The notes beneath the pieces are model-generated. The model had not been told where the DNA came from, did no database searches, and was given only the letters and a program-made list of their open reading frames with translations. From a bacterium (lineage in GTDB: Bacteria; Pseudomonadota; Alphaproteobacteria; Rhodobacterales; Rhodobacteraceae), in assembly GCA_016124195.1 (NCBI GenBank), contig WGOE01000010.1, positions 1 through 64,000 of the forward strand: a DNA stretch of 64,000 nucleotides, read 5' to 3'. Of the stretch, positions 1-64,000 are shown piece by piece. Every line of letters starts with the position of its first letter. Positions within the stretch are counted from its first letter, which is position 1. Made by a program: the position numbers and the translations under genes.

Positions 1-47
1 ATGGATTTGGCGATGTCCAGTCCGACAAGCGCAATTGGCTCAGTCAT
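1..47 (-). CDS. IS110-family transposase, N-terminal fragment cut by window edge
   Basis: Only the first 15 codons are inside the window: an ATG at 47 preceded by a purine-rich GGGAGGG-type ribosome site, reading MTEPIALVGLDIAKS. The GLDIAKS stretch with its early Asp is the usual start of the DEDD-type transposase/recombinase domain of IS110/IS1111 elements. Family assignment rests on this short motif only. The insertion would lie just downstream of the aldo/keto reductase gene, whose 3' end is 80 bp away. The element's ends cannot be defined from here. Confidence 0.5.
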   Translation of the reverse strand, partial: MTEPIALVGLDIAKS

Positions 48-127
48 CTCTACCCTCCCTGTTGCCGATCTGCCGCTTCAGCTTGCACCAACATTTGGGG
101 GTTGGGCGAGAGGGGGCATCCATGCCA

Positions 128-1093
128 TCACGCCGAGGCGCTGGCCAGATCGCGCAGGTCTTCGGCCGACAGGGCCAGCTTGGCCGCCGCCACCAGGTCG
201 GCAACCTGCGCCGCCGTGGTGGCCGAGGCGATCGGGCCGGTCAGACCGGGCTGCGCCGCCACCCAGGCCAGCGCCACCTGGGCCGGATTGGCGCCGTGCC
301 GGGCCGCCACCGCGTCCAGCGCGTCCAGAATGGCAAAGCCGCGCGGGGTCATGTAGCTTTCCAGCTTGCCGGCCCTCGTCTTGCCCGCAATTGCGGCCTT
401 GTCGCGGTAAAGCCCGGACAGAAAGCCCGAGGCCAGGCCGTAATAGGGGATCACCCCCAGCCCCTCGGCCCTGCACAGATCAAGCAGCGGTCCTTCAAGC
501 GAGGCGCGGTCATAAAGGTTGAATTCCGGCTGGATCGAGGAATAGCGCGGCAGCCCTTCGCGGTCTGCGGTGTCAAGCGCGGCGCGCAGCTGCGCCGCGC
601 TGAAGTTCGACGCGCCGATCGAGCGGACCTTGCCGGCCTTGATCAGCCGGTCATAGGCCGAAAGTGTTTCCTCGTGCGGGGTGCTGTCGTCGGGCCGGTG
701 CGAGAAGTAGTGGTCGATCACCTCGACCCCCAGCCGCCTGAGGCTGCCTTCGACCGCCTGTTCGATCCAGCGCGCCGACAGGCCGATGGCGGGCCGGCCC
801 GCGGGGTCGCGCCCCATCTCCGACCCGACCTTGGTGATCAGCACGACGGTGTCGCGCCTGCCCGGACGCGCCTTGAGCCAGCGCCCGATGACGGATTCGC
901 TCTCGCCGCCCGTATGGCCGGGCGCCCAGCGGGAATAGACATCGGCCGTATCGATGGCGTTCAGGCCCGCATCGGTCGCGGCATCCAGCACGGCGAAGCT
1001 CGCGGTCTCGTCGGCGGACCAGCCGAAGACATTGCCGCCCAGCACGACAGGGGCGACGGTCAGGCCGGAATGGCCGAGGGGGCGATACTGCAT
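128..1093 (-). CDS. Aldo/keto reductase
   Basis: A 321-residue cytoplasmic NADPH-dependent oxidoreductase of the aldo/keto reductase superfamily, with a full-length single TIM barrel. The catalytic tetrad is visible: Asp and Tyr in AIDTADVYS, Lys in LITKVGSEM and His in VIDHYFSHRPD. The C-terminal half keeps the SIGASNF and IPYYGLASGFLSG segments usual in the subgroup acting on sugars and small aldehydes. The ATG at 1093 follows an AGGAG site. It stands alone, upstream of the putative IS element, so its substrate cannot be inferred from neighbours. Confidence 0.88.
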   Translation of the reverse strand: MQYRPLGHSGLTVAPVVLGGNVFGWSADETASFAVLDAATDAGLNAIDTADVYSRWAPGHTGGESESVIGRWLKARPGRRDTVVLITKVGSEMGRDPAGRPAIGLSARWIEQAVEGSLRRLGVEVIDHYFSHRPDDSTPHEETLSAYDRLIKAGKVRSIGASNFSAAQLRAALDTADREGLPRYSSIQPEFNLYDRASLEGPLLDLCRAEGLGVIPYYGLASGFLSGLYRDKAAIAGKTRAGKLESYMTPRGFAILDALDAVAARHGANPAQVALAWVAAQPGLTGPIASATTAAQVADLVAAAKLALSAEDLRDLASASA

Positions 1094-1583
1094 GCGAACT
1101 CCTGTTGCGGTTGTCGTTGAGCGTCAGCGCGCGGGCTGGCCAGCGGCGCACCGGACAAGACCCGCGGCACGCACTGCCTCTATCTGGGGCAAAGCCCTGC
1201 CATTGTCGATGTCCGTGATCGGTTGCGCTGCCAATGCCGGCTGCCGGGGCCGGATCGGACTGTCGTCCGAAATCAGGGGCGGGCCGGACAACCCTTGCCT
1301 CGGATTCTAGGCGTTATTCCCCGTCGCCTGCGCCGCGCCGCTTGATCTCGCGGCAAATCTGTCTCATCTATGGCGCGCCACGGAGGGCGTTCTGACTTCT
1401 CGGGAAATGGCTGCCGCATGACACTTTGCTCCAGACGCGACAGGATGATGGGGTGCGGTCCGCTCGCCCTGTCCGGTCGTGCCGGGCAAAGGCGCAAGCC
1501 AGCCGGAACGCTCTGTCGGTCGATGCCCAGTTCAGCCTTTCTGATCCGGCCTCACGGTCCTTTTTGATCCTCAGGAGATTGCC
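1094..1583. other. Gene-free stretch between divergent genes
   Basis: About 490 bp between the aldo/keto reductase (leftward) and the secreted-protein gene (rightward). Short open frames here have no recognisable protein character, start signals or coding bias. The region presumably holds both promoters. The ribosome site CAGGAG for the gene at 1584 is visible at its right end. No RNA gene or clear repeat was seen. Confidence 0.5.
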
Positions 1584-3029
1584 ATGAAGACGTCGCACGC
1601 CCTAGCTCTTGTTCCCTTTCTGATGGCCTCGACGGCGATGGCGGACACCGCCACGCAGGATGGCGCCGATCATCTGGCCCAGGTCTTTCAGACCTATCTT
1701 GGTGCGACCGAGGGTGTGGTGGCCGTGGCCCCGAACGGCGACAGCTATGATCTGACGCTGGACCCGACGCCCTTGATCGAATTGGGCAAGGACCAGGGCA
1801 TGACCGGCACCGTCACACCGCTGGAGTTGTCGCTGACCGACAATGGCGATGGCACCTGGGCCGTGTCGATGGATCAGGCGATCTCGATCGCCGTGGCCAA
1901 GGCCGGCGCTTTCGATGTCAAGGAAGACATCGGCCAGCAGACGCTGGAAGGCACTTTCGATGAAAAGCTGATGACCTTCAGCAAGCTCAGCGGCACCTTC
2001 TCGGGCGTCAAGCTCAGCCAGACGATGCAGACCCCCGATGGCAAGTCCTCTGCCGCGGAAGTTGCCATCGACAAGGGCACGATCGAGGCCACGGCGACCG
2101 CCGGCGCCTCGGGCGGGGCCGATACGGTGGCGACCCTGTCCGCCTCGGGCCTGTCCGAGACGATCACCACGCCTGGCGCAGATGGCCAGCCCGGCATGCC
2201 GATGTCGGTCAAGGCCGAAGGCGTCAGTGAAACCCTGAACGGCACGGGCTTTGTCTTCGACGGCATCTACAAGACCGTGGCCTGGGTCGTGGCCCACCCG
2301 GACGAAGCCTCGAAAAAGGCGGACAAGGCCGGCCTGAAGTCGATCCTGTCCGAAGCCATGCCCTTCTTCGCCAATCTCAGCGGCACTGGCACCGTGACCA
2401 AACTGTCGGTCGATACCCCGATGGGCATGGTTGGCCTGGACGAGATCAGCTTCACCGCCGACATCAACGGCGCCGTGGCGGACGGCAAGTTCCGCGAGTC
2501 GATCTCGCTGTCGGGTCTGACGCTGCCGCCGGGTCTGGTGCCGGCCTGGGCGGCCCCGATCCTGCCGGCCAAATTGTCCATTGACGCGCAGGTCACCGAT
2601 TTTGACGCCGCCGCCGGCCTGACCACCGCGCTCGACTATCTGGACCTGCCCGATGGCATGGCCGATACCACGGCGCTGGATGCCAAGCTGAAGGCTGCCT
2701 TCCTGCCCAAGAATACCGTGACCATCACGCTCAACCCCGGCGGCCTGTCCGGCGACGGCTACCAGCTGACCTATGAAGGCAGCATGGTCGCGGGCCCCGA
2801 CATGCCGATCCCGACCGGCACCGCCAAGGTCACGCTCGCCGGCGCCGACAAGCTGCAAGCCGCCCTGAACAATGCGCCCGACGACATCAAGGGCCAGGCG
2901 ATGATGGGCTTCGGCATGGCGCAGGGCATGGCCAAGAAGGACGCGAGCGGCAATCTGGAATGGGATATCGACGCGACCAAGCCGGGCTCGGTCTCGGTCA
3001 ACGGCACGCCGATGATGGGCGGGAATTGA
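1584..3029 (+). CDS. Secreted/periplasmic protein of unknown function
   Basis: A 481-residue protein with a clear Sec signal peptide (MKTSHALALVPFLMASTAMA, probable cleavage after AMA). The mature part is acidic and rich in Gly, Thr and Asp, with repeated beta-strand-like segments and no Cys. This suggests a periplasmic all-beta protein. Its length and composition recall the uncharacterised DUF2125-type proteins of Rhodobacterales, but I cannot confirm membership. The start follows a CAGGAG site eight bases upstream. The GNAT gene begins within its stop codon, so the two are probably co-translated. Confidence 0.75.
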   Translation: MKTSHALALVPFLMASTAMADTATQDGADHLAQVFQTYLGATEGVVAVAPNGDSYDLTLDPTPLIELGKDQGMTGTVTPLELSLTDNGDGTWAVSMDQAISIAVAKAGAFDVKEDIGQQTLEGTFDEKLMTFSKLSGTFSGVKLSQTMQTPDGKSSAAEVAIDKGTIEATATAGASGGADTVATLSASGLSETITTPGADGQPGMPMSVKAEGVSETLNGTGFVFDGIYKTVAWVVAHPDEASKKADKAGLKSILSEAMPFFANLSGTGTVTKLSVDTPMGMVGLDEISFTADINGAVADGKFRESISLSGLTLPPGLVPAWAAPILPAKLSIDAQVTDFDAAAGLTTALDYLDLPDGMADTTALDAKLKAAFLPKNTVTITLNPGGLSGDGYQLTYEGSMVAGPDMPIPTGTAKVTLAGADKLQAALNNAPDDIKGQAMMGFGMAQGMAKKDASGNLEWDIDATKPGSVSVNGTPMMGGN

Positions 3030-3490
3030 GCGTAACAATCGCCCGGGAAAGCCCGACCCGCCCGGATCTCGCGCTGCTTTTTGCCCGCCACACGGCGGAC
3101 ATGCATGCCGATACGCCGCCCGAAAGCATCCATATGATGGATGCGGGCGCCTTGGATGTGGCCGAGGTCTTCTTTTATGTCCTGCGGATCGAAGGGGCGC
3201 CCGTCTGCATGGGCGCTTTCAAACGGTTTGAGCCGGGTCATGCCGAGGTCAAGTCGATGCATGTGCTGCACGAATACCGCGGCAAGGGCCTGTCTCGGCA
3301 GATGCTGGACCATCTTCTGACCGCGGCCCGGGCCGAGGGGATCATGCGGCTCAGCCTCGAGACCGGCTCGCAAGACATGTTCCGTCCGGCGCGGCTGCTC
3401 TATGAACGCGCAGGCTTCGTCGAATGCGCCCCCTTTGGCACCTATGTGCTGGACCCGAACTCGATTTTCATGACGCGCACCCTTGCGTGA
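3026..3490 (+). CDS. GNAT-family N-acetyltransferase
   Basis: A 154-residue acetyl-CoA-dependent acetyltransferase. Acetyl-CoA motif A is seen as VKSMHVLHEYRGKGLSRQML, with the R-G-K-G loop that binds the pyrophosphate. The C-terminal LYERAGFVECAPFGTYV segment is typical of the phosphinothricin/YafP-like subgroup. I prefer the TTG at 3026, which overlaps the upstream TGA and has GGGCGGGA in front. A longer reading from 2960 would lie inside the preceding gene and adds residues unlike the family. The substrate is unknown. Confidence 0.8.
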   Translation: MSVTIARESPTRPDLALLFARHTADMHADTPPESIHMMDAGALDVAEVFFYVLRIEGAPVCMGAFKRFEPGHAEVKSMHVLHEYRGKGLSRQMLDHLLTAARAEGIMRLSLETGSQDMFRPARLLYERAGFVECAPFGTYVLDPNSIFMTRTLA

Positions 3491-3521
3491 CGCGCCGGCC
3501 TGCCGCAAAAGAGGGCCGTGC

Positions 3522-3598
3522 GGCCCCGTAGCTCAACTGGATAGAGCAAGGACCTTCTAAGTCCGAGGTTGAGGGTTCGATTCCTTCCGGGGTCGCCA
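3522..3598 (+). tRNA. tRNA-Arg (anticodon TCT)
   Basis: A 77-base cloverleaf with acceptor stem GGCCCCG/CGGGGTC (one G-T pair), D-arm around GCTCAACTGGATAGAGC, and anticodon loop CTTCTAA giving anticodon TCT, which reads AGA. The T-arm contains GGTTCGATTCC and CCA is encoded. It lies 31 bp after the GNAT stop. No integrase or duplicated 3' end was seen nearby. Confidence 0.95.
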
Positions 3599-3793
3599 TT
3601 AGCGGCGGGGGGCCTGTATCGGTCAGAAGGCCGAACCGATGCCGCATAGCAGGCCGACATCCGCCGCAGGAAGCGACCGCGTCCATGAAACGCGACGGGC
3701 TGCGATTTTCGTGCTATGTTGATCTGACTTTGATGTCCTGGGACCCGGCCGCCTTGTTGCGGACGGCACACCGAAAAGGGTGGAGGAACTGTC

Positions 3794-4660
3794 ATGGTCG
3801 ACACAATCGGCAATCCCGTGACCTGGGCCGCGCGGCTGATCGGCGGCGGCGCGCGTCGGGTCGAGGCGGGCACTTCGGAAATATCGGGCGAGGATACCGC
3901 GCCCATCGTCATCACGGGCCTGCGCTTGGGCGATCTGCGCCTCGCTCTCAGATCCGGCCTGGATGATTTCATGGCCTTGCGCACCGATGTCATGTTCATC
4001 GTGGTGATCTATCCGATCATCGGCCTGATGCTGATGGGCCTCGCGATGAACCGGAACATGCTGCCCATGGTTCTGCCGATGATCTCGGGCTTTGCACTGC
4101 TGGGGCCGGTCGCGGCGGTTGGGCTTTACGAGATGAGCCGACGGCGCGAAATGGGCCTCAAGACGACATGGGGCGACGCCTTGGGGGTTCTTGAGGCGCC
4201 GTCGATCTTTCCGATCCTGGTGCTGGGCTTCTATCTCTTCGCGGTCTTCATCGTCTGGCTGATCTTTGCCAATTCGATCTACAGCCTGACGCTGGGGCCC
4301 GAACCGCCCGCTTCGCTTGCGACCTTCGGGCGTGACATCTTCACCACCAGCGCGGGTTGGGTCATGCTGATCGTGGGCTGTGCCGTTGGCTTTGTCTTTG
4401 CCGCAACGGTCCTGACGATGAGCCTGATCTCGTTCCCGCTGCTGGTGGATCGCCATGTCGGGCTGGTCAGGGCGGTCGTGACCTCGATCACCATCGCGCG
4501 GCGCAATCCGGTGGTGGTTGCCGCCTGGGGGGCCATCGTGGTCGTGGCCCTGGGGGTCGGAGTGGCCACCATGTTCGTTGGCCTGATCGTGGTTCTGCCG
4601 GTTCTGGGTCATGCCAGCTGGCATCTTTACCGCCGCGCGGTCGCACCCCCGGTCCGGTAG
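3794..4660 (+). CDS. DUF2189 inner-membrane protein
   Basis: A 288-residue polytopic membrane protein of the DUF2189 family, whose function is not established. After about 55 cytoplasmic residues there are some six hydrophobic segments, starting with VMFIVVIYPIIGLMLMGLAM and ending with AAWGAIVVVALGVGVATMFV. The DLRLALRSGLDDF segment before the first helix and the final GHASWHLYRRAV are family-typical. The ATG at 3794 follows GGTGGAGGAA. It is a single gene between tRNA-Arg and a convergent glycosyltransferase. Confidence 0.85.
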   Translation: MVDTIGNPVTWAARLIGGGARRVEAGTSEISGEDTAPIVITGLRLGDLRLALRSGLDDFMALRTDVMFIVVIYPIIGLMLMGLAMNRNMLPMVLPMISGFALLGPVAAVGLYEMSRRREMGLKTTWGDALGVLEAPSIFPILVLGFYLFAVFIVWLIFANSIYSLTLGPEPPASLATFGRDIFTTSAGWVMLIVGCAVGFVFAATVLTMSLISFPLLVDRHVGLVRAVVTSITIARRNPVVVAAWGAIVVVALGVGVATMFVGLIVVLPVLGHASWHLYRRAVAPPVR

Positions 4661-4671
4661 AGCGGGCAGGC

Positions 4672-5409
4672 TCAGGCAATCGGTTCCCAGAACGAGACGC
4701 CATCGACCAGCCGCTTGCGGGTGCCGTGTTCGGCAAGCCAGGCCCGGCCCAGATCGCGCACAACGGCCTTGCGGCCCGGCGCCTGCAATGGGTGATTGCG
4801 AAAGGCGCGGGTATAGTCCCCGAGGGCGGTGCCTTCGGCGAAGAGCTGCTTTTCGGGGTCCTTGGCCGGGTCCATCATCCCGGCACAGGTCCGCGCGAAG
4901 CTGGTCTTGATGAAAGAGGGCGAGGTCGCGAAGAGCGGCCGGTCCTGGTGCACCCGCTTGAGGAATTTGAGCCCGAGAATGTTGCGCCAGGTGGTCTTGT
5001 AGGAATAGGTCCGCGGCAGGTAAAGCCGATCGAGGCTGGCCAGTTGCACCTGCACGACCGGCCCCCTCAGGCGGGGTTCGATCTGATCCGGCGTCACCGG
5101 GACCAGAACTTCCCAGTCATCCTCCATGTGCAGGAAGTAATCCGAGGTCGGCTTTTGCCACAGACGCCGGACCGCCGCGCCGAAAGACGGCGTCTCAGGG
5201 CGCGAAATCTCGACCGATTTGAAGTGGTTGCGCAAGAGCGCCTCGCACTGGTCGCCCTCGGCCTCGGTTCCGCAGAACGGGTCTATGTTGGCATAGACCG
5301 TGCCGGGTGCGAAATTGGCGATGATCCCGGCGCCGAACGAGGCCAGCGTGCGTTCCAGCAGATCGGGGCGGCGGCCGCAGACTATGGTGATATCCAACTC
5401 TTGCTCCAA
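4672..5409 (-). CDS. Glycosyltransferase family 2-like protein
   Basis: A protein of about 245 residues with a GT-A-type N-terminus: the strand LDITIVCGRRPDLLERTLAS and an acidic HMEDDWEVL segment resembling the DXD-type metal/nucleotide-sugar site. It lacks other diagnostic motifs, so donor and acceptor are unknown. The start is uncertain: TTG at 5409 is the longest reading, while a TTG four codons later has GGAG in front; no ATG fits. It diverges from the GT2 gene at 5566, next to the nucleotide-sugar cassette, suggesting a role in surface glycan assembly. Confidence 0.65.
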   Translation of the reverse strand: MEQELDITIVCGRRPDLLERTLASFGAGIIANFAPGTVYANIDPFCGTEAEGDQCEALLRNHFKSVEISRPETPSFGAAVRRLWQKPTSDYFLHMEDDWEVLVPVTPDQIEPRLRGPVVQVQLASLDRLYLPRTYSYKTTWRNILGLKFLKRVHQDRPLFATSPSFIKTSFARTCAGMMDPAKDPEKQLFAEGTALGDYTRAFRNHPLQAPGRKAVVRDLGRAWLAEHGTRKRLVDGVSFWEPIA

Positions 5410-5565
5410 TCGCCGGGCAATGGGTCGGGCATATCCCGCCGGGCATTTCTGTCAACCCAAATGTGCGAGCCATCGTGCCACGCTCTGTCGGGATTGCCGC
5501 TTGACGCGCCTTGTCCTAAGAACGCCCGGAGCCGCCGCGGTTGAATCTGTCAGGAGATGCCTGCA

Positions 5566-6432
5566 ATGCCCAGAATAGGCGTCGCAATTCCCACCAAGAA
5601 CCGCGCGGACCTGCTGCGCGAGACGCTGATCTGCCTCAAGGACCAGACTGCCGCGGCGTTCGAGGTTCTGGTGCTCGACAACGATTCGACCGATGCCACC
5701 CCGCAGGTCTTTGCCGAGACGGTCGGCGACGATCCGCGGTTTCGCTACAGCAAGCAGGACAGTGGCGTGCCGATGTTGCGCAACTTCTTGGATGCCATGG
5801 AGGCCATGCCAGCCGATTACTTCATGTGGCGGGCCGACGACGACCTGTCCGCCCCGAATTATATCGAACGGCTGGCGCAGGCGCTGGATGCGGCGCCCGA
5901 GGCCGATCTGGCGATCTCGGCCCTGCGGCGCTGGCACACGGAAACGGACGAGGTCAAGCTGATCCCCATGCCGGATTTTCCCGCCGGCGATGCCATCGAC
6001 CGCACCGTCCATCTTTTGCGCAACAAGCGGCCGACCTGGATCTACGGCCTGTGGCGGCGCCCGGCACTGGTGCACAATCTGGCCCGGGTGGGCGATCGGT
6101 ATCCCTATGCCTGGGCTTGGGACCATCTGCTGATGATGCCCTCGGTCCTGGCGGGCCGGGTGACGATCGCGCAGGACACCTGGTTCGTGCAGCGCATCAT
6201 GGGTCGCGGCGCCTATGAATTGGCCAACCGCGAGCGCCTGGCCGCGCGTCAGCTTTATGCCCGGATCTGCGCTGACCTTCTGGCCGACATCGACGTGCCG
6301 CCCGCGCGCCTGCCCGCGTTGCAGGCGGCGCTTGAGTTCCATCTCGATGACCGCGTCGGGCCGCTGAAAAAACTCAGGCGGCGCGTGCTGAAGGAAAGAC
6401 TACTTGCCACGCTCGGCCTGCGGCGGCATTAG
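5566..6432 (+). CDS. GT2-family glycosyltransferase
   Basis: A 288-residue GT-A glycosyltransferase. The N-terminal strand [18 protein letters not shown] and [13 protein letters not shown] are the usual GT2 signature, and [17 protein letters not shown] supplies the DXD-type site. It is predicted to act at the cytoplasmic membrane face, adding a sugar to a lipid-linked or lipopolysaccharide acceptor. The ATG at 5566 is chosen because AGGAG at 5552-5556 is well spaced for it, whereas the ATG at 5557 abuts the site. It precedes rfbF by 116 bp and probably uses that cassette's product. Confidence 0.85.
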
Positions 6433-6548
6433 TCTTTCGGTCGTCCGGGGCAGGGGCGCAATGTGGCTGCCCCAAGCGATACAACGGTCGAGACGACCTT
6501 CAGGGCTTGGGGCCGCTGAAGGACCGGCAGGAAGGAACGGCAAGGCAG

Positions 6549-7316
6549 ATGAAGGCGGTCATCCTCGCGGGCGGGCTTGGAACGCGGATCAGCGAGGAAT
6601 CGCACCTGCGCCCCAAACCCATGATCGAGATCGGCGGCCGGCCGATCCTGTGGCATATCATGAAGCTCTACGGCCATCACGGCATCAGCGAATTCGTGAT
6701 CTGCTGCGGCTACAAGGGCTATGTCATCAAGGAATATTTCGCGAACTACTTCCTGCACATGTCCGACGTGACCTTCGACATGCGTTCGAACAGCATGGAA
6801 GTGCATCACCGCACCGCCGAACCCTGGCGGGTCACGCTGGTCGATACCGGCGAGACGACGCTGACCGGGGGGCGGCTCAAGCGCGTGGCCGATCATCTGG
6901 ACGGGACCTTCTGCCTGACCTATGGCGATGGAGTCTCGGACGTGAACATCGCCGATCTGGTGCGTTTTCACCGTGCAGCCGGCACCGAGGCGACCGTCAC
7001 CGCCATCCAGCCCGAAGGTCGCTTTGGCGCGCTGGAAATCGTCGACGACCGGGTCAGCGCCTTCGAGGAAAAGCCGCGCGGTGACGGTCGCTGGATCAAC
7101 GGCGGCTTTTTCGTCTGCGAGCCTTCCGTTCTGGCGCGGGTCGAAGGCGACCAGACCGCCTGGGAAAGCGAGCCTTTGAAGCAGCTGGCCTCGGACGGGC
7201 AACTGGCTGTCTACCGCCATCAGGGCTTCTGGGCCGCGATGGACACGATGCGCGACAAGATGCGGCTCGAGGCGCAATGGGCCGAGGGGCGCGCGCCCTG
7301 GAAGGTCTGGGGCTGA
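6549..7316 (+). CDS. rfbF: Glucose-1-phosphate cytidylyltransferase
   Basis: A 255-residue enzyme making CDP-glucose from CTP and glucose 1-phosphate, the entry step to CDP-6-deoxyhexoses. It begins with the nucleotidyltransferase loop [18 protein letters not shown] and [34 protein letters not shown] is characteristic of RfbF rather than of dTDP or UDP enzymes. Length matches the usual 257 residues. The start at 6549 puts the first residue at the conserved MKAVILAGG. rfbG starts three bases after the stop. Confidence 0.93.
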
Positions 7317-7319
7317 GGC

Positions 7320-8360
7320 ATGGGGTTCTGGCAAGGCAGGCGCGTGCTGGTGACCGGGCATACCGGGTTTAAGGGGTCCTGGCTTTGCGAGCTCCTTTTG
7401 GGCGAGGGCGCGCGGGTTTCTGGCCTCGCCCTGCCGCCCGAGGGGACGCCGGCGCTGTTCGATCAGCTTGGCCTTGCCGCGCGGATGGATCATGCCGTGG
7501 TCGACCTGCGCGATGCGGCGGCGGTGGCGGCGCGGGTCGCCGCGGTGGCGCCCGAGGTGGTCTTGCACCTTGGCGCGCAATCGCTGGTGCAACGGTCCTA
7601 TCGCCAGCCGGTCGAGACCTGGGCCACCAATGTGCTGGGCACCGTGCATCTTCTGGAGGCGCTGCGCGCGCTGCCCCGGGTTGCCGTGCTCGTGGTGACC
7701 ACCGACAAGGTCTATGAGAACCGCGAATGGGTGCATGGCTACCGCGAAACCGACCGTCTGGGCGGGCATGACCCCTATTCGGCCTCCAAGGCTGCGGCCG
7801 AAATCGCGGTGGACAGCTGGCGCAAGAGCTTTGGCGCGCCGGGTCTCTGGCTTGCCACGGCGCGGGCCGGCAATGTGATAGGTGGCGGCGATTGGGCCGA
7901 AAACCGTATCATCCCGGACCTTGCCCGCGCCTTTGCGGCTGGGCTGCCGCTGGAGGTGCGCAATCCCGGCGCTACCCGGCCCTTCCAGCATGTGCTTGAA
8001 CCGCTAGCAGGCTATCTGCGCCTGTGCGAAAACCTGTGGACCGGTAATCCGGCCTGGCAGGGCGCCTTCAACTTCGGCCCCGAGCCGGGCGATCTGATGA
8101 GCGTGCGCGATCTGGTGACGCAGGCGACCCGAACCTGGCCCGGCACATGGACCGACGCCTCCGACCCCGCCGCCCCGCACGAGGCCGGACGGCTCGCGCT
8201 GACCATCGACAAGGCGCGCTACGATCTGGGCTGGACGCCGCACTGGTCCATTGCCCGCGGCCTGCACGAGACGATCGCCTGGTACCGCGCGGTCCATGAG
8301 GGCGCCGACGCAGCCGCCCTGACCCGCGCCCAGATCGCAACGCATCGGGCCGGCCAATGA
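7320..8360 (+). CDS. rfbG: CDP-glucose 4,6-dehydratase
   Basis: A 346-residue short-chain dehydrogenase/reductase of the extended type that makes CDP-4-keto-6-deoxyglucose. It carries the NAD-binding RVLVTGHTGFKGSWLCELL, where GHTGFKGSWL is the RfbG version of GXXGXXG, then VVTTDKVYEN and the catalytic DPYSASKAAAE (Tyr-X3-Lys). Its final codons overlap the next gene by four bases. Together with RfbF it defines the sugar nucleotide of this cassette as CDP-linked. Confidence 0.93.
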   Translation: MGFWQGRRVLVTGHTGFKGSWLCELLLGEGARVSGLALPPEGTPALFDQLGLAARMDHAVVDLRDAAAVAARVAAVAPEVVLHLGAQSLVQRSYRQPVETWATNVLGTVHLLEALRALPRVAVLVVTTDKVYENREWVHGYRETDRLGGHDPYSASKAAAEIAVDSWRKSFGAPGLWLATARAGNVIGGGDWAENRIIPDLARAFAAGLPLEVRNPGATRPFQHVLEPLAGYLRLCENLWTGNPAWQGAFNFGPEPGDLMSVRDLVTQATRTWPGTWTDASDPAAPHEAGRLALTIDKARYDLGWTPHWSIARGLHETIAWYRAVHEGADAAALTRAQIATHRAGQ

Positions 8361-8902
8361 TCTTCACCCCCTTGCCCCTGTCCGGCGCCTTCCGCATCGA
8401 CCTTGACCGCCGCGCGGACGACCGGGGCTTCTTCGCCCGCCTGTTCTGTGCCCGCGAATTTGCCGCGCAGGGCCTGCCCGACCGCTGGGTGCAGATCAAC
8501 AACTCCTTCTCGCGCGCCAGGGGCACGCTGCGGGGTCTGCATTTCCAGCGCCCGCCGATGGCCGAGGTCAAGATGGTGCGCTGCCTGCAGGGGGCCGTCC
8601 TCGATGTGATCGTCGACCTCCGGGCCGGATCGCCGACCTATGGCCAATGGACCTCGGTCAAACTGGACGCCGAAAGCCGCGCGATGATCCTGGTGCCCGA
8701 GGGCTTCGCCCATGGCTTTCAGACCCTGCGTCCCGATACCGAACTGCTGTATCTGCATTCGCAATTCTACAGCCCCGAACACGAAGGCGGTCTGGCGCAT
8801 GACGACCCCCGGCTGGCCATTCCCTGGCCGCTCGAGGTGACCGGGCTGTCGCCGCGCGATGCCGCCTTTCCGACCCTTGACGCGCTGGAGCCGATCCGAT
8901 GA
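8357..8902 (+). CDS. dTDP-4-dehydrorhamnose 3,5-epimerase family protein (RfbC/RmlC-like)
   Basis: A 181-residue cupin-fold sugar-nucleotide epimerase. RmlC-type signatures are present: DRRADDRGFFARLFC, INNSFSRARGTLRGLHFQ with the catalytic His, MVRCLQGAVLDVIVDLR and VPEGFAHGFQTL. Its position after rfbG suggests it epimerises C3 and/or C5 of CDP-4-keto-6-deoxyglucose rather than a dTDP sugar; this is inference from context. It overlaps rfbG by four bases and the C-methyltransferase by four bases. Confidence 0.9.
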   Translation: MIFTPLPLSGAFRIDLDRRADDRGFFARLFCAREFAAQGLPDRWVQINNSFSRARGTLRGLHFQRPPMAEVKMVRCLQGAVLDVIVDLRAGSPTYGQWTSVKLDAESRAMILVPEGFAHGFQTLRPDTELLYLHSQFYSPEHEGGLAHDDPRLAIPWPLEVTGLSPRDAAFPTLDALEPIR

Positions 8903-10128
8903 CCAAGACCTGCCGCCACTGCGCCGCCCCCCTGCAGCACCGCTTTCTTGACCTCGGCTTCGCCCCGCCCTCCAACGCCTATCTTGCGCCGGAGGCGCTT
9001 GACCGGCCCGAGGTCGCCTATCCGCTGCGGCTGATGGTCTGCGGCCAATGTTATCTGGTCCAGACCGAGGATTTCGCCGCGCGCGAGGCCCTGTTTGACG
9101 CCCAATACGCCTATTTCTCGTCGACCTCGAAAAGCTGGCTCGACCATTCGGCGCGCTATGCGGCCGCGGTGACGAAGCGTTACGGCCTTGGCGCGGACAG
9201 TCTGGTGATCGAGGTCGCCTCGAACGACGGCTATCTGTTGCGCAACTTCGTGGCTGCCGGGATCCCCTGCCTTGGCATCGAGCCGACCGCCGCCACCGCC
9301 GATGCGGCCGAGGCGCAGGGCATTCCCGTCCTGCGTGACTTTTTCGGGCTCACCTTGGCCCGGGGTTTGGCCGCATCGGGGCGCCAGGCCGATCTGATCG
9401 CCGGCAACAACGTCTATGCCCATGTGCCCGACATCAATGACTTCACCCGCGGTCTGGCTGCCGCTCTCAAGCCGCAGGGCGTGGTGACGCTGGAATTCCC
9501 CCATCTGATGCGGCTGGTCGAGTTCTGCCAGTTCGATACGGTCTATCACGAGCATTTCTCGTATCTGTCGCTGATGAGCGTGACGCGCATCTTCGAGGCG
9601 GCTGGCCTGCGGATTTTTGATGTCGAGGAACTGCCCACTCACGGCGGCAGCCTGCGCGTGCACGGTTGCCTGACCGGCGCGGGCCATGAACCGACCCCCT
9701 CCGTCGCGGCTTTGCTGGCCGAAGAGGTGCGGCGCGGCATGGCGGGCCTTGCCTATTACGACGCCTTCCAGCCGCGGGCCGACCGGGTCAAGGACGCCTT
9801 CCTGCGTTTCCTGATCGACGCCAAGCGCGACGGCCGCAAGGTCGCGGCCTATGGTGCGGCCGCCAAGGGCAACACGTTGATGAACTATGCCGGGGTCAAG
9901 CCCGACCTCTTGCCCTTTGTCTGCGACGCGGCCCCGTCCAAGCAGGGAAAACTGATGCCGGGTAGTCATATTCCGATCTTGCCGCCTGCGGCGCTGGAGG
10001 CGGAGCGGCCCGATTTCATCGTGATCCTGCCGTGGAACATCGCCGCCGAGGTGCGCCAGCAACTGGCCCCGCTGGCTGCGCTTGGCACGCGCTTTGTCAC
10101 TGCCGTCCCGGACCTGACCATCACATGA
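8899..10128 (+). CDS. Sugar C-methyltransferase (zinc-binding, SAM-dependent; TylCIII-like)
   Basis: A 409-residue protein with the three-part layout of NDP-4-ketohexose C-3 methyltransferases. There is an N-terminal zinc module with two CXXC pairs (CRHC near residue 5, CGQC near 48), a central SAM fold with VIEVASNDGYLLRNF, and a C-terminal Rossmann-like part with KVAAYGAAAKGNTLMNY. It should put a methyl branch on the 4-keto sugar made by RfbG. Four-base overlaps on both sides tie it to the operon. Confidence 0.85.
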   Translation: MTKTCRHCAAPLQHRFLDLGFAPPSNAYLAPEALDRPEVAYPLRLMVCGQCYLVQTEDFAAREALFDAQYAYFSSTSKSWLDHSARYAAAVTKRYGLGADSLVIEVASNDGYLLRNFVAAGIPCLGIEPTAATADAAEAQGIPVLRDFFGLTLARGLAASGRQADLIAGNNVYAHVPDINDFTRGLAAALKPQGVVTLEFPHLMRLVEFCQFDTVYHEHFSYLSLMSVTRIFEAAGLRIFDVEELPTHGGSLRVHGCLTGAGHEPTPSVAALLAEEVRRGMAGLAYYDAFQPRADRVKDAFLRFLIDAKRDGRKVAAYGAAAKGNTLMNYAGVKPDLLPFVCDAAPSKQGKLMPGSHIPILPPAALEAERPDFIVILPWNIAAEVRQQLAPLAALGTRFVTAVPDLTIT

Positions 10129-10967
10129 CGCGCGTGCTTCTGACCGGCGCCACGGGGTTCGTGGGGGCACAGGTGCTGCGCCATCTTGTGGCCGCGGGGG
10201 CCGAGGTCACTGTCACCCTGCGTCCCGGCGCCGCCTTGCCAGATGGCGCCGCGGGTGCCGTACATAGCCCCGACCTTTTCGCCGAGGACGCCCGGTTCTG
10301 GGCCAAGGCCTGCGACGGCCACGACGCCGTGACCCATGTGGCCTGGTATGCCGAGCCGGGGAAATACCTGCATTCGCCCCTGAACCTCGATTGTCTGGCC
10401 GGCACGGTTCGGTTGGCCCAGGGCGCCGCTGCGGCCGGGGTCAGGCACTTTTCCGGGATCGGGACCTGCTTTGAATATGATCTGACGACCGCGGCTCTGG
10501 CGCGCCACGAAGCCTTGCCAACCAACGCCCCACTTGCCCCCGCAACGCCTTATGGGGCGGCCAAGGCCGCGGTCTGGCTCGCCCTGTCGCGCAATCTGAC
10601 GGGCCTGAACTTTGCCTGGTGCCGGCTGTTCTATCTCTACGGCGCGGGCGAGGATCCGCGCCGTCTGGTGCCTTACGTCCACCAGCGCCTGGCCGCAGGG
10701 CTGCCGGTCGAGCTGACTTCGGGCCAGCAATGGCGCGATTTCCTCGATGTGGCCGAGGCCGGGCGCCAGATCGCCGAAGTGACGCTGCAAGGCCTTGAGG
10801 GCGCGCTCAACATCTGCTCTGGCCGGCCCGTCACCGTGGCGGGCCTTGCCGCTGGCATCGCCGAAAGCTACGGTCGGCCCGATCTGATCCGCCTCGGCGC
10901 CCGTCCTGACCGCGCCGACGACCCGCCCTATGTCGTGGGCCTGCCCAGCCTGCCGCCCAAGGCCTGA
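10125..10967 (+). CDS. NAD(P)-dependent epimerase/dehydratase (ketoreductase candidate)
   Basis: A 280-residue extended short-chain dehydrogenase. The N-terminus VLLTGATGFVGAQVLRHLV is the nucleotide-binding motif; PYGAAKAAVWLAL contains the catalytic Tyr-X3-Lys. It probably reduces the C4 ketone (or epimerises) after C-methylation, finishing the CDP-sugar. Start is the ATG at 10125, overlapping the upstream TGA as ATGA. The next gene starts ten bases after its stop, behind AAAGGAAGA. Confidence 0.85.
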   Translation: MTRVLLTGATGFVGAQVLRHLVAAGAEVTVTLRPGAALPDGAAGAVHSPDLFAEDARFWAKACDGHDAVTHVAWYAEPGKYLHSPLNLDCLAGTVRLAQGAAAAGVRHFSGIGTCFEYDLTTAALARHEALPTNAPLAPATPYGAAKAAVWLALSRNLTGLNFAWCRLFYLYGAGEDPRRLVPYVHQRLAAGLPVELTSGQQWRDFLDVAEAGRQIAEVTLQGLEGALNICSGRPVTVAGLAAGIAESYGRPDLIRLGARPDRADDPPYVVGLPSLPPKA

Positions 10968-10977
10968 AAGGAAGAAG

Positions 10978-12033
10978 ATGACCCTGCGCGAGCTTTACCG
11001 GCAAGACGGCCTGCCGATCTTTCAAAACCGCATGTATGACAGCGAGGCCGCCGGCCGCGACTGCCCCAAGGGCGACATGCGGCTGGTCGAAGACATGCAG
11101 ACCGGCCTCGTCTTCAATGCCGCTTTCGACCCCGCCGCCATGGACTACGATGGTGCCTATCAGAACGAACAGGGTCACAGCCCGCACTTCAAGGCGCATA
11201 TGGAGGCCGTGGCCGATCTGGTCGAATCCAGGATGGGCACCCGGCGCCTGGTCGAGGTCGGCTGTGGCAAGGGCACCTTTCTGGAACTGCTTATGGCGCG
11301 CGGCGCCGAGGTCGTGGGCTATGATCCGACCTACGAGGGCTCCAACCCTGTCGTGCGGCGCGAATATTTCACCGAAGAGCTGGGGATCACCGGCGATGGT
11401 CTGATCTTGCGCCACGTGCTGGAACATATCGCCGATCCGGTCAGCTTTCTGCAGCGCCTGGCGGCGGCCAACGGCCACAAGGGGCTGATCTATATCGAGG
11501 TGCCTTGCCTCGACTGGATCTGCCGGCATCGCGCCTGGTTCGACATCTTTTATGAACATGTGAACTACTTCCGGCTCAGCGACTTTGACCGGATCTTCGG
11601 CCGCGTCGTCCATTCCGGCCGCGCTTTTGGCGGCCAATACCTGACCGTCATCGCCGACCTTTCCACGCTGCGCCGGCCGCAGCGCGATCCTGCCGATGCC
11701 GTGGCCTTTCCGCCCGATCTGACCGACCGCCTGATGGCCGAGGCCGGCGCGGAAGAAGGCCGCGTCGTCGTCTGGGGCGGCGCCTCCAAGGGTGTGATCT
11801 TTGCGCTGTTGCGCGCGCGGGCCGGCCATCCGGTCGACCGCGTCATCGACATCAATCCGGCCAAGCAGGGCCGCCATCTTGCCGCCACCGGCCTGCGCGT
11901 CATGTCGCCCGCCGAGGGGCTGGCCGATTTGCCCGACGGCAGCCCGATCTATGTGATGAACCCCAACTACCTTGAAGAAGTTCGCGCCATGGCCGGACCT
12001 CGCTTTGTTTGCAAAGGAATGAGCCATGACTGA
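10978..12033 (+). CDS. Class I SAM-dependent methyltransferase with C-terminal methyltransf_14-like domain
   Basis: A 351-residue protein. The SAM-binding motif is RRLVEVGCGKGTFLELL, with the acidic VVGYDPTYEG after the second strand and LRHVLEHIADP as the post-motif. The C-terminal VVVWGGASKGVIFALL and IDINPAKQGRHL mirror the C-terminal domain of the C-methyltransferase two genes upstream, but the CXXC zinc module is absent. It may methylate an O or N position of the same sugar or glycan. AAAGGAAG precedes the ATG. Confidence 0.8.
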   Translation: MTLRELYRQDGLPIFQNRMYDSEAAGRDCPKGDMRLVEDMQTGLVFNAAFDPAAMDYDGAYQNEQGHSPHFKAHMEAVADLVESRMGTRRLVEVGCGKGTFLELLMARGAEVVGYDPTYEGSNPVVRREYFTEELGITGDGLILRHVLEHIADPVSFLQRLAAANGHKGLIYIEVPCLDWICRHRAWFDIFYEHVNYFRLSDFDRIFGRVVHSGRAFGGQYLTVIADLSTLRRPQRDPADAVAFPPDLTDRLMAEAGAEEGRVVVWGGASKGVIFALLRARAGHPVDRVIDINPAKQGRHLAATGLRVMSPAEGLADLPDGSPIYVMNPNYLEEVRAMAGPRFVCKGMSHD

Positions 12034-12793
12034 ATTCGAACAAGAAGTCTCCGCCCGTCTGGAGGCCGTGCCCGCCAACCAGGCCCTGCAGGCCGCCGCG
12101 GCCGGGTTTCTCAAGGAATCCATCGCCGCGCGCTATTCCTACAACTTCTTCTGGATGGGTCGCCCGATCATCCAATACCCGCAGGACATGGCCGCGATGC
12201 AAGAGATCGTCTGGCAGGTCCGCCCCGATGTGATCGTGGAAACCGGTATCGCCCATGGTGGGTCGCTGGTGCTTTCGGCCTCGCTTCTGGCGCTTCTGGA
12301 CCTGTGCGATGCCACTGAGACGGGCGAGATGCTGGACCCGTCCAAGCCCAAGCGGCGGGTGGTTGGCATCGACATCGACATTCGCGCCCATAACCGCGCC
12401 GCCATCGAGGCGCATCCGATGGCCAACCGGATCACCATGATCGAAGGCTCGTCGATCGACGCAGCCATCGTGGCCCAGGTCAGCGCGGCGGTGGGCGATG
12501 CCAAGCGGGTTCTGGTCTGCCTTGACAGCAACCACACCCACGACCACGTGCTTGCCGAACTTCAGGCCTATGCGCCCATGGTCACGCCCGGCAGCTATTG
12601 CATCGTCTTTGACACGGTGGTCGAGGATCTGCCCAAAGAGCTTTCCTTCGACCGGCCCTGGGGGCCCGGCGCCAATCCCAAGACCGCGATCCACGCCTGG
12701 CTGCCGACCCAGACCGAGTTTCAGATTGACCGCAGTTGGGATGCCAAGCTGGTTGTTTCGGTTGCGCCCGACGGTTTCTTGAAGCGCCGTTGA
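12026..12793 (+). CDS. Cephalosporin hydroxylase / rhamnosyl O-methyltransferase family protein (CmcI-like)
   Basis: A 255-residue member of the CmcI family, despite the name mostly SAM-dependent O-methyltransferases of sugars. Seen are FFWMGRPIIQYPQDM, the SAM-binding VIVETGIAHGGSLVLSA, VVGIDIDIRAHNR and VCLDSNHTHDHVL, which carries the metal/catalytic residues of the family. It overlaps the upstream methyltransferase by eight bases and ends the cassette. It probably O-methylates the finished sugar; which hydroxyl cannot be read from sequence. Confidence 0.85.
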   Translation: MTEFEQEVSARLEAVPANQALQAAAAGFLKESIAARYSYNFFWMGRPIIQYPQDMAAMQEIVWQVRPDVIVETGIAHGGSLVLSASLLALLDLCDATETGEMLDPSKPKRRVVGIDIDIRAHNRAAIEAHPMANRITMIEGSSIDAAIVAQVSAAVGDAKRVLVCLDSNHTHDHVLAELQAYAPMVTPGSYCIVFDTVVEDLPKELSFDRPWGPGANPKTAIHAWLPTQTEFQIDRSWDAKLVVSVAPDGFLKRR

Positions 12794-12992
12794 GGGCAAG
12801 GCGCGGCGCATCGCTTGAGCCGGAGCGGCGCCGGTCTTGCCCCGGGCCTGGCCGGGAACCGCAGGAAAATCCTTGGTCCGAGGCCGTGAAACGGTTTTTC
12901 AGATCGAGCGACCGGAGTCTGCCGAGGTGCCCGGGCCCGCGCGCTGTCAAGCCCGGGATGCCGCGAGACCAAAGGCATCCGCAGGCGTCCGG

Positions 12993-14633
12993 TCAGAAAT
13001 TCTCCCATTGCGGGCCGGCGCCTGCGGCCTTGGCCGGCCTTGCGGCAACTGCCTCGACCGGGCTTGGTCTTGGCGCCGGTGGCAGGGGTATGATCTGGCC
13101 CGATTTTGCGCCCGATTTTTCCTTGTGCTGCGGGACCTTGAACATCGCCACAATATCGGCGAGCCCCGCGGCATCCGCGCGCAATGCGAGGCTCGCGGCC
13201 GTCGATTCCTCGACCATGGCGGCGTTCTGCTGGGTGACCTGATCCAGTTGGCTGACGCCAACGTTGATCTCTGCCAGACCCGAGGATTGTTCGCCCGCCG
13301 CCGCCGCTATGCTCGAGACATGGGTGGAAATGCCCACGACCGAGCCCAGCATGGTGTTCAGTGCATCGCCTGCCTTGCCCACCTGATCCACCCCGCGCCC
13401 GACATGCCGCGCCGAAGCGCTGATCAGGCTCTTGATCTCTTTGGCCGCATCCGACGAACGCTGTGCCAGCGCCCGCACTTCAGAGGCCACGACCGCAAAG
13501 CCACGCCCCGCATCGCCGGCCCGGGCCGCCTCAACCCCGGCATTCAGCGCCAGAAGATTGGTCTGGAAGGCGATATCGTCGATCGACCCGATGATCTGCG
13601 AGATCTGCTGCGACGAGGCTTCGATCTCGGACATGGCGGCAACAGCGCCTTCGACCACGACCTTGCTTTCCTCGGCCCGCTCGCGTGCTTCACGCACGAT
13701 CTCCTCGACATCGCGGGCGCCACCGGCGGCCAGACGGACCGAACTGGTCAGCTCGTCCAGCGCCGCTGCGGTTTCCTCAAGGGCTGCGGCCTGATTTTCG
13801 GTCCGGCGCGACAGATCTTCAGAGGCGCCGCTGATTTCGGCCGAACGGGCCCGAATGCTGTGTGAGGCGTCGATCACCTGCATGATCGTGTCGGAGAGAT
13901 TGGCCACGGCCGTGTTGAAATCGACGCGCAGCGGTTCGTAGTCGCTGGCAAAGGCCTGCGTGATCGGTCTGGTCAGATTGCCCGAGGACAGATCCTTCAG
14001 ACCACTGCCCAGCGAGCCCACGACCCGCCGCAGCGCCTCGCGTTCGGCGGTCTGGGCCTCGGCAAGGGACATCGCCTCAAGCTCGGCGGCCCTGGCTTGG
14101 GTCACCAGCGCATCGGCAGAGGTGAACAGACGCACCAGAACCGTGGCCAGCCAGATCAGCGGCACCGCCTCGACCACCAGTACCACTGCATGCAACGTCA
14201 CGCGTCCCAAAGAGGCCTGACCGGGGAAGATCGCCGCGGTGAAGGTGAAATTCAGTACCAGGTGATGAACCGCGATCACGATGGCAAAGGTGGCAATTGG
14301 CCGCCAATCGCAGAAGACCGCTGTCAGCGCGAAGGCGGCAAAGAAGATCATATGGCTGTCGGCCTGCCAGGGATGGCCCCGTAGCAGATAGACGATGGCC
14401 GACACGGCGATGGCGAGGCCCGCCGAGGCCGACATCTGGACCGACAGGACCGAGCCCTGCTGGCGCATCTGCACCGTGACGATGCCGGCGATGACCACCA
14501 GAAGGGCGGCGCAGGTCAGCCCATCCGTACCCAGAACATAGCCCAGAGCCGCCACCAGAGGGACATGAGCCCACAGCAGGATCACGGCGTAATGAAGCGC
14601 GCGTCGGCGCAGGTCGCAGATGGTGACGATCAT
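12993..14633 (-). CDS. Methyl-accepting chemotaxis protein with six-helix membrane domain
   Basis: A 546-residue chemoreceptor. Residues 10 to about 195 form roughly six membrane helices with very short loops and no periplasmic ligand domain. A HAMP-like linker follows, then the cytoplasmic coiled coil with the conserved hairpin tip [20 protein letters not shown]. The protein ends in QWENF, close to the NWETF-type pentapeptide that tethers CheR and CheB. The ATG at 14633 is chosen because it follows the upstream gene's TGA by one base. The signal may be sensed in the membrane. Confidence 0.9.
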
Positions 14634-14634
14634 G

Positions 14635-14940
14635 TCAAATCCTTTTCTCGATGCTGCCGCACAGGATGGTTCCGGTCGCATCCAGCAGCCAGAAGCCCTG
14701 ACCGCGCAGGCGGGCCAGGGCCTCGCCGTCGCCGCCGGTGTCGAGGACGATGACATGGCGCAGCCAGTGCATGTCCACGATTGCCAGTCCTGTCCCGGCC
14801 GCGCGACTGACCCCGTCGCTCTGCCAGGGCGGGATCAGGACGGCGATCTGCCGCGATTGCGCGGTCGGACCAAAGGTCAGACCGGTCAGAGTTGCCATGC
14901 CCAAAATGGCGATCACGAGGGCACCAGCGTAGCCTGTCAT
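14635..14940 (-). CDS. Small membrane-anchored protein coupled to the chemoreceptor
   Basis: A 101-residue hypothetical protein with one N-terminal hydrophobic helix (about residues 5-24, [18 protein letters not shown]) and a small soluble part of about 75 residues, predicted outside the cytoplasm. It contains [20 protein letters not shown] and one Cys near the C-terminus. Its TGA lies one base before the chemoreceptor start, so the two are translationally coupled. It may be a periplasmic sensory or accessory partner for a receptor that lacks its own periplasmic domain; no family was recognised. Confidence 0.6.
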
Positions 14941-15221
14941 CGGACCCTCCTGTTACAGGTCCATGCTTAACCGCCAAAGTTGAACAGCACCTTAAAGCGC
15001 AAGGGGATGGTTTGCGGCGAACGGCTTTCTGCCGGCTCGTGCGACCGAAGGACCGGACCGCCCTTCCGGTTGGCGCACAATTTCCATTTCAGGTCAGAAG
15101 GTTGGCTTTCCATCGCGCCATAGCGTTCGACCCGCCGGATCTTGTGGCCGGCCGAAGCTTCGGGATTGCGCGTTCAACGGCCTTGCACCGGCTCTCGGGC
15201 TTGGCTATGGGAAGCCTTCGG

Positions 15222-15297
15222 GGGTGGTTAGCTCAGTTGGTAGAGCGTCTCGTTTACACCGAGAATGTCGGGGGTTCGAGTCCCTCACCACCCACCA
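15222..15297 (+). tRNA. tRNA-Val (anticodon TAC)
   Basis: A 76-base cloverleaf: acceptor GGGTGGT/ACCACCC, D-arm GCTCAGTTGGTAGAGC, anticodon loop TTTACAC with anticodon TAC (reads GTA), T-arm with GGTTCGAGTCC, encoded CCA. It is a single gene in a region otherwise free of coding sequence. Confidence 0.96.
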
Positions 15298-15652
15298 GCT
15301 TGAAACAAAGGACCGATCCGCACGTTGCAAGACGTTCGTGCCGCTGAAGTTGGCGGCCGCTGGCTGCTGCAAGGTCCGGTCCGACCAGGGCCTCACGGAT
15401 GATGACGGGGATGCGGACGGCCGCCTCGCCCGCGCAATCTGCCAGAAACGCTTCGTGCCGCGGAGCTGATGCCTTCCTGTCGTGCTTATATCGGTCGTTG
15501 GCCTGCCGTCGATCCATGCGGCCCGAAGGACCCGGCGTGAGGTCGGGTGGTGGCGGGCGGTCCGCTTGGCCCTCGCGCCGGGCAGGGTGCTCGCGGTCGG
15601 GTGGCCGAGATATGCGGCTTGGGCCGCAACGGACCCGCAAGGCGCGGTCCGG
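15298..15652. other. Gene-free stretch with a hairpin after glpD-like gene
   Basis: About 355 bp between tRNA-Val and the 3' end of the leftward glpD-like gene. No frame here looks like a protein. At 15631-15650 an imperfect hairpin (GGACC-CGC / GCG-GGTCC) lies just past the glpD-like stop and could end that transcript, though no T-run follows. Nothing else was recognised. Confidence 0.4.
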
Positions 15653-17302
15653 TCAAAGCCGCATCATGTGCTTCTCAGCCAGGTCCAGCACCGCCTGCCT
15701 TTCACGGGCCTTGCGCGCTGCGTCCCACCCCAGGGCCGTGGCGGCGCAGTCTGCGATCTGGTCGAGGTTCGCCCTTGTCAGGCTGCCGGTCATGGCCAGC
15801 GTGGTGCGGCGCAGCACAAGGTCCGCCAGATGGCGCACCTGTTCGTGGCGCAGGATCCAGTCCAGTTCCGCGAGGTCGTAGGTCGGGGCACCGTCCAGAA
15901 CACCCGCCGGACCGGCATGGGCCATGACCTCTGCCGCGGTCGAGCCATAGCGGCCCAGAAGCGTCGCAACCCGGTCTTCCGACAAGCCATGCCGGCTGGC
16001 CTGCGCAGCGATCCATCCGGCGCGGTCCTTGGGCAGATCCTTGCCACCGCCGATCGGCAGATCGCGCGTGCTGATGCGGCGCGTCCGGCCCAGCCGGGTC
16101 AGCACGCCATCGGCCACCTCTTCGGCAAAGCCGCGAAAGGTGGTCCATTTCCCGCCCACAAGCGAGATCACCGGATAGGGCCGCGCGGATGTCGCCGCGA
16201 TCACGGGGGCCGAGTGGTCGCGGCTGATCAGGCCGGGATTGGCGGCATCCGAGGCGGGCAGCGGACGGATCCCGGCATAGGCAAAGATGATCTGGCTGCG
16301 GTCGAACGACAGGCCGGGCAGAAGCCCGCGCAACGCCCCCAGGAAATAGTCGATCTCGGACGCCTCGCAGCGCACTGTGTCAGGGTCCGAGGCCTTTATG
16401 TCGGTCGACCCCACGAGGGCCTTGCCAAGGAAGTCGTAGACAAGGCAGATGCGGCCGTCGTCAGCCTCGAAATAGATCATCTGACCCTTGAGAGCCGCGA
16501 CGAGTTCGGGGTGATCGAGCAGGATATGCGACCCTTTGGTGCCGCCGATCATGCGCGAAGGCGCGCCGAGGCTGGCGTTCACCCGGTCGATCCAGGGGCC
16601 GGCCGCGTTGATGACAAGGCGTGGTGCGACGGTAAAGCAGCCGTCCGGTCCCATGAAGTCAAGCTGGCCAGCCCGGGTTTCTGTCAGTTCGGCATAGTTC
16701 ACCGCCTTCGAGGCCGGATTGGCGGCCATGCCATCGGCCAGGAGTTCCCAGACCAGACGCTCGGGCCGGCTGATCTTGGCGTCGTAATAGGTGCCGGCGG
16801 CCAAGATGCGCGGGGTCAGCGCCGGCAGGTCGGCCAGGGCGCGACGCCGCCCCTTCATGGCATGGCGCGGCATGACCTTGGCGCGGCTGCCGTAGAAGTC
16901 ATAGAGGGCAAGGCCGATCTTGATCAGCACCGCCCCGCGGCTGCGCGGCGCGGTGGTTGACCCCATCAGCGTACGCAGCGCAGCCCAGATGCCCTTGGTC
17001 CAGGAAAAGATCGGGATGACGGTCGGCAGGGGTTCGACGCAATGGGCGGCGTTGCGCAGCAGCAGGTTGCGCTCCAGCGTCGATTGCGCGACCAGCCGGA
17101 ATTCGCCGGTCTCAAGATACTTCAAACCGCCGTGGATCAGCCGAGACGGGGCGGCCGACGTGCCAGAGCCATAGTCGGCGCGATCGACGATCAGGCATGA
17201 GACGCCCTGTTCGCTGAGGTCGCGAAACAGGCCCGCGCCGTTGATGCCGGCGCCGAGGATCAGGACATCGGGGCCCAGAATGTCGGGGGTGATCTCAGCC
17301 AT
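15653..17302 (-). CDS. FAD-dependent glycerol-3-phosphate dehydrogenase family protein (GlpD/EryB paralogue)
   Basis: A 549-residue flavoprotein that oxidises a polyol phosphate at the membrane and passes electrons to quinone. The FAD motif is VLILGAGINGAGLFRDL; SRLIHGGLKYLETGEFRLV and VISLVGGKWTTFRGFAEE are GlpD signatures. The C-terminal about 130 residues match the GlpD C-domain. The ATG at 17302 overlaps the kinase stop by eight bases. It is clearly diverged from EryB at 26117. Paired with a LyxK-like kinase, it should act on that kinase's product; glycerol 3-phosphate is the alternative. Confidence 0.85.
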   Translation of the reverse strand: MAEITPDILGPDVLILGAGINGAGLFRDLSEQGVSCLIVDRADYGSGTSAAPSRLIHGGLKYLETGEFRLVAQSTLERNLLLRNAAHCVEPLPTVIPIFSWTKGIWAALRTLMGSTTAPRSRGAVLIKIGLALYDFYGSRAKVMPRHAMKGRRRALADLPALTPRILAAGTYYDAKISRPERLVWELLADGMAANPASKAVNYAELTETRAGQLDFMGPDGCFTVAPRLVINAAGPWIDRVNASLGAPSRMIGGTKGSHILLDHPELVAALKGQMIYFEADDGRICLVYDFLGKALVGSTDIKASDPDTVRCEASEIDYFLGALRGLLPGLSFDRSQIIFAYAGIRPLPASDAANPGLISRDHSAPVIAATSARPYPVISLVGGKWTTFRGFAEEVADGVLTRLGRTRRISTRDLPIGGGKDLPKDRAGWIAAQASRHGLSEDRVATLLGRYGSTAAEVMAHAGPAGVLDGAPTYDLAELDWILRHEQVRHLADLVLRRTTLAMTGSLTRANLDQIADCAATALGWDAARKARERQAVLDLAEKHMMRL

Positions 17303-18794
17303 CCAGCGCCTCGATTTCGGGCCAGAGCGGGGCCAGCGCCTCCGCGATCCGGCCATGCAGGCGGAAGCGCGCGTCATAGGCGGCGGCGCGGGCGGGATCG
17401 GGGGTGAAGGTCGCGTCCAGCGCGGTCAGGTCGCGCGGATCGGCAAAGACCGATGGGTAAAGCCCCACGGCGGCCCCGGCGCACAAGGCCGCGCCCCAGG
17501 CCGCCGCCTCTTCGGTCCGGCTCGTGGTGACGGGCATGTTCAGCACATCGGCAAAGATCTGGGCAAAGGCCGGATTGCGCGACACGCCGCCGGTCAGCCG
17601 GGCCTCGCGCACCGGGAAGCCCTCGCGTAGCGCGTCGATATGGACGCGGTGGTTGAAGACGATCCCTTCAAGCACCGCGCGCAGCAGGTCGCCCCGGTTG
17701 TGCCAGCCGCGCAGGCCCATAAATCCGGCCGAGGCCGCAGGCCCATGGGGCGAGCCATAGAGGTAGGGGTGAAACAGCACGCTCGACGGCCGGGCCAGCG
17801 CCGCGTCGATCTCGACCGCGAGGGCCTGGTGGATGCCGGCCCCCTGCGCCGCCAGATCGCCCGCGCAAAGCGTTTCCAGAAACCAGTCGTAATTGGCGGC
17901 CGAGGCGGGCGAGATGGCCATGGCGTTCCACTTGCCCGGCTCGATCGCAGCGCGGCAGAACCAGCGCGGATCGACCCGCGGCGTGGCCGAGACCACTTCG
18001 TTGATCGAATAGGTGCCGGCGACGATGGCCACCACGCCTTCGGCATGGCCGCCGATGCCCAGAGCCGAGGCGGTCACGTCATGCAGGCCCGTGGCGACAG
18101 GCGTGCCCGCGACAAGGCCGGTCAGGGCCGCGGCCTCTGGCGTGATGCGCCCGGCAATCTCGGCCGGGTTCAGGATCGGGGGCAGGGCGCCTTCGACCGC
18201 CTCCAGCCCGTAAAGCCGCAGCGCCTGAGGCGCGTAGGCCTGGGTCCGGACCTCGGTGAAGGAGGTCGAGGCCTCGGTCCGGTCGGTGGCGATCTGCCCG
18301 GTCAGGCAAAAGCGCAGCCAGTCCTTGCAGGACAGGACATGGGCGATTCGGGCGTAACGGTCGGGTTCCTGCGCCTTGACCCAGGCCAGCAGGGCTGCGG
18401 GGGCGGAGGCATGCGGGACCTGCCCGGTCAAGCCAAGGGCCTCCCCGGCCAGGCCCTGCCAGCCCGCCACCACCCCGGCGGCCCGGCTGTCAAGCGACAG
18501 GATCCCCGGCCCCAGCGGTCGGCGGTCGGCGTCCAGAAGGTAAAGCCCGTCGCCATGCGCGGTGGCGGCCACGGCGGCAATGTCAGAGGCGGGCCGGCCG
18601 GACTGGGCCAGAGCCTCGGCAATCGCCCCGGCGGTGGCGCGCCACAGCCCCGCCATGTCACGCTCCACATGATGCGGTCTGGGCTGCGACTGCGGCACAC
18701 GGGCCCGCGCGACCGACAGGACGCGGCCCGAGACGTCGAAGATCACCGCCTTGGTCACAGTCAGGCCATTGTCCAGTCCCAGCAGGCTTGGCAT
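17295..18794 (-). CDS. FGGY-family carbohydrate kinase (L-xylulokinase/LyxK-like)
   Basis: A 499-residue ATP-dependent kinase of the FGGY family. Phosphate motif 1 is LLGLDNGLTVTKAVIFD, the substrate region contains HVLSCKDWLRFCLTG, and the C-terminal adenosine part has ARLTGGVSRNPAFAQIFAD and EEAAAWGAALCAG. The layout and TAHGDGLYLLD segment resemble LyxK-type ketopentose kinases more than glycerol kinase. It starts one base after the DeoR gene and overlaps the GlpD-like gene, so the three form one unit. The substrate is probably a pentitol, tetritol or their ketose; not provable here. Confidence 0.83.
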   Translation of the reverse strand: MPSLLGLDNGLTVTKAVIFDVSGRVLSVARARVPQSQPRPHHVERDMAGLWRATAGAIAEALAQSGRPASDIAAVAATAHGDGLYLLDADRRPLGPGILSLDSRAAGVVAGWQGLAGEALGLTGQVPHASAPAALLAWVKAQEPDRYARIAHVLSCKDWLRFCLTGQIATDRTEASTSFTEVRTQAYAPQALRLYGLEAVEGALPPILNPAEIAGRITPEAAALTGLVAGTPVATGLHDVTASALGIGGHAEGVVAIVAGTYSINEVVSATPRVDPRWFCRAAIEPGKWNAMAISPASAANYDWFLETLCAGDLAAQGAGIHQALAVEIDAALARPSSVLFHPYLYGSPHGPAASAGFMGLRGWHNRGDLLRAVLEGIVFNHRVHIDALREGFPVREARLTGGVSRNPAFAQIFADVLNMPVTTSRTEEAAAWGAALCAGAAVGLYPSVFADPRDLTALDATFTPDPARAAAYDARFRLHGRIAEALAPLWPEIEALDG

Positions 18795-18795
18795 C

Positions 18796-19650
18796 TCAGT
18801 CCTCTTCTGCCCCGGCCTCGGCGCGCGCGGCCGGCGCGATGATCACGTTGACCCCCTTGCCGCGCATCCGGGCGATATGGTCGGGCGCCGTGGCCTCGTC
18901 CACGATCACAGCGTCGAATTCGGTCAGGGCGGCAAAGCCATGCAGGGCGCGGCGGTTGAATTTCGAATGATCGGCCAGAAGGATGCGGCGCGCGGAACTG
19001 TCGAACATCGCGCGCTTGGTTTCGACCATTTCGGGCGATTGGTGAAAGACGATGTCATCGGTGATGGCCGACATCGAAAGGAACAGGGTGTCGGCGCGCA
19101 GGCGGCTGATCTCATGCGTGGTCATGCGGCCCATGAAGGCGTTGCACCAGTTGTAGAATTGCCCACCCAGACCCAGCAGGGTCAGATCGCGGATCTGGTT
19201 CAGTTCATTCATCAGGGTCAGCGAATTGGTAATGGCGGTCAGGGGCACCTTGGCCGGCAGATGCCGCGCCATCTGCAGCACCGTGGTGCTGTCGTCGAAA
19301 AAGATCGCCTGGCCGGGTTCGACGAACTGCATCGCGGCCGCGGCGATCGCGCGCTTTTCCTCGGACTGGCGGCTGAAGCGGTAGACGTCGGAGGATTCGA
19401 TCAGGCTGGTCGGCGCGGCCGAGACGATGCCGCGCGTCTTGCGCAAGAGGCCGCGCGCCACCAGTTCGTCCAGATCGCGGTGGGCGGTCATCAGGGAAAT
19501 GCCGAAGCGGTCGGTCAGATCCTCGATCCGCAGGACACCCTCGGCCATCACAGCCTCGGTGATCAGCTGGCGGCGGGCGATCTGGCGGGCGTGGCGGCTG
19601 TCAGAGGGGATGCTTCGGGCGGCAAGGCGGTCGGGTTGGGTCTCTTTCAT
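18796..19650 (-). CDS. DeoR-family transcriptional regulator of the kinase/dehydrogenase unit
   Basis: A 284-residue repressor-type regulator. The N-terminal winged helix-turn-helix is RIEDLTDRFGISLMTAHRDL, followed by LVARGLLRKTRG, and the C-terminal DeoR sensor domain has FFDDSTTVLQMARHL and DHSKFNRRALHG. It should bind a sugar phosphate. The ATG at 19650 is preferred over an upstream ATG at 19683 because GGAG lies upstream of it. It follows a terminator after eryG, so it can be expressed separately from the transporter. Confidence 0.85.
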   Translation of the reverse strand: MKETQPDRLAARSIPSDSRHARQIARRQLITEAVMAEGVLRIEDLTDRFGISLMTAHRDLDELVARGLLRKTRGIVSAAPTSLIESSDVYRFSRQSEEKRAIAAAAMQFVEPGQAIFFDDSTTVLQMARHLPAKVPLTAITNSLTLMNELNQIRDLTLLGLGGQFYNWCNAFMGRMTTHEISRLRADTLFLSMSAITDDIVFHQSPEMVETKRAMFDSSARRILLADHSKFNRRALHGFAALTEFDAVIVDEATAPDHIARMRGKGVNVIIAPAARAEAGAEED

Positions 19651-19711
19651 CCTGGGTCTGCTCCTTGCCTCGGCTGCCTGCATATAGCGGACCGCATCCC
19701 TTTGGCAAAAG

Positions 19712-19738
19712 AGGGGGGCGCCTTGACGGCGCCCCCTT
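19712..19738 (-). terminator. Rho-independent terminator downstream of eryG
   Basis: On the minus strand a perfect nine-base-pair stem (GGGGGCGCC at 19736-19728, GGCGCCCCC at 19722-19714) with loop GTCAA is followed by CTCTTTTG. It starts about six bases after the eryG stop and 60 bp before the DeoR gene. It is one of the few hairpins in the window with a real T-tract, so it should end or sharply cut the eryEFG transcript. Confidence 0.8.
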
Positions 19739-19743
19739 CGGGA

Positions 19744-20691
19744 TTACTGCGACAGGGTGAAGGGACCGGTGTACTTGTCGACATTGTCCTTGGTGATCAA
19801 GAGGCAATCGAACAGCTGCTTTTCGGTATCGACCCCGGTCTTGCCGGTCTTGATGAAGCTGTCTGCTTCCTTGACCGCCTGAGCCGAAAAGACGGCGACG
19901 GGTTGCAGGACGGTGTACTGCATCTCGCCGGCCTTGACGGCGGCCACGGCATCGGGCGAGCCGTCAAAGCCGCCGACCTTGACCGAGGCAAGCTTGCCCG
20001 CCTCTTTCAGCGCCGCGATGGCGCCAAGGGCCATCTCGTCATTGCCGGAAATCACGCCGGTGATGTCGGGATGCGCTTGCAGGATCGACTGCATCTTGTC
20101 GTGGCCCTGGGTGCGGTCCCAGTTGGCGACTTCCTTGGCGACCTTTTCCAGATCGGGATACTGGCTCAGCACGGTCTCATAGCCGTTCGAGCGGGTCGCG
20201 GCGTTGTTGTCGGCCGGGTTGCCGAACAGTTCGGCATATTTGCCCTTGTCGCCCATGTCCTGCTGCCACTGGGTGGCGCCCATCGCAGCGCCTTGCGCGT
20301 TGTTGGACACAAGCTGCGCCTTGGCGAGGCCTTCCTTGTTGATCTCGGCATTCACCAGAAACACCGGGATGCCCGCCGACACGGCCTTTTGCACCGCGCC
20401 GACCGAACCGTCGGCATTGGCCGGGTCCAGGATGATGGCGACCGACTTGTTGGTGATGGCGGTGTCGATCATTGTCGATTCCGCGTTGGTGTCGCCCTTG
20501 TGGGCCGAGACGGTGGCGGTATAGCCCATCTTCTCGGCGGTGGCCTTGGCGACATCGCCTTCGGTCTTCCAATAGGGGTTGGCCGGGTCGTTCACGATGA
20601 TGGTGATCAGCCCATCCGCATAGGCCGCGCCCGACATCAATGCGCTGAAGGCTACGGCTGCGAACAGCACGCGCTTGCCTTTGGTAATCAT
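19744..20691 (-). CDS. eryG: Sugar ABC transporter substrate-binding protein, erythritol type
   Basis: A 315-residue periplasmic binding protein of the ribose (CUT2) class. It has a signal peptide ending near SGAAYA, then GLITIIVNDPANPYWKTEGD, the opening strand of periplasmic-binding-protein-4 domains, and the hinge segment ITGVISGNDEMALGAIAAL. It is third in the unit of ATPase, permease and binding protein, and its divergent neighbour is eryA. The substrate is inferred to be erythritol from that context. A terminator follows directly. Confidence 0.85.
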   Translation of the reverse strand: MITKGKRVLFAAVAFSALMSGAAYADGLITIIVNDPANPYWKTEGDVAKATAEKMGYTATVSAHKGDTNAESTMIDTAITNKSVAIILDPANADGSVGAVQKAVSAGIPVFLVNAEINKEGLAKAQLVSNNAQGAAMGATQWQQDMGDKGKYAELFGNPADNNAATRSNGYETVLSQYPDLEKVAKEVANWDRTQGHDKMQSILQAHPDITGVISGNDEMALGAIAALKEAGKLASVKVGGFDGSPDAVAAVKAGEMQYTVLQPVAVFSAQAVKEADSFIKTGKTGVDTEKQLFDCLLITKDNVDKYTGPFTLSQ

Positions 20692-20796
20692 GGTTCTCTC
20701 TCCCTTGGTTGTGTTCAGTGGTGGGTCATGCCGATGGTCTGGCAGGTCTATCCGCTGGCCTCAGGGTGGCCTCTGCGGGGAAGTCTGGTTCGGCCC

Positions 20797-21816
20797 TCAG
20801 GCCTTGGCGCGGGGCTTGTACTGGACGCTGTTGAGCAGCACGGCCAGCACGATCACCGCGCCGGTAAAGACGGTCTGCCAATAGGAAGACACGCCGATGA
20901 TGACGAGCCCGTCGGACAGAAATCCGATGACGAAGGCGCCCAGCATGGTGCCGCGGATCGTGCCGCGCCCGCCGGTCAGGGCCGCCCCGCCAATCACCAC
21001 GGCGGCGATGGCGGTCAGTTCATAGCTTTGCCCGGCGGTGGGCCCGGCCGAGGTCAGCTGCGAGGACAGGACCAGCCCGGCAATCGAGGCGCAGATGCCC
21101 GACAGCACATAGACCGTGATCTGCACCCGCTTGACCGGCACGCCCGACAATTCCGCGGCCCTGGGATTGCCGCCCGAAGCGTAAAGCCAGCGGCCAAAAG
21201 CGGTGCGGCTCAGCATCAGTCCGGTCAGGATCGCCAGCGTCGCCAGCACGATCACCCCGATCGGCACATTGGCCAGCCGGTTGAAGCCCAGCCAGTCAAA
21301 GCCCGTGTTGCCGAGCTCCGGCTTGCCCGCAAGCGCGTTGAAGGTCAGCCCGTTGGTCATCAGCAAGGCCACACCCCGCGCGACATACAAGACCCCCAGC
21401 GTGGCCACGAAGGCCGGCACCTTGAACCAGGCGATCAGCACGCCGTTGACCAGCCCGGTAAAGGCGCCGAGCGCGCAGGTCAGCACCACCACCACCCAGA
21501 CCGGCGGATACAGGATCACGCCGAAGGCCTGCAACGTGACCCCCTGCATCAGAAAGCCCGCAATGCAGCCCGAAAGACCCAGGATGGAGCCGACCGACAG
21601 GTCGATCCCGCCGTTCAAGACCACCAGAAGCATTCCGATGGCCAGAAGCCCGTAGATCGCCACGTGGCTGGCCATGATCAGAAAGTTCGCGAGCGAAAAG
21701 TAATGCGGCGACAGGACCGAGAACACCGCGACGATCACGATCAGCGCGAAGAAGGCGCGGCCCTCCAGCAGAAGGGTCCGCATATCCAGTCCCTTGGGTT
21801 TGACGGCAACAGACAT
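20797..21816 (-). CDS. eryF: Sugar ABC transporter permease, erythritol type
   Basis: A 339-residue CUT2 permease with about eight to ten membrane helices, homologous to RbsC. The conserved cytoplasmic coupling region GGAALTGGRGTIRGTMLGA is near residue 280, and LLVVLNGGIDLSVGSILGL is the family motif in the second helix pair. The ATG at 21816 follows GAGGAG. It lies ten bases after the ATPase gene and 105 bp before eryG. Confidence 0.88.
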   Translation of the reverse strand: MSVAVKPKGLDMRTLLLEGRAFFALIVIVAVFSVLSPHYFSLANFLIMASHVAIYGLLAIGMLLVVLNGGIDLSVGSILGLSGCIAGFLMQGVTLQAFGVILYPPVWVVVVLTCALGAFTGLVNGVLIAWFKVPAFVATLGVLYVARGVALLMTNGLTFNALAGKPELGNTGFDWLGFNRLANVPIGVIVLATLAILTGLMLSRTAFGRWLYASGGNPRAAELSGVPVKRVQITVYVLSGICASIAGLVLSSQLTSAGPTAGQSYELTAIAAVVIGGAALTGGRGTIRGTMLGAFVIGFLSDGLVIIGVSSYWQTVFTGAVIVLAVLLNSVQYKPRAKA

Positions 21817-21825
21817 GGCGGCTCC

Positions 21826-23358
21826 TCAATGGACCACGGCTTCGCCCGAGGCGGCCATGATCTTTTCCTTGCTGACATTGGCGGGGAACTCTGCCGCGAT
21901 GCGGCCACGGTTCATGACGATGATGCGGTGGGCGATGGACAGGCACTCGCCCACTTCGGAGGTCGAATAGATCACGGCCAGGCCCGATTTCGCGCGCTCG
22001 GCCAGGATCCGGAACACCTCGGCCTTGGCGCCCACGTCGATGCCCCGGGTCGGTTCATCCAGCAGGATCACCGAAGGATCGGTCGTCAGCATCTTGCCGA
22101 TCACCACCTTTTGCTGGTTGCCGCCCGACAGAGAGCCGATCGGCGCCGCCCCGGAAGGGTCGGTCTTGATCGTCACCTTGCGGATGGCGTCGGCGATCAC
22201 GCCCTGTTCGGCCTTCTGCGAGGTGAAAAGCCCCCGCGTGAAGGCGGCAATCGAGGCAAGCGACAGGTTGTTGCCCACGGTCATCGTCTGCACCAGCCCG
22301 TCGCGCTGCCGGTCTTCGGGCACCAGGACCAGGCCCTGCGCGATGCGTTGGGCGATGGTCAGGCCTGTCACATCTTGGCCCCGCAACAGAACGCGCCCGC
22401 CCGAGGCGGTGAGCCGCCCGGCCACCGTTTCCAGCAGTTCGGTCCGCCCGGCGCCCATCAGGCCGTAGATGCAGACGATCTCGCCGGCGCGCACCGACAG
22501 CGACAGCCGGTCCACCACCGAATAGCCGGCACCCGCGGCATCGGGCACGCTGATATCCTCGATCTTCAGCGCGACATCGCCCATCTCATAGCCCGTCGGC
22601 GGCGAGCCCAGGTCGAAATTCTCGCCGACCATGTTGCGCACGATCCATTCGAGGTCGATCTCGGCGCGTTCGGCATAGGCCGTCATCGCCCCGTCGCGCA
22701 GAACCACGGCGTGGTTGGTGATCTGCAGGGCCTCTTCCAGATGATGCGAGATATAGACGATGCTGACCCCGCGCCCGGTCAGGTCGCGGATCACCTTGAA
22801 CAGCACCTCGACCTCGGTCGCAGACAGGGCCGAGGTCGGCTCGTCCATGATCAGGATGCGCGAATTGACCGAAAGGGCGCGGGCGATTTCCACAATCTGC
22901 TGCTGGCCCAGACGCAGGTCCTCGACCGGGGTCAGGGGGTCGATCTGTTCCTCAAGCTCGGCCATAAGGGCGCGGGTCTGACGTTCCTCCTCGGCGAAAT
23001 CGACGCCGCTGCGGCCCATGATCTCGCGCCCCATGAAGATGTTGTCGCGCACGTTGAGGTTGGGGGCGAGGCTCAGCTCCTGATGGATGATCGAGATGCC
23101 GTGGTTGCGCGCATCGGTCGAAGAGGCAAAGACGATCGGCTGGCCATCCAGCACGATCTCGCCAGAGGTGGGCTGCACCACGCCCGACAAGACCTTCATC
23201 AGGGTGGACTTGCCCGCGCCGTTTTCCCCGAAAAGGGTGGTGACCTGACCGCGGTGGATGTCGAAATTCACCCCGCGCAGGGCCTGGATGCTGCCATAGG
23301 ACTTGGCGATGTTGCGCGCCGACAAGACGACTTCGGCTGGCGTGGGCGCGGAAGTCAT
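21826..23358 (-). CDS. eryE: Sugar ABC transporter ATP-binding protein, erythritol type
   Basis: A 510-residue tandem ATPase of the RbsA type. The first nucleotide-binding domain has Walker A GENGAGKST, signature LRLGQQQIVEIARAL (degenerate LSGGQ) and Walker B ILIMDEPTSAL. The second has a degenerate Walker A (IYGLMGAGRTELLE), an intact LSGGNQQKV signature and VILLDEPTRGID. This asymmetry is normal for the class. Its ATG overlaps the DUF2291 stop as ATGA. Confidence 0.9.
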   Translation of the reverse strand: MTSAPTPAEVVLSARNIAKSYGSIQALRGVNFDIHRGQVTTLFGENGAGKSTLMKVLSGVVQPTSGEIVLDGQPIVFASSTDARNHGISIIHQELSLAPNLNVRDNIFMGREIMGRSGVDFAEEERQTRALMAELEEQIDPLTPVEDLRLGQQQIVEIARALSVNSRILIMDEPTSALSATEVEVLFKVIRDLTGRGVSIVYISHHLEEALQITNHAVVLRDGAMTAYAERAEIDLEWIVRNMVGENFDLGSPPTGYEMGDVALKIEDISVPDAAGAGYSVVDRLSLSVRAGEIVCIYGLMGAGRTELLETVAGRLTASGGRVLLRGQDVTGLTIAQRIAQGLVLVPEDRQRDGLVQTMTVGNNLSLASIAAFTRGLFTSQKAEQGVIADAIRKVTIKTDPSGAAPIGSLSGGNQQKVVIGKMLTTDPSVILLDEPTRGIDVGAKAEVFRILAERAKSGLAVIYSTSEVGECLSIAHRIIVMNRGRIAAEFPANVSKEKIMAASGEAVVH

Positions 23359-23978
23359 TTCACCTCCAGCGAAACCGGGGTGATCAGCCAGCTTTTCGGA
23401 TTGACCAGCCGGAAGGCGCCCACCAGCGAGATCGTCTTGCCGGTCAGGGCGGAATTGTCGATCTTGGCCAGGACCTCGGATTTCAGCACGTTGTTGATGG
23501 CCGAGCCCGCGTCCTGGTACTCGATCTGGTTGACGAACTGGCTGAAGGTGATCTGCCCGGTCGCGTCGCGCAACTCGGTGCCGTTGATGGCGGGCCCGGT
23601 CTGGACGCGGATTTTCAGGGGGTCGGGCAGGCCGTCGACGGTGACATAATAGATGCCGGATTTGCCATCGCCCACCACGCCGGTCAGCTTGACCGGGTAG
23701 ATGCCGCCAATCGCATATTTCGCCTCGGCCGCCTTGGGGTCGGCGGCGATGGCCTTGGCCAGTTCCACCGCATCGACGGCGCGGGCCGTGACGTCGGCCT
23801 GCACGACGGGGAAGGTCTTGGCGCCATAGGCCGCCGGCTCAAAAACCGCGGCCTTCACATCGGCGGCAGAGCCAATGACGACAACCTTGGTGTCATAGGC
23901 CATGGCGGCCAGAAGGATCAGGCCAGCGCCCGCCAGCGCCATCTGCATGGGGCTGAACCGGGGGGAGGTTGCGCTCAT
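23355..23978 (-). CDS. DUF2291 membrane-anchored protein of the erythritol transporter operon
   Basis: A 207-residue protein with one N-terminal hydrophobic segment (about residues 11-28, MQMALAGAGLILLAAMAY) and a periplasmic part of the DUF2291 family. In the family this gene commonly accompanies eryEFG-like CUT2 transporters, but no biochemical role is established. The ATG at 23978 is chosen because it overlaps a small upstream reading frame as ATGA and restores the family's usual length. A longer reading to 24107 gives unlikely residues. It is the first full-size gene of the transporter operon. Confidence 0.8.
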   Translation of the reverse strand: MSATSPRFSPMQMALAGAGLILLAAMAYDTKVVVIGSAADVKAAVFEPAAYGAKTFPVVQADVTARAVDAVELAKAIAADPKAAEAKYAIGGIYPVKLTGVVGDGKSGIYYVTVDGLPDPLKIRVQTGPAINGTELRDATGQITFSQFVNQIEYQDAGSAINNVLKSEVLAKIDNSALTGKTISLVGAFRLVNPKSWLITPVSLEVK

Positions 23979-24064
23979 GCCGGTTGCACCCCGACCATGA
24001 CGCCAAAGGCGGCCGCAAGGCAGCACAGGCCACAAGCGCCGCGATGCGGCTTCGATCCGATCAT
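23975..24064 (-). CDS. Possible 29-residue leader or small membrane peptide
   Basis: A short frame starts at an ATG (24064) with a strong AGGGAGGGG site three bases upstream and ends in the TGA that overlaps the DUF2291 ATG. It encodes 29 residues with a basic N-terminus, three Cys (positions 11, 14, 15) and a hydrophobic middle (LCCLAAAFGVMVGV). The ribosome site and stop/start coupling suggest it is translated. It may be a small membrane peptide or simply deliver ribosomes to DUF2291. Confidence 0.4.
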   Translation of the reverse strand: MIGSKPHRGACGLCCLAAAFGVMVGVQPA

Positions 24065-24136
24065 GAGCCCCTCCCTTCTTGCGCGAGCCAGGCGGGGTCT
24101 CCTCCACCGCTTGGCCCGACTCACCCTTGCTCTGAC

Positions 24137-24163
24137 TGATATTGTGATAAAGTTGTGATATCA
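24137..24163. promoter_or_regulatory. Candidate operator with tandem TTGTGATA repeats (transporter side)
   Basis: TTGTGATA occurs at 24142-24149 and again at 24153-24160, eleven bases apart, so both faces lie on the same side of the helix. The block is framed by TGATAT (24137-24142) and ATATCA (24158-24163), an inverted repeat. It lies about 75-85 bp upstream of the first minus-strand start. EryD or EryR is the likely binder; which one is inference. Confidence 0.5.
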
Positions 24164-24484
24164 GACATTCAAAGCATGTTATAAGTTTTCCGTCGTGTCA
24201 ATCGGCTGTTTTGCGGATTCGGTGACTGGCGTGGTTGAATGCGGCTGCCGTCAGGCATTTGCCACCGGCGCCGCGCTGCTGTATCGCCTCGACAGGCCCG
24301 CCCTGTGAACGCACCGACAAGTGTAAGTTTATATGAAAGAATACATGGCGCGCCGCGACTGGACCGCTGCGCCATCAAGGGCATCTCGAAAGGGGGTCGG
24401 GCAGGGTGGTCTTCAATTGACAGGGCTGATGATATCTGAAAAAAATTGTCATGTCTGTAATAAAAATCAAGACTTGTGCTATGA

Positions 24485-24496
24485 TTGTGATATAAT
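24485..24496 (+). promoter_or_regulatory. TTGTGATA motif overlapping a TATAAT-like -10 before eryA
   Basis: TTGTGATA at 24485-24492 overlaps TATAAT at 24491-24496, about 65 bp upstream of the eryA start, inside an AT-rich stretch. A repressor bound to the motif would cover the -10 element. No good -35 is seen at the standard distance, so the promoter call is tentative. Confidence 0.4.
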
Positions 24497-24560
24497 CTCG
24501 CATAAGGGTTCTGGTTGCCGGGCGGCGGCTCGTGGGCGCTGACTTCGACGAGGGGGAGAC

Positions 24561-26120
24561 ATGGCGGATATCCTGATCGGGATCGATTCGGGCACTTCGG
24601 TGATCAAGGCGGTCGCCTTCGATCTGGCCGGCCGCCAGCTTGCCGCGGCCTCGGTGCCCAACGCCTATGCAACGGGGGCGGACGGTTCGGCCACGCAGTC
24701 GCTGGCCCGGACCTGGCAGGATTGCGTCCTGGCCCTGCGCGGTTTGGGGGAAAAGCTGCCGGACCTTGCCGCGCGCACGGCGGCGGTGGCGGTCACGGCG
24801 CAGGGCGATGGCACCTGGCTTGCGGGCAAGGCCAATGCGCCGGTGGGCGATGCCTGGCTCTGGCTTGATGCGCGGGCCGCGCCCACGGTCGAACGGCTGG
24901 CGGCCGGGCCCGCCAACCGCGCCCGGTTCGAGGCGACGGGCACCGGGCTCAACACCTGCCAGCAGGGCACCCAGATGGCCCATATGGACCGCTTCGCCCC
25001 CGAACTGCTGGACGCGGCCGAGGTCGTTCTGCACTGCAAGGACTGGCTTTATCTGAACCTGACCGGCGTGCGCGCGACCGACCCCTCCGAGGCCAGCTTC
25101 ACTTTCGGCAACTTCCGCACCCGTCAGTATGACGCCTTGGTGATCGAGGCCCTGGGCCTGACCCATCGCCGCCACCTGCTGCCAGAGATCATCGACGGCA
25201 CCCGGACCACCCATCCCCTCAGCGCCAGCGCCGCGCAGGCCACCGGACTTCTGGCCGGAACGCCGGTCAGCCTTGGCTATGTCGACATGGCGATGACGGC
25301 CTTCGGGGCGGGCGTCCATACCGGAGAGCCCGCGGCCTGTTCGATCATCGGATCGACCGGGGTGCATCTGCGCTCGACCGATGTGGCGGGCGTGCATCTG
25401 AACGCGGAAGGCACGGGCTATGTGATTGCGCTGCCGATCCCGGGCGTGGTGACGCAGGTGCAGACAAACATGGCCGCCACGCTGAACATCGACTGGGCCT
25501 TGCGGTTGGCGGCGGACCTGATGTCGGACCTCGGCTCGCCCATCCGTCAGGCCGATCTGGTGGCGCGGATCGACGGCTGGCTCGCCGAGGCGCGACCGGG
25601 CGCGCTGCTCTATCACCCCTATATCTCGGACGCGGGCGAGCGGGGGCCCTTCGTCAACGCCCATGCCCGCGCCTCTTTCGTCGGCCTGTCGAGTGCGACG
25701 CGCTTTGCCGATCTGATGCGCGCGGTGGTCGAGGGTCTGGGCATGGCCACGCGCGATTGCTATGCGGCGATGGGCGCCTTGCCTGATGAGTTGCGCCTGA
25801 CCGGCGGGGCCGCGCGCTCGGCCGGGCTGCGGGCGGTTCTGGCCGCTGCGGTCAAGGCGCCGGTCCGCGTTTCCTCTCGGCAAGAGGCGGGGGCGGCTGC
25901 CGCGGCGATGATGGCGGCTGTGGCCGTGGGGGTCTATCCCACGATGGAGGCCTGCGTGGCCGAATGGGTCACCCCGCTTCTGGGCCCGGCCGAGCCGCCC
26001 AACCCGGACCTGGCCCGGACCTATGACCAGCTTTACCCCAGTTACCAAATGGCGCGTCAGGCCCTGGCGCCGGTCTGGACCGGCCTTGCCGCCCTGCGTG
26101 AAAAAGAAGGTGCCAAATGA
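24561..26120 (+). CDS. eryA: Erythritol kinase
   Basis: A 519-residue FGGY kinase that phosphorylates erythritol to L-erythritol 4-phosphate. The phosphate motif is ILIGIDSGTSVIKAVAFDL, the substrate side has VVLHCKDWLYLNLTGVRATD, and the C-terminal part has LRLTGGAARSAGLRAVLAA. Length equals that usual for EryA, and the gene is followed by eryB with a four-base overlap. Identity rests mainly on the intact eryABC-D order. It is distinct from the LyxK-like kinase at 17295. Confidence 0.9.
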   Translation: MADILIGIDSGTSVIKAVAFDLAGRQLAAASVPNAYATGADGSATQSLARTWQDCVLALRGLGEKLPDLAARTAAVAVTAQGDGTWLAGKANAPVGDAWLWLDARAAPTVERLAAGPANRARFEATGTGLNTCQQGTQMAHMDRFAPELLDAAEVVLHCKDWLYLNLTGVRATDPSEASFTFGNFRTRQYDALVIEALGLTHRRHLLPEIIDGTRTTHPLSASAAQATGLLAGTPVSLGYVDMAMTAFGAGVHTGEPAACSIIGSTGVHLRSTDVAGVHLNAEGTGYVIALPIPGVVTQVQTNMAATLNIDWALRLAADLMSDLGSPIRQADLVARIDGWLAEARPGALLYHPYISDAGERGPFVNAHARASFVGLSSATRFADLMRAVVEGLGMATRDCYAAMGALPDELRLTGGAARSAGLRAVLAAAVKAPVRVSSRQEAGAAAAAMMAAVAVGVYPTMEACVAEWVTPLLGPAEPPNPDLARTYDQLYPSYQMARQALAPVWTGLAALREKEGAK

Positions 26121-27604
26121 CGGACATGATTGATCTTTTTGTGATCGGCGGCGGCATCAATGGCGCGGGTATCGCGCGCGACGCGGCCGGGCGCGGCCTG
26201 TCGGTGGTCCTGTGCGAGAAGGACGATCTGGCGCAGGGCACGTCGTCGCGGTCGGGCAAGCTCGTGCACGGCGGTCTGCGCTATCTGGAATATTACGAAT
26301 TCCGGCTGGTCCGCGAGGCATTGATCGAGCGTGAGGTCCTGTTGAACGCGGCCCCCCATATCATCTGGCCGATGCGCTTCGTGCTGCCACATTCGCCGAC
26401 CGACCGGCCGGCCTGGCTGGTGCGGCTGGGCCTGTTCCTTTACGACCACCTCGGCGGCCGCAAGAGGCTTCCGGGCAGTCGGACCCTGGATCTGCGGCGC
26501 GATCCGGAGGGCCAGCCCATCCTTGACCAGTTCACCCGGGGCTTTGAATATTCCGACTGCTGGGTCGATGATGCCCGCCTTGTGGTGCTGAACGCGCTGG
26601 ATGCGGCGGAACGGGGCGCGCAGGTTCTGACGCGCACCGCCTGCACCTCGGCCCGGCGCGAGGATGGCGCCTGGACGATCGAGACCCGCAGCGCCGCGGG
26701 CGAGGTCCGCAGCTTCCGTGCCCGCTGCATCGCCAATGCGGCCGGGCCTTGGGTGTCTGACATCGTGCGTCGGGTGGCGGGGTCGAACTCTTCCCGCAAT
26801 GTGCGGCTGGTCAAGGGCAGCCATATCATCGTGCCGAAGTTCTGGGCCGGCAGCCAGGCCTATCTGGTGCAGAACCACGACAAGCGGGTGATCTTCATCA
26901 ACCCCTACGAAGGCGACATGGCGCTGATCGGCACCACCGACATCGCCTACGAGGGCCGCGCCGAGGATGTGACGGCGGACGAGGCCGAGATCGCCTATCT
27001 GATCGCAGCGGTGAACCGCTATTTCAAGGAAAAGCTGCGGCGGTCGGATGTGCTCCATTCCTTCTCGGGCGTGCGGCCGCTGTTTGATGATGGCAAGGGC
27101 AACCCTTCCGCCGTCACGCGCGATTATGTCTTCGATCTGGATGAGGCGGGGGCGCCGCTGCTCAATGTCTTTGGCGGCAAGATCACCACGTTCCGCGAAC
27201 TGGCTGAACGGGGGATGCACCGGCTGGCCCATGTCTTCCCCCAGATGGGGCCCGACTGGACGCGTGAGGCCACGCTGCCTGGCGGCGAGATGCCGGGTGC
27301 CGATTACGAGACCTTCATCGACAGCCTGCGCGACGCTTACCCCTGGATGCCGCGCGATCTGGTGCAGCATTATGGCCGCCGCTATGGCGCGCGCACCCGG
27401 GACATCGTCGGCGCGGCCCAGTCCCGCGCCGCGCTTGGCCAGCATTTCGGCGGTCATCTTTACGAGGCCGAGGCGCGCTATCTGGTGGCCAAGGAATGGG
27501 CGCAGCGTGCCGAAGACGTGCTGACGCGACGCACCAAGCACTACCTTCACCTGTCGGACGCCGAACAGGCGGCTTTCACCGCCTGGTTCGACGCCACGTT
27601 CTGA
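26117..27604 (+). CDS. eryB: FAD-dependent erythritol-phosphate dehydrogenase
   Basis: A 495-residue GlpD-family flavoprotein that oxidises L-erythritol 4-phosphate to L-3-tetrulose 4-phosphate and feeds electrons to the respiratory chain. The FAD motif is FVIGGGINGAGIARDAAGRG; GKLVHGGLRYLEYYEFRLV, GDMALIGTTDIAYEG and FGGKITTFRELAERG are the family signatures. Its ATG overlaps the eryA TGA. Sequence alone would also fit GlpD; the operon decides for EryB. Confidence 0.9.
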   Translation: MTDMIDLFVIGGGINGAGIARDAAGRGLSVVLCEKDDLAQGTSSRSGKLVHGGLRYLEYYEFRLVREALIEREVLLNAAPHIIWPMRFVLPHSPTDRPAWLVRLGLFLYDHLGGRKRLPGSRTLDLRRDPEGQPILDQFTRGFEYSDCWVDDARLVVLNALDAAERGAQVLTRTACTSARREDGAWTIETRSAAGEVRSFRARCIANAAGPWVSDIVRRVAGSNSSRNVRLVKGSHIIVPKFWAGSQAYLVQNHDKRVIFINPYEGDMALIGTTDIAYEGRAEDVTADEAEIAYLIAAVNRYFKEKLRRSDVLHSFSGVRPLFDDGKGNPSAVTRDYVFDLDEAGAPLLNVFGGKITTFRELAERGMHRLAHVFPQMGPDWTREATLPGGEMPGADYETFIDSLRDAYPWMPRDLVQHYGRRYGARTRDIVGAAQSRAALGQHFGGHLYEAEARYLVAKEWAQRAEDVLTRRTKHYLHLSDAEQAAFTAWFDATF

Positions 27605-27611
27605 GGTTCCA

Positions 27612-28541
27612 ATGCTGACGCTGTCGCTCAACACCAACCCGCTGGTCAACCGCTTTGCCGATCCCGACGACCTGATCGACATGGTCGCGCGCGACCTGCG
27701 AATTCGCGACCTGCAACTGACGCATGAATTCATCAACCCTTCGTGGCCCGCCCCGGTGATCCGCCGCCTGACCCGGCAGATGGCCGCAGCCCTGCGCCGC
27801 ACCGGGGTGCGCGTCACCTCGGGCATGACCGGACCCTATGGCAGGCTCAACCACTTCGGTCACCCCGACCGCGATGTGCGTCGCTATTACGTCGACTGGT
27901 TCAAGACCTTCGCCGACATCACCGCCGATCTGGGCGGCACTTCGGTCGGCACCCAGTTCGCCATCTTCACCTACAGGGATTTCGACGACCCGCAGCGCCG
28001 CGAAGACCTGATCCGCCTTGCCATCGACTGCTGGGCCGAGGTGGCGGAACACGCCAAGGCCGCCGGCCTGTCTCATGTCTTCTGGGAGCCGATGTCCGTC
28101 GGCCGCGAATTCGGCGAGACCATCGCCGCCACCATGGCCCTGCAGGCCCGCCTGACCGCCGCCAACATGGCCGTCCCGATGTGGATGATGGCCGACATCG
28201 ACCACGGCGATGTCACCAGCGCCAATCCGGATGACTTCGACCCCTATGCCTGGGCTCGGGCTGTACCCCGCGTCTCGCCGATCATCCACATCAAGCAAAG
28301 CCTGATGGACAAGGGCGGCCACCGCCCCTTCACCGCCGCCTTCAACGCCCGGGGTCGCATCCAGCCCGAACCGCTTTTGGCCGCCTTTGCCGAAGGCGGG
28401 GCCGAGGACAACGAAATCTGCCTGGAACTGTCCTTCAAGGAGCGCGAGCCGAACGACCGCGAGGTCGTGGCCCAGATCGCCGAAAGCGTGGCCTTCTGGG
28501 CGCCGCATATCGACTCGGGCGTGCAGGACCTGCATATCTGA
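27612..28541 (+). CDS. eryC: Tetrulose-phosphate epimerase EryC (TIM barrel)
   Basis: A 309-residue sugar-phosphate isomerase/epimerase of the xylose-isomerase-like TIM-barrel superfamily. In the revised erythritol pathway EryC converts L-3-tetrulose 4-phosphate to D-erythrulose 4-phosphate. Metal-site carboxylates are expected in VFWEPMSVGREFG and in the final-barrel CLELSFKEREPNDR. It opens with LSLNTNPLVNRFADPDDL, as in rhizobial and Brucella EryC, and has the same length. It begins seven bases after eryB. Confidence 0.88.
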   Translation: MLTLSLNTNPLVNRFADPDDLIDMVARDLRIRDLQLTHEFINPSWPAPVIRRLTRQMAAALRRTGVRVTSGMTGPYGRLNHFGHPDRDVRRYYVDWFKTFADITADLGGTSVGTQFAIFTYRDFDDPQRREDLIRLAIDCWAEVAEHAKAAGLSHVFWEPMSVGREFGETIAATMALQARLTAANMAVPMWMMADIDHGDVTSANPDDFDPYAWARAVPRVSPIIHIKQSLMDKGGHRPFTAAFNARGRIQPEPLLAAFAEGGAEDNEICLELSFKEREPNDREVVAQIAESVAFWAPHIDSGVQDLHI

Positions 28542-28561
28542 GGCGTAACAAAGGACAGCCC

Positions 28562-29686
28562 ATGCACCCTTTCGCCTTCATGACCGCGACCGAGATCCTG
28601 TTCGGCCGGGGCAGGGCTGCCGAGGCGGCGGGAAGGGTGGCTGCCTTGGGGACGCACGTTCTGCTGGTGCATGGCGCCAATGCCGCGCGCGCCGATTGGC
28701 TGGCGCTGGACCTGCAGGCGGTCGGCTGCAGCCTGACCCGGTTTGCCGTCCGGGCCGAGCCCGACATGGCCATGATCGCGGCCGGCACCGAAGCTGCGCG
28801 CGAGGCGCAGGTCGTGGTGGCCCTCGGCGGCGGGGCGGCACTGGATGCGGGCAAGGCCATCGCCGCCATGGCCCGCGCGACGCGCCCGCTGATCCATCAT
28901 CTAGAGGTCGTGGGGCAGGGGCTGCCGCTCGACCAGGCGCCCTTGCCCTTCGTGGCGATCCCCACGACCGCCGGCACCGGCGCCGAGGTCACGCGCAACG
29001 CTGTCATCGGCGTGCCCGAACACCGCCGCAAGGTCTCGCTCCGCGACCCGCGCATGCTGCCGTGGCTGGCCATCGTCGATTCGGCTCTGACCGACCAGAT
29101 GCCGAAATCGGTGACGCTCGCCTCGGGGCTGGATGCGGTGACGCAGGTGATCGAGCCTTACTTGTCCACCCGCGCCAATCCCTTGACCGATGCGCTCTGC
29201 GTCGATGCCATCCCCCGGGGCCTCGGCGCCCTGCGCCGCCTGATGGAAGCCGAGGATGCCGCCGCCCGTGATGTCATGGCCTGGGTCAGCCTCTGCGGTG
29301 GCCTGGCGCTGGCCAATGCCGGGCTCGGGGTGATCCATGGCCTTGCCGGGCCCCTGGGCGGGCTGAAACCCGCGCCGCATGGGGCGATCTGCGGTGCGCT
29401 GTTGCCGCAGGGGCTGGCGATGAACCAGCGCCGCGTTTCCGACCCGACACGCATCGACCGGGTGATCGGCTGGATCGCCGAGGCTTTTCAGACCGCGCCG
29501 CCGCTCGCGCTGGACGCCCTGACCCGATGGTCGCGCGACAACGGCCTGCCGCGTCTGGCGGCTCTGGGCCTGACCGAATCCGATTGCGCCGCCGCGGCCG
29601 AGGCAGCGCTGACCTCGTCTTCCATGCAGGCCAATCCGGCCCGGCTGGATCTGGCCGATCTGCGCAGCATCCTGAGCCTGGCATGA
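28562..29686 (+). CDS. Iron-type alcohol dehydrogenase inserted in the ery operon
   Basis: A 374-residue group III alcohol dehydrogenase. The NAD-binding GGGAALDAGKAIAAM, FVAIPTTAGTGAEVTRNAV and the iron region GLDAVTQVIEPY, GVIHGLAGPLGG and PHGAICGALLP are present. The usual iron-binding His of the DAXXH motif reads Gln here, while the Asp and two later His remain. It is not part of the described eryABCD operons. It lies 20 bp after eryC, and eryD starts in its stop codon, so it is an integral operon member. It may oxidise or reduce a polyol or aldehyde feeding the pathway. Confidence 0.85.
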   Translation: MHPFAFMTATEILFGRGRAAEAAGRVAALGTHVLLVHGANAARADWLALDLQAVGCSLTRFAVRAEPDMAMIAAGTEAAREAQVVVALGGGAALDAGKAIAAMARATRPLIHHLEVVGQGLPLDQAPLPFVAIPTTAGTGAEVTRNAVIGVPEHRRKVSLRDPRMLPWLAIVDSALTDQMPKSVTLASGLDAVTQVIEPYLSTRANPLTDALCVDAIPRGLGALRRLMEAEDAAARDVMAWVSLCGGLALANAGLGVIHGLAGPLGGLKPAPHGAICGALLPQGLAMNQRRVSDPTRIDRVIGWIAEAFQTAPPLALDALTRWSRDNGLPRLAALGLTESDCAAAAEAALTSSSMQANPARLDLADLRSILSLA

Positions 29687-30633
29687 CCCCTAAATTGCCC
29701 CCGATCGACCCCGAGGAAAGCCTGGCGATACGTGCCGCCTGGCTGCATTACGTGGGCGGGCTGACCCAGGCCGCCGTGGCCAAACGGCTGGGCGTGGCCT
29801 CGGTCAAGGCGCATCGGCTGATCGCGCGTGCGGTGGCCGATGGACGGGTCAAGGTCACCATCGACGGTGACACAATCGAATGTGTGGAGCTGGAAAACCG
29901 CCTGGCCACCCGCTACGGCTTGACCTATTGCGAGGTCGCCCCCGATCTGGAGGAAGAGGGCCTGCCGCTGCGCGCCCTTGCCATGGCCGGCGCCGGTTTC
30001 CTGCGCCGCGAGATCGAGCGGGGCGAGACGCGGGTGATCGGCCTTGGCCATGGGCGCACTCTGGCCGCAACGGTCCAGCAACTGCCGCGTCTGGATGCGC
30101 CGGATCTGAAGTTCGTCTCGCTCTTCGGCGGGCTGACGCGCACCTATTCGGCCAACCCGCATGACGTGATGCACCGCATCGCCGAAAAGACCGGCGCGCG
30201 CGCCTATGTTTTGCCGGTGCCCTTCTTTGCCAATACCGCGCATGACCGCGAAGTCCTCTTGGCCCAACGCGGAGTGGCAGAGGTCTTCGCCCTGGCCAAT
30301 GGTGCCGGCCTGAAGCTGACCGGCATCGGCACCGTGGGCGACAATGCCCAGCTGGTCACCTCTGGCATGATCGAACCGCGCGAGATCCACGCCATCCATG
30401 CTGCCGGCGGCGCGGGCGAACTTCTGGGCCATTTCTTCGACGCGCAGGGCCGCATTCTTGAGACCGCACTGACCGCGCGCACCCTGACCGTCACCTTCGC
30501 ACCCGAGACGGATCACATCGTCGCCGTGGCCGGCGGCGCCGACAAGGTCGCGGCGATTCGCGCCGTCCTGACCAGCCGCCGCCTCAAGGGCCTGATCACC
30601 GATGAAATCACCGCCAAGGCGCTGCTCGCCTGA
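29683..30633 (+). CDS. eryD: SorC/DeoR-type repressor of erythritol catabolism
   Basis: A 316-residue regulator. The helix-turn-helix is LTQAAVAKRLGVASVKAHRL near residue 30; the rest is a SorC sugar-binding domain with VIGLGHGRTLAATVQ and GIGTVGDNAQLVTSGM. Known EryD proteins repress the ery operon and are relieved by erythritol. Length matches EryD. The ATG at 29683 overlaps the alcohol dehydrogenase stop as ATGA. A GC-rich hairpin 34 bp past the stop may end the transcript. Confidence 0.9.
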   Translation: MTPKLPPIDPEESLAIRAAWLHYVGGLTQAAVAKRLGVASVKAHRLIARAVADGRVKVTIDGDTIECVELENRLATRYGLTYCEVAPDLEEEGLPLRALAMAGAGFLRREIERGETRVIGLGHGRTLAATVQQLPRLDAPDLKFVSLFGGLTRTYSANPHDVMHRIAEKTGARAYVLPVPFFANTAHDREVLLAQRGVAEVFALANGAGLKLTGIGTVGDNAQLVTSGMIEPREIHAIHAAGGAGELLGHFFDAQGRILETALTARTLTVTFAPETDHIVAVAGGADKVAAIRAVLTSRRLKGLITDEITAKALLA

Positions 30634-30667
30634 CTTGTTCATCTGTTCGCAAATATCCCACGGGGGG

Positions 30668-30688
30668 GCGGGGGTGTGAAACCCCCGC
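30668..30688 (+). terminator. GC-rich hairpin after eryD
   Basis: A perfect eight-base-pair stem, GCGGGGGT (30668-30675) with ACCCCCGC (30681-30688), loop GTGAA. No T-tract follows, so it could be a weak or Rho-assisted terminator. It separates eryD from the eryR promoter region. Confidence 0.5.
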
Positions 30689-30703
30689 TGCTGTGGCGAC
30701 AGG

Positions 30704-30744
30704 TTATCACATAATAATGTCACAAAATACCGAAAATGAGTTTA
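30704..30744. promoter_or_regulatory. AT-rich eryR promoter region with TTATCACA/TGTCACAA/TGTGAT motifs
   Basis: TTATCACA at 30704-30711 is the exact reverse complement of TGTGATAA found at 24143-24150 in the transporter promoter. TGTCACAA follows at 30719-30726 and TGTGAT at 30739-30744. The cluster lies about 50-90 bp before the eryR start. A common regulator for all three ery promoters is a reasonable inference; the sites have not been tested. Confidence 0.45.
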
Positions 30745-30791
30745 TCTATGTGATTTGTTCCGTTATGATCGTACCACCTACGGAGGCATGA

Positions 30792-31568
30792 GTGAAACGC
30801 GAAGACCGGCAGCAGGCGATCATGGATTTGCTGGTGGAACAGCACACGGTCGATCTGGATGATCTGGCCGAACGCTTTGTCGTCTCGCGCATGACGATCC
30901 ATCGCGACCTTGACGATCTTGAGGCCGAGGGCCTGTTGCGCAAGATGCGCGGCGGCGCCACGATCGAGGCCGGCACCCAGTTCGAAAGCGACTTCCGCTT
31001 CCGCGCCCGTCAGGAAGGTGCGGCCAAGGCCCGCATGGCACGCGCGGCGCTGGAACTGGTCGAACCCGGCATGACGTTGATGGTCAACGACGGCTCGATG
31101 GCGGCGGTTCTGGGCGCGATGCTGCCCGAACGGCGCCCCCTGACCGTGATCACCAACAACGCGGCCATCATCGACGGCCTCAAATCCGAAAACGGCATCA
31201 CGCTGATTGCCTTGGGCGGCATCTATTCCGCCAAGTTCAACGGCTTTTTCGGAATGGTCACCGAAGAGACCCTGGGCCGGTTGCGCGCCGATCTGGCCTT
31301 CATCTCGACCCCGGCCGTCCAGGGCACCCGCGCCTTTCACATGGATGACAACGTGGTCCGCGCCAAGCGCGCGATGATCGCCTCGGCTGACAGGTCCTGC
31401 CTGCTGGTCAACCATCAGCGCTTTGGCCGTAACGCGCTGCATGTGCTGGCCGAGCTTGGCGATTTCCACACGATCATCACCGACGCGGCCCCCGCGCCGG
31501 ATCAATGCGCGGCGCTGGACCGCGCCGGCTTGCGGCTTCAGGTCGCGCAAGAACGGGAAGAGCCATGA
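30792..31568 (+). CDS. eryR: DeoR-family regulator of the erythritol locus
   Basis: A 258-residue DeoR regulator: winged helix VDLDDLAERFVVSRMTIHRD, wing EAEGLLRKMRGGATIEAG, and a C-terminal sensor with MTLMVNDGSMAAVLGA and HQRFGRNALHVLAEL. It heads eryR-tpiB-rpiB, the gene order seen in rhizobial erythritol loci. The start is a GTG at 30792, five bases after CGGAGG; an ATG at 30788 is out of frame. Its stop overlaps the next ATG. Confidence 0.88.
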   Translation: MKREDRQQAIMDLLVEQHTVDLDDLAERFVVSRMTIHRDLDDLEAEGLLRKMRGGATIEAGTQFESDFRFRARQEGAAKARMARAALELVEPGMTLMVNDGSMAAVLGAMLPERRPLTVITNNAAIIDGLKSENGITLIALGGIYSAKFNGFFGMVTEETLGRLRADLAFISTPAVQGTRAFHMDDNVVRAKRAMIASADRSCLLVNHQRFGRNALHVLAELGDFHTIITDAAPAPDQCAALDRAGLRLQVAQEREEP

Positions 31569-32317
31569 AACAGGTCTGGATCGGCACCAGTTGGAAGATG
31601 AACAAGACCCTGGCCGAGGCGCAGGCCTTTGCCCGCGGCCTGCCCGCCGCCGGTCCTGCGGGGATCCAGCGCTTTGTCATCCCGCCCTTTACCTCGGTGC
31701 GCGAGGTCAAGGCGATGCTTGCCCAGACCTCGGTCAAGGTCGGGGCGCAGAACATGCATTGGGCCGAGGACGGCGCCTGGACCGGCGAGATCTCGCCCCT
31801 GATGCTGCGCGACTGCGATCTGGACATCGTCGAACTGGGCCATTCCGAACGGCGCGCCTTCTTTGGCGAGACCGATGCGACGGTCGGCCTCAAGGTCGAG
31901 GCCGCGGTGCGCCACGGCCTGATCCCCTTGATCTGCATCGGCGAAACCCTGGCCGAACGCGAGGCCGGCCGGGCGACCGAGGTACTTGAAACCCAGGTCC
32001 GCGGCGCCCTTGGCCAGCTGAGCCCTGCGCAGCGCGGGGCCACGATCCTGCTGGCCTATGAGCCGGTCTGGGCCATCGGCGCCAAGGGCATTCCCGCCAG
32101 CGCCGACTATGCCGATGCGCGCCAGGCCGAGATCATCGCGGTGGCCGAAACTGTCCTTGGCACCAGGCCGCCCTGCCTCTACGGCGGCTCGGTCAACCCG
32201 GACAATTGCGCCGACCTGATCCAGTGTCCGCATGTTGACGGGCTTTTCATCGGGCGCTCGGCCTGGGCTGTCGAAGGCTATCTCGACATCCTGGCGCGCT
32301 GTGCGGCCAAACTCTGA
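31565..32317 (+). CDS. eryH: Triosephosphate-isomerase-like D-erythrulose-4-phosphate isomerase
   Basis: A 250-residue TIM-family isomerase (also called TpiB). It has the Asn-Lys pair in [13 protein letters not shown], the catalytic His in [16 protein letters not shown], and the catalytic Glu with mobile loop in [16 protein letters not shown]; the tip differs from IGTGK of housekeeping TPI. In the pathway it interconverts D-erythrulose 4-phosphate and D-erythrulose 1-phosphate type intermediates. It overlaps eryR by four bases. Confidence 0.88.
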
Positions 32318-32340
32318 CTGTTCAACCTCGGGAGACTGAC

Positions 32341-32799
32341 ATGAAACTTGCGATTGCCGGCGACAGTGCCGGCGAAGGGCTGGCCAAGGTGCTGGCAGAC
32401 CATCTGAAATCCAGCCATGACGTGGCCGAGATTTCGCGGACCGCCTCTGGCCCCGATGCCTTCTACGCCAATCTGGCCGACCGCGTGGCCAGTCAGGTTC
32501 TGGACGGTACCTACGACCGCGCCATCCTGGTCTGCGGCACCGGGATTGGCGTGTGCATTTCGGCCAACAAGGTGCCCGGCATTCGCGCGGCCCTGACGCA
32601 TGACACCTATTCCGCCGAACGCGCCGCCCTGTCGAACAATGCCCAGATCATTACCATGGGCGCGCGCGTGATCGGAACCGAGCTTGCCAAGGCCATCGCC
32701 GATGCCTGGCTGAAAGAGACGATGAACTTCGATCCCGCCGGCCGCTCTGCCGGCAATGTCGAGGCGATGAACGCGCTGGACCAAAAGTACAGCGCGTAA
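32341..32799 (+). CDS. eryI: RpiB/LacA-family isomerase yielding D-erythrose 4-phosphate
   Basis: A 152-residue protein of the ribose-5-phosphate isomerase B family. It shows [20 protein letters not shown], the catalytic-Cys loop [20 protein letters not shown], and the phosphate-binding [19 protein letters not shown]. In erythritol catabolism it gives D-erythrose 4-phosphate, which enters the pentose phosphate pathway. It ends the eryR unit, 24 bases after tpiB. Confidence 0.9.
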
Positions 32800-33011
32800 T
32801 GAAGCCCTTGCGCCTGTCGCCCGGTGGCGGAGGACACCGTCCTTGTCAGGGCTGGCGCATCAGCGGAGAGCGCAGCCGCGACGGGTTGCCATATTCAGCA
32901 GCGCCGGCCAAATTTGCCGCCGATATGGACATTGCGCCGGCACCCGTCTTGCCGGCCGGTGCAATCCCTGCCTGACGCGTGACCCTCTTGCGTAATGACA
33001 TATGAGTACAG

Positions 33012-33117
33012 TTGCCAGGGTTCCGGCATCCTGGGATGCGTCTGGTTCAAGAACCGCAGCCTCCGGGACAGAAAAATGCGGCAGGCGCAAGCCGGGATAA
33101 ACGCCCGGGAAACCTCG
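33012..33117 (+). ncRNA. Guanidine-I riboswitch (ykkC leader), probably degenerate
   Basis: The three conserved ykkC blocks appear in order: CAGGGTTCCGGC (33016-33027), CTGGTTCAAGAACCG where the consensus is close to GGUCCGAGAG, and GGGATAAACGCCCGGGAAA (33094-33112), where the consensus is GGGAUAAAAGCCCGGGAGA. The P1/P2-type pairing regions are present between them. The changes in the second and third blocks hit normally invariant bases, so ligand binding may be lost. It lies about 70 bp before the remnant of a substrate-binding protein gene that such riboswitches usually control. Confidence 0.75.
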
Positions 33118-33185
33118 TGACGCCAAGGGATTGGCCGCGACGTCATACGACCTGTCCCCTTCTTGACAGCAGGAAGGGACATGAG

Positions 33186-33944
33186 ACGAAAAGAAATCGC
33201 AGTACCGCGCCGGCCATCCTGGCCGCGCTTGCAGCATTCGCTCTGGGCCACCTTGCCCTGGCGGCAAAGCAGACCGTTTCAACGTGGCTTGGTCCATGTA
33301 TGGGGGCCAACCTGCCCTTGGGCTATGCCTCGGACACCGGGACCGCCAAGAAATGAGCCGACAAATACGGTCTGAAGATCGAGGTCACCCGGTTCAACGA
33401 CGATGTGGAATCGATGAACCCTTACGCTGCCGGCGCCGTTGATGCGGTGACGCGGGTCAATTCGGCCGACCCCGACATGGTGGGCGCCTGCCAAACCCCG
33501 GACGTGCAGGCCATGGTGATCTGGAACCCGACGATGTCGGAAATCGCCAGGCTGCCCGATGCCACCAAGGTCTTTGACCGCGCGCAGATATCGGGCGAGG
33601 TCATCGACCTCATGGTTGCCAACACCGCCACGCTGACCGAAGGCCCCGATTCCGGCAGGGCTCGGGCCGGCATCCGGGATGAAACGACTACCCTGATGAG
33701 CGCCGACATGCCCGAGGGAACCGCAGCGCGCGCCGCGATTGGCAAGGCCTCCGGCACCGATCAGGCCGGCTTTGAAAGCCACACGGCCGCGAGCAGGCGT
33801 TTCGCCAATGCCGACGAGCCCATGACCTTCACCGAGTCTCCTGATCTGGGCAAGACGATGGACGCAGTCCGCGGCTTCTTGTGCGACAGGGGCCCCTTGG
33901 GCTTGGGGGCGACCTCGGTTGACGCGGTGGGGATCGGCGCGTGA
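33186..33944 (+). pseudogene. Decayed ABC substrate-binding protein of the urea/guanidine carboxylase locus
   Basis: An in-frame reading from 33186 gives a signal-peptide-like start (KRNRSTAPAILAALAAFAL), then GYASDTGTAKK, a TGA at 33354 where the family has Trp, and ADKYGLKIEVTRFNDDVES. About 90-100 family residues are missing, in frame, after AAGAVDAV. The rest continues through QAMVIWNPTMSEIA, GEVIDLMVANT, MSADMPEG and LGKTMDAVRGFL. The expected ATG start reads ACG behind AGGAAGGG. The C-terminus is truncated. The family is the periplasmic protein found with urea (guanidine) carboxylase genes. Confidence 0.8.
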
Positions 33945-34021
33945 TGCCGACCGCTTCGCCTCTTTCGTAGGGCCTTCGGACGAGCGGGTACGGCTGGGTC
34001 CTGACCGTTTCGCGGTGGGCA

Positions 34022-34287
34022 ATGGATCGCGCGGTCCCTATGGGCGAAGTGCCGTTGGGGCTGGTGGAGGTGGAAAGCACGACCCCAGGCAAGCTGCGGA
34101 GGTTCCTTCTGGCGCCGGTCCAAGCGGTCGCGGCAGGCCAGACCGTGGCCCTGATCGAATCGATGAAGATGGAGGCCGCCGCGACCGCCCCTGTCGCAGG
34201 CTGGTTGCGCGAATGCTGTGCATGCCGGGCCGGACGGTGCGGGCGGGCGATGTGATCGCTGCGATGGAGGCACTGGACACGGCCTGA
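34022..34287 (+). pseudogene. Biotinyl-domain remnant of urea/guanidine carboxylase
   Basis: The frame from 34022 carries VAAGQTVALIESMKMEAAAT and APVAGWLRE, a biotin carboxyl carrier domain with the biotin-accepting Lys in ESMKME. Just after 34213 the frame shifts by one missing base and the rest of the domain, LCMPGRTVRAGDVIAAME, continues in the next frame to a stop at 34287. Only the last 75-80 codons of a carboxylase of about 1,200 residues remain, so it cannot function. It sits directly after the binding-protein relic. Confidence 0.8.
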
Positions 34288-34384
34288 CGGCCCCTGTTGC
34301 CATCTGGCGGCAAGGGGCGCGGTGACAAGTCCCGCGCCCTCCGCTAGGATCTCGAACCTATTGAATGTCAGGATAGTCACGACA

Positions 34385-35392
34385 ATGGCGATCACTTTGA
34401 AAGATGTGGCAGAGCGGGCCGGGGTTTCGCGGGCCGCCGTGTCGCGGTCTTATACCGACGGGGCCTCTGTCTCGCTCAAGACGCGCGCCAAGGTCGAACG
34501 GGCCGCGCGCGAGCTGGGCTATACGCCCAACATGCTGGCGCGCAGCCTGACCACGCGCAAGACGCAGCTGGTGGGTCTTGTGTCGAACAACTTTCACAAC
34601 CCGGTCTTCCTGCAGATCTTCGATCTTTTCACCCGGGGCCTGCAGGAACAGGGATTGCGGCCCCTCTTGGTCAACCTGTCGGGCGAGACCGATCCTGCGC
34701 GGTCGGTCGGGCTTCTCCGGCAATATTCGGTCGATGGGGTCGTCGTGGCTTCATCCCATCTGCCCGACGGCTTTGCCCGGGCCTTTCGCGATGCCGGGAT
34801 CCCGGTCGTGCATGCCTTCGGGCGCGCCACGCAGGTGCCTGACGTGAATGTGGTGACGATCGACAACCTTGGCGCCGGGCGGATGGCGGCGGAGACGCTG
34901 ATCGCCCGCGGCTATCGCCAGATCGGCTATATCGGCGGGCCAGAGCGGGCTTCGACCGCGCAGGACCGCCTGGCCGGCTTTCTTGAGGCGGTGCGCAACC
35001 GTCCGGAGGTAACTGCCACGGCCAGTTTCGCCGGCGCCTACAGTTTCGAGGCGGGCTTTGCCGAGATGAGCCGCCTTCTGGCCGGGCGCCCGGCCGAGGC
35101 TTATTTTCTGGGCGACGATGTCTTGTCGATCGGGGCGCTGGCGGCTGTGCGGACGGCTGGTTTGCGCGTGCCGCAGGATCTGGGGATCATCGGGCTCAAC
35201 GACATGGAAATGGCGGGCTGGGTCAATATCGACCTGACCACGATCCACCAACCCTTCGCGGCGATTGTGAAATCATCCATCGACATGATGGTGGCAAGCT
35301 TTGCGGACCCCGGGCGGGCGCCCGAGGCTCTGATCCATCCCTGCCATATTGTCGAGCGCGCAACCCTGCGCGCCCTGCCGTCAATCGGCTGA
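34385..35392 (+). CDS. LacI-family transcriptional regulator (moc/iol island)
   Basis: A 335-residue LacI regulator. The DNA-binding part is ITLKDVAERAGVSRAAVSRS with hinge helix NMLARSLTTRKTQLVGLV; the effector domain shows DGVVVASSHLPDG, YIGGPERASTAQDRLAGF and LGIIGLNDMEMAGW. The ATG at 34385 gives the usual start three residues before TLKDVA. It ends three bases before a convergent Gfo/Idh gene. The perfect LacI-type palindrome at 38608 is a good candidate target. Confidence 0.88.
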   Translation: MAITLKDVAERAGVSRAAVSRSYTDGASVSLKTRAKVERAARELGYTPNMLARSLTTRKTQLVGLVSNNFHNPVFLQIFDLFTRGLQEQGLRPLLVNLSGETDPARSVGLLRQYSVDGVVVASSHLPDGFARAFRDAGIPVVHAFGRATQVPDVNVVTIDNLGAGRMAAETLIARGYRQIGYIGGPERASTAQDRLAGFLEAVRNRPEVTATASFAGAYSFEAGFAEMSRLLAGRPAEAYFLGDDVLSIGALAAVRTAGLRVPQDLGIIGLNDMEMAGWVNIDLTTIHQPFAAIVKSSIDMMVASFADPGRAPEALIHPCHIVERATLRALPSIG

Positions 35393-35395
35393 CCG

Positions 35396-36553
35396 CTAGC
35401 GGAACAGGTGGGGCCTTGCATCGACCCAGACGCCCTCGCCCTTGGCCGAGGCGACCGCGGCATGGATGGCGGCAATCGACCGCAGCCCGTCTTCGGCCGT
35501 GGGGAACAAGGCGCTGGCCGGATCGGCGGCGCGGCCTTCGCCCCGGGCCAGCAGAGTTTCGGCCAGATCGCGGTAGATGTTGCCAAAGGCCAGCGGCATG
35601 CCCTCGGCATGGCCGACCGTGACTCGGCTGGCGCGGTCGGCCTCGGGCGAAAGATTGCCCTCGCCGCGTTCGATGACCTGCAGGCGCTGGCCCAGGGGCA
35701 TGTAGTACAGCTGGTTGGGCTGTTCCTGCGCCCAACGCAACCCGCCGGTTTCGCCAAAGACCTGCAGGGTCAGGCCATGCTGGCGCCCGATGGCGACCGA
35801 TGAGGTCCAGAGCCGGCCGACCGTTCCGCCGTCCATGCGGAAGTTGACCATCGCGTCATCCTCCAGCACCCGTTCGGCCAGGCACGAGACGAAGTCGGAC
35901 GACAGCCGCGTCACCTCTTGCCCGGTCACGAATGAAGCCATGTGCAGGGCGTGGATGCCGCAATCGGCGAATTGCGCCGAAACCCCGGCCTGCGCCGGGT
36001 CATAGCGCCAGCGCACGCGGGGGTTGTTGGCATCGGCGGCATTGGCGTGATGGCCATGGGCGAATTCGGCGACCACCAGCCGCACGCGGCCCAGATCGCC
36101 GCGCGCCACCATGGCCCGCATGTGCCGGACCAGCGCATAGCCGGTATAGCCATAGTTCACCGCACAGATGCGGCCGGCCTTGCGCGCGGTCAGCACCAGA
36201 TCCTCGGCTTCGGCCTCGGTCACGGTCATCGGCTTTTCGCACAGGACGTTGAAGCCGGCCTCGAGAAAGGCCTTGGAGATTTCGTAATGCGTGGCGTTGG
36301 GCGTGGCCACGGTGACAAGGTCCACGCGGTCGGCGCGGCCTTGCTCGCCGGCCAGCATCTCGCGCCAGTCGCCATAGGCGCGGTCGGGTGCGATCCCCAG
36401 ATCCTGCGCAAAGGCCCGGCCCGCGGCAGGGTCATGGTCCAGCGCGCCGGCCGCAAAGGTGAAATAGCCATCAAGCCCCGCCGCAAGGCGATGTGCCGGA
36501 CCGATCTGGCTGCCCTTGCCGCCGCCGATCATGCCCCAGTTCAGTCGTTTCAT
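35396..36553 (-). CDS. Gfo/Idh/MocA-family oxidoreductase
   Basis: A 385-residue NAD(P)-dependent dehydrogenase. The Rossmann motif is WGMIGGGKGSQIGPAHR, the family Glu-Lys-Pro is in NVLCEKPMTVTEAEAE, and the C-terminal alpha/beta domain has FADCGIHALHMASFV. It belongs to the class that oxidises inositols, inosamines or related cyclic polyols. It is last in a minus-strand unit with MocC and a second dehydrogenase. The start at 36553 puts the first residue just before the dinucleotide fold. Confidence 0.85.
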   Translation of the reverse strand: MKRLNWGMIGGGKGSQIGPAHRLAAGLDGYFTFAAGALDHDPAAGRAFAQDLGIAPDRAYGDWREMLAGEQGRADRVDLVTVATPNATHYEISKAFLEAGFNVLCEKPMTVTEAEAEDLVLTARKAGRICAVNYGYTGYALVRHMRAMVARGDLGRVRLVVAEFAHGHHANAADANNPRVRWRYDPAQAGVSAQFADCGIHALHMASFVTGQEVTRLSSDFVSCLAERVLEDDAMVNFRMDGGTVGRLWTSSVAIGRQHGLTLQVFGETGGLRWAQEQPNQLYYMPLGQRLQVIERGEGNLSPEADRASRVTVGHAEGMPLAFGNIYRDLAETLLARGEGRAADPASALFPTAEDGLRSIAAIHAAVASAKGEGVWVDARPHLFR

Positions 36554-36563
36554 CGCGTGCTCC

Positions 36564-37448
36564 CTAGAAGCCGATGGAGGAAAGATAGGTGCGGTTGGCC
36601 CGAGCGTCGTCGATGGGCGAGGTGCCGCCCGAGGGGTCGCAATCCTGTTCCACCGTACACCAGCCAGAAAAGCCGTGCTCCAGCAGAATCTGCCGGACGG
36701 TCGGAAAATCGACATCCCCCTGACCGAGGTTGCAGAAGATGCCCTGGCCGCAGGCCTCGTAGAACCCGGTGCGGTTCGCCACGGCGGCGGCCTTCACCTT
36801 CGGGTCGATGTCCTTGAAGTGCATATAGGAAATCCGCCCGATGTGGCGGCGCATGAAGGCCACCGGGTCATAGCCCGCATAGGAATGGTGGCCGGTGTCG
36901 AAGCAGATCTTCAAGAGGCTGTCATCGACCTCGTCCAGGAGCCTTTCGAGTTCCGGTTCGAAATCAATGAAGCCTGCCGCATGGGCGTGGATGCCAACGG
37001 TCAGCCCGTGATCGACTCCCATCTGGGCCACCTGCCGGATGCGGCCGACAAAGCCCGTCCATTCTGCCGGCGCCATCTGTTCGGCCTCGGCGGCGCGGCC
37101 GGCGGTGGCGGCGCGGCGCGGTGAGATGCTGTCGATCAGAACCAGATGCCGGGCGCCATGCGCTACAAGCGCCGAACAGGTGCGGCGGGCGGCATCCTGC
37201 ACCTCGTCCCATTTCGCCGGATCATGGAAGGGGCGGAACACCACGCCCCCGATCAGCGTCAGGTCATTTTCGTCGAGCGTCTCGGCCAGCAGGGCAGGGT
37301 CCTCGGGCATGAAGCCGATCGGGCCGAGTTCTATTCCACGATATCCCGCCGCCGCGCAGTCCGAAAGCACGCGGCGCCAGGGCGGGTTGCGCGGATCATC
37401 CGCGAACTCGACCCCCCAAGAACAAGGTGCATTGCCGATCTGGATCAT
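36564..37448 (-). CDS. mocC: MocC/IolE-type TIM-barrel dehydratase or isomerase
   Basis: A 294-residue xylose-isomerase-like TIM-barrel protein. IQIGNAPCSWGVEFADDPRN and GYRGIELGPIGFMPEDP open it, HLVLIDSISPRRAATAGRAA is characteristic of MocC, and LKICFDTGHHSYAG, SYMHFKDIDPKV and WCTVEQDCDPS carry metal-binding acids and His. It is also homologous to IolE, which dehydrates scyllo-inosose. No other IolE is present in the window, so it may serve both roles. Ten bases separate it from the next gene. Confidence 0.8.
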   Translation of the reverse strand: MIQIGNAPCSWGVEFADDPRNPPWRRVLSDCAAAGYRGIELGPIGFMPEDPALLAETLDENDLTLIGGVVFRPFHDPAKWDEVQDAARRTCSALVAHGARHLVLIDSISPRRAATAGRAAEAEQMAPAEWTGFVGRIRQVAQMGVDHGLTVGIHAHAAGFIDFEPELERLLDEVDDSLLKICFDTGHHSYAGYDPVAFMRRHIGRISYMHFKDIDPKVKAAAVANRTGFYEACGQGIFCNLGQGDVDFPTVRQILLEHGFSGWCTVEQDCDPSGGTSPIDDARANRTYLSSIGF

Positions 37449-37485
37449 CTTTCCCGTCCCTTGCGAAAATCTGTCGTCTTGTGTC

Positions 37486-38586
37486 TCACAGGTCCACCCA
37501 TTGCCCCGACTGCGCCGAATCCTGCGCCGCCGCGATGATGCGGTTCACTTCCATGCCGTCCGCGAAGGTCGGCCACAGCGAGGTGCCGGTGGCAATCGCG
37601 GTCAGGAAATCGCGCGCCTCGATGATGATCTGGTCCTGATAGCCGGTGCCATGGCCGGGGCCCTGGCAGAAGGCAAGGTAGTCCGGATGCTCCGGCCCGG
37701 TCAGGATCCTGCGAAAGCCGCGCAGGCCCGGCGCATCGTCGGCGCGGTAGAGCCAGAGGGCGTTCTGATCCTCTTGATCAAAGCGGATCGCACCCTTTGT
37801 GCCCGTGATTTCATAGGCATAACCCATCTTTCGCCCGGTCGCGACGCGGCTGAAGGACAAGTGCCCCATGGCCCCGCCCGCAAACCGGCACATGAACTGG
37901 CCGATGTCGTCATTGGTCTGGCGCCCCTCTGCCCCCGGGCGGGCGGGAAAGACCGTGGCGATATCGGCCGACAGGCGCGCGATCGGCCCCACCAGCGCCA
38001 GGGCTGCGTTGATCATATGTGGCGCCAGATCGCCCATCGTGCCATTCGCCGCGCCAAAATTGCGCCACGAGGCGGGCCGTGTCGCATCGGCGTCGAAATC
38101 CTCGGTATGTTCGCCGCGAAACCAGGTCACCCCGCCGATCTCGCCGCTCTGCACGAGGCGGCGGGCGAATTGCGAGGCCGGCGTGCGGATGTAGTTGAAC
38201 CCCACCATGTTCACGCAGCCCGAGGCCTTGGCGGCGGCGACCATGGCCCGGCTGTCGTCCAGGCTGGCACCCAGAGGCTTTTCGCAGAAGACGGGCTTGC
38301 CCAGCGAAAAGGCCGCCTTGGCTATCGCGCGATGGGTTTCCTGCGGCGAGGCGATCACCACGGCCTCGACCCTGGGATCGGCCACAAGCATACGCCAGTC
38401 GGCAGTGCCGCGGGCGAAACCGTAAGCCGCCCGATAGCCCTCGGCCGAGGCCGCGCTGGTCGCGGCGATCATTTCAAGCCGTGGCCGCAGCTCGGTGCCG
38501 AACACCGCGCCGACCGCACTCATGGCGACGGAATGGGCCTTGCCCATATAGCCGCCGCCCACGATCCCCACGCCGATGTCGCGCAT
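37486..38586 (-). CDS. Gfo/Idh/MocA-family oxidoreductase (MocA/IolG-like)
   Basis: A 366-residue dehydrogenase heading the minus-strand unit. GVGIVGGGYMGKAHSVAM is the dinucleotide-binding loop; PVFCEKPLGASLDDS has the family Glu-Lys-Pro; DLAPHMINAALALVG is the substrate-domain helix. It may oxidise myo-inositol, scyllo-inositol or scyllo-inosamine. It starts 22 bp from the LacI palindrome that it shares with the divergent iolC. Which of the two Gfo/Idh genes is MocA proper cannot be settled from sequence. Confidence 0.85.
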   Translation of the reverse strand: MRDIGVGIVGGGYMGKAHSVAMSAVGAVFGTELRPRLEMIAATSAASAEGYRAAYGFARGTADWRMLVADPRVEAVVIASPQETHRAIAKAAFSLGKPVFCEKPLGASLDDSRAMVAAAKASGCVNMVGFNYIRTPASQFARRLVQSGEIGGVTWFRGEHTEDFDADATRPASWRNFGAANGTMGDLAPHMINAALALVGPIARLSADIATVFPARPGAEGRQTNDDIGQFMCRFAGGAMGHLSFSRVATGRKMGYAYEITGTKGAIRFDQEDQNALWLYRADDAPGLRGFRRILTGPEHPDYLAFCQGPGHGTGYQDQIIIEARDFLTAIATGTSLWPTFADGMEVNRIIAAAQDSAQSGQWVDL

Positions 38587-38607
38587 TGCGGCCGTCCCTC
38601 AATAGTG

Positions 38608-38625
38608 TTTGCAACCGGTTGCAAA
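38608..38625. promoter_or_regulatory. Perfect 18-bp LacI-type operator between mocA-like gene and iolC
   Basis: TTTGCAACCGGTTGCAAA is a perfect palindrome and fits the LacI-family pattern TGNAANCGNTTNCA with the central CG. It sits 22 bp upstream of the leftward dehydrogenase gene and 132 bp before iolC. The LacI regulators at 34385 and 45439 are the candidates; the first is favoured. Confidence 0.75.
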
Positions 38626-38756
38626 ATGAGTAACCTGAGCAGCAAGCTCAGGTCAATCCGGTTTCGCCATCGGGGCAGGGCAGATTTCATCGGGCCGGAA
38701 AAGAGCCGGCCTGCGGCGGGCGGCCGTGCCGCTTGGACCAGGGGGAGAGGCTGAAC

Positions 38757-39728
38757 GTGCAACGCGTCTGGAAACGTATGGTGCTGAACCGGTTTGTCGT
38801 TCTGGGCCGCGTCGGCATGGACCTTTATGCCGACCCGCCGGGCACGCGAATCGAAGAAGCGCTGCGCTATACCGCGGCCATCGGCGGTTCGGCGGGGAAC
38901 ATCGCGGTGGCGCTGGCCCGGCAGGGCGCGCGGGCGGCGCTGTTGACCCGGGTCTCGGATGACGCGGTGGGGCGCTACTGTGTCACCGAACTGGCCCGCT
39001 ATGGGGTCGATACCGCGCTCGTCAGGTCCACCCCAGGCGAGGCGCGCACCTCGCTGGCCGTGGTCGAGACCATCGCCCGCGATCCGCAGACCGTGCTTTA
39101 CCGCAACGGTGCCGCCGATTTCGCCCTGACGCGCGACGATGTCGGCACGGTGGACTTCGGCGGTGTCGCGGCCCTGGTCGTCACCGGCACGGCGCTGGCC
39201 TGCGAACCGTCGCGCGGCGCCACCTTTGCCGCCATCGAAGCCGCCCGCAGCGCGGGTGCGCTGGTGGTGCTGGACATCGACCACCGGGCCTATTCCTGGC
39301 CCTCGGTGGCCGAGGCGGTCGAGGTTTGCCGCACCGCCGCCGCCCGAGCCGACATCGTCATCGGCAATGACGACGAATTCGGCCTTCTGGCGCGTGACCA
39401 TGCCCACGGCCCGGCCTATGCCCGCGCTTTGGCGCAGGACGGCGCCGAGTTCACCATCTACAAACGCGGTGCTGCGGGGGCCACGACCTACACGCCGGAC
39501 TTCACCTTCGACACCCCCATCTTCCCGGTCAAGGCGCTCAAGCCGATGGGGGCGGGCGACGGGTTCATGGGCGGTCTGCTGGCCTCGCTTGGCCGGGGCA
39601 GCACACTGGATCAGGCCGTGCGCTGCGGTGCGGCCACGGCGGCGCTGATCGTGGCCGGCATCGGCTGCGCCCCCGCCTCGCCCGACCGCGCGCAACTTGA
39701 CCAATTTCTCACCAGCCATCGCCCCTGA
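38757..39728 (+). CDS. iolC: 5-dehydro-2-deoxygluconokinase
   Basis: A 323-residue PfkB/ribokinase-family kinase phosphorylating 5-dehydro-2-deoxygluconate in inositol breakdown. It shows LGRVGMDLYADPPGTRIEE, the Gly-rich AAIGGSAGNIAVALARQG, and the anion-hole/base segment PMGAGDGFMGGLLASLGRG (GAGD). It is a stand-alone kinase without the C-terminal DUF2090 aldolase-like fusion some IolC proteins have. A GTG at 38757 is chosen because GGGGGAGAGG lies six bases upstream; an ATG at 38778 is possible. Confidence 0.9.
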   Translation: MQRVWKRMVLNRFVVLGRVGMDLYADPPGTRIEEALRYTAAIGGSAGNIAVALARQGARAALLTRVSDDAVGRYCVTELARYGVDTALVRSTPGEARTSLAVVETIARDPQTVLYRNGAADFALTRDDVGTVDFGGVAALVVTGTALACEPSRGATFAAIEAARSAGALVVLDIDHRAYSWPSVAEAVEVCRTAAARADIVIGNDDEFGLLARDHAHGPAYARALAQDGAEFTIYKRGAAGATTYTPDFTFDTPIFPVKALKPMGAGDGFMGGLLASLGRGSTLDQAVRCGAATAALIVAGIGCAPASPDRAQLDQFLTSHRP

Positions 39729-39743
39729 CCGGAAAGGCCTGCC

Positions 39744-40586
39744 ATGCATATTGCCCCCTTCGACAACCGCAACGCACCGATCATCGCTGCGGGCCATGCC
39801 CTTGTGCCGCTGGTCTATTTCAACATCGTCCAGCTGAAGCGGGGCGAGCATTTCGTCTCGCAGGTCCCCGGATACGAGACTTGCATCGTGCCCGCCACTG
39901 GCACGATCGACGTGGCGAGCGCAGGTCAGACCTTTGCCGCCATCGGCAAGCGGCGCGCCAATGTCTGGGATGGCGAGCCCGAGGGCGTCTATGTCACGAC
40001 CGGTGCCGCCGCCACGATCACCTGCCAAAGCGACGCGGCCGAGGTCTTCGTGGCCGGCGCCCGCACGGATGAGGCCTTTCCGCCGTTCGCCATCCACGCC
40101 GCCGACATCGACCCGGTCCAATATGGCTCGGACGACACCAAGACCCATCGCAAGATCAAGCACATCCTGGGCACCAAATACCATGGCCGGGTCAGCCGCC
40201 TTCTGGTGTCGGAACTTTACACCGTGGGCACCGGCGGCTGGTCGGGCTTTCCAAGCCACAAGCACGACACCAACCGCCTGCCGCTGGAAACCCGCCATGA
40301 CGAGGTCTACAACTTCCGCTTCAACCCGCCGCATGGCTCGGGCCTGCAGATGCTGCAGCGCGAGGATGGCCAGCCGGGCGATGCCTATCACATCGTCGAT
40401 GGCTCGACCGTGGTGATCGACAAGGGCTATCATCCGTGCTGCGTGCTGCCCGGCTATCAGATGTATTACTTCACCATTCTGGCGGGCGAGACTCAGCGCT
40501 CGCTCGTGCAGTTCTTCCAGCCGAGCCATGCCGATCAGATCGAAACCATCCCGGGGATCAAGGACATGATCGCCAAGTTCAAATGA
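39744..40586 (+). CDS. iolB: 5-deoxy-glucuronate isomerase
   Basis: A 280-residue bicupin enzyme converting 5-deoxyglucuronate to 5-dehydro-2-deoxygluconate. The metal-binding cupin motif is WSGFPSHKHDTNRLPLETRH, followed by EEV-like DEVYNFRFNP and the second-cupin GYHPCCVLPGYQMYYF. Length matches IolB. It begins 15 bases after iolC and overlaps the aldolase gene by four bases, so the three are one unit. Confidence 0.93.
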   Translation: MHIAPFDNRNAPIIAAGHALVPLVYFNIVQLKRGEHFVSQVPGYETCIVPATGTIDVASAGQTFAAIGKRRANVWDGEPEGVYVTTGAAATITCQSDAAEVFVAGARTDEAFPPFAIHAADIDPVQYGSDDTKTHRKIKHILGTKYHGRVSRLLVSELYTVGTGGWSGFPSHKHDTNRLPLETRHDEVYNFRFNPPHGSGLQMLQREDGQPGDAYHIVDGSTVVIDKGYHPCCVLPGYQMYYFTILAGETQRSLVQFFQPSHADQIETIPGIKDMIAKFK

Positions 40587-41410
40587 GCCTCGTGTCGCTG
40601 AAAGCCGTGCTGACCCCCTGCCTGACCGATGGAACGGCGGTGGCCGGGCTGGTGGTTCTGGGCTGGGAGGATGCGCTGGCCTATGTGCGCGCGGCCGAGG
40701 CCGCCCGGCGCCCGGTCATCCTGCAGGCCGGGCCGGGGTGCCGGGCGCATATGCCTTTGCCGGTGCTGGGGGCGATGTTTCGCACCTTGGCCGAGGCCGC
40801 TTCGGTCCCGGTCGTGGCCCATCTGGACCACGGCGAAAGCCTGGCTGTGTGTCAGGCGGCCATCGACTGCGGGTTCACCTCGGTCATGTATGACGGATCG
40901 GCCCTGCCGCTGGCCGAAAACATCGCGCGGACAAGGGCTGTGGTCGATCTGGCGCATCCGCAGGACGTGTCGGTCGAGGCGGAATTGGGGGTCGTGGGCT
41001 ATCACGATGGCGCGCCCTCGCTTGGCACCGATCCGGCCGAGGTGGCGCGCTTTGCCCGCGAAACTGGTGTCGATGCCCTGGCGGTGTCAGTCGGCAACAG
41101 CCATCTGATGCCGGAACCCGGTGCCAGTCTGGACCGGGCCCGCCTGGCTGCCATCCAGAGTGCCGCGCCCCACCTGCCGCTGGTCCTGCACGGCGGTTCG
41201 GGCATCGCGCCCGATGTGCGCCGGGCGCTGGCACGCGAAACCTCGGTCTGCAAGTTCAACATCGGGACCGAACTGCGCCAGGCCTTCGGTCAGGCCCTGC
41301 GCGCGGCGCTGGACCGCGACCCTGCCCGGTTCGATCGCATCCAGATCCTGTCCGAAACCGTGGCGCCGGTGACCGAGGTCGCACGGCAGGTGATGGCAAA
41401 CCTCGGCTAA
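40583..41410 (+). CDS. Class II ketose-bisphosphate aldolase (IolJ-like)
   Basis: A 275-residue zinc aldolase of the FbaA/KbaY family. VPVVAHLDHGES has the zinc-binding His-Asp-His, SVEAELGVVGYHDG the conserved Glu-X-Gly, VSVGNSHLM and LVLHGGSGIAPDV the later zinc His and phosphate site. In this setting it should cleave 2-deoxy-5-keto-gluconate 6-phosphate, as IolJ does. It starts in the iolB stop codon and ends at a strong convergent terminator. Confidence 0.87.
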   Translation: MSLVSLKAVLTPCLTDGTAVAGLVVLGWEDALAYVRAAEAARRPVILQAGPGCRAHMPLPVLGAMFRTLAEAASVPVVAHLDHGESLAVCQAAIDCGFTSVMYDGSALPLAENIARTRAVVDLAHPQDVSVEAELGVVGYHDGAPSLGTDPAEVARFARETGVDALAVSVGNSHLMPEPGASLDRARLAAIQSAAPHLPLVLHGGSGIAPDVRRALARETSVCKFNIGTELRQAFGQALRAALDRDPARFDRIQILSETVAPVTEVARQVMANLG

Positions 41411-41442
41411 GGCGGACCCGCCGGCATCAGGTCGGGTCCGCC
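41411..41442. terminator. Bidirectional hairpin between aldolase and inositol transporter genes
   Basis: A perfect ten-base-pair stem, GGCGGACCCG (41411-41420) with CGGGTCCGCC (41433-41442) and a 12-base loop, fills the 39-bp gap between two convergent genes. No T-run is present on either side. Confidence 0.65.
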
Positions 41443-41449
41443 GGCTGGG

Positions 41450-42220
41450 TCAGGCTTCGGCCTCGACCTCGGGCTGGCCTTTCACGCCGGTGATATAGCT
41501 GACCACGTCATTGCCATCCGTCTCGGTCTTGTTCAGCGAAGCGACGATGCGCCCGCGGCGGAACACCACGATGCGGTCCACCAGATCGAAGACCTGCCGC
41601 AGATTGTGGCTGACCAGGATCAGCGGCACGCCGCGGTCCTTCAGGCCCCGGATGATGTTCTCGACCTGGGCGGTTTCCTGCACGCCAAGCGCCGCGGTGG
41701 GTTCGTCCATGATCACCAGCTTGGAGGCGAAGGCGGCGGTCCGCGCGATGGCCACGCATTGGCGCTGCCCGCCGCTCATGTTGCGGATCGGGTTGTCGAC
41801 ATTGGGGATCTTTACGGCCGTCGTCTTCAGAGCTTCGAGCGTGCGGCTGCGCATGGCGCGCCGGTCCAGCCAGGAAAACGGCCCCAGTCTGAAGCGGAAC
41901 AACTCGCGCCCCAGAAACAGGTTCGAGGGCACGTCCAGATCGTCGGCCAGGGCCAGGGTCTGGAACACGGTCTCGATTCCGGCCTCGCGCGCCTCGAGCG
42001 GGCCGGAGTGGCTGACAGAATGGCCGTCAAAGTAGATCTCGCCGGCCGAGCGTTGTTCGACACCGGTGATCTGGCGCACGAAGGTGGATTTCCCCGCCCC
42101 GTTGTCGCCCACCACGGCCACGTGTTCGCCGGGGCGCAGCACGAAATTGGCATCCTCGAGCGCATGCACGCCGCCGTAGCGCTTGGTCAGGCCCCGGGTT
42201 TCCAGAATATATTCGCTCAT
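41450..42220 (-). CDS. iatA: Inositol-type ABC transporter ATP-binding protein
   Basis: A 256-residue single-domain ATPase: Walker A GDNGAGKSTFVRQ, signature NMSGGQRQCVAIAR (Met for Leu) and Walker B LVIMDEPTAAL. CUT2 sugar transporters usually use a tandem ATPase of about 500 residues, as eryE does here; this one is half that size and presumably a homodimer. It is last of the binding protein-permease-ATPase unit, three bases after the permease gene. The inositol or rhizopine substrate is inferred from context. Confidence 0.82.
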   Translation of the reverse strand: MSEYILETRGLTKRYGGVHALEDANFVLRPGEHVAVVGDNGAGKSTFVRQITGVEQRSAGEIYFDGHSVSHSGPLEAREAGIETVFQTLALADDLDVPSNLFLGRELFRFRLGPFSWLDRRAMRSRTLEALKTTAVKIPNVDNPIRNMSGGQRQCVAIARTAAFASKLVIMDEPTAALGVQETAQVENIIRGLKDRGVPLILVSHNLRQVFDLVDRIVVFRRGRIVASLNKTETDGNDVVSYITGVKGQPEVEAEA

Positions 42221-42223
42221 GAC

Positions 42224-43360
42224 CTATCCCCGCACCCGGCTGCGTTGCCGCCATTGATCCAGCACCACGGCGCCGACGATGATCGCGCCCTTGACCATCT
42301 CTTGATAATAGGCGTCGAGCCGGATCGAGGTGAAGCCCGAGATGATCACCGAAAAGATCGCGGCACCCAGTACGGTGCCCACGATCGACCCGCGCCCGCC
42401 CGACAGGGACACCCCGCCGATCACCGCCATGGCGATGGCGTCCAGTTCGTATTGCATGCCCATGCCGGCCTGCGCCGTCAGGTTCTTGGAGGTCAGAAGG
42501 ATCGCCGAGACCCCGGCCAGCATGCCGGCGATGGTGTAGACCAGCACCTTGTGGCGGTCGACGTTGATGCCCGACATCCGCGCCGCCGCCTCGTTCGACC
42601 CGATGGCATAGCTGCGCTTGCCATAGAGCGTGTAGATCATCAGCACGTGGAACAGCACGGCCAGGCCCACGAAGACCACGGCGGGGTTCTGACCCTCCCA
42701 GTGCAGCAGGCCGAAGGTCAGCCGGCCCAGCAGGTCACCGTTCGACAGATTGCCATAGGCGGCGGTCGGAAAAGACACCGGGCTGCCGTTCGACCACCAG
42801 CTTGATGCACCGCGCGCCGAAACCATCATGCCCAAGGTGGCGATGAATGGCGGGATTCGGGTATAGGCAACCAGGATGCCGTTCACAAAGCCTGCGAGGA
42901 TGCCGCAGCCAAGCCCCACGCAGATGGGTACTATGACCGGCAGATCCATCCAGGCCGGCCCGAACAGCGCCTTGGGGTTGGGGTTGCCGTTGACCAGCGC
43001 GGTCTGGGCAAAGCTCATGGTGATCATTGCCGTGGCGCCCACGATCGAGCCCGAAGACAGGTCGATGCCGCCCAGGATGATGACCTGCGTGACGCCAAGC
43101 GCGATGATGCCCACGATGGCCACCTGCAGGATCATGATGTCCAGCCGCTGCTGGTTGAAGATCCCCGGCATGTTCTCGCGCATGTTGAACAGGAAACTGG
43201 TGCCGTTCAGCCGGTTCAAGACTTCAAAGATGATGACGATGAACACCAAAGCCGCGAAGACGTTCCATTCCGGGGCCCTCGTCCGTTTGGCCGGGTCGTA
43301 TTTCAGGCCGCCCAGACCATGCACCGATTGCGAACCAGACTGCGATGCCGGTTTCGACAT
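42224..43360 (-). CDS. iatP: Inositol-type ABC transporter permease
   Basis: A 378-residue CUT2 permease with about ten membrane segments. Conserved features are LGVTQVIILGGIDLSSGSIV, NGILVAYTRIPPFIATLGM and the coupling segment GVSLSGGRGSIVGTVLGA near residue 310. An N-terminal cytoplasmic extension of about 35 residues precedes the first helix. The ATG at 43360 follows GAGAGGAAG. A GC-rich hairpin separates it from the binding-protein gene. Confidence 0.85.
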   Translation of the reverse strand: MSKPASQSGSQSVHGLGGLKYDPAKRTRAPEWNVFAALVFIVIIFEVLNRLNGTSFLFNMRENMPGIFNQQRLDIMILQVAIVGIIALGVTQVIILGGIDLSSGSIVGATAMITMSFAQTALVNGNPNPKALFGPAWMDLPVIVPICVGLGCGILAGFVNGILVAYTRIPPFIATLGMMVSARGASSWWSNGSPVSFPTAAYGNLSNGDLLGRLTFGLLHWEGQNPAVVFVGLAVLFHVLMIYTLYGKRSYAIGSNEAAARMSGINVDRHKVLVYTIAGMLAGVSAILLTSKNLTAQAGMGMQYELDAIAMAVIGGVSLSGGRGSIVGTVLGAAIFSVIISGFTSIRLDAYYQEMVKGAIIVGAVVLDQWRQRSRVRG

Positions 43361-43424
43361 GTCTTCCTCTCCCCGATTGTCCTTGATGGGTGCTGCGCGA
43401 CCCCGGGGATCGCGCAAGGCACAG

Positions 43425-43448
43425 GGGGGCGGCCTCCACGCCGCCCCC
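43425..43448 (-). terminator. Intercistronic hairpin between ibpA and iatP
   Basis: A perfect nine-base-pair stem (GGGGGCGGC at 43425-43433, GCCGCCCCC at 43440-43448) with a six-base loop lies in the 105-bp gap after the binding-protein gene. No T-run follows. Such hairpins commonly protect the upstream message and reduce downstream expression, giving more binding protein than membrane parts. Confidence 0.6.
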
Positions 43449-43465
43449 GCCGCACCGGATGCGGA

Positions 43466-44404
43466 TCAGTTCTTCTTGACGAAGTCCGCCATGTTCTTCG
43501 GCGTCACCAGCTGGAAGGGGATGTAGACCTTCTTCTCGACCTTCTCGCCCTTGGACAGTTTGACGGCCGCATCCAGCGCGCCGGCACCCTGGCCCGCCGC
43601 ATCCTGGAACACGGTGATGTCCTGATCGCCTGCCGCCATCGCGGCCAGAGCGTCCTGGGTCGCATCCACGCCGGCGACGATGACCGACTTCATGTCGATA
43701 TTGGCCGCCTTCATCGCCTGGATGGCGCCGATCGCCATTTCGTCGTTGTTGGCGATGACCGCGTCGAAGGGCTTGCCGGTCGACAGCCAGTTGGTCATCA
43801 GGGTTTGCGCCTCGTCGCGCGACCAGTTGGCGGTCTGCTCGTCGATGATGTTGACCTTGACGCCGCAATCCGGGCCCGAGATCACGTCATGCACGTCCTT
43901 GGTGCGCATCACGGCCGCCTGGTTGGACAGCTGGCCCTCCATCACGTAGACGTTGGCCTCGGTCTTGCCGGCGGCCTTGAGTTCGGCGCAGACTTCCTTG
44001 GTTTCCAGCGTGCCCGAATCCGCCTCGTTCGAGGCCACGAAGGCCTGATTGTCGGGCAGCGTGTCGACGTTGACCGGCTGGCGGTTCACATAGACCAGCG
44101 GAATTTTCGCCTTGGCGGCCGCATCCGACATGGCTTGCGTGGCCGAGGTATCGACCGGGTTCACGATGATCGCCGAAACGCCCGAGGCGATGAAGTTGTT
44201 GATCTGGTCCAACTGCTTGGCCACGTCGTCCTTGGCGTCCTCGATCTGGACCTTCTGGCCGTTCTTGTCGGCATAGGCCTGCAGGCCGTTGCGCAGGACG
44301 GTCAGGAAGTTGTCGTCGAACTTGGCCATCGAAACGCCGATGTCTGCCATGGCGCTGGTGCCCATCAGGGCGGCCAAGCCAGCGATCAGTAGGGTCTTTT
44401 TCAT
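43466..44404 (-). CDS. ibpA: Inositol/rhizopine-type periplasmic binding protein
   Basis: A 312-residue CUT2 binding protein resembling IbpA of Caulobacter and MocB. The signal peptide MKKTLLIAGLAALMGTSAMA is followed by IGVSMAKFDDNFLTVLRNGL, then IIVNPVDTSATQAMSDAAA and VIANNDEMAIGAIQAMKAA. Its surroundings (iolI, mocD, mocE) point to inositol or an inosamine as ligand. The ATG at 44404 follows GGAGAG. MocB is an equally fair name. Confidence 0.82.
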   Translation of the reverse strand: MKKTLLIAGLAALMGTSAMADIGVSMAKFDDNFLTVLRNGLQAYADKNGQKVQIEDAKDDVAKQLDQINNFIASGVSAIIVNPVDTSATQAMSDAAAKAKIPLVYVNRQPVNVDTLPDNQAFVASNEADSGTLETKEVCAELKAAGKTEANVYVMEGQLSNQAAVMRTKDVHDVISGPDCGVKVNIIDEQTANWSRDEAQTLMTNWLSTGKPFDAVIANNDEMAIGAIQAMKAANIDMKSVIVAGVDATQDALAAMAAGDQDITVFQDAAGQGAGALDAAVKLSKGEKVEKKVYIPFQLVTPKNMADFVKKN

Positions 44405-44490
44405 GGGTCTCTCCTCCACAAGTTGGTGTCCGGCACACCTTTTCTCCCGCCGGACCGCCCTTCCGGGCGGTATTCTCAGGCCCGTCATCC

Positions 44491-45300
44491 TCAGGCGGCG
44501 GCCGTGCCCTGCCGGATGAAATTCATCGACGCGGTCAGGGCCGCCTTCGGGTCCGCCAGATCATGGACCTCGCTGGCGAAGGGCTCGTATGAAATCGGCC
44601 CGGCATAGCCCGCCGCCCGCAAGGCGCGAATCTGGGCGACATTGCCCAGGATATCATCAGCATCGACCAGAACCCGATGGCTGTCGCGCATGTCGCCGAC
44701 ATAGATCGGCGCCTTCACCCCCGAAACATGCACGATCCCGGTCAGGTCTGGATAGATCGGCCCGAAGCCTGCCAGCGCGTGGTGGAAGGTGTCATGCACG
44801 ATGAAATAGGTGCCCCGCCCGCCCACGGTGTCGATCACTTCGGCCAGGATATCCTTGTAGCGCAGACTGCACACCTCGAAGCCCAGGGGTTCGACCATGG
44901 CCTTGAGCCCATGGGCGCGCAGCATCGGCAAGAGGGCGCGCAGCGCGGTTTCGGTCACCGCGCGGCTTTCGGCGCGCGAGGTGGCGACATTGTCGTTGCG
45001 CGGGATCAGGCTGATCGCTTCGGCGCCACAGGCGACGGCGATCTTCATCAGGGCTTCGGCCTCGGCGCGCTTGGTCTCGGACCAGTCGTTGAACATCTTG
45101 ACCTCGGCCAGGGCCAGGACCCGCAGGCCCCTTGCAGAGGCCGCCGCACCCACCTCGGCCGGGTCGGCGCCGTCAAACAGGGCGCCCGGCAGGTCGTTGC
45201 GGAACTCGACCCCGACGCAGCCCAGATCGCGGGCGAGGTCGAGGAAGGCCGGCCAGCCAAGCCTGGGGGCGGTCATATGGTTCAAGGCAAACGGCAGCAT
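44491..45300 (-). CDS. iolI: Inosose isomerase-like TIM-barrel protein
   Basis: A 269-residue sugar-phosphate isomerase/epimerase-fold protein. LPFALNHMTAPRLGWPAFL begins it; MVEPLGFEVCSLRYK, FIVHDTFHHALAG and GIVHVSGVKAPI supply likely metal ligands, and SYEPFASEVHDL closes the barrel. The layout matches IolI, which interconverts 2-keto-myo-inositol and 1-keto-D-chiro-inositol. The ATG at 45300 removes 32 unlikely residues of a longer reading. It heads the leftward operon with the transporter. Confidence 0.78.
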   Translation of the reverse strand: MLPFALNHMTAPRLGWPAFLDLARDLGCVGVEFRNDLPGALFDGADPAEVGAAASARGLRVLALAEVKMFNDWSETKRAEAEALMKIAVACGAEAISLIPRNDNVATSRAESRAVTETALRALLPMLRAHGLKAMVEPLGFEVCSLRYKDILAEVIDTVGGRGTYFIVHDTFHHALAGFGPIYPDLTGIVHVSGVKAPIYVGDMRDSHRVLVDADDILGNVAQIRALRAAGYAGPISYEPFASEVHDLADPKAALTASMNFIRQGTAAA

Positions 45301-45342
45301 TCGGGTCTTACTCCTTCGAATCGCCAGATCATGGCGCGTCGT

Positions 45343-45429
45343 GGAATTTATATTCCGAAAACGGCGTGGGGGAATTGGAAAATTCCATCCAATCACCCTT
45401 CTTGATGATTTTTGACGATTAATTCGTCA
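45343..45429. promoter_or_regulatory. Operator cluster before iolI: GGAA-N6-TTCC, a wider copy, and TGACGA-N5-TCGTCA
   Basis: Three inverted repeats lie between iolI and the LacI gene. GGAATTTATATTCC (45343-45356) is GGAA-N6-TTCC, the motif reported for the RpiR-type repressor IolR of Sinorhizobium meliloti. A wider copy with N8 is at 45371-45386. TGACGATTAATTCGTCA (45413-45429) is a different palindrome whose half-site recurs before mocD. Two regulators acting here is an inference; no IolR gene is in the window. Confidence 0.55.
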
Positions 45430-45438
45430 TGTTCCCCC

Positions 45439-46488
45439 TCAAAGTGACTCGGCCACATGCAGATCGGGGGGCAGGAAATATTGCGAGGTTCCCCCCGAAG
45501 CGCCCCCCGAACTGGCCTGTGCGGCGCCGTCGAGCCGGGCCGTCACCATCAGCGACACCAAAGTGCGGCACAGCTTTTCCAGGGGCGTGTCGATGACCAT
45601 CGAGACGATACCCTCGGCCAGGCCCGCCCGCGAATCGGGCGTCAGCGCCGAAACCACGATCGGCACCCGCCGCGCCACCGGGCTTTCGCGCAGGGCGGCG
45701 ATGGCGCCCTCCATCCCGCCGCCGGCAACATAGATGCCGCGCAACTGCGGCTGGTTGGCCAGAAGCCCAAGGGTCGCGTCGTAGGTCAGTTGCCGCGTCT
45801 CCAGATTGACCAGCGGGTCCAGCACGGTCAGATGCGGCGCGCATTCGCGCAGATAGCCGCGAAAGCCGGTTTCGCGCAGATCGTGCCCGTGCCAGCGGTG
45901 GCCGCCGACGAAAATCGCCATCACCCCGGGCTGGCGCGACAAAGTGGCCATGATCCAGCCCGCCGTGCGCCCGACCTTGAGGTTGTTGAGCCCGATATAC
46001 CCTGCGCGCACCCCCTGGCCGAAATCGGACAGGAGCGAAAAGACCGGCACGCCGGCCGCACGCAGGTCTTCGACCGCCGCTGTCACCTCGGGATGATTGA
46101 CGGCGGTGGCGGCCAGCACGTCGCAGCGTCCGGCCATGGCGCGCAGGTGGCTGGCCATTTCGCTGGGGGCCTGGCTCGGCGAAAACTCCAGCACGAGTTG
46201 GGCTCGCACACCGACCGCCTGCGAGACGGCAAGGGTGATCGCCTCGGCAAAGGCCTTGTAGAAATCCTGCCCCTGCTTGTGCAACAGCATGCCGATCCGC
46301 ACCTGCGGCAGGTCGTCGTCCAGCTTCAAGAGGCGCCGCGCGGCGGGATGGTTGATCCGCCGGGCCGCCTCGGCGATTTGCTGGCGGGTCTCCTCGCGCA
46401 CAGCTTCGCGCCCGTTCAGAACCCGGTCCACGGTGGCCACGGAAACCCCGGCTGCGGCAGCCAGCGCCGCCATGCCCAGTCGTTTCAT
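45439..46488 (-). CDS. LacI-family regulator with inositol/ribose-type sensor domain
   Basis: A 349-residue LacI-type regulator. The helix-turn-helix MAALAAAAGVSVATVDRVLN has Asp where Ser is usual (TVDRVLNGR), a variant seen in a LacI subgroup with periplasmic-binding-protein-4 sensor domains. The sensor shows VRIGMLLHKQGQDFYKAFAE and YIGLNNLKVGRTAGWIMATL. It lies between the leftward iolI-ibpA unit and the rightward mocDE unit. The ATG at 46488 sits a few residues before the helix-turn-helix. Confidence 0.83.
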   Translation of the reverse strand: MKRLGMAALAAAAGVSVATVDRVLNGREAVREETRQQIAEAARRINHPAARRLLKLDDDLPQVRIGMLLHKQGQDFYKAFAEAITLAVSQAVGVRAQLVLEFSPSQAPSEMASHLRAMAGRCDVLAATAVNHPEVTAAVEDLRAAGVPVFSLLSDFGQGVRAGYIGLNNLKVGRTAGWIMATLSRQPGVMAIFVGGHRWHGHDLRETGFRGYLRECAPHLTVLDPLVNLETRQLTYDATLGLLANQPQLRGIYVAGGGMEGAIAALRESPVARRVPIVVSALTPDSRAGLAEGIVSMVIDTPLEKLCRTLVSLMVTARLDGAAQASSGGASGGTSQYFLPPDLHVAESL

Positions 46489-46519
46489 CCCGATCCCTTT
46501 CGCATCCGATCGGCCGATC

Positions 46520-46579
46520 TGACGATATTTGACGAAGTTTGGCAAGGGTCGCATTGCCCAAATTTGGAATGTCCGTTCT
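46520..46579. promoter_or_regulatory. Operator cluster before mocD: TGACGA repeats and a near GGAA-N6-TTCC
   Basis: TGACGA occurs at 46520-46525 and 46530-46535, ten bases apart, matching the half-site at 45413. GGAATGTCCGTTCT at 46566-46579 differs by one base from GGAA-N6-TTCC. The region separates the leftward LacI gene from mocD, so it could serve autoregulation and mocDE control. Confidence 0.45.
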
Positions 46580-46619
46580 ATTCGGCGCAAGGTTTTCAGA
46601 CTTCGGGGGAGGCGCCGCT

Positions 46620-47696
46620 ATGGCACGTCGAGATTACAATCTGCTGGGGCCGGACGGTCAGCGCGCGGTCGAGACCGGGCTTGCGGCGGCGGAATGGTAT
46701 CACACGGCCGTGCCGCGCAAGGTGATGAAGGACCTGATGCAACGCTCAGACGGTCCGGCGATCCGCGACACGCTGCTGCTTTATGCCCTGATGATCGGCT
46801 TTGCCGGAGCGGGTGTGGCGCTTTGGCCCAGTTGGTGGTCGGCGCCGTTCTGGCTGGCTTACGGCGTACTGTACGGGTCGGCCTCGGACAGCCGCTGGCA
46901 TGAAACCTCGCATGGCACGGCCTTCAAGACGCCGTGGATGAACAACGTGGTCTATCAGATCGCCTGCTTCATGATCGTGCGCAATCCGGTGTCGTGGCGC
47001 TGGAGCCACGCCCGCCATCATACCGACACCTATATCGTGGGCCGCGACCCCGAAATCGCCATCATGCGCCCGCCGGTGCTGTTCAAGCTGATCGGCAATT
47101 TCTTCGGCATCTTCGACGCCTGGGCCGGGTGGAGCCGGATGCTCCTGAACGCCACCGGACGGCTTGATCCGCAAGAGGCGACCTATATCCCCAAGACCGA
47201 GGTCGCCAAGGTGATCACGGTCGCCCGGATCTGGACGCTGATCTATGCCGCCACGATCGCCCTGGCGCTGGCGCTGCATTCGATCCTGCCTCTGATGGTG
47301 ATCGGCCTGCCGCGGCTTTACGGCGCCTGGCATCATGTGCTGACCGGCCTTTTGCAGCATGGCGGGCTGGCCGACAATGTGATCGACCACCGGCTGAACT
47401 CGCGCACCGTTTACATGAACCCGATTTCGCGGTTCATCTACTGGAACATGAACTACCACATCGAACACCACATGTTCCCGATGGTGCCCTACCACGCCCT
47501 GCCGCGCCTGCATGCGCTGATCAAGGACGACCTGCCGGCGCCCAGCCGCTCGATGGCCGCGGCCTATGCCGAGATGTGGCCCGTGCTCTTGCGGCAGCTG
47601 CGCAACGAGGACTGCTTTCTGCGGCGCGACCTGCCCGCCGCGGCCAAGCCCTACCGTGAAGATTTTCACATCGGTGCCCTTGGCGCCGCGGAATAG
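46620..47696 (+). CDS. mocD: MocD-like fatty-acid-desaturase-fold oxygenase
   Basis: A 358-residue membrane di-iron oxygenase. The eight-His signature is present as HETSHGT, SHARHHTDT and NYHIEHHMFP, with several membrane helices around them (for example LLLYALMIGFAGAGVALWP). In rhizopine catabolism MocD with ferredoxin MocE is thought to oxidatively demethylate 3-O-methyl-scyllo-inosamine. The ATG at 46620 follows GGGGAGG. The Rieske gene starts ten bases after its stop, strong support for MocDE. Confidence 0.82.
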   Translation: MARRDYNLLGPDGQRAVETGLAAAEWYHTAVPRKVMKDLMQRSDGPAIRDTLLLYALMIGFAGAGVALWPSWWSAPFWLAYGVLYGSASDSRWHETSHGTAFKTPWMNNVVYQIACFMIVRNPVSWRWSHARHHTDTYIVGRDPEIAIMRPPVLFKLIGNFFGIFDAWAGWSRMLLNATGRLDPQEATYIPKTEVAKVITVARIWTLIYAATIALALALHSILPLMVIGLPRLYGAWHHVLTGLLQHGGLADNVIDHRLNSRTVYMNPISRFIYWNMNYHIEHHMFPMVPYHALPRLHALIKDDLPAPSRSMAAAYAEMWPVLLRQLRNEDCFLRRDLPAAAKPYREDFHIGALGAAE

Positions 47697-47705
47697 GAGA
47701 GTGAT

Positions 47706-48020
47706 ATGACCGACTGGATCGACGCCTGCGCCACCGATGACATCGACGAAGAGGACCTGATCCGCTTTGACCATGCCGGGGCGACCTATGCCATCTATCA
47801 CTCGCCCGAAGGCAAGTTCTACGCCACCGCCGGTCGGTGCACGCATGAGGATATCCATCTGGCCGATGGTCTTGTGATGGATCACCTGATCGAATGTCCC
47901 AAGCACAACGGCCGGTTCGACTATCGGACCGGCGAGGCGAAACGGGCGCCGGTCTGCGTCAACCTGCGCACCTATCCGGTCAAGGTCGAAGACGGCCGCG
48001 TCTTCATCAAGGTGGCATGA
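47706..48020 (+). CDS. mocE: MocE-like Rieske ferredoxin
   Basis: A 104-residue soluble electron carrier. The Rieske [2Fe-2S] ligands are in GRCTHEDIHL (Cys-X-His) and ECPKHNGRFDYRTG (Cys-X2-His). It should pass electrons to the oxygenase encoded just upstream. No ferredoxin reductase (MocF) lies in the window, so a partner encoded elsewhere must reduce it. Its stop overlaps the start of the PanB-like gene as ATGA. Confidence 0.9.
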   Translation: MTDWIDACATDDIDEEDLIRFDHAGATYAIYHSPEGKFYATAGRCTHEDIHLADGLVMDHLIECPKHNGRFDYRTGEAKRAPVCVNLRTYPVKVEDGRVFIKVA

Positions 48021-48820
48021 TGGCGCGGCGTCTGACGGTGAAGGACCTTCTGGACCAGCGCGGCAAGCACCAGTTCGCGATGCTGCGGGTCGAAACCCTG
48101 GCCGAGGCCGAAGCGGCCGAGAAGGCCGGCGTCGAGCTTTTGTCCGTGCCGCCCGCGATGATCCTTGACCGGCAGTTCCGCGACGCGGCGCCCACGGCCT
48201 TTGCCTTTCCGGGCGACAATTTCTATGAAATCGGCGACACGGCGGATTTCCTGAGATGGGCCTTTCCGCTGTTCAAGCACGGCGCGGACGGGTTCTACTG
48301 CTCTGGCAGCCTTCAGACCGTCAAGGCGATGGCCGACCATGGCCTGCCGGTCTGCGGCCATGTCGGGCTCATCCCGTCCAAGGCCACCTGGACGGGCGGC
48401 TTCAAGGCGGTGGGCAAGACGATCGACAGCGCGATCCGGGTCTATGAACAATGCAGGGCGCTGGAGGCCGCCGGCGCCTTTGCCGTCGAGATCGAGGTCG
48501 TACCCCATGCCATCACGAAAGCCATCGCCGAACGGACCGGCTTGTTCCTGATCTCGATGGGGGCAGGGGGCGCGGGTCATGCGCAGTATCTGTTCTCGGA
48601 CGATGTGTTGGGGCAGAACCCCGGCCACGTGCCGCGCCACGCCAGGCAGTACGCCGATCTTGGCGCCGAATACGCTCGGCTCCAGCAGATGCGCATCGCC
48701 GCCATGACCGAATTTGCGGCCGAGGTGCATGGCGGTGCCTATCCCGCGCCGGCCCATCTGGTCGAGGCCGATCCCAGCGTGGTGGAGGAGTTTCGCGCCT
48801 GGCTCGACCTCAACCCCTGA
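48017..48820 (+). CDS. PanB-like protein (ketopantoate hydroxymethyltransferase fold) coupled to MocDE
   Basis: A 267-residue TIM-barrel protein related to 3-methyl-2-oxobutanoate hydroxymethyltransferase. The C-terminal half fits well: GHVGLIPSKATWTGGFKAVG, ALEAAGAFAVEIEVVP with the catalytic Glu, ISMGAGGAGHAQYLFSDDVL. In the N-terminal half the magnesium-binding VGDS motif of PanB reads SVPPAM, so it is probably not a true PanB. PanB enzymes use methylene-tetrahydrofolate; coupling to an O-demethylase suggests handling of released formaldehyde. That role is inference. Confidence 0.75.
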   Translation: MMARRLTVKDLLDQRGKHQFAMLRVETLAEAEAAEKAGVELLSVPPAMILDRQFRDAAPTAFAFPGDNFYEIGDTADFLRWAFPLFKHGADGFYCSGSLQTVKAMADHGLPVCGHVGLIPSKATWTGGFKAVGKTIDSAIRVYEQCRALEAAGAFAVEIEVVPHAITKAIAERTGLFLISMGAGGAGHAQYLFSDDVLGQNPGHVPRHARQYADLGAEYARLQQMRIAAMTEFAAEVHGGAYPAPAHLVEADPSVVEEFRAWLDLNP

Positions 48821-48824
48821 GGGG

Positions 48825-50120
48825 TCAGCCCGCGTAACCGGCCAGTCGCGGCAGGAACAGCACGATGTCGGGCACGAAGATCATCACGAGAAGGGCGCCG
48901 ATCAGCACGATCAGGAAGGGCGCAATCTCGGCGATGATCTCGCGCAGGGAAATCCCGGTGATCGCGTTGATCACGAACAAAAGGATGCCATAGGGCGGCG
49001 TGATCAGGCCGATCATGCAGTTGACCACGGCGACCACGCCAAAGTGGACAAGGTCGATGTGCAGCGTGTTGCAGGTCGGCAGGAACAGCGGGATGATGAC
49101 CAGAATGATCGTGGTCGCATCCAGAAAGCAGCCCAGGATCAAGAGCAGCAGGTTGACGCCCAAGAGAAACACGAGGGGCGAGACATTCATCCCCGCGATG
49201 GCCCCCGCCACCATGTTCGGGATGTTCTCGGACGCCACGATGTAGTTGAGCAGCAGCGCCCCCCCGATCACCAGTCCCACCGCGGCCGAGGACCGCGCGC
49301 TGTCCACGAAGATGCCGTAGAGCGCCCGCCACGACAGCGCCCGGTAGACCAGCGCCGACAGCAACAGCGCGTATAGCGCCGCCACCGCCGCGGCCTCGGT
49401 CGGGGTCGTGATGCCGCCATAGATGCCGTAAAGCAGGATCACCGGCATCAGCAGGGCCGGAAAGGCACGCCCGGTCACGGCCGGCAATTCGCGCAGCGCC
49501 ACCGGCTTTTCGACGGCAAAGCCGCGGCGATGCGCCATGAAGGTGTTCAGCCCCATCAGGACCGCCCCCATCAGCAGCCCAGGCAGGATGCCGCCCAGAA
49601 ACAGATGGCCGATCGAGGCATTCGAGACCAGCGCATAAAGCACCATCGGAATCGACGGCGGGATGATCGGTCCGATGGTCGCGCCGGCCGCCGTGATCGC
49701 CGCGGCATAGCCGGGCGGAAAGCGGTTGTCCTTGCGCATCATGTCGATGATGATCTTGCCGATCCCCGCCGCATCGGCCACAGCCGATCCCGACATGCCC
49801 GAAAAGATCAGCGAGGCCATGATGTTGACATGGCCCAGCCCGCCGCGAAACCGGCCCACCGTCGCAAGGCAGAAGTTCAGGAGCCTCTCGGTCACCGAGC
49901 CTGCGTTCATGATGTTGGCCGCCACGATGAACAGCGGCACCGCCAGCAGAAGGAAGCTTTGATAGACCCCGTCCAGCAGCCCCTTGCCGGTGACGCCGAT
50001 GCTTTGGCCATGCACCGCCAGATAGGACATCGAGGCCAGGATGATCGCATAGGCGACCGGCACGCCAATGCCCGCCAGCAAGAACAGCGCGCCGATGCAG
50101 ACGATCAGTTCGGGGCTCAT
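48825..50120 (-). CDS. TRAP transporter large permease (DctM)
   Basis: A 431-residue inner-membrane protein with about 12 helices, the channel subunit of a tripartite ATP-independent transporter. Typical segments are PLFIVAANIMNAGSVTERLL, SGMSGSAVADAAGIGKI and AAGATIGPIIPPSIPMVLY. The start at 50120 overlaps the dctQ stop as ATGA. It ends four bases from the convergent PanB-like gene. Confidence 0.93.
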   Translation of the reverse strand: MSPELIVCIGALFLLAGIGVPVAYAIILASMSYLAVHGQSIGVTGKGLLDGVYQSFLLLAVPLFIVAANIMNAGSVTERLLNFCLATVGRFRGGLGHVNIMASLIFSGMSGSAVADAAGIGKIIIDMMRKDNRFPPGYAAAITAAGATIGPIIPPSIPMVLYALVSNASIGHLFLGGILPGLLMGAVLMGLNTFMAHRRGFAVEKPVALRELPAVTGRAFPALLMPVILLYGIYGGITTPTEAAAVAALYALLLSALVYRALSWRALYGIFVDSARSSAAVGLVIGGALLLNYIVASENIPNMVAGAIAGMNVSPLVFLLGVNLLLLILGCFLDATTIILVIIPLFLPTCNTLHIDLVHFGVVAVVNCMIGLITPPYGILLFVINAITGISLREIIAEIAPFLIVLIGALLVMIFVPDIVLFLPRLAGYAG

Positions 50121-50665
50121 TCGTCGGTCACCTCCAGATGGTGATGGTCCTCGCCCTCGGCGCCGTGCCGCAGCACGTCGATTGCGCGCCACAGATAGCG
50201 CAGACCCACCACCACCAGGAAGACGAAGTAGATCGAATAGATCGGGAACATCTTGACCCCCAGCGTGGCCGAGGATTTCAGCTTCAGGATGGCCAGCTTG
50301 TCATAGGTCGGCCCGATCGAGGCCAAAAGCCCGAAGGCCACCGCCAGCGCGCCGATCACGGCGAACCACTTGCGCAGCCCGGGCCTGACCCAGAAGTAGA
50401 TGATGTCGAAGGTGACATGGTCCTTTTCCCGGACCACGAAGGCATTGCCCCAGAATACGATCCACAGCCACAGGACCAGGCAGAATTCCAGCGTCCATCC
50501 GAAGGAGGCCGCGCTGATCACGCCGCCAAACCGCGCCATGAACCAGGCAGAGCCCATGATGTAGCGCACGGCGATCTGCAGGATGAAGGTTGCGAACATG
50601 GCCGCCATCAACAGGGCCGCCACGCCTTCCGCACAGGTGATGAAGGCCCTCGCCAATCTGGCCAT
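50117..50665 (-). CDS. TRAP transporter small permease (DctQ)
   Basis: A 182-residue protein with four membrane helices, typical of DctQ. Family features are WTLEFCLVLWLWIVFWGNAF and REKDHVTFDIIYFWV. It pairs with DctM. The ATG at 50665 follows GGAGG at a good distance. The gap from the binding-protein gene is 29 bp. Confidence 0.9.
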   Translation of the reverse strand: MARLARAFITCAEGVAALLMAAMFATFILQIAVRYIMGSAWFMARFGGVISAASFGWTLEFCLVLWLWIVFWGNAFVVREKDHVTFDIIYFWVRPGLRKWFAVIGALAVAFGLLASIGPTYDKLAILKLKSSATLGVKMFPIYSIYFVFLVVVGLRYLWRAIDVLRHGAEGEDHHHLEVTDE

Positions 50666-50694
50666 GCCCGCGACCTCCTCCCAAAGGGTCCGGA

Positions 50695-51705
50695 TCAGGC
50701 GCCGAGCGCGTTGATCTTGTCCAGAAGCCCCGCTGGCCACTGCTTGGCCATGTCAGAGGACAGATAGGCCTCTTGCACATGCTTGCGGAAGGCCGCGACA
50801 TCGGGCTCGTAAATCTCCAGCCCCTTGTCCTTGAGGAAGGCGACCAGGTCCTCCTCTTTCTTCAGCTGGTTGGTGCGGCCGAAGTCGGCCGTGTCGTCCG
50901 CCGCCTTCTGCAGCGTGGCCTGCTGGTCGGGCGTCAGCTTGTTCCAGGCATCGAGCGACAGCGCCAGATAGTTGAGGTCCACCAGATGCGAGGTCAGCAC
51001 GATCTGCTTGGTGACCTCGTAGAACTTGGCGTCAACCACGGTCGGCAGCGGATTGTCCTGCCCGTCGATCGCACCGCTTTGCAGGGCGGTATAGACCTCG
51101 GTGAAGGCCATCGGCGTTGGGTTGGCCCCCAAAGCGCGGCCAAGGAACTGCCAGGCGTCCGATCCCGGTATCCGCAGCTTGACGCCCGCCATGTCGGCCG
51201 GGGTCTTCACCTCGCGCTCGGCCTTGGTCATGCGCAGGTTGATCTGGCGGCGGCCGAGGTAGATCACGGTCAGCAGCTTGACCTTCAGCGTGTCTTCCGC
51301 CTTCTTCTTGAAATCGTCCATCAGGGGCGCGTTGAAGACGGCCACCTGATGCGCCGCACTCTGGTGGACATAGCCCGCCGAGAAAATCGAGAATTCGGGG
51401 ATGAAGGTCGCCAGTTCCTGCGCCGAGGTCAGCGACATTTCCAGATCGCCCGAGGCGATCGCCTCAAGCTCGGTGCCCTGCTGGAACAGCGTGCCGTTCC
51501 AATGCGGCTCGAAATCGGCAAAGCCCGAGACTTCCGGGCCGAACTTCTGCATCAGGGCGATGGCGCGCTGATCGGTTTCGGAATTCACGCCCGACATGCG
51601 CAGACGCAGCTTGCCTTCGGCCAGGGCCCGCATCGGCATGGCGGCCAGCGTCGCAGAGGCCGCGGCAGCGCCCAAGAGGCTGCGCCGGGTGAAAGAAGTG
51701 GTCAT
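50695..51705 (-). CDS. TRAP transporter substrate-binding protein (DctP)
   Basis: A 336-residue periplasmic binding protein with a twin-arginine-like signal (FTRRSLLGAAAASATLAAMP). The DctP Arg that binds the substrate carboxylate is expected in VKLRIPGSDAWQFLGRALG. AFTEVYTALQSGAIDGQDNP is the family motif. The ligand should be an organic acid; the neighbouring aldolase suggests a sugar acid or its keto-deoxy derivative. Confidence 0.9.
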   Translation of the reverse strand: MTTSFTRRSLLGAAAASATLAAMPMRALAEGKLRLRMSGVNSETDQRAIALMQKFGPEVSGFADFEPHWNGTLFQQGTELEAIASGDLEMSLTSAQELATFIPEFSIFSAGYVHQSAAHQVAVFNAPLMDDFKKKAEDTLKVKLLTVIYLGRRQINLRMTKAEREVKTPADMAGVKLRIPGSDAWQFLGRALGANPTPMAFTEVYTALQSGAIDGQDNPLPTVVDAKFYEVTKQIVLTSHLVDLNYLALSLDAWNKLTPDQQATLQKAADDTADFGRTNQLKKEEDLVAFLKDKGLEIYEPDVAAFRKHVQEAYLSSDMAKQWPAGLLDKINALGA

Positions 51706-51803
51706 CTTTGTCCTCCCTGTGGTCGGATCAGCCTGCGTCTCCCGCGCAGTCGACTCCGATAGAACGGCTGATAGGCAAAAAAATCCAGGGCGTCCAGATA
51801 AAT

Positions 51804-51824
51804 CGATTATTGGCCATCGAATCG
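51804..51824. promoter_or_regulatory. Possible operator in the TRAP/GntR divergent region
   Basis: CGATT (51804-51808) and AATCG (51820-51824) form a short inverted repeat with an 11-base spacer, in an AT-richer patch between dctP and the GntR gene. It is a weak candidate site for the GntR regulator. Confidence 0.25.
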
Positions 51825-51885
51825 TTCTTGTGGCTTTACTTCGGTTCTGTGCCGGCGCTATGTGAACGCAACCGGGAGGCCTGAG

Positions 51886-52590
51886 ATGTCCGCTATCGAT
51901 CTGACCGCACGACTGGCCGGCAAGCCTACCATCGCAGGCCAGACCGAGCTGCGGCTGCGGCGCGACATCCTGACCGGCGTGCTTGCGCCGGGGGCCAAGC
52001 TCAACCTCGACAAGCTGCGCGAGACCATGGACGTGGGCCTGTCCCCCCTGCGCGAGGCGGTGACCCGGCTGGTGTCGGACGGGTTGATCGAGGTCGAAAC
52101 ACACCGCGGCTATTCGGTCGCGCCGATCTCGATTGCCAACCTCAAGGAGGTCAGCGCCCTGCGGTCCGAACTGGAACCCTTTGCCCTGCGCCACTCCATC
52201 GCCCGGGGCGGGCTGGACTGGGAGGCCGCGGTGATGGCCGCGCTGTACCGCGTCAACAAGATCGAGCGTGATCCCGACGACCCGGCCAGCCGCGCCACTT
52301 GGGAGGCCGCCAACAACGCCTTTCACCACACGTTGATCTCGGCCTGCGAGATGCCGCTCTTGCTCAAGATCCATGGCGCGCTGGTCACGATGAATGACCG
52401 CTACCGCAACCTCTATTCCGATGCCGTGACGGTGCAGCGCGACGTCGTCGAAGAACATACGGCGCTTGCCACGGCCGCTGTCGAGCGCCGGGCCGATGCG
52501 GCGGCGGAAATCCTGAAGGCGCATATCGACCGTTCGGTTGTGATCCTGCTGGACATGATCGCCCGCACGCATCCGGACGAGATGCGCTGA
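51886..52590 (+). CDS. GntR-family regulator, FCD type
   Basis: A 234-residue regulator. The winged helix has LNLDKLRETMDVGLSPLREA and LVSDGLIEVETHRGYSVAPI; the C-terminal helical FCD domain has ALRSELEPFALRHSIARGG, FHHTLISAC and EEHTALATAAVERRADAAA, with the metal-binding His expected. It diverges from dctPQM and is followed by an aldolase, so it probably controls both. The ATG at 51886 follows GGGAGG. Confidence 0.87.
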   Translation: MSAIDLTARLAGKPTIAGQTELRLRRDILTGVLAPGAKLNLDKLRETMDVGLSPLREAVTRLVSDGLIEVETHRGYSVAPISIANLKEVSALRSELEPFALRHSIARGGLDWEAAVMAALYRVNKIERDPDDPASRATWEAANNAFHHTLISACEMPLLLKIHGALVTMNDRYRNLYSDAVTVQRDVVEEHTALATAAVERRADAAAEILKAHIDRSVVILLDMIARTHPDEMR

Positions 52591-52660
52591 TGGCGCCCGC
52601 GCGACCGGTCGGGTGCGCCGCAGACCGACCCAACCAGTGGAAACCAGAAGGAAAACCAAG

Positions 52661-53422
52661 ATGGACTTGCCAAAGAACGCCTTCAAGGCCGCGCTCAAGG
52701 AAGGCCGCCGGCAGATCGGTCTGTGGATTTCGATTCCCGAGGCGGGTCTTGTCGAGATGCTGGCCGGCTGCGGCTATGACTGGATCCTGCTTGATACCGA
52801 ACATGCCGCGATGGGGGCGGTCGAGACCATGCCCCTGATGCAGGCCTCCGCCCCCTATCCGGTGACCACCATCATCCGCCCGGGCTGGAACAACCCGGTC
52901 GAGATCAAGAAGATGCTTGATTGCGGCGCCCAGACCCTGCTGATCCCCTATGTGCAGAATGCCGAAGAGGCGCGCGCCGCCGTTGCCGCGGTGCGCTATC
53001 CGCCGGCCGGCATCCGCGGGGTGGCCGGCATCACTCGCGCCACCCGGTTCGGCGCCGTCAAGGACTATGCCAGACATGCCCATGAAGAGATCTGCCTGCT
53101 GGTGCAGGTCGAAACCGCCCAGGCGCTGAGCCAGATCGAAGAAATCGCCAAGGTCGAGGGCGTCGACGGCATCTTCATCGGCCCGGCCGATCTTGCCGCC
53201 TCGATGGGCCATGCCGGCGAGCCCTCGCATCCCGCGGTGCGGGCCGCGGTGATGGACGGGCTGCGCCGGATCCGCGCGGCGGGCATCCCGCCCGGCATCC
53301 TGTCGCTGGATCAGGCCTTCCTGCGTGAAGCCGCCGAGGCGGGCGCCCAGTTCATCGGCGTGGATGTCGATGCCGCCCTTCTGCGCAATGGCGCGCTGGC
53401 TCGCCGGGCCGAGTGGAAGTAG
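52661..53422 (+). CDS. HpcH/HpaI-family class II aldolase
   Basis: A 253-residue metal-dependent pyruvate aldolase. It shows GLWISIPEAGLVEMLAG, the catalytic His in DWILLDTEHAAM, Glu in LLVQVETAQAL and Asp in IFIGPADLAASMG. Relatives are 2-keto-3-deoxyglucarate (GarL) and 2-keto-3-deoxyrhamnonate aldolases. With the TRAP transporter and the dehydratases at 58-62 kb it suggests sugar-acid degradation. The ATG at 52661 follows AGAAGGAAAA. Confidence 0.88.
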   Translation: MDLPKNAFKAALKEGRRQIGLWISIPEAGLVEMLAGCGYDWILLDTEHAAMGAVETMPLMQASAPYPVTTIIRPGWNNPVEIKKMLDCGAQTLLIPYVQNAEEARAAVAAVRYPPAGIRGVAGITRATRFGAVKDYARHAHEEICLLVQVETAQALSQIEEIAKVEGVDGIFIGPADLAASMGHAGEPSHPAVRAAVMDGLRRIRAAGIPPGILSLDQAFLREAAEAGAQFIGVDVDAALLRNGALARRAEWK

Positions 53423-53441
53423 GCCGCGCCTGAACCACCAG

Positions 53442-53456
53442 CGCCGCAGTGCGGCG
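53442..53456. terminator. Short hairpin between convergent aldolase and pstB
   Basis: CGCCGCAGTGCGGCG is a near-complete inverted repeat (five-base stem, five-base loop) in the 64-bp gap between two convergent genes. No T-run follows, so confidence is low. Confidence 0.3.
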
Positions 53457-53486
53457 GCGTCGCGTTCGGGGGCAGCCCCGCGCCGG

Positions 53487-54323
53487 TCAGCCGAAGCGGC
53501 CGGTCACATAGTCATTGGTGCGCTGATGGCGCGGCGACAGGAAAATCTTGGCCGTCTCGTCGAATTCGACCAGCTCGCCCAGATACATGAAGGCGGTGTA
53601 CTGCGAAGTCCGCGCCGCCTGATGCATGTTATGGGTGACAATGGCGATGCAATAATCCTGTGCCAGCGTGCCGATCAGATCCTCGATCTTGGCGGTCGAG
53701 ATCGGGTCCAGCGCCGAGGCCGGCTCATCGAGCAGCAGGACCTCGGGCTTGACGGCCACGGCGCGCGCGATGCAGAGCCGCTGCTGCTGACCGCCCGACA
53801 AGCCCAGGCCGGACTGGTGCAGCTTGTCCTTGACCTCGTCCCAGATCGCGGCTTCGCGCAGGGCGGCCTCGACGCGGACGTTCATCTCGGCCTTGGACAG
53901 GCGTTCGTACAGGCGGATGCCGAAGGCCACGTTTTCATAGATCGACATCGGAAAGGGCGTAGGCTTTTGAAACACCATGCCGACCGTGGCGCGCAGGCGG
54001 TTCAGGTCCTCGGTCCTGGACAGGATGTTGCGGCCGTCCAGCATCACCTCACCCGAGACATTCTGGCCGGGGTAGAGGTCGTACATCCGGTTCAGGACGC
54101 GCAGAAGCGTGGATTTCCCGCAGCCCGACGGCCCGATGAAGGCGGTCACCGACTTGTCGCGCAGGTCAAGGTTGATGCCTTTGAGCGCCTCGTGCCCGTT
54201 CTGATAGGTGAAGCGCAGGTTCTTGACCCGCACCTTGACCGGCTGATCCGGGCCGGGTGTCAGGAAGGCCGGCGTCTGCGACGACAGCCCGTTTTCGGTC
54301 AAACTTTGGTCGCTCATGTTCAT
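53487..54323 (-). CDS. pstB: Phosphate ABC transporter ATP-binding protein
   Basis: A 278-residue ATPase of the high-affinity phosphate importer. Walker [21 protein letters not shown] is PstB-specific, the Q-loop is [18 protein letters not shown], the signature [13 protein letters not shown] and Walker [12 protein letters not shown]. An N-terminal tail of about 30 residues precedes the domain. It ends the pst unit; phoU, which usually follows, is absent. Confidence 0.95.
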
Positions 54324-54333
54324 GGCCTGTCCT

Positions 54334-55173
54334 TCACGATCTGCGCCGCGTCCCGGCAAGCGCGCGGGCGAGGATGTTCAAAGCCAGGATTGCCGCCGTG
54401 ATGATCAGCGCGCCGCCCCAGGCGAGGCGCTGCCAGTCGTCATAGGGGCTCATGGCGAATTGGAAGATGACGACCGGCAGGTTGGCCATCGGCGCGCCAA
54501 GGTCGGTGGACCAGAACTGGTTGTTCAGCGCGGTGAAGAGAAGGGGCGCCGTCTCGCCGCTGATGCGGGCCACGGCCAGGAGGATGCCGGTCAGGATACC
54601 GCTGCGGGCGGCGCGGTAGATCACGAAGACCATAACCTTCCACTGCGGCGCGCCTAGCGCCGCCGCCGCCTCGCGCAGGGCGTTGGGCACCAGCGCCAGC
54701 ATGTCCTGCGTGGTGCGGTTGATCACGGGCAGGGCGATCACCGCCAGCGCCACCGCCCCCGACCAGGCCGAGAAATGGCCGAAAGGCACCACCAACGCGG
54801 CGTAGATGAAAAGGCCCACGATGATCGACGGCGCGCTCAAGAGCACGTCGTTGATGAATTTCGCAGCCTCGCCCAACCGCGAGCCGCGGGCGTATTCCGA
54901 CAGATAGGTTCCGGCCAGAACGCCGATCGGTGCCGCGATCAGGATGGCCACGAGCGTCATCACCAGCGACCCGAAAAGCGCATTGGCCAACCCGCCGTCC
55001 GATCCGGGCGGTGGTGTGTTTTCGACGAAGATTGCCGGGCCTATGGCTCCCAGCCCCTGCCAGAGCAGCGTCCACAGGATCGCGCCCAGGAAAAACAGGC
55101 CGAACAAGGTCGCCAGCGTCGCCAGGCCCATGGCGATCCGATTGGTTCTTTTGCGGCGCGCAGACAGCGACAT
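54334..55173 (-). CDS. pstA: Phosphate ABC transporter permease PstA
   Basis: A 279-residue inner-membrane permease with six helices. The coupling segment [21 protein letters not shown] and the [16 protein letters not shown] segment are typical of PstA. It is the usual length. It starts nine bases after pstC and ends ten bases before pstB. Confidence 0.94.
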
Positions 55174-55182
55174 GGCGGGGCC

Positions 55183-56151
55183 TCAATGGGTCTCGACCCG
55201 GCCAAGCATCCACTTGGCCAGGGCAAGAACGGTGAAGGTGATGACAAACAGGATCAGCCCCAGCGCCACCAGGCTCGAGGTGTACAGCCCCGAGGTCGCC
55301 TCACTGAATTCATTGGCGATAGAGGCCGAAATCGTGGTCGCCGGCGACAGAAGAGAGGCGGCGATCCGGTGCGAATTGCCGATGACGAATGTGACGGCCA
55401 TGGTCTCGCCCAAGGCCCGGCCGAGGCCCAGCATCACCCCGCCGACCAGCGCGCGACGGGTGTACGGGATGACGATGTGGCGCGTGACCTCCCAGGTCGT
55501 CATGCCCAGCCCATAGGCCGATTCGCGCAGCATGACCGGCACCGTGTTGAACACGTCCCGGGTGATCGAGGTGATGAAGGGCAGCACCATGATCGCCAGC
55601 ACGATACCCGCGGTCAGAAGCCCGATGCCGTAGGGCGCGCCGCTGAACAGCAGGCTCAACCCCGGCACATGGCCCAGCGTGGCGATCAGGGCGGGCTGTA
55701 CGGTGGTCTGCATGAAGGGTGCCAGCACGAAAAAGCCCCAGAGCCCGTAGATGATGCTGGGAATGCCGGCCAGAAGCTCGATGGCGATGCCGATCGGGCG
55801 GCGCAGCATGGGCGGGCACAGTTCGGTCAGAAAGATCGCGATGCCGAAACTGACAGGCACGCCGATCACCATCGCGATTACAGAAGTCACCAGCGTGCCA
55901 TAGATCGGGGCCGCCGCGCCGAAGATGTCCTTGGCCGGGCTCCAGCGTTCGTTCCACAGGAAGGCAAGGCCGAAATTGCCAAAGGCGGGCAGGGCGTCGA
56001 TGACCAGCGACACCAGAATGCCCAGAAGCACCAGCACGACCAGCGCCGCCGAGGCCCGCGTCACGCCCAGAAACAGGCGGTCCTGCGCCTTGGCGCGGTT
56101 CGGGCGCTCTGCGGCCTCAACGTCGGAGGGCCGGACATCGGTCGTCGTCAT
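55183..56151 (-). CDS. pstC: Phosphate ABC transporter permease PstC
   Basis: A 322-residue permease with six membrane helices. Typical features are WSPAKDIFGAAAPIYGTLVT, GIPSIIYGLWGFFVLAPFM and the coupling loop ESAYGLGMTTWEVTRHIVIP. The N-terminus has about 25 cytoplasmic residues. A hairpin separates it from pstS. Confidence 0.94.
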   Translation of the reverse strand: MTTTDVRPSDVEAAERPNRAKAQDRLFLGVTRASAALVVLVLLGILVSLVIDALPAFGNFGLAFLWNERWSPAKDIFGAAAPIYGTLVTSVIAMVIGVPVSFGIAIFLTELCPPMLRRPIGIAIELLAGIPSIIYGLWGFFVLAPFMQTTVQPALIATLGHVPGLSLLFSGAPYGIGLLTAGIVLAIMVLPFITSITRDVFNTVPVMLRESAYGLGMTTWEVTRHIVIPYTRRALVGGVMLGLGRALGETMAVTFVIGNSHRIAASLLSPATTISASIANEFSEATSGLYTSSLVALGLILFVITFTVLALAKWMLGRVETH

Positions 56152-56188
56152 CAGGATCCCCGGGGCTGGCAGGACTGAGAATGGGTAA

Positions 56189-56217
56189 GGACGGGCGAGG
56201 CCATGCCCCGCCCGTCC
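56189..56217 (-). terminator. Intercistronic hairpin between pstS and pstC
   Basis: GGACGGGC (56189-56196) pairs perfectly with GCCCGTCC (56210-56217), with a possible inner GGC/GCC pair. It lies in the 88-bp gap after pstS. A partial terminator or mRNA-protecting element here would give excess PstS, as is usual. Confidence 0.6.
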
Positions 56218-56239
56218 GTGAATTTCTGGCGTCAGGCGA

Positions 56240-57295
56240 TCACTTGCCCGCCACGAAGACCGGCTTGCCGCCCGCCATGATGTCCTTGGACCACGAAGCC
56301 TCGATCAGTTTGACCACATTGTCGGGGATCGCGACATAGTCGAGATCCTTGGCCGCGCCGGTGCCCTTGGTGTAGGCCCAGTCAAAGAACTTCAGCGCAT
56401 CGGCCACGGCCGCCGCGTCGTCCGGGGCCTTGTGGATGATCACCCAGGTCGAGGCGGCGATCGGCCAGCTGGCATCGCCGGGCTGGTTGGTGATGATGAC
56501 GTGGAAGTTTTTCGAACCCGCCCAATCCGCATTGGCCGCAGCCGAGGCAAAGCTGTCAAGCGAGGGTGCCACGATCTTGCCGGCCGCGTTTTCCATCTTG
56601 GCGTAGGACAGGTTGTTCTGCGCCGCATAGGCGTATTCGTCGTAGCCGATGCCGCCAGCGGTCTGCTTGACCGTGTTGGCCACCCCTTCCGACCCCTTGG
56701 CGCCGAGGCCGACCGGCCATTCCACCGCGGTATCCGAACCGATCTTGTCCTTCCACTCGGGCGAGACCTTGCTCAGGTAGTCGGTGAAGTTGAAGGTGGT
56801 GCCCGACCCGTCCGAACGGTGAACGACGATGATCGGCTGGCTCGGCAGCGTCAGCGAGGGGTTCAGCGCCTTGATCGCCGGATCGTCCCAAGCGGTGATC
56901 GTGCCCATGTAGATGGCCGACAGAGTCTTGCCGTCCAGCACCAGTTCGCCCGGCTTGATGCCCTCGACGTTGAAGATCGGAACGATCCCGCCCATCACCA
57001 TCGGGAACTGCGTCAGCCCGTTCTTGTCCAGTTCCTCATCCGACAAGGGCTTGTCCGAGGCGCCGAAAGTGACCGTCTTGGCTTCGATCTGCTTGATGCC
57101 GCCGCCCGAGCCGATCGACTGATAGTTCAGACCAATGCCGGTTTCCTTCTTGTAGGTGTCGCCCCATTTGGCGAAGACCGGGTAGATGAAGCTCGAGCCG
57201 GCGCCCGAAATGTCGGCAGCGGCAGAGATGGCCGGCAGCACGAAGCTGAACGCCACCGCCGCGGCGCTGAGGGCGAAGGACTTTGCAATGGTCAT
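56240..57295 (-). CDS. pstS: Phosphate-binding protein PstS
   Basis: A 351-residue periplasmic phosphate-binding protein. The signal peptide ends near AISAAA; the phosphate-binding loops are [43 protein letters not shown] and [19 protein letters not shown]. It heads the pst unit and is preceded by a Pho box, so it should be induced by phosphate starvation through PhoB. Confidence 0.95.
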
Positions 57296-57377
57296 GAGGA
57301 TCTCCTTTCGGTGGGTCGCGGAGCATCTGAACCAACCGGGTTGGTCCGTCGCGATGCACGGCGTTTAGCCACCGATT

Positions 57378-57395
57378 GTGACAAGCGCGTAACAT
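57378..57395 (-). promoter_or_regulatory. Pho box upstream of pstS
   Basis: On the minus strand ATGTTAC-GCGC-TTGTCAC gives two seven-base half-sites spaced by four, matching the PhoB pattern CTGTCAT-N4-CTGTCAC with few differences. It ends 83 bp before the pstS start, a normal distance. Confidence 0.7.
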
Positions 57396-57525
57396 TTGCC
57401 TGAAGCAGGTCTTCACGAAAAGTTGAAAGGAGCTCTGCCTCGGCAGGTCCGTCGCGGCCGGGCGCCGCACGGGCATCGACGAGGGCGCAGCACAGCGCCG
57501 GGCCGGGCCGTCCGAGCGGGCCGGA

Positions 57526-58251
57526 TCAGTCCGGACGGGCCGCCATCACTTCGCGCATCAGCGCTCGGTAGCGCTGCTGGCTACCCTCCAGATGCTGGCG
57601 CATCGCGCGGCGTGCGGCCGGACCATCGCCCTGCTGGATCGCACGGACGATGTCGCCGTGTTCGGCGTCGATCATCGCGATATAGCTGCCGGTCACCGCC
57701 TCGCCGGCATCGGGGCGCAGGGCGCGGCGCGGAATGGCGTTCTGGCCGAGCATGGTCAGGAATTTGACGAACATCGGGTTGTTGGTCGCCTCGGCCACCG
57801 AAAGGTGAAAGGCCAGATCGGCCTCCGAGGTAGGCTCGCCCGCCCGCGCCAGGGTCGAGACCCGGCGCGAGGCTTCCAGAATGCGCTCTTCCTGCGCCGG
57901 AGAGCAGCGCCGCGCGGCAAGTTCGGCGGCCTCGGTCTCGATCCCGGTGCGCAGTTCCAGCATCTCGATCACTGAAGAGATGCGGCTTTGGTCGATGTCA
58001 CGGAACGGCAGGCCGCCGCCCGGGCCGATGACATAGACGCCAGAGCCCTGCCGCGATTGCACCAGCCCGTCGGCGCGCAGGGCGGCGATGGCCTCGCGCA
58101 CCACACTGCGGCTGACGCCGTGATCCTCGGCCAGACGCGTTTCGGACGGCAGGCGGGCGCCGGGGCCATAGACCCCTTCCGAGATGCCCGACCGCAGGCT
58201 GGCGGTCAGGCCGGTCACCAGATTGCCCTTCTTCGCGACGACGGGGTTCAC
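57526..58251 (-). CDS. FadR-type GntR regulator of the hexarate operon
   Basis: A 241-residue regulator: winged helix ARLPSETRLAEDHGVSRSVV and LVQSRQGSGVYVIG; FCD domain with LELRTGIETEAAELAARRCS, FHLSVAEATNNPMF and DAEHGDIVRAIQQGD holding the likely metal-binding acids and His. Start is the GTG at 58251 behind GAAGGAG. It is the last gene of a leftward unit with three dehydratases, so it probably responds to a sugar acid. Confidence 0.87.
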   Translation of the reverse strand: MNPVVAKKGNLVTGLTASLRSGISEGVYGPGARLPSETRLAEDHGVSRSVVREAIAALRADGLVQSRQGSGVYVIGPGGGLPFRDIDQSRISSVIEMLELRTGIETEAAELAARRCSPAQEERILEASRRVSTLARAGEPTSEADLAFHLSVAEATNNPMFVKFLTMLGQNAIPRRALRPDAGEAVTGSYIAMIDAEHGDIVRAIQQGDGPAARRAMRQHLEGSQQRYRALMREVMAARPD

Positions 58252-58339
58252 CGGAATGCTCCTTCGGCCGGGGCCATCCCGGCAGTTTGATCCTGCGCTC
58301 TCGGGCAGGTGGTGCGCCGGGTCAAGAGGGCAAGGGGCC

Positions 58340-59854
58340 TCATGTCACGGGCCCCGGCGTGAACAGCGCCAGATCGTTGACCAGACCCAGACGTTCGGCC
58401 GCCGTGCGCTTGCCGCTGGCCACGGCGAGGATTTCGGTGAACATCTGCCAGCCCATCTCGTCCAGCGTGGCGCCACCCGTGGCCACGGGACCGGCATCGA
58501 TGTCGATCAGATCGAACCAGCGCCGGGCGAGGTCGCTGCGCGTGGCGACCTTGATCACCGGCAGGGCGGCGAGGCCATAGGGCGTGCCGCGCCCGGTGGT
58601 GAAGACATGGACAGTGGCCCCCGCCGCCAGTTGCAGCGTGCCGCAGATGAAATCCGAGGCCGGGGTCGCTGCGAACAGAAGGCCCCGCGTCTTGGCCTTG
58701 TCGCCCGGCGCCACCACGCCGGAAATCGGCGCAGAGCCCGATTTGACGATCGAGCCCATGGCCTTTTCGACGATGTTGGACAGCCCGCCCGCCTTGTTGC
58801 CCGGCGTCGTGTTGGCGGCCCGGTCGGCCTGGCCGCACGCCAGATAGGCGTCATACCAGGCCAGTTGGTCGATGATCTCCTGGGCCACGCCGGGCGAGAC
58901 GGCGCGGGCCGTCAGTTCGGCCACCCCGTCGCGCACCTCGGTCACTTCGGAGAACATCACCGTCCCGCCAGCCCGCACGATCAGATCGGAGGCGATGCCA
59001 AGCGCGGGATTGGCCGTGACCCCGGAAAGGGCATCCGAACCGCCGCATTGCACGCCCAGAACCAGATCGCTGACCGGGCAGGTTTCGCGCCTGCGGGCGT
59101 TCAGCTTGGCCAGCAGGGCCTCGGCCTGCGCCATGATATGCGCGACCATCGCGGTGAAGCCGTGATGTTCGGGGTCCTGCAGCACGACCGTTGCCGCCTC
59201 TGGCAGGGCCAGCCGCGCCGGTTGCAGCTTTTCGCAGCCAAGGCTGACCACCAGCGCCTGCCCGCCAAAATTGGGGTTGCGGGCGATGTTGCGCAGGGTG
59301 CGGATCGGGATCTCGGCCTCGGGCACGTCGATGGCCACACCGCAGCCATAGGTGTGATCCAGCGCCACCACGTCATCGACATGGGGAAACCGCGGCAGCA
59401 GTTCGGCCCGGATCCGCCGCACCGCATGATCGACCACGCCCGCCACGCATTGCACCGTGGTGGTTATGGCCAGAAGGTTGCGCGTGCCGACCGAGCCGTC
59501 CGGGTTGCGATAGCCTTCGAAGCCATGACCTTCCAGAGGGGGCAGCGCCGTGGCCCGCGTGGCCATCGGCAGGCCGGTCAGGCCGGGGGCCGCGGGCAGG
59601 GTCAGGCGCCGCTCGTTCACCCAGGACCCGGCGGGCAGCGGTTCGGCGGCGTGGCCGATCACCACGCCATAGCGGATCACCGCGTCACCGGGGGCAAGGT
59701 CGACCAGCGCCACCTTGTGCGCCTGCGGCACCCTTTCACGCAGGGCAAGGCCGCCGGGCAGCACCGTGCCGGCCGCCTGACCGGCTTCCTCCGCGACAAT
59801 CGCCACATTGTCCTCGGGCCGCATCCGGATAAGGCGGGGCGTGTTGTGTGTCAT
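58340..59854 (-). CDS. UxaA/GarD-family dehydratase (altronate or galactarate)
   Basis: A 504-residue dehydratase with an N-terminal SAF-type domain ([20 protein letters not shown]) and the long UxaA/GarD C-terminal domain. Conserved parts are [44 protein letters not shown] and [19 protein letters not shown]. The product would be a 2-keto-3-deoxy sugar acid. Length and the adjacent glucarate-dehydratase homologue favour galactarate over altronate. The ATG at 59854 nearly touches the upstream gene's stop. Confidence 0.85.
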
Positions 59855-59855
59855 G

Positions 59856-61103
59856 TCAGAACTTCGGTCTGCCAAATTTCCAGTCGGGCCAGTGCTTGCG
59901 CATCTCCTTGGCGTCATCGCGCACGGCAAGCCCCGCGTCCAGATAGTTCTGATGGAGGCGTCTCAGTTCGCCCCGGTCCAGCGTGACGCCCAGTCCCGGA
60001 CCCTCGGGCAGGGTCAGCGCGCCGCCTTCAAAGCGCAGCTTGCCGCCCTCGATCACCTCGTCCGTCTGCCAAGGGTAATGCGTGTCGCAGTCATAGGCGA
60101 GGTTCGGCGTCGCCGCCGCCAGATGCGCCATGGCAGCCAGGCTGATTCCAAGATGAGAGTTCGAATGCATCGACAGCCCGATCCCCCAGATGTCGCAGAT
60201 CCGGGCAAGATCGCGGCTGGCCTGCAGGCCGCCCCAATAGTGATGGTCCGACAGGATCACCCGCACCGCACCCTCAGCGATGGCCGGCGGCAGGTGGTCG
60301 TTGGCCACGACGCACATGTTGGTGGCCAGCGGGATCGTGGTGGCGCGCTGTACCACCGACATGGCGGGGATGCCGTCGGTCGGGTCCTCCAGATATTCGA
60401 TCAGGCCCTCCAGCCGGGGCAAAAGCTTCAGCGTGGTGTGCAGATGCCAGCCGCCGTTGGGGTCGATGCGCAGGGGGGCAGTGGGAAAGGCCGCCCGCAG
60501 CGCCTCCAGTCCTGCGATCTCATCCTCGGGCGGCAGGATGCCCGCCTTCAGCTTCAGCGCGCGAAAGCCATGTTCATCGACCATCCGCCGCGCTTCATCC
60601 ACCAGCTGCTCCGGCGTCAGGACCTCGCCCCAGATGTCGTCCTGGCTGGCCCCGGCGTGGCGGGCGAATTTGTAGAACAGATAGGCCGAGAACGAGACCC
60701 TGTCGCGCACCTGCCCGCCCAAGAGGTCAACCAGCGGCCGGCCCAGCGATTTGCCCCAGGCATCCCACATCGCGACCTCGACCGCCGCAACAACGCGTGG
60801 CAGCAGCGCCTCGGCGCCGGTATAGCCCTGCATCGCGCCCCGCACCACGGCGCGGGCGCGGCGCCACAGTCCGTTGAGGTCGGTCACCTCCATCCCCACG
60901 ACCTGCGGCGCCAGCGCCGTCAGCGCATCCAGCAGCGCCTTGTGGCCATAGCTTTCGCCGAGGCCCACCACGCCGCCTTCGGTTTCCACCTCGATGATCG
61001 ACCGCAGGGCAAAGGGTTCATGGCAGCCCGCGTTGTTCAAGAGCGGCGGGTCGGCAAAGGCGATGGGCGTGATGCGCAGATCAGCGATGCGGGTCTTGGA
61101 CAC
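59856..61103 (-). CDS. Glucarate-dehydratase-like enolase-superfamily enzyme
   Basis: A 415-residue enolase-superfamily dehydratase. The catalytic Lys pair is in [16 protein letters not shown] (K-X-K), metal ligands in [10 protein letters not shown] and EYLEDPTDG, and the GlucD-specific His in [15 protein letters not shown]. It removes water from glucarate-type acids to give 5-keto-4-deoxyglucarate. A GTG start at 61103, behind GAGG, overlaps the previous gene by 23 bases and aligns the N-terminus with the family. Confidence 0.85.
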
Positions 61104-62247
61104 GGTGCGCCTCGATGAAATCCATGTTGAGGTCCTGACCCAGACCGGGGGTGTCGCGCAGGTGGACATAGCCTTCGGCGTCCATCTCGTCGTCGATGCG
61201 GTTCTGGTAGTCGCGCGGCTTGTCGTAGTCGAGGAAGGGGTGCAGCAGGCCGCGTTCGTAAAACCGGGTGTTGGGGATGGCCGCCACGACGGCGAGATTC
61301 CCGGCCCCGGTGCCGTGCACTTCGCAGCTCATGTGGAAGCTGTCGGCCAGATGGGCGGTGCGCAGGGCGGGGATGATGCCGCCCACGTCCCAGACCCCGG
61401 TCCGCATCATGTCGCAGGCCCCCTTGGCCGCCCATTCGGCCCGCGTCCAATGCTTGCCCGCCATCGATTCCGGCCCGAGGATGTTGAGCCGCGGCGTGCG
61501 CGCGGTCAGCCATTGGTAGGATGACAGCGAGGCCTCTTCCATCATCTCTTCGATCCAGTGAAAGCCCAGCTCTTCCAGCCGCTGGCACAGCCACAGCGCG
61601 TCCGAGCGCGAGTACCAGTGGTTGGGGTCCAGCATCAGGGGAATGTCGGGCCCGACCGCCTCGCGCACGGCGGCGCAGGCGGCGTAGTCCATCCGCACAT
61701 CGGGCGCGCCGGGAATCGGCGGCATCCAGGTGTGCAGCTTGACCGCCTTGTAACCCCGTGTGCCCACCAGCCATTCTGCAAAGCGCGCGTAATCCTGCGG
61801 CGTGGAGAGGCCGCCCTCCATGTCGTCGCCGCACATGGTGGAGCCATAGGCGAGGATCTTGTCGTGATAGCCGCCGAGAAGCTTCCAGACCGGCTGGCCC
61901 GTGACCTTGCCCATCAGATCCCAGAGCGCCAGTTCCACCGCGCAGAGCGTGCGGTCGGTCAGCTTCATGTTGGAACCGCGCTGCCAGTGGTAAAGCCCAT
62001 GCCACAGCTTTTCGATGCGCAGCGGGTCCTGGCCCAAGAGTACCGGGCGCACGAACCGTTCCAGGAGCCCCTCTTCGATGTCACCGACCGAGGCTGTGAC
62101 CTGACCTGTCGTGCCGTCATCGGCATGGATCTGCAACAGCCCGCTTCTGACCTCATGCGCGGGGCCGGGGTGGCCGTGGCCGTCGGAATCCTTCATCTGA
62201 TCGGTCATGGTGCGAAAGACGGTGGCGGTGATGCGGTCGATCTTCAT
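61081..62247 (-). CDS. Mandelate racemase/muconate lactonising enzyme-family dehydratase
   Basis: A 388-residue enolase-superfamily protein. The barrel base motif is YKAVKLHTWM (K-X-H rather than K-X-K), metal acids lie in LMLDPNHWYSRS, HWIEEMMEEA and ILGPESMAGKH, and SCEVHGTGAGNLAV is in the last barrel strands. It should act on an acid sugar, but the K-X-H variant prevents a firm substrate call. It overlaps the hydrolase gene upstream by four bases and the glucarate-dehydratase-like gene by 23. Confidence 0.82.
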   Translation of the reverse strand: MKIDRITATVFRTMTDQMKDSDGHGHPGPAHEVRSGLLQIHADDGTTGQVTASVGDIEEGLLERFVRPVLLGQDPLRIEKLWHGLYHWQRGSNMKLTDRTLCAVELALWDLMGKVTGQPVWKLLGGYHDKILAYGSTMCGDDMEGGLSTPQDYARFAEWLVGTRGYKAVKLHTWMPPIPGAPDVRMDYAACAAVREAVGPDIPLMLDPNHWYSRSDALWLCQRLEELGFHWIEEMMEEASLSSYQWLTARTPRLNILGPESMAGKHWTRAEWAAKGACDMMRTGVWDVGGIIPALRTAHLADSFHMSCEVHGTGAGNLAVVAAIPNTRFYERGLLHPFLDYDKPRDYQNRIDDEMDAEGYVHLRDTPGLGQDLNMDFIEAHRVQDPHR

Positions 62248-63131
62248 CGGCGGGGCTCCAGGGTGGACAGGAAGGCTGCGGCCCGGGTCAGGGTGTCGCG
62301 CGCGGCCGGCACCATGCGGCCGCGGTTGATGAAGCCATGCGTGACGCCCGCGACCTCGATCACCTCGGTGGGCACCTGCTCGGCGCGCAGGCGTGTGGCG
62401 AAGGCGCGGCTGTCATCGGCCAGAACGTCGATTTCGGCCACGACCAGCAGCGCCGGCGGCAGAGCGCGCAGGCTGGGCGCCAGCGCGGGTGCGATCATGG
62501 CATCGGTCCGGCGCAGGTTGACCGGATCGTAAAGGTCGAAGAATTCGGCCATGCGGGCGCGCGTCAGGCCCGGGCCATCGGCATGGGTGCTGTAGCTTGC
62601 GGTCTCCATGTCGGCGCCGAAGATGCCGTAGAACAGGACCATGCCGGCAAGACTGCCCTCGGGTTCGGCCAGCGCCGCTGCCGCCGCAAGATTGGCCCCG
62701 GCCGAAGCCCCGCCAATCGCGACCCGGCCCGCGTCCAGCCCCAGACCGGAGGCCTTGTCGCGCAACCAGCGCAGCGCCGCGCCGACATCCTGCAGCGCCG
62801 CCGGATAGGGATGCTGCGGGGCAAACCGGTACGAGATCGATACCGCGCTCCACCCCGATTCCGCGACCAGCGCCCGCACCGCGGGATCGTTGATGGCAAT
62901 CGAGCCACCGACCCAGCCGCCGCCGTGGATATAGAGGATCACCGGGGCAGGGGCGGGCAGATGGCCCCGGTAAAGCCGCACCGTCTGGGGCTGACCGGCC
63001 CCGCCGGGATAGGTCATCTCGACGGTCGGAACCTGCGGTGCGGTTTCGGCCCAGAAGGCCACCGCCTCGTCCTCGCGGGCAAAGCTTTCGTGGCGGCGCA
63101 GCGCCTCTTCCATGCCGGGGGCAAAGGTCAT
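62244..63131 (-). CDS. Alpha/beta hydrolase, hormone-sensitive-lipase type
   Basis: A 295-residue esterase. The oxyanion-hole motif is YIHGGGWVGGS, the nucleophile elbow GGASAGANLAAAA (Ser), the acid is in VAEIDVLADDS and the His in GVTHGFINRG. In this operon it may hydrolyse a lactone or ester of the imported sugar acid. The ATG at 63131 overlaps the ABC transporter stop as ATGA. Confidence 0.88.
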   Translation of the reverse strand: MTFAPGMEEALRRHESFAREDEAVAFWAETAPQVPTVEMTYPGGAGQPQTVRLYRGHLPAPAPVILYIHGGGWVGGSIAINDPAVRALVAESGWSAVSISYRFAPQHPYPAALQDVGAALRWLRDKASGLGLDAGRVAIGGASAGANLAAAAALAEPEGSLAGMVLFYGIFGADMETASYSTHADGPGLTRARMAEFFDLYDPVNLRRTDAMIAPALAPSLRALPPALLVVAEIDVLADDSRAFATRLRAEQVPTEVIEVAGVTHGFINRGRMVPAARDTLTRAAAFLSTLEPRR

Positions 63132-64000
63132 GCGGTCTCTCCCATATAGCGGTGTCGCTGCCTTGTGCCGCGCAGCCGCGGGTCCGACAAGGGCACCGAG
63201 GACAACAGCGCCTTGGTATAGGGGTGTTGCGGGTCGGTGATGATCTGTTCGGTCTTGCCGATCTCGACCACCCGGCCGCGGTACATCACCGCCACCCGGT
63301 CACAGAAATAGCGGATCACCGACATGTCATGACTGATGAAGACGAAGCTCAGGCCCATCTCGGCCTGAAAGCGCAACAACAGGTCCAGCACCTGCGAGCG
63401 GATCGACACGTCCAGCGCCGAGGTCGGCTCGTCGGCGATGATCACCCTTGGCCCGAGGGCTATGGCGCGGGCCACCACGATGCGCTGCCTTTGTCCGCCC
63501 GAAAAGGCATGCGGATAGCGTTCGCGCATCGCAGGGTCGAGGCCGACCTGCGTCAGCAGCCCCGCCACCCGGTCGTCAAGCTCCTGACCCGAGCAGATGT
63601 TGTTGACGATCAGCGGTTCGGCGATGATCTGCTTGACCGTCATGCGCGGGTTGAGGCTGGCGAAAGGGTCCTGAAAGATCATGCGGATCTGGCGGCGGTT
63701 CTCGCGGACCTCGTCCTTGCCGGCGCGGGCGATGTCGCGCCCGTCAAAGTCGATGCGGCCCTCGGTCACGTCATAGACCCCGGCGATGCAGCGCCCAACC
63801 GTGGTCTTGCCCGACCCGCTTTCGCCGACGATGCCAAGGGCCTCGCCCTCATGCAGGGTCAGGTTCACGCCATCGACCGCCCGGATCGTGTCGCCGCCCT
63901 TGCCGAAAAGGCCGGCGCGCTTGTGGAAATGCAGCTTGAGCCCTTCGACCGCGAGGATGGGCCGGGCCTCGGGGCTGACATGGACCTTGGCAGCCGCGGG
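63128..64000 (-). CDS. Oligopeptide-type ABC transporter ATP-binding protein, 3' part
   Basis: The 3' part of an ATPase running off the right edge (about 290 codons visible). Walker A GESGSGKTTVGRC, the Q-loop IRMIFQDPFASLNPRM, signature FSGGQRQRIVVARA and Walker B VIIADEPTSALDV mark the DppF/OppF class. The open frame continues upstream through SPEARPILAVEGLKLHFHKR without a stop. Those residues look like a linker to an earlier ATPase domain, so a tandem GsiA-type protein is likely. It may import an oligosaccharide, glycoside or sugar-acid ligand. Confidence 0.85.
   Translation of the reverse strand, partial: PAAAKVHVSPEARPILAVEGLKLHFHKRAGLFGKGGDTIRAVDGVNLTLHEGEALGIVGESGSGKTTVGRCIAGVYDVTEGRIDFDGRDIARAGKDEVRENRRQIRMIFQDPFASLNPRMTVKQIIAEPLIVNNICSGQELDDRVAGLLTQVGLDPAMRERYPHAFSGGQRQRIVVARAIALGPRVIIADEPTSALDVSIRSQVLDLLLRFQAEMGLSFVFISHDMSVIRYFCDRVAVMYRGRVVEIGKTEQIITDPQHPYTKALLSSVPLSDPRLRGTRQRHRYMGETA

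What the first reader, a model, noticed from the sequence alone, without database searches (positions are those of the whole stretch)
46620..48820. MocD-MocE plus a coupled PanB-like protein: possible O-demethylation and C1-capture module
A desaturase-fold oxygenase and Rieske ferredoxin of the rhizopine type are followed, with ATGA overlap, by a PanB-fold protein. Rhizopine demethylation by MocD/MocE would release formaldehyde, and PanB enzymes use a folate-bound C1 unit. A dedicated aldol acceptor or formaldehyde-handling enzyme in this pathway has not, to my knowledge, been described.
Basis: partly seen in the sequence, partly recalled or inferred. Interest (0 to 1): 0.75.

Follow-up and report, generated by a model that had tools for sequence, protein, structure and literature searches.

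The report
PanB-like partner of MocDE demethylases
A protein labelled as a vitamin B5 enzyme is very probably not one: it travels with bacterial enzymes thought to strip methyl groups from sugar-like compounds and, in some relatives, with folate enzymes, so it may be the catcher of the toxic formaldehyde they release.

Summary
In detail: mocD (46620-47696), mocE (47706-48020) and a PanB-like gene, here PanBL (48017-48820, overlapping the mocE stop). PanBL has the PanB fold but misses the PanB equivalog cut-off and lacks canonical metal and keto-acid residues. The genome has a true panB beside panC, plus three PanBL copies, each within 0.9 kb of a MocE gene. In the clade holding the window's protein, 30 of 31 rows have a MocD, a sterol-desaturase-type oxygenase or MocE nearby. 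232 plasmid records hold MocD, MocE and PanBL in one place. Two rhizopine loci marked by MocR carry mocD-mocE-reductase-PanBL-purU. PurU sits beside PanBL in a minority of loci but in several PurU lineages; folD joins in three loci. A published R. etli experiment shows that the p42e PanBL does not complement a panB mutant. Best reading: PanBL passes formaldehyde from oxidative demethylation to tetrahydrofolate, and FolD and PurU carry it to formate. The chemistry is inferred, not shown. The window has no adjacent purU, folD or reductase, lacks the rhizopine markers tested, and its substrate is unknown.

The parts
46620..47696 (+). mocD-like membrane di-iron oxygenase (FA_desaturase), 358 aa; His motifs HETSH, HARHH and HIEHH readable in the translation
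   Evidence: 79% identical in the same-genus genome (L013)
47706..48020 (+). mocE, Rieske [2Fe-2S] ferredoxin, 104 aa (CTH...CPKH)
   Evidence: TIGR02377 172.4 bits over cut-off 136.15
48017..48820 (+). PanB-fold protein (PanBL), 267 aa, proposed to pass formaldehyde to THF; keeps H115, E160, D196 (E. coli H136, E181, D217), has E158 where E. coli has V179, and Y94, S96, G66 where E. coli PanB has K112, E114, D84
45439..46473 (-). divergent LacI-type regulator (start uncertain); position like FixV of rhizobial moc loci
   Evidence: PF00356 and PF13407 (scanned as 45442-46512); gene; same cluster in 42 of 81 loci
44491..45300 (-). TIM-barrel sugar isomerase/epimerase-like protein (AP_endonuc_2)
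   Evidence: same cluster in 36 of 81 loci
43466..44419 (-). sugar ABC substrate-binding protein (CUT2 type, class name recalled)
   Evidence: PF13407; same cluster in 35 of 81 loci
42224..43324 (-). ABC permease (named from the sequence by eye, no family search)
   Evidence: same cluster in 37 of 81 loci
41450..42220 (-). ABC ATPase (named from the sequence by eye, no family search)
   Evidence: same cluster in 51 of 81 loci, probably with paralogues

Best explanation
The three genes are an oxidative demethylation and C1-capture module. MocD (di-iron oxygenase), fed electrons through MocE and a reductase, hydroxylates a methyl group on a sugar- or cyclitol-like substrate; the product collapses to the demethylated compound and formaldehyde. 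PanBL, a PanB barrel that has lost the metal and keto-acid ligands of ketopantoate synthase, catalyses condensation of that formaldehyde with tetrahydrofolate to 5,10-methylene-THF. FolD and PurU, which some relatives encode in the same operon, take it to 10-formyl-THF and formate and free the THF. Shown here: gene content, linkage, purU beside PanBL in several PurU lineages, predicted fold, residue losses. Shown in print for one orthologue: no ketopantoate synthase role. Inferred: the demethylation in this window, THF binding by PanBL, and the condensation itself.
Against: None of my searches found biochemistry on a PanBL. The window lacks adjacent purU, folD and reductase; the genome's one PurU is on another contig (C5:430525). 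purU is beside PanBL in a minority of loci, 2 of 54 non-redundant genome-search loci. 17 of those 54 have neither oxygenase nor MocE nearby; they are mostly divergent members, and some flanks were short. MocE also occurs without PanBL within 2.1 kb (15 of 36 places) and PanBL without MocE (16 of 37). Loss of the metal ligands could mean a different or no catalytic role. THF binding rests on homology to PanB only.
Confidence: 0.66

Rival explanations
1. PanBL is a hydroxymethyltransferase with a new, non-keto-acid acceptor: it passes the C1 unit from methylene-THF or formaldehyde to a specific metabolite.
For: PanB chemistry is C1 transfer; the E181 and H136 positions are kept. Some PanB variants are said to condense formaldehyde directly with the keto acid (PMC7073904 passage).
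Against: Keto-acid and metal ligands are lost in nearly all linked rows. Apart from mocD and mocE no neighbour cluster occurs in more than 51 of 81 loci, so no common acceptor-making gene shows. purU and folD point to THF and formate as exit.
Confidence: 0.13
2. PanBL is a non-catalytic or structural partner of the demethylase, for instance binding the oxygenase/ferredoxin complex or shielding formaldehyde.
For: Overlapping mocE-PanBL genes in the window; loss of known catalytic ligands.
Against: The H136, V179, E181 and D217 positions hold H, E, E, D in 63 of 63 PanBL rows across different oxygenase classes, which suggests an active site; 16 of 37 PanBL places have no MocE within 2.1 kb.
Confidence: 0.1
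3. PanBL acts on the demethylated substrate itself (an aldolase or isomerase of the sugar/cyclitol pathway).
For: The barrel belongs with PanB, PEP mutase and isocitrate lyase-type folds; many loci are rich in sugar genes.
Against: The protein sits in inositol-like, rhizopine and hydroxyproline-like loci with no common skeleton; purU and folD are left unexplained.
Confidence: 0.07
4. PanBL is a second ketopantoate synthase.
For: Pfam PF02548 and automatic annotation.
Against: A canonical PanB (357 bits) lies next to a panC match; PanBL misses TIGR00222 (87.3 against 207.55); metal ligands are mostly lost; the R. etli orthologue does not complement a panB mutant (PMC3082293).
Confidence: 0.02

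Closest known systems
PanB, ketopantoate hydroxymethyltransferase (E. coli 1m3u)
   Different: D84, K112, E114 replaced and D45 mostly lost; 34% identity over 149 residues only; gene lies with mocDE, not panC; R. etli orthologue does not complement panB (PMC3082293)
mocDEF of rhizopine catabolism (Sinorhizobium/Rhizobium)
   Same: MocD-MocE order and family; MocR-bearing loci L198 and L200 carry PanBL and purU directly after the reductase gene
   Different: The window's divergent regulator is LacI-type and there is no adjacent reductase; passages that I saw of PMC10107442 and PMC3538637 do not mention a PanB-like gene
MABO-folD-purU (pAO1) and glyA-soxBDAG-purU demethylation operons
   Same: Oxidative demethylation with C1 to methylene-THF, followed by FolD and/or PurU (PMC6214936, PMC3691474 passages)
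   Different: There the oxidase itself uses THF; here a separate PanB-fold protein is proposed to do so, and the oxygenase is a membrane di-iron enzyme
Fae, formaldehyde-activating enzyme of methylotrophs (tetrahydromethanopterin)
   Same: Works like: enzyme-speeded condensation of formaldehyde with a pterin carrier (proposed here; Fae from PMC7073904 passage)
   Different: Other carrier; relation of the two protein families not tested here

Membership tests
PanB (TIGR00222) | score over the equivalog cut-off 207.55 | tested here: not met
   87.3 bits; relatives L199 111.8 and L198 107.1
PanB (TIGR00222) | PanB barrel fold | tested here: met
PanB (TIGR00222) | metal and keto-acid ligands D45, D84, K112, E114 (residue roles recalled) | tested here: not met
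   Window has G66, Y94 and S96 at 84, 112 and 114; of 46 linked rows D84 in 1, K112 in 0, E114 in 0, D45 in 7 (the D45 region aligns uncertainly)
PanB (TIGR00222) | supports pantothenate synthesis | not testable with these tools
   Published for the R. etli p42e orthologue: does not complement (PMC3082293)
MocE ferredoxin (TIGR02377) | score over cut-off 136.15 bits | tested here: met
   172.4 bits
MocD-type oxygenase | FA_desaturase domain with His motifs | tested here: met
   PF00487 117.8 bits; motifs read
MocD-type oxygenase | O-demethylation of the substrate | not testable with these tools
   none
rhizopine catabolic locus | MocR regulator (NF052281) and rhizopine SBP (NF052284) | tested here: not met
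   neither the divergent LacI-type regulator nor the GntR regulator at 51862 lists NF052281, and the SBP scores 28.2 against 420. L198 and L200 meet NF052281 (756.5, 739 against 650), but L200's transporter SBP scores only 138 against 420 on NF052284
THF-linked demethylation operon (folD/purU type) | purU or folD beside the demethylase genes | tested here: not met
   Not beside PanBL in the window; met in 11 of 123 loci, plus L198, L199, L200

The most novel reading that the evidence does not exclude
PanBL is a dedicated tetrahydrofolate-dependent formaldehyde-activating enzyme, the folate counterpart of Fae, evolved from ketopantoate synthase by loss of the keto-acid and metal site, and shared by many alphaproteobacterial O- and N-demethylation pathways, including the rhizopine operon.
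Probability: 0.5. Interest if true: 0.9.

Novelty: new variant of a known kind. Interest (0 to 1): 0.8.

Why it matters
[quoted passage not shown] Known oxidases such as sarcosine oxidase and MABO load THF themselves. A separate PanB-fold family placed in demethylase operons together with purU and folD makes a free-standing THF enzyme directly testable. It would also correct a misleading annotation (3-methyl-2-oxobutanoate hydroxymethyltransferase; 274 plasmid records hold a match), add two genes to the rhizopine operon, and offer a part for engineered formaldehyde assimilation.

Tried and rejected
Second pantothenate enzyme: rejected (scores, canonical PanB, panC neighbour, PMC3082293). Window as a rhizopine locus: rejected on the MocR and SBP models. 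Chance neighbours: rejected. A universal PanBL-oxygenase link: rejected; 17 of 54 non-redundant genome-search loci have neither oxygenase nor MocE nearby (some loci have only 1.5 kb flanks or end at a contig edge). L174-L177, closer to true PanB, and L165_0, a true PanB, were left out of the tally. The tally of 155 places holds duplicate loci and these PanBs; use.

Literature: ten searches listed no paper on the activity of a MocDE-linked PanB-like protein; I judged by titles, abstracts' starts and term counts of the rows listed. PMC3082293 tests one member for pantothenate only. Subscription papers, such as the original moc papers (recalled, not seen), are not in the library. Passages, not whole texts, were seen of PMC3691474, PMC6214936, PMC3538637, PMC10107442, PMC3082293, PMC7073904, PMC4814558.

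PurU tree: 36 rows gave 6 changes, but L224 is the same gene as L154 and was wrongly labelled background. In one search L222, L223 (long branches), L224 and L225 were dropped: 14 linked and 18 background rows, 5 changes; the bootstrap had not settled, and starred branches alone force only 2. Background PurUs are all from the window's family.

One search was meant as a wider PurU background but that family holds 3 genomes; little used. Glu at position V179 is not unique to PanBL: the three PanB-like rows L174-L176 have it too. Foldseek's own alignments of the model to PanB have rmsd of 4.8 to 15.7 at TM about 0.6-0.7; the fold claim rests.

Full report
OBSERVATION. Searches show three genes on the + strand: mocD-like 46620-47696, mocE 47706-48020, PanB-like 48017-48820, the last starting on an ATG that overlaps the mocE stop. 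Family scans give FA_desaturase, MocE (TIGR02377, 172.4 bits over 136.15) and Pantoate_transf. The PanB-like protein falls far short of the panB equivalog (87.3 against 207.55). I call it PanBL.

THE SAME GENOME. PF02548 finds four genes: a canonical PanB on contig 5 (357 bits), beside a panC match (47% identity to E. coli PanC), and three PanBLs (window, C12, C14). TIGR02377 finds three MocE over the cut-off (and one weak match below it), at these three loci, 3, 14 and 832 bases from PanBL. C12 has mocD-mocE-PanBL. C14 has an FA_hydroxylase (sterol-desaturase type), MocE, a TIM-barrel protein, PanBL and a Gfo/Idh-like gene.

LINKAGE ELSEWHERE. In 100 genomes of the family I took 37 PanBL places (E <= 2e-33; weaker ones, mainly canonical PanB, dropped) and 36 MocE places (E <= 1e-20; 27 of them over the family cut-off). 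21 of 37 PanBL places lie within 2.1 kb of a MocE and 21 of 36 MocE places within 2.1 kb of a PanBL; by genome 17 both, 4 and 8 single, 71 neither (Fisher p 6.6e-10, kinship ignored). Of nine loci whose best match is canonical PanB (L033-L041), none shows mocD and two show a weak Rieske match. With the window, L009 and L010, 81 of 83 loci had a called PanBL gene; 78 of 81 have the MocD cluster and 76 of 81 the MocE cluster within nine genes, MocE directly upstream in 66. Non-redundant counts: of 77 genome-contig loci, 74 have an oxygenase within 6 kb, 72 MocE, 9 PurU; of 54 genome-search loci, 33 have an oxygenase, 22 MocE or ferredoxin, 37 either, 2 PurU, 1 FolD, and 17 neither oxygenase nor MocE. 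On the PanBL tree the clade with the window holds 31 rows, 30 linked; the exception, L153, starts 225 bases from its contig end. Unlinked rows fall mostly in other, more divergent clades. Among plasmids, PanBL is in 274 records (E <= 1e-30), MocD in 266 (E <= 1e-50), and 232 hold MocD, MocE and PanBL in one place; these records are redundant by strain. A class sample gave 36 of 385 genomes at E <= 1e-35, which includes canonical-like PanBs. A phylum sample gave 19 of 398 at E <= 1e-50, all of the window's class.

FOLATE GENES. PurU, formyl-THF deformylase, is over its equivalog cut-off in L090, L073 and L198. It lies in 11 of 123 loci, one of them (L070) on the opposite strand, and directly follows PanBL in the annotated plasmids L198, L199 and L200. 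FolD follows PanBL in L182 and PurU in L199 and L200 (a tblastn match in two pieces, unannotated there). 42 plasmid records hold PanBL and PurU in one place. PurU is not common in the window's family: 26 of 100 genomes, 31 copies; G034's only copy is the linked one, and it is the only one of the 31 beside a PanBL. On a tree of 14 linked and 18 background PurUs the label needs 5 changes; supported branches alone force 2 (caveats under Tried and rejected). So PurU appears to have joined PanBL more than once.

RHIZOPINE. L198 (S. meliloti RCAM1115) and L200 (R. indicum) each carry a regulator over the cut-off of the rhizopine MocR model (756.5 and 739 against 650), followed by mocD, mocE, a FAD-dependent reductase gene, PanBL and purU (mocD of L198 is unannotated and broken in frame). 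Passages of PMC10107442 name mocDEF, mocR, mocBA and mocC as the rhizopine units, with a rhizopine-inducible mocD promoter; passages of PMC3538637 note LacI-type FixV homologues beside mocDEF and a TIM-barrel epimerase. Neither mentions a PanB-like gene in what I saw. The window has the LacI and TIM-barrel arrangement; its tested regulators are not MocR.

VARIATION AROUND A CONSTANT. PanBL sits with MocD desaturases, with FA_hydroxylase/sterol-desaturase-type enzymes (L010, L201, L203), and with a Rieske oxygenase (L190). L203 carries a ProX protein over its cut-off and hydroxyproline dehydratase-like proteins below theirs, which suggests an N-methyl betaine substrate (inference). Since oxygenase and skeleton change, the C1 unit is the likeliest thing that PanBL handles.

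PUBLISHED TEST OF AN ORTHOLOGUE. PMC3082293 (passages): the second panB of R. etli on p42e (RHE_PE00443) keeps 5 of 12 active-site residues, shows no metal-binding domain in a CD-search, and does not complement a panB mutant even when constitutively expressed (data not shown in that paper). The p42e region that I fetched (L197) shows one gene annotated with that product, after mocD, mocE and a FAD-dependent oxidoreductase, 271 aa against 270 in the paper, 54% identical to the window's PanBL. I matched it by plasmid, product and length, not by locus tag.

MECHANISM. Sarcosine oxidase and MABO pass the C1 unit to THF, and their operons carry purU or folD and purU (PMC3691474, PMC6214936; passages). 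L182, L199 and L200 have that arrangement with PanBL in the place of a THF-using oxidase. PMC7073904 (passages) reports that a microbe living wholly by spontaneous formaldehyde-THF condensation would double in about 24 days, and names Fae, for another carrier, as the known enzyme of that kind. That paper also found that deleting panB and ltaE in E. coli did not change growth by this route, so canonical PanB is no evidence for the activity. I propose PanBL as a THF-dependent formaldehyde-condensing enzyme. The demethylation and the condensation remain inferred.

SUBSTRATE IN THE WINDOW. Neighbours include a sugar-type ABC transporter, an IolC-domain kinase over its cut-off (307.2 against 300), IolB- and IolE-like proteins below theirs (161.7 against 205; 180 against 290) and a D-erythrulose-4-phosphate isomerase over its own (249.3 against 240). 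A methylated cyclitol or sugar is a guess.

Noticed in passing
L176:4212-8209 (also L174, L175): A second PanB-like group (about 40-43% to the genome's canonical PanB, VGDSLGM-type motif kept); in L176 it sits with a CitE-like lyase (by eye), a weak Rieske match and a GcvT-like gene. Possibly another C1 module.
   Followed up: partly
L160, L161, L163, L165, L167-L170: A divergent PanBL group (about 37-43% identity) from several families of the class, mostly without MocD or MocE nearby; L165 has a Rieske oxygenase match close by.
   Followed up: partly
L159, L164, L166 (G259): A 1.6 Mb AT-rich genome holds four PanBL copies, two in tandem, a notable load for so small a genome.
   Followed up: no
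L031: MocD-PanBL-MocE next to a GcvT-like gene (25% identity, E 2e-14), another possible folate-protein neighbour.
   Followed up: no
window:30792-32799: DeoR-type regulator (below model cut-offs), triosephosphate isomerase and D-erythrulose-4-phosphate isomerase (both over cut-offs): an erythritol-type catabolic set.
   Followed up: partly
window:48825-53422: TRAP-type transporter genes (by eye, - strand), then a GntR/FCD regulator and an HpcH/HpaI aldolase (+ strand) follow PanBL.
   Followed up: no
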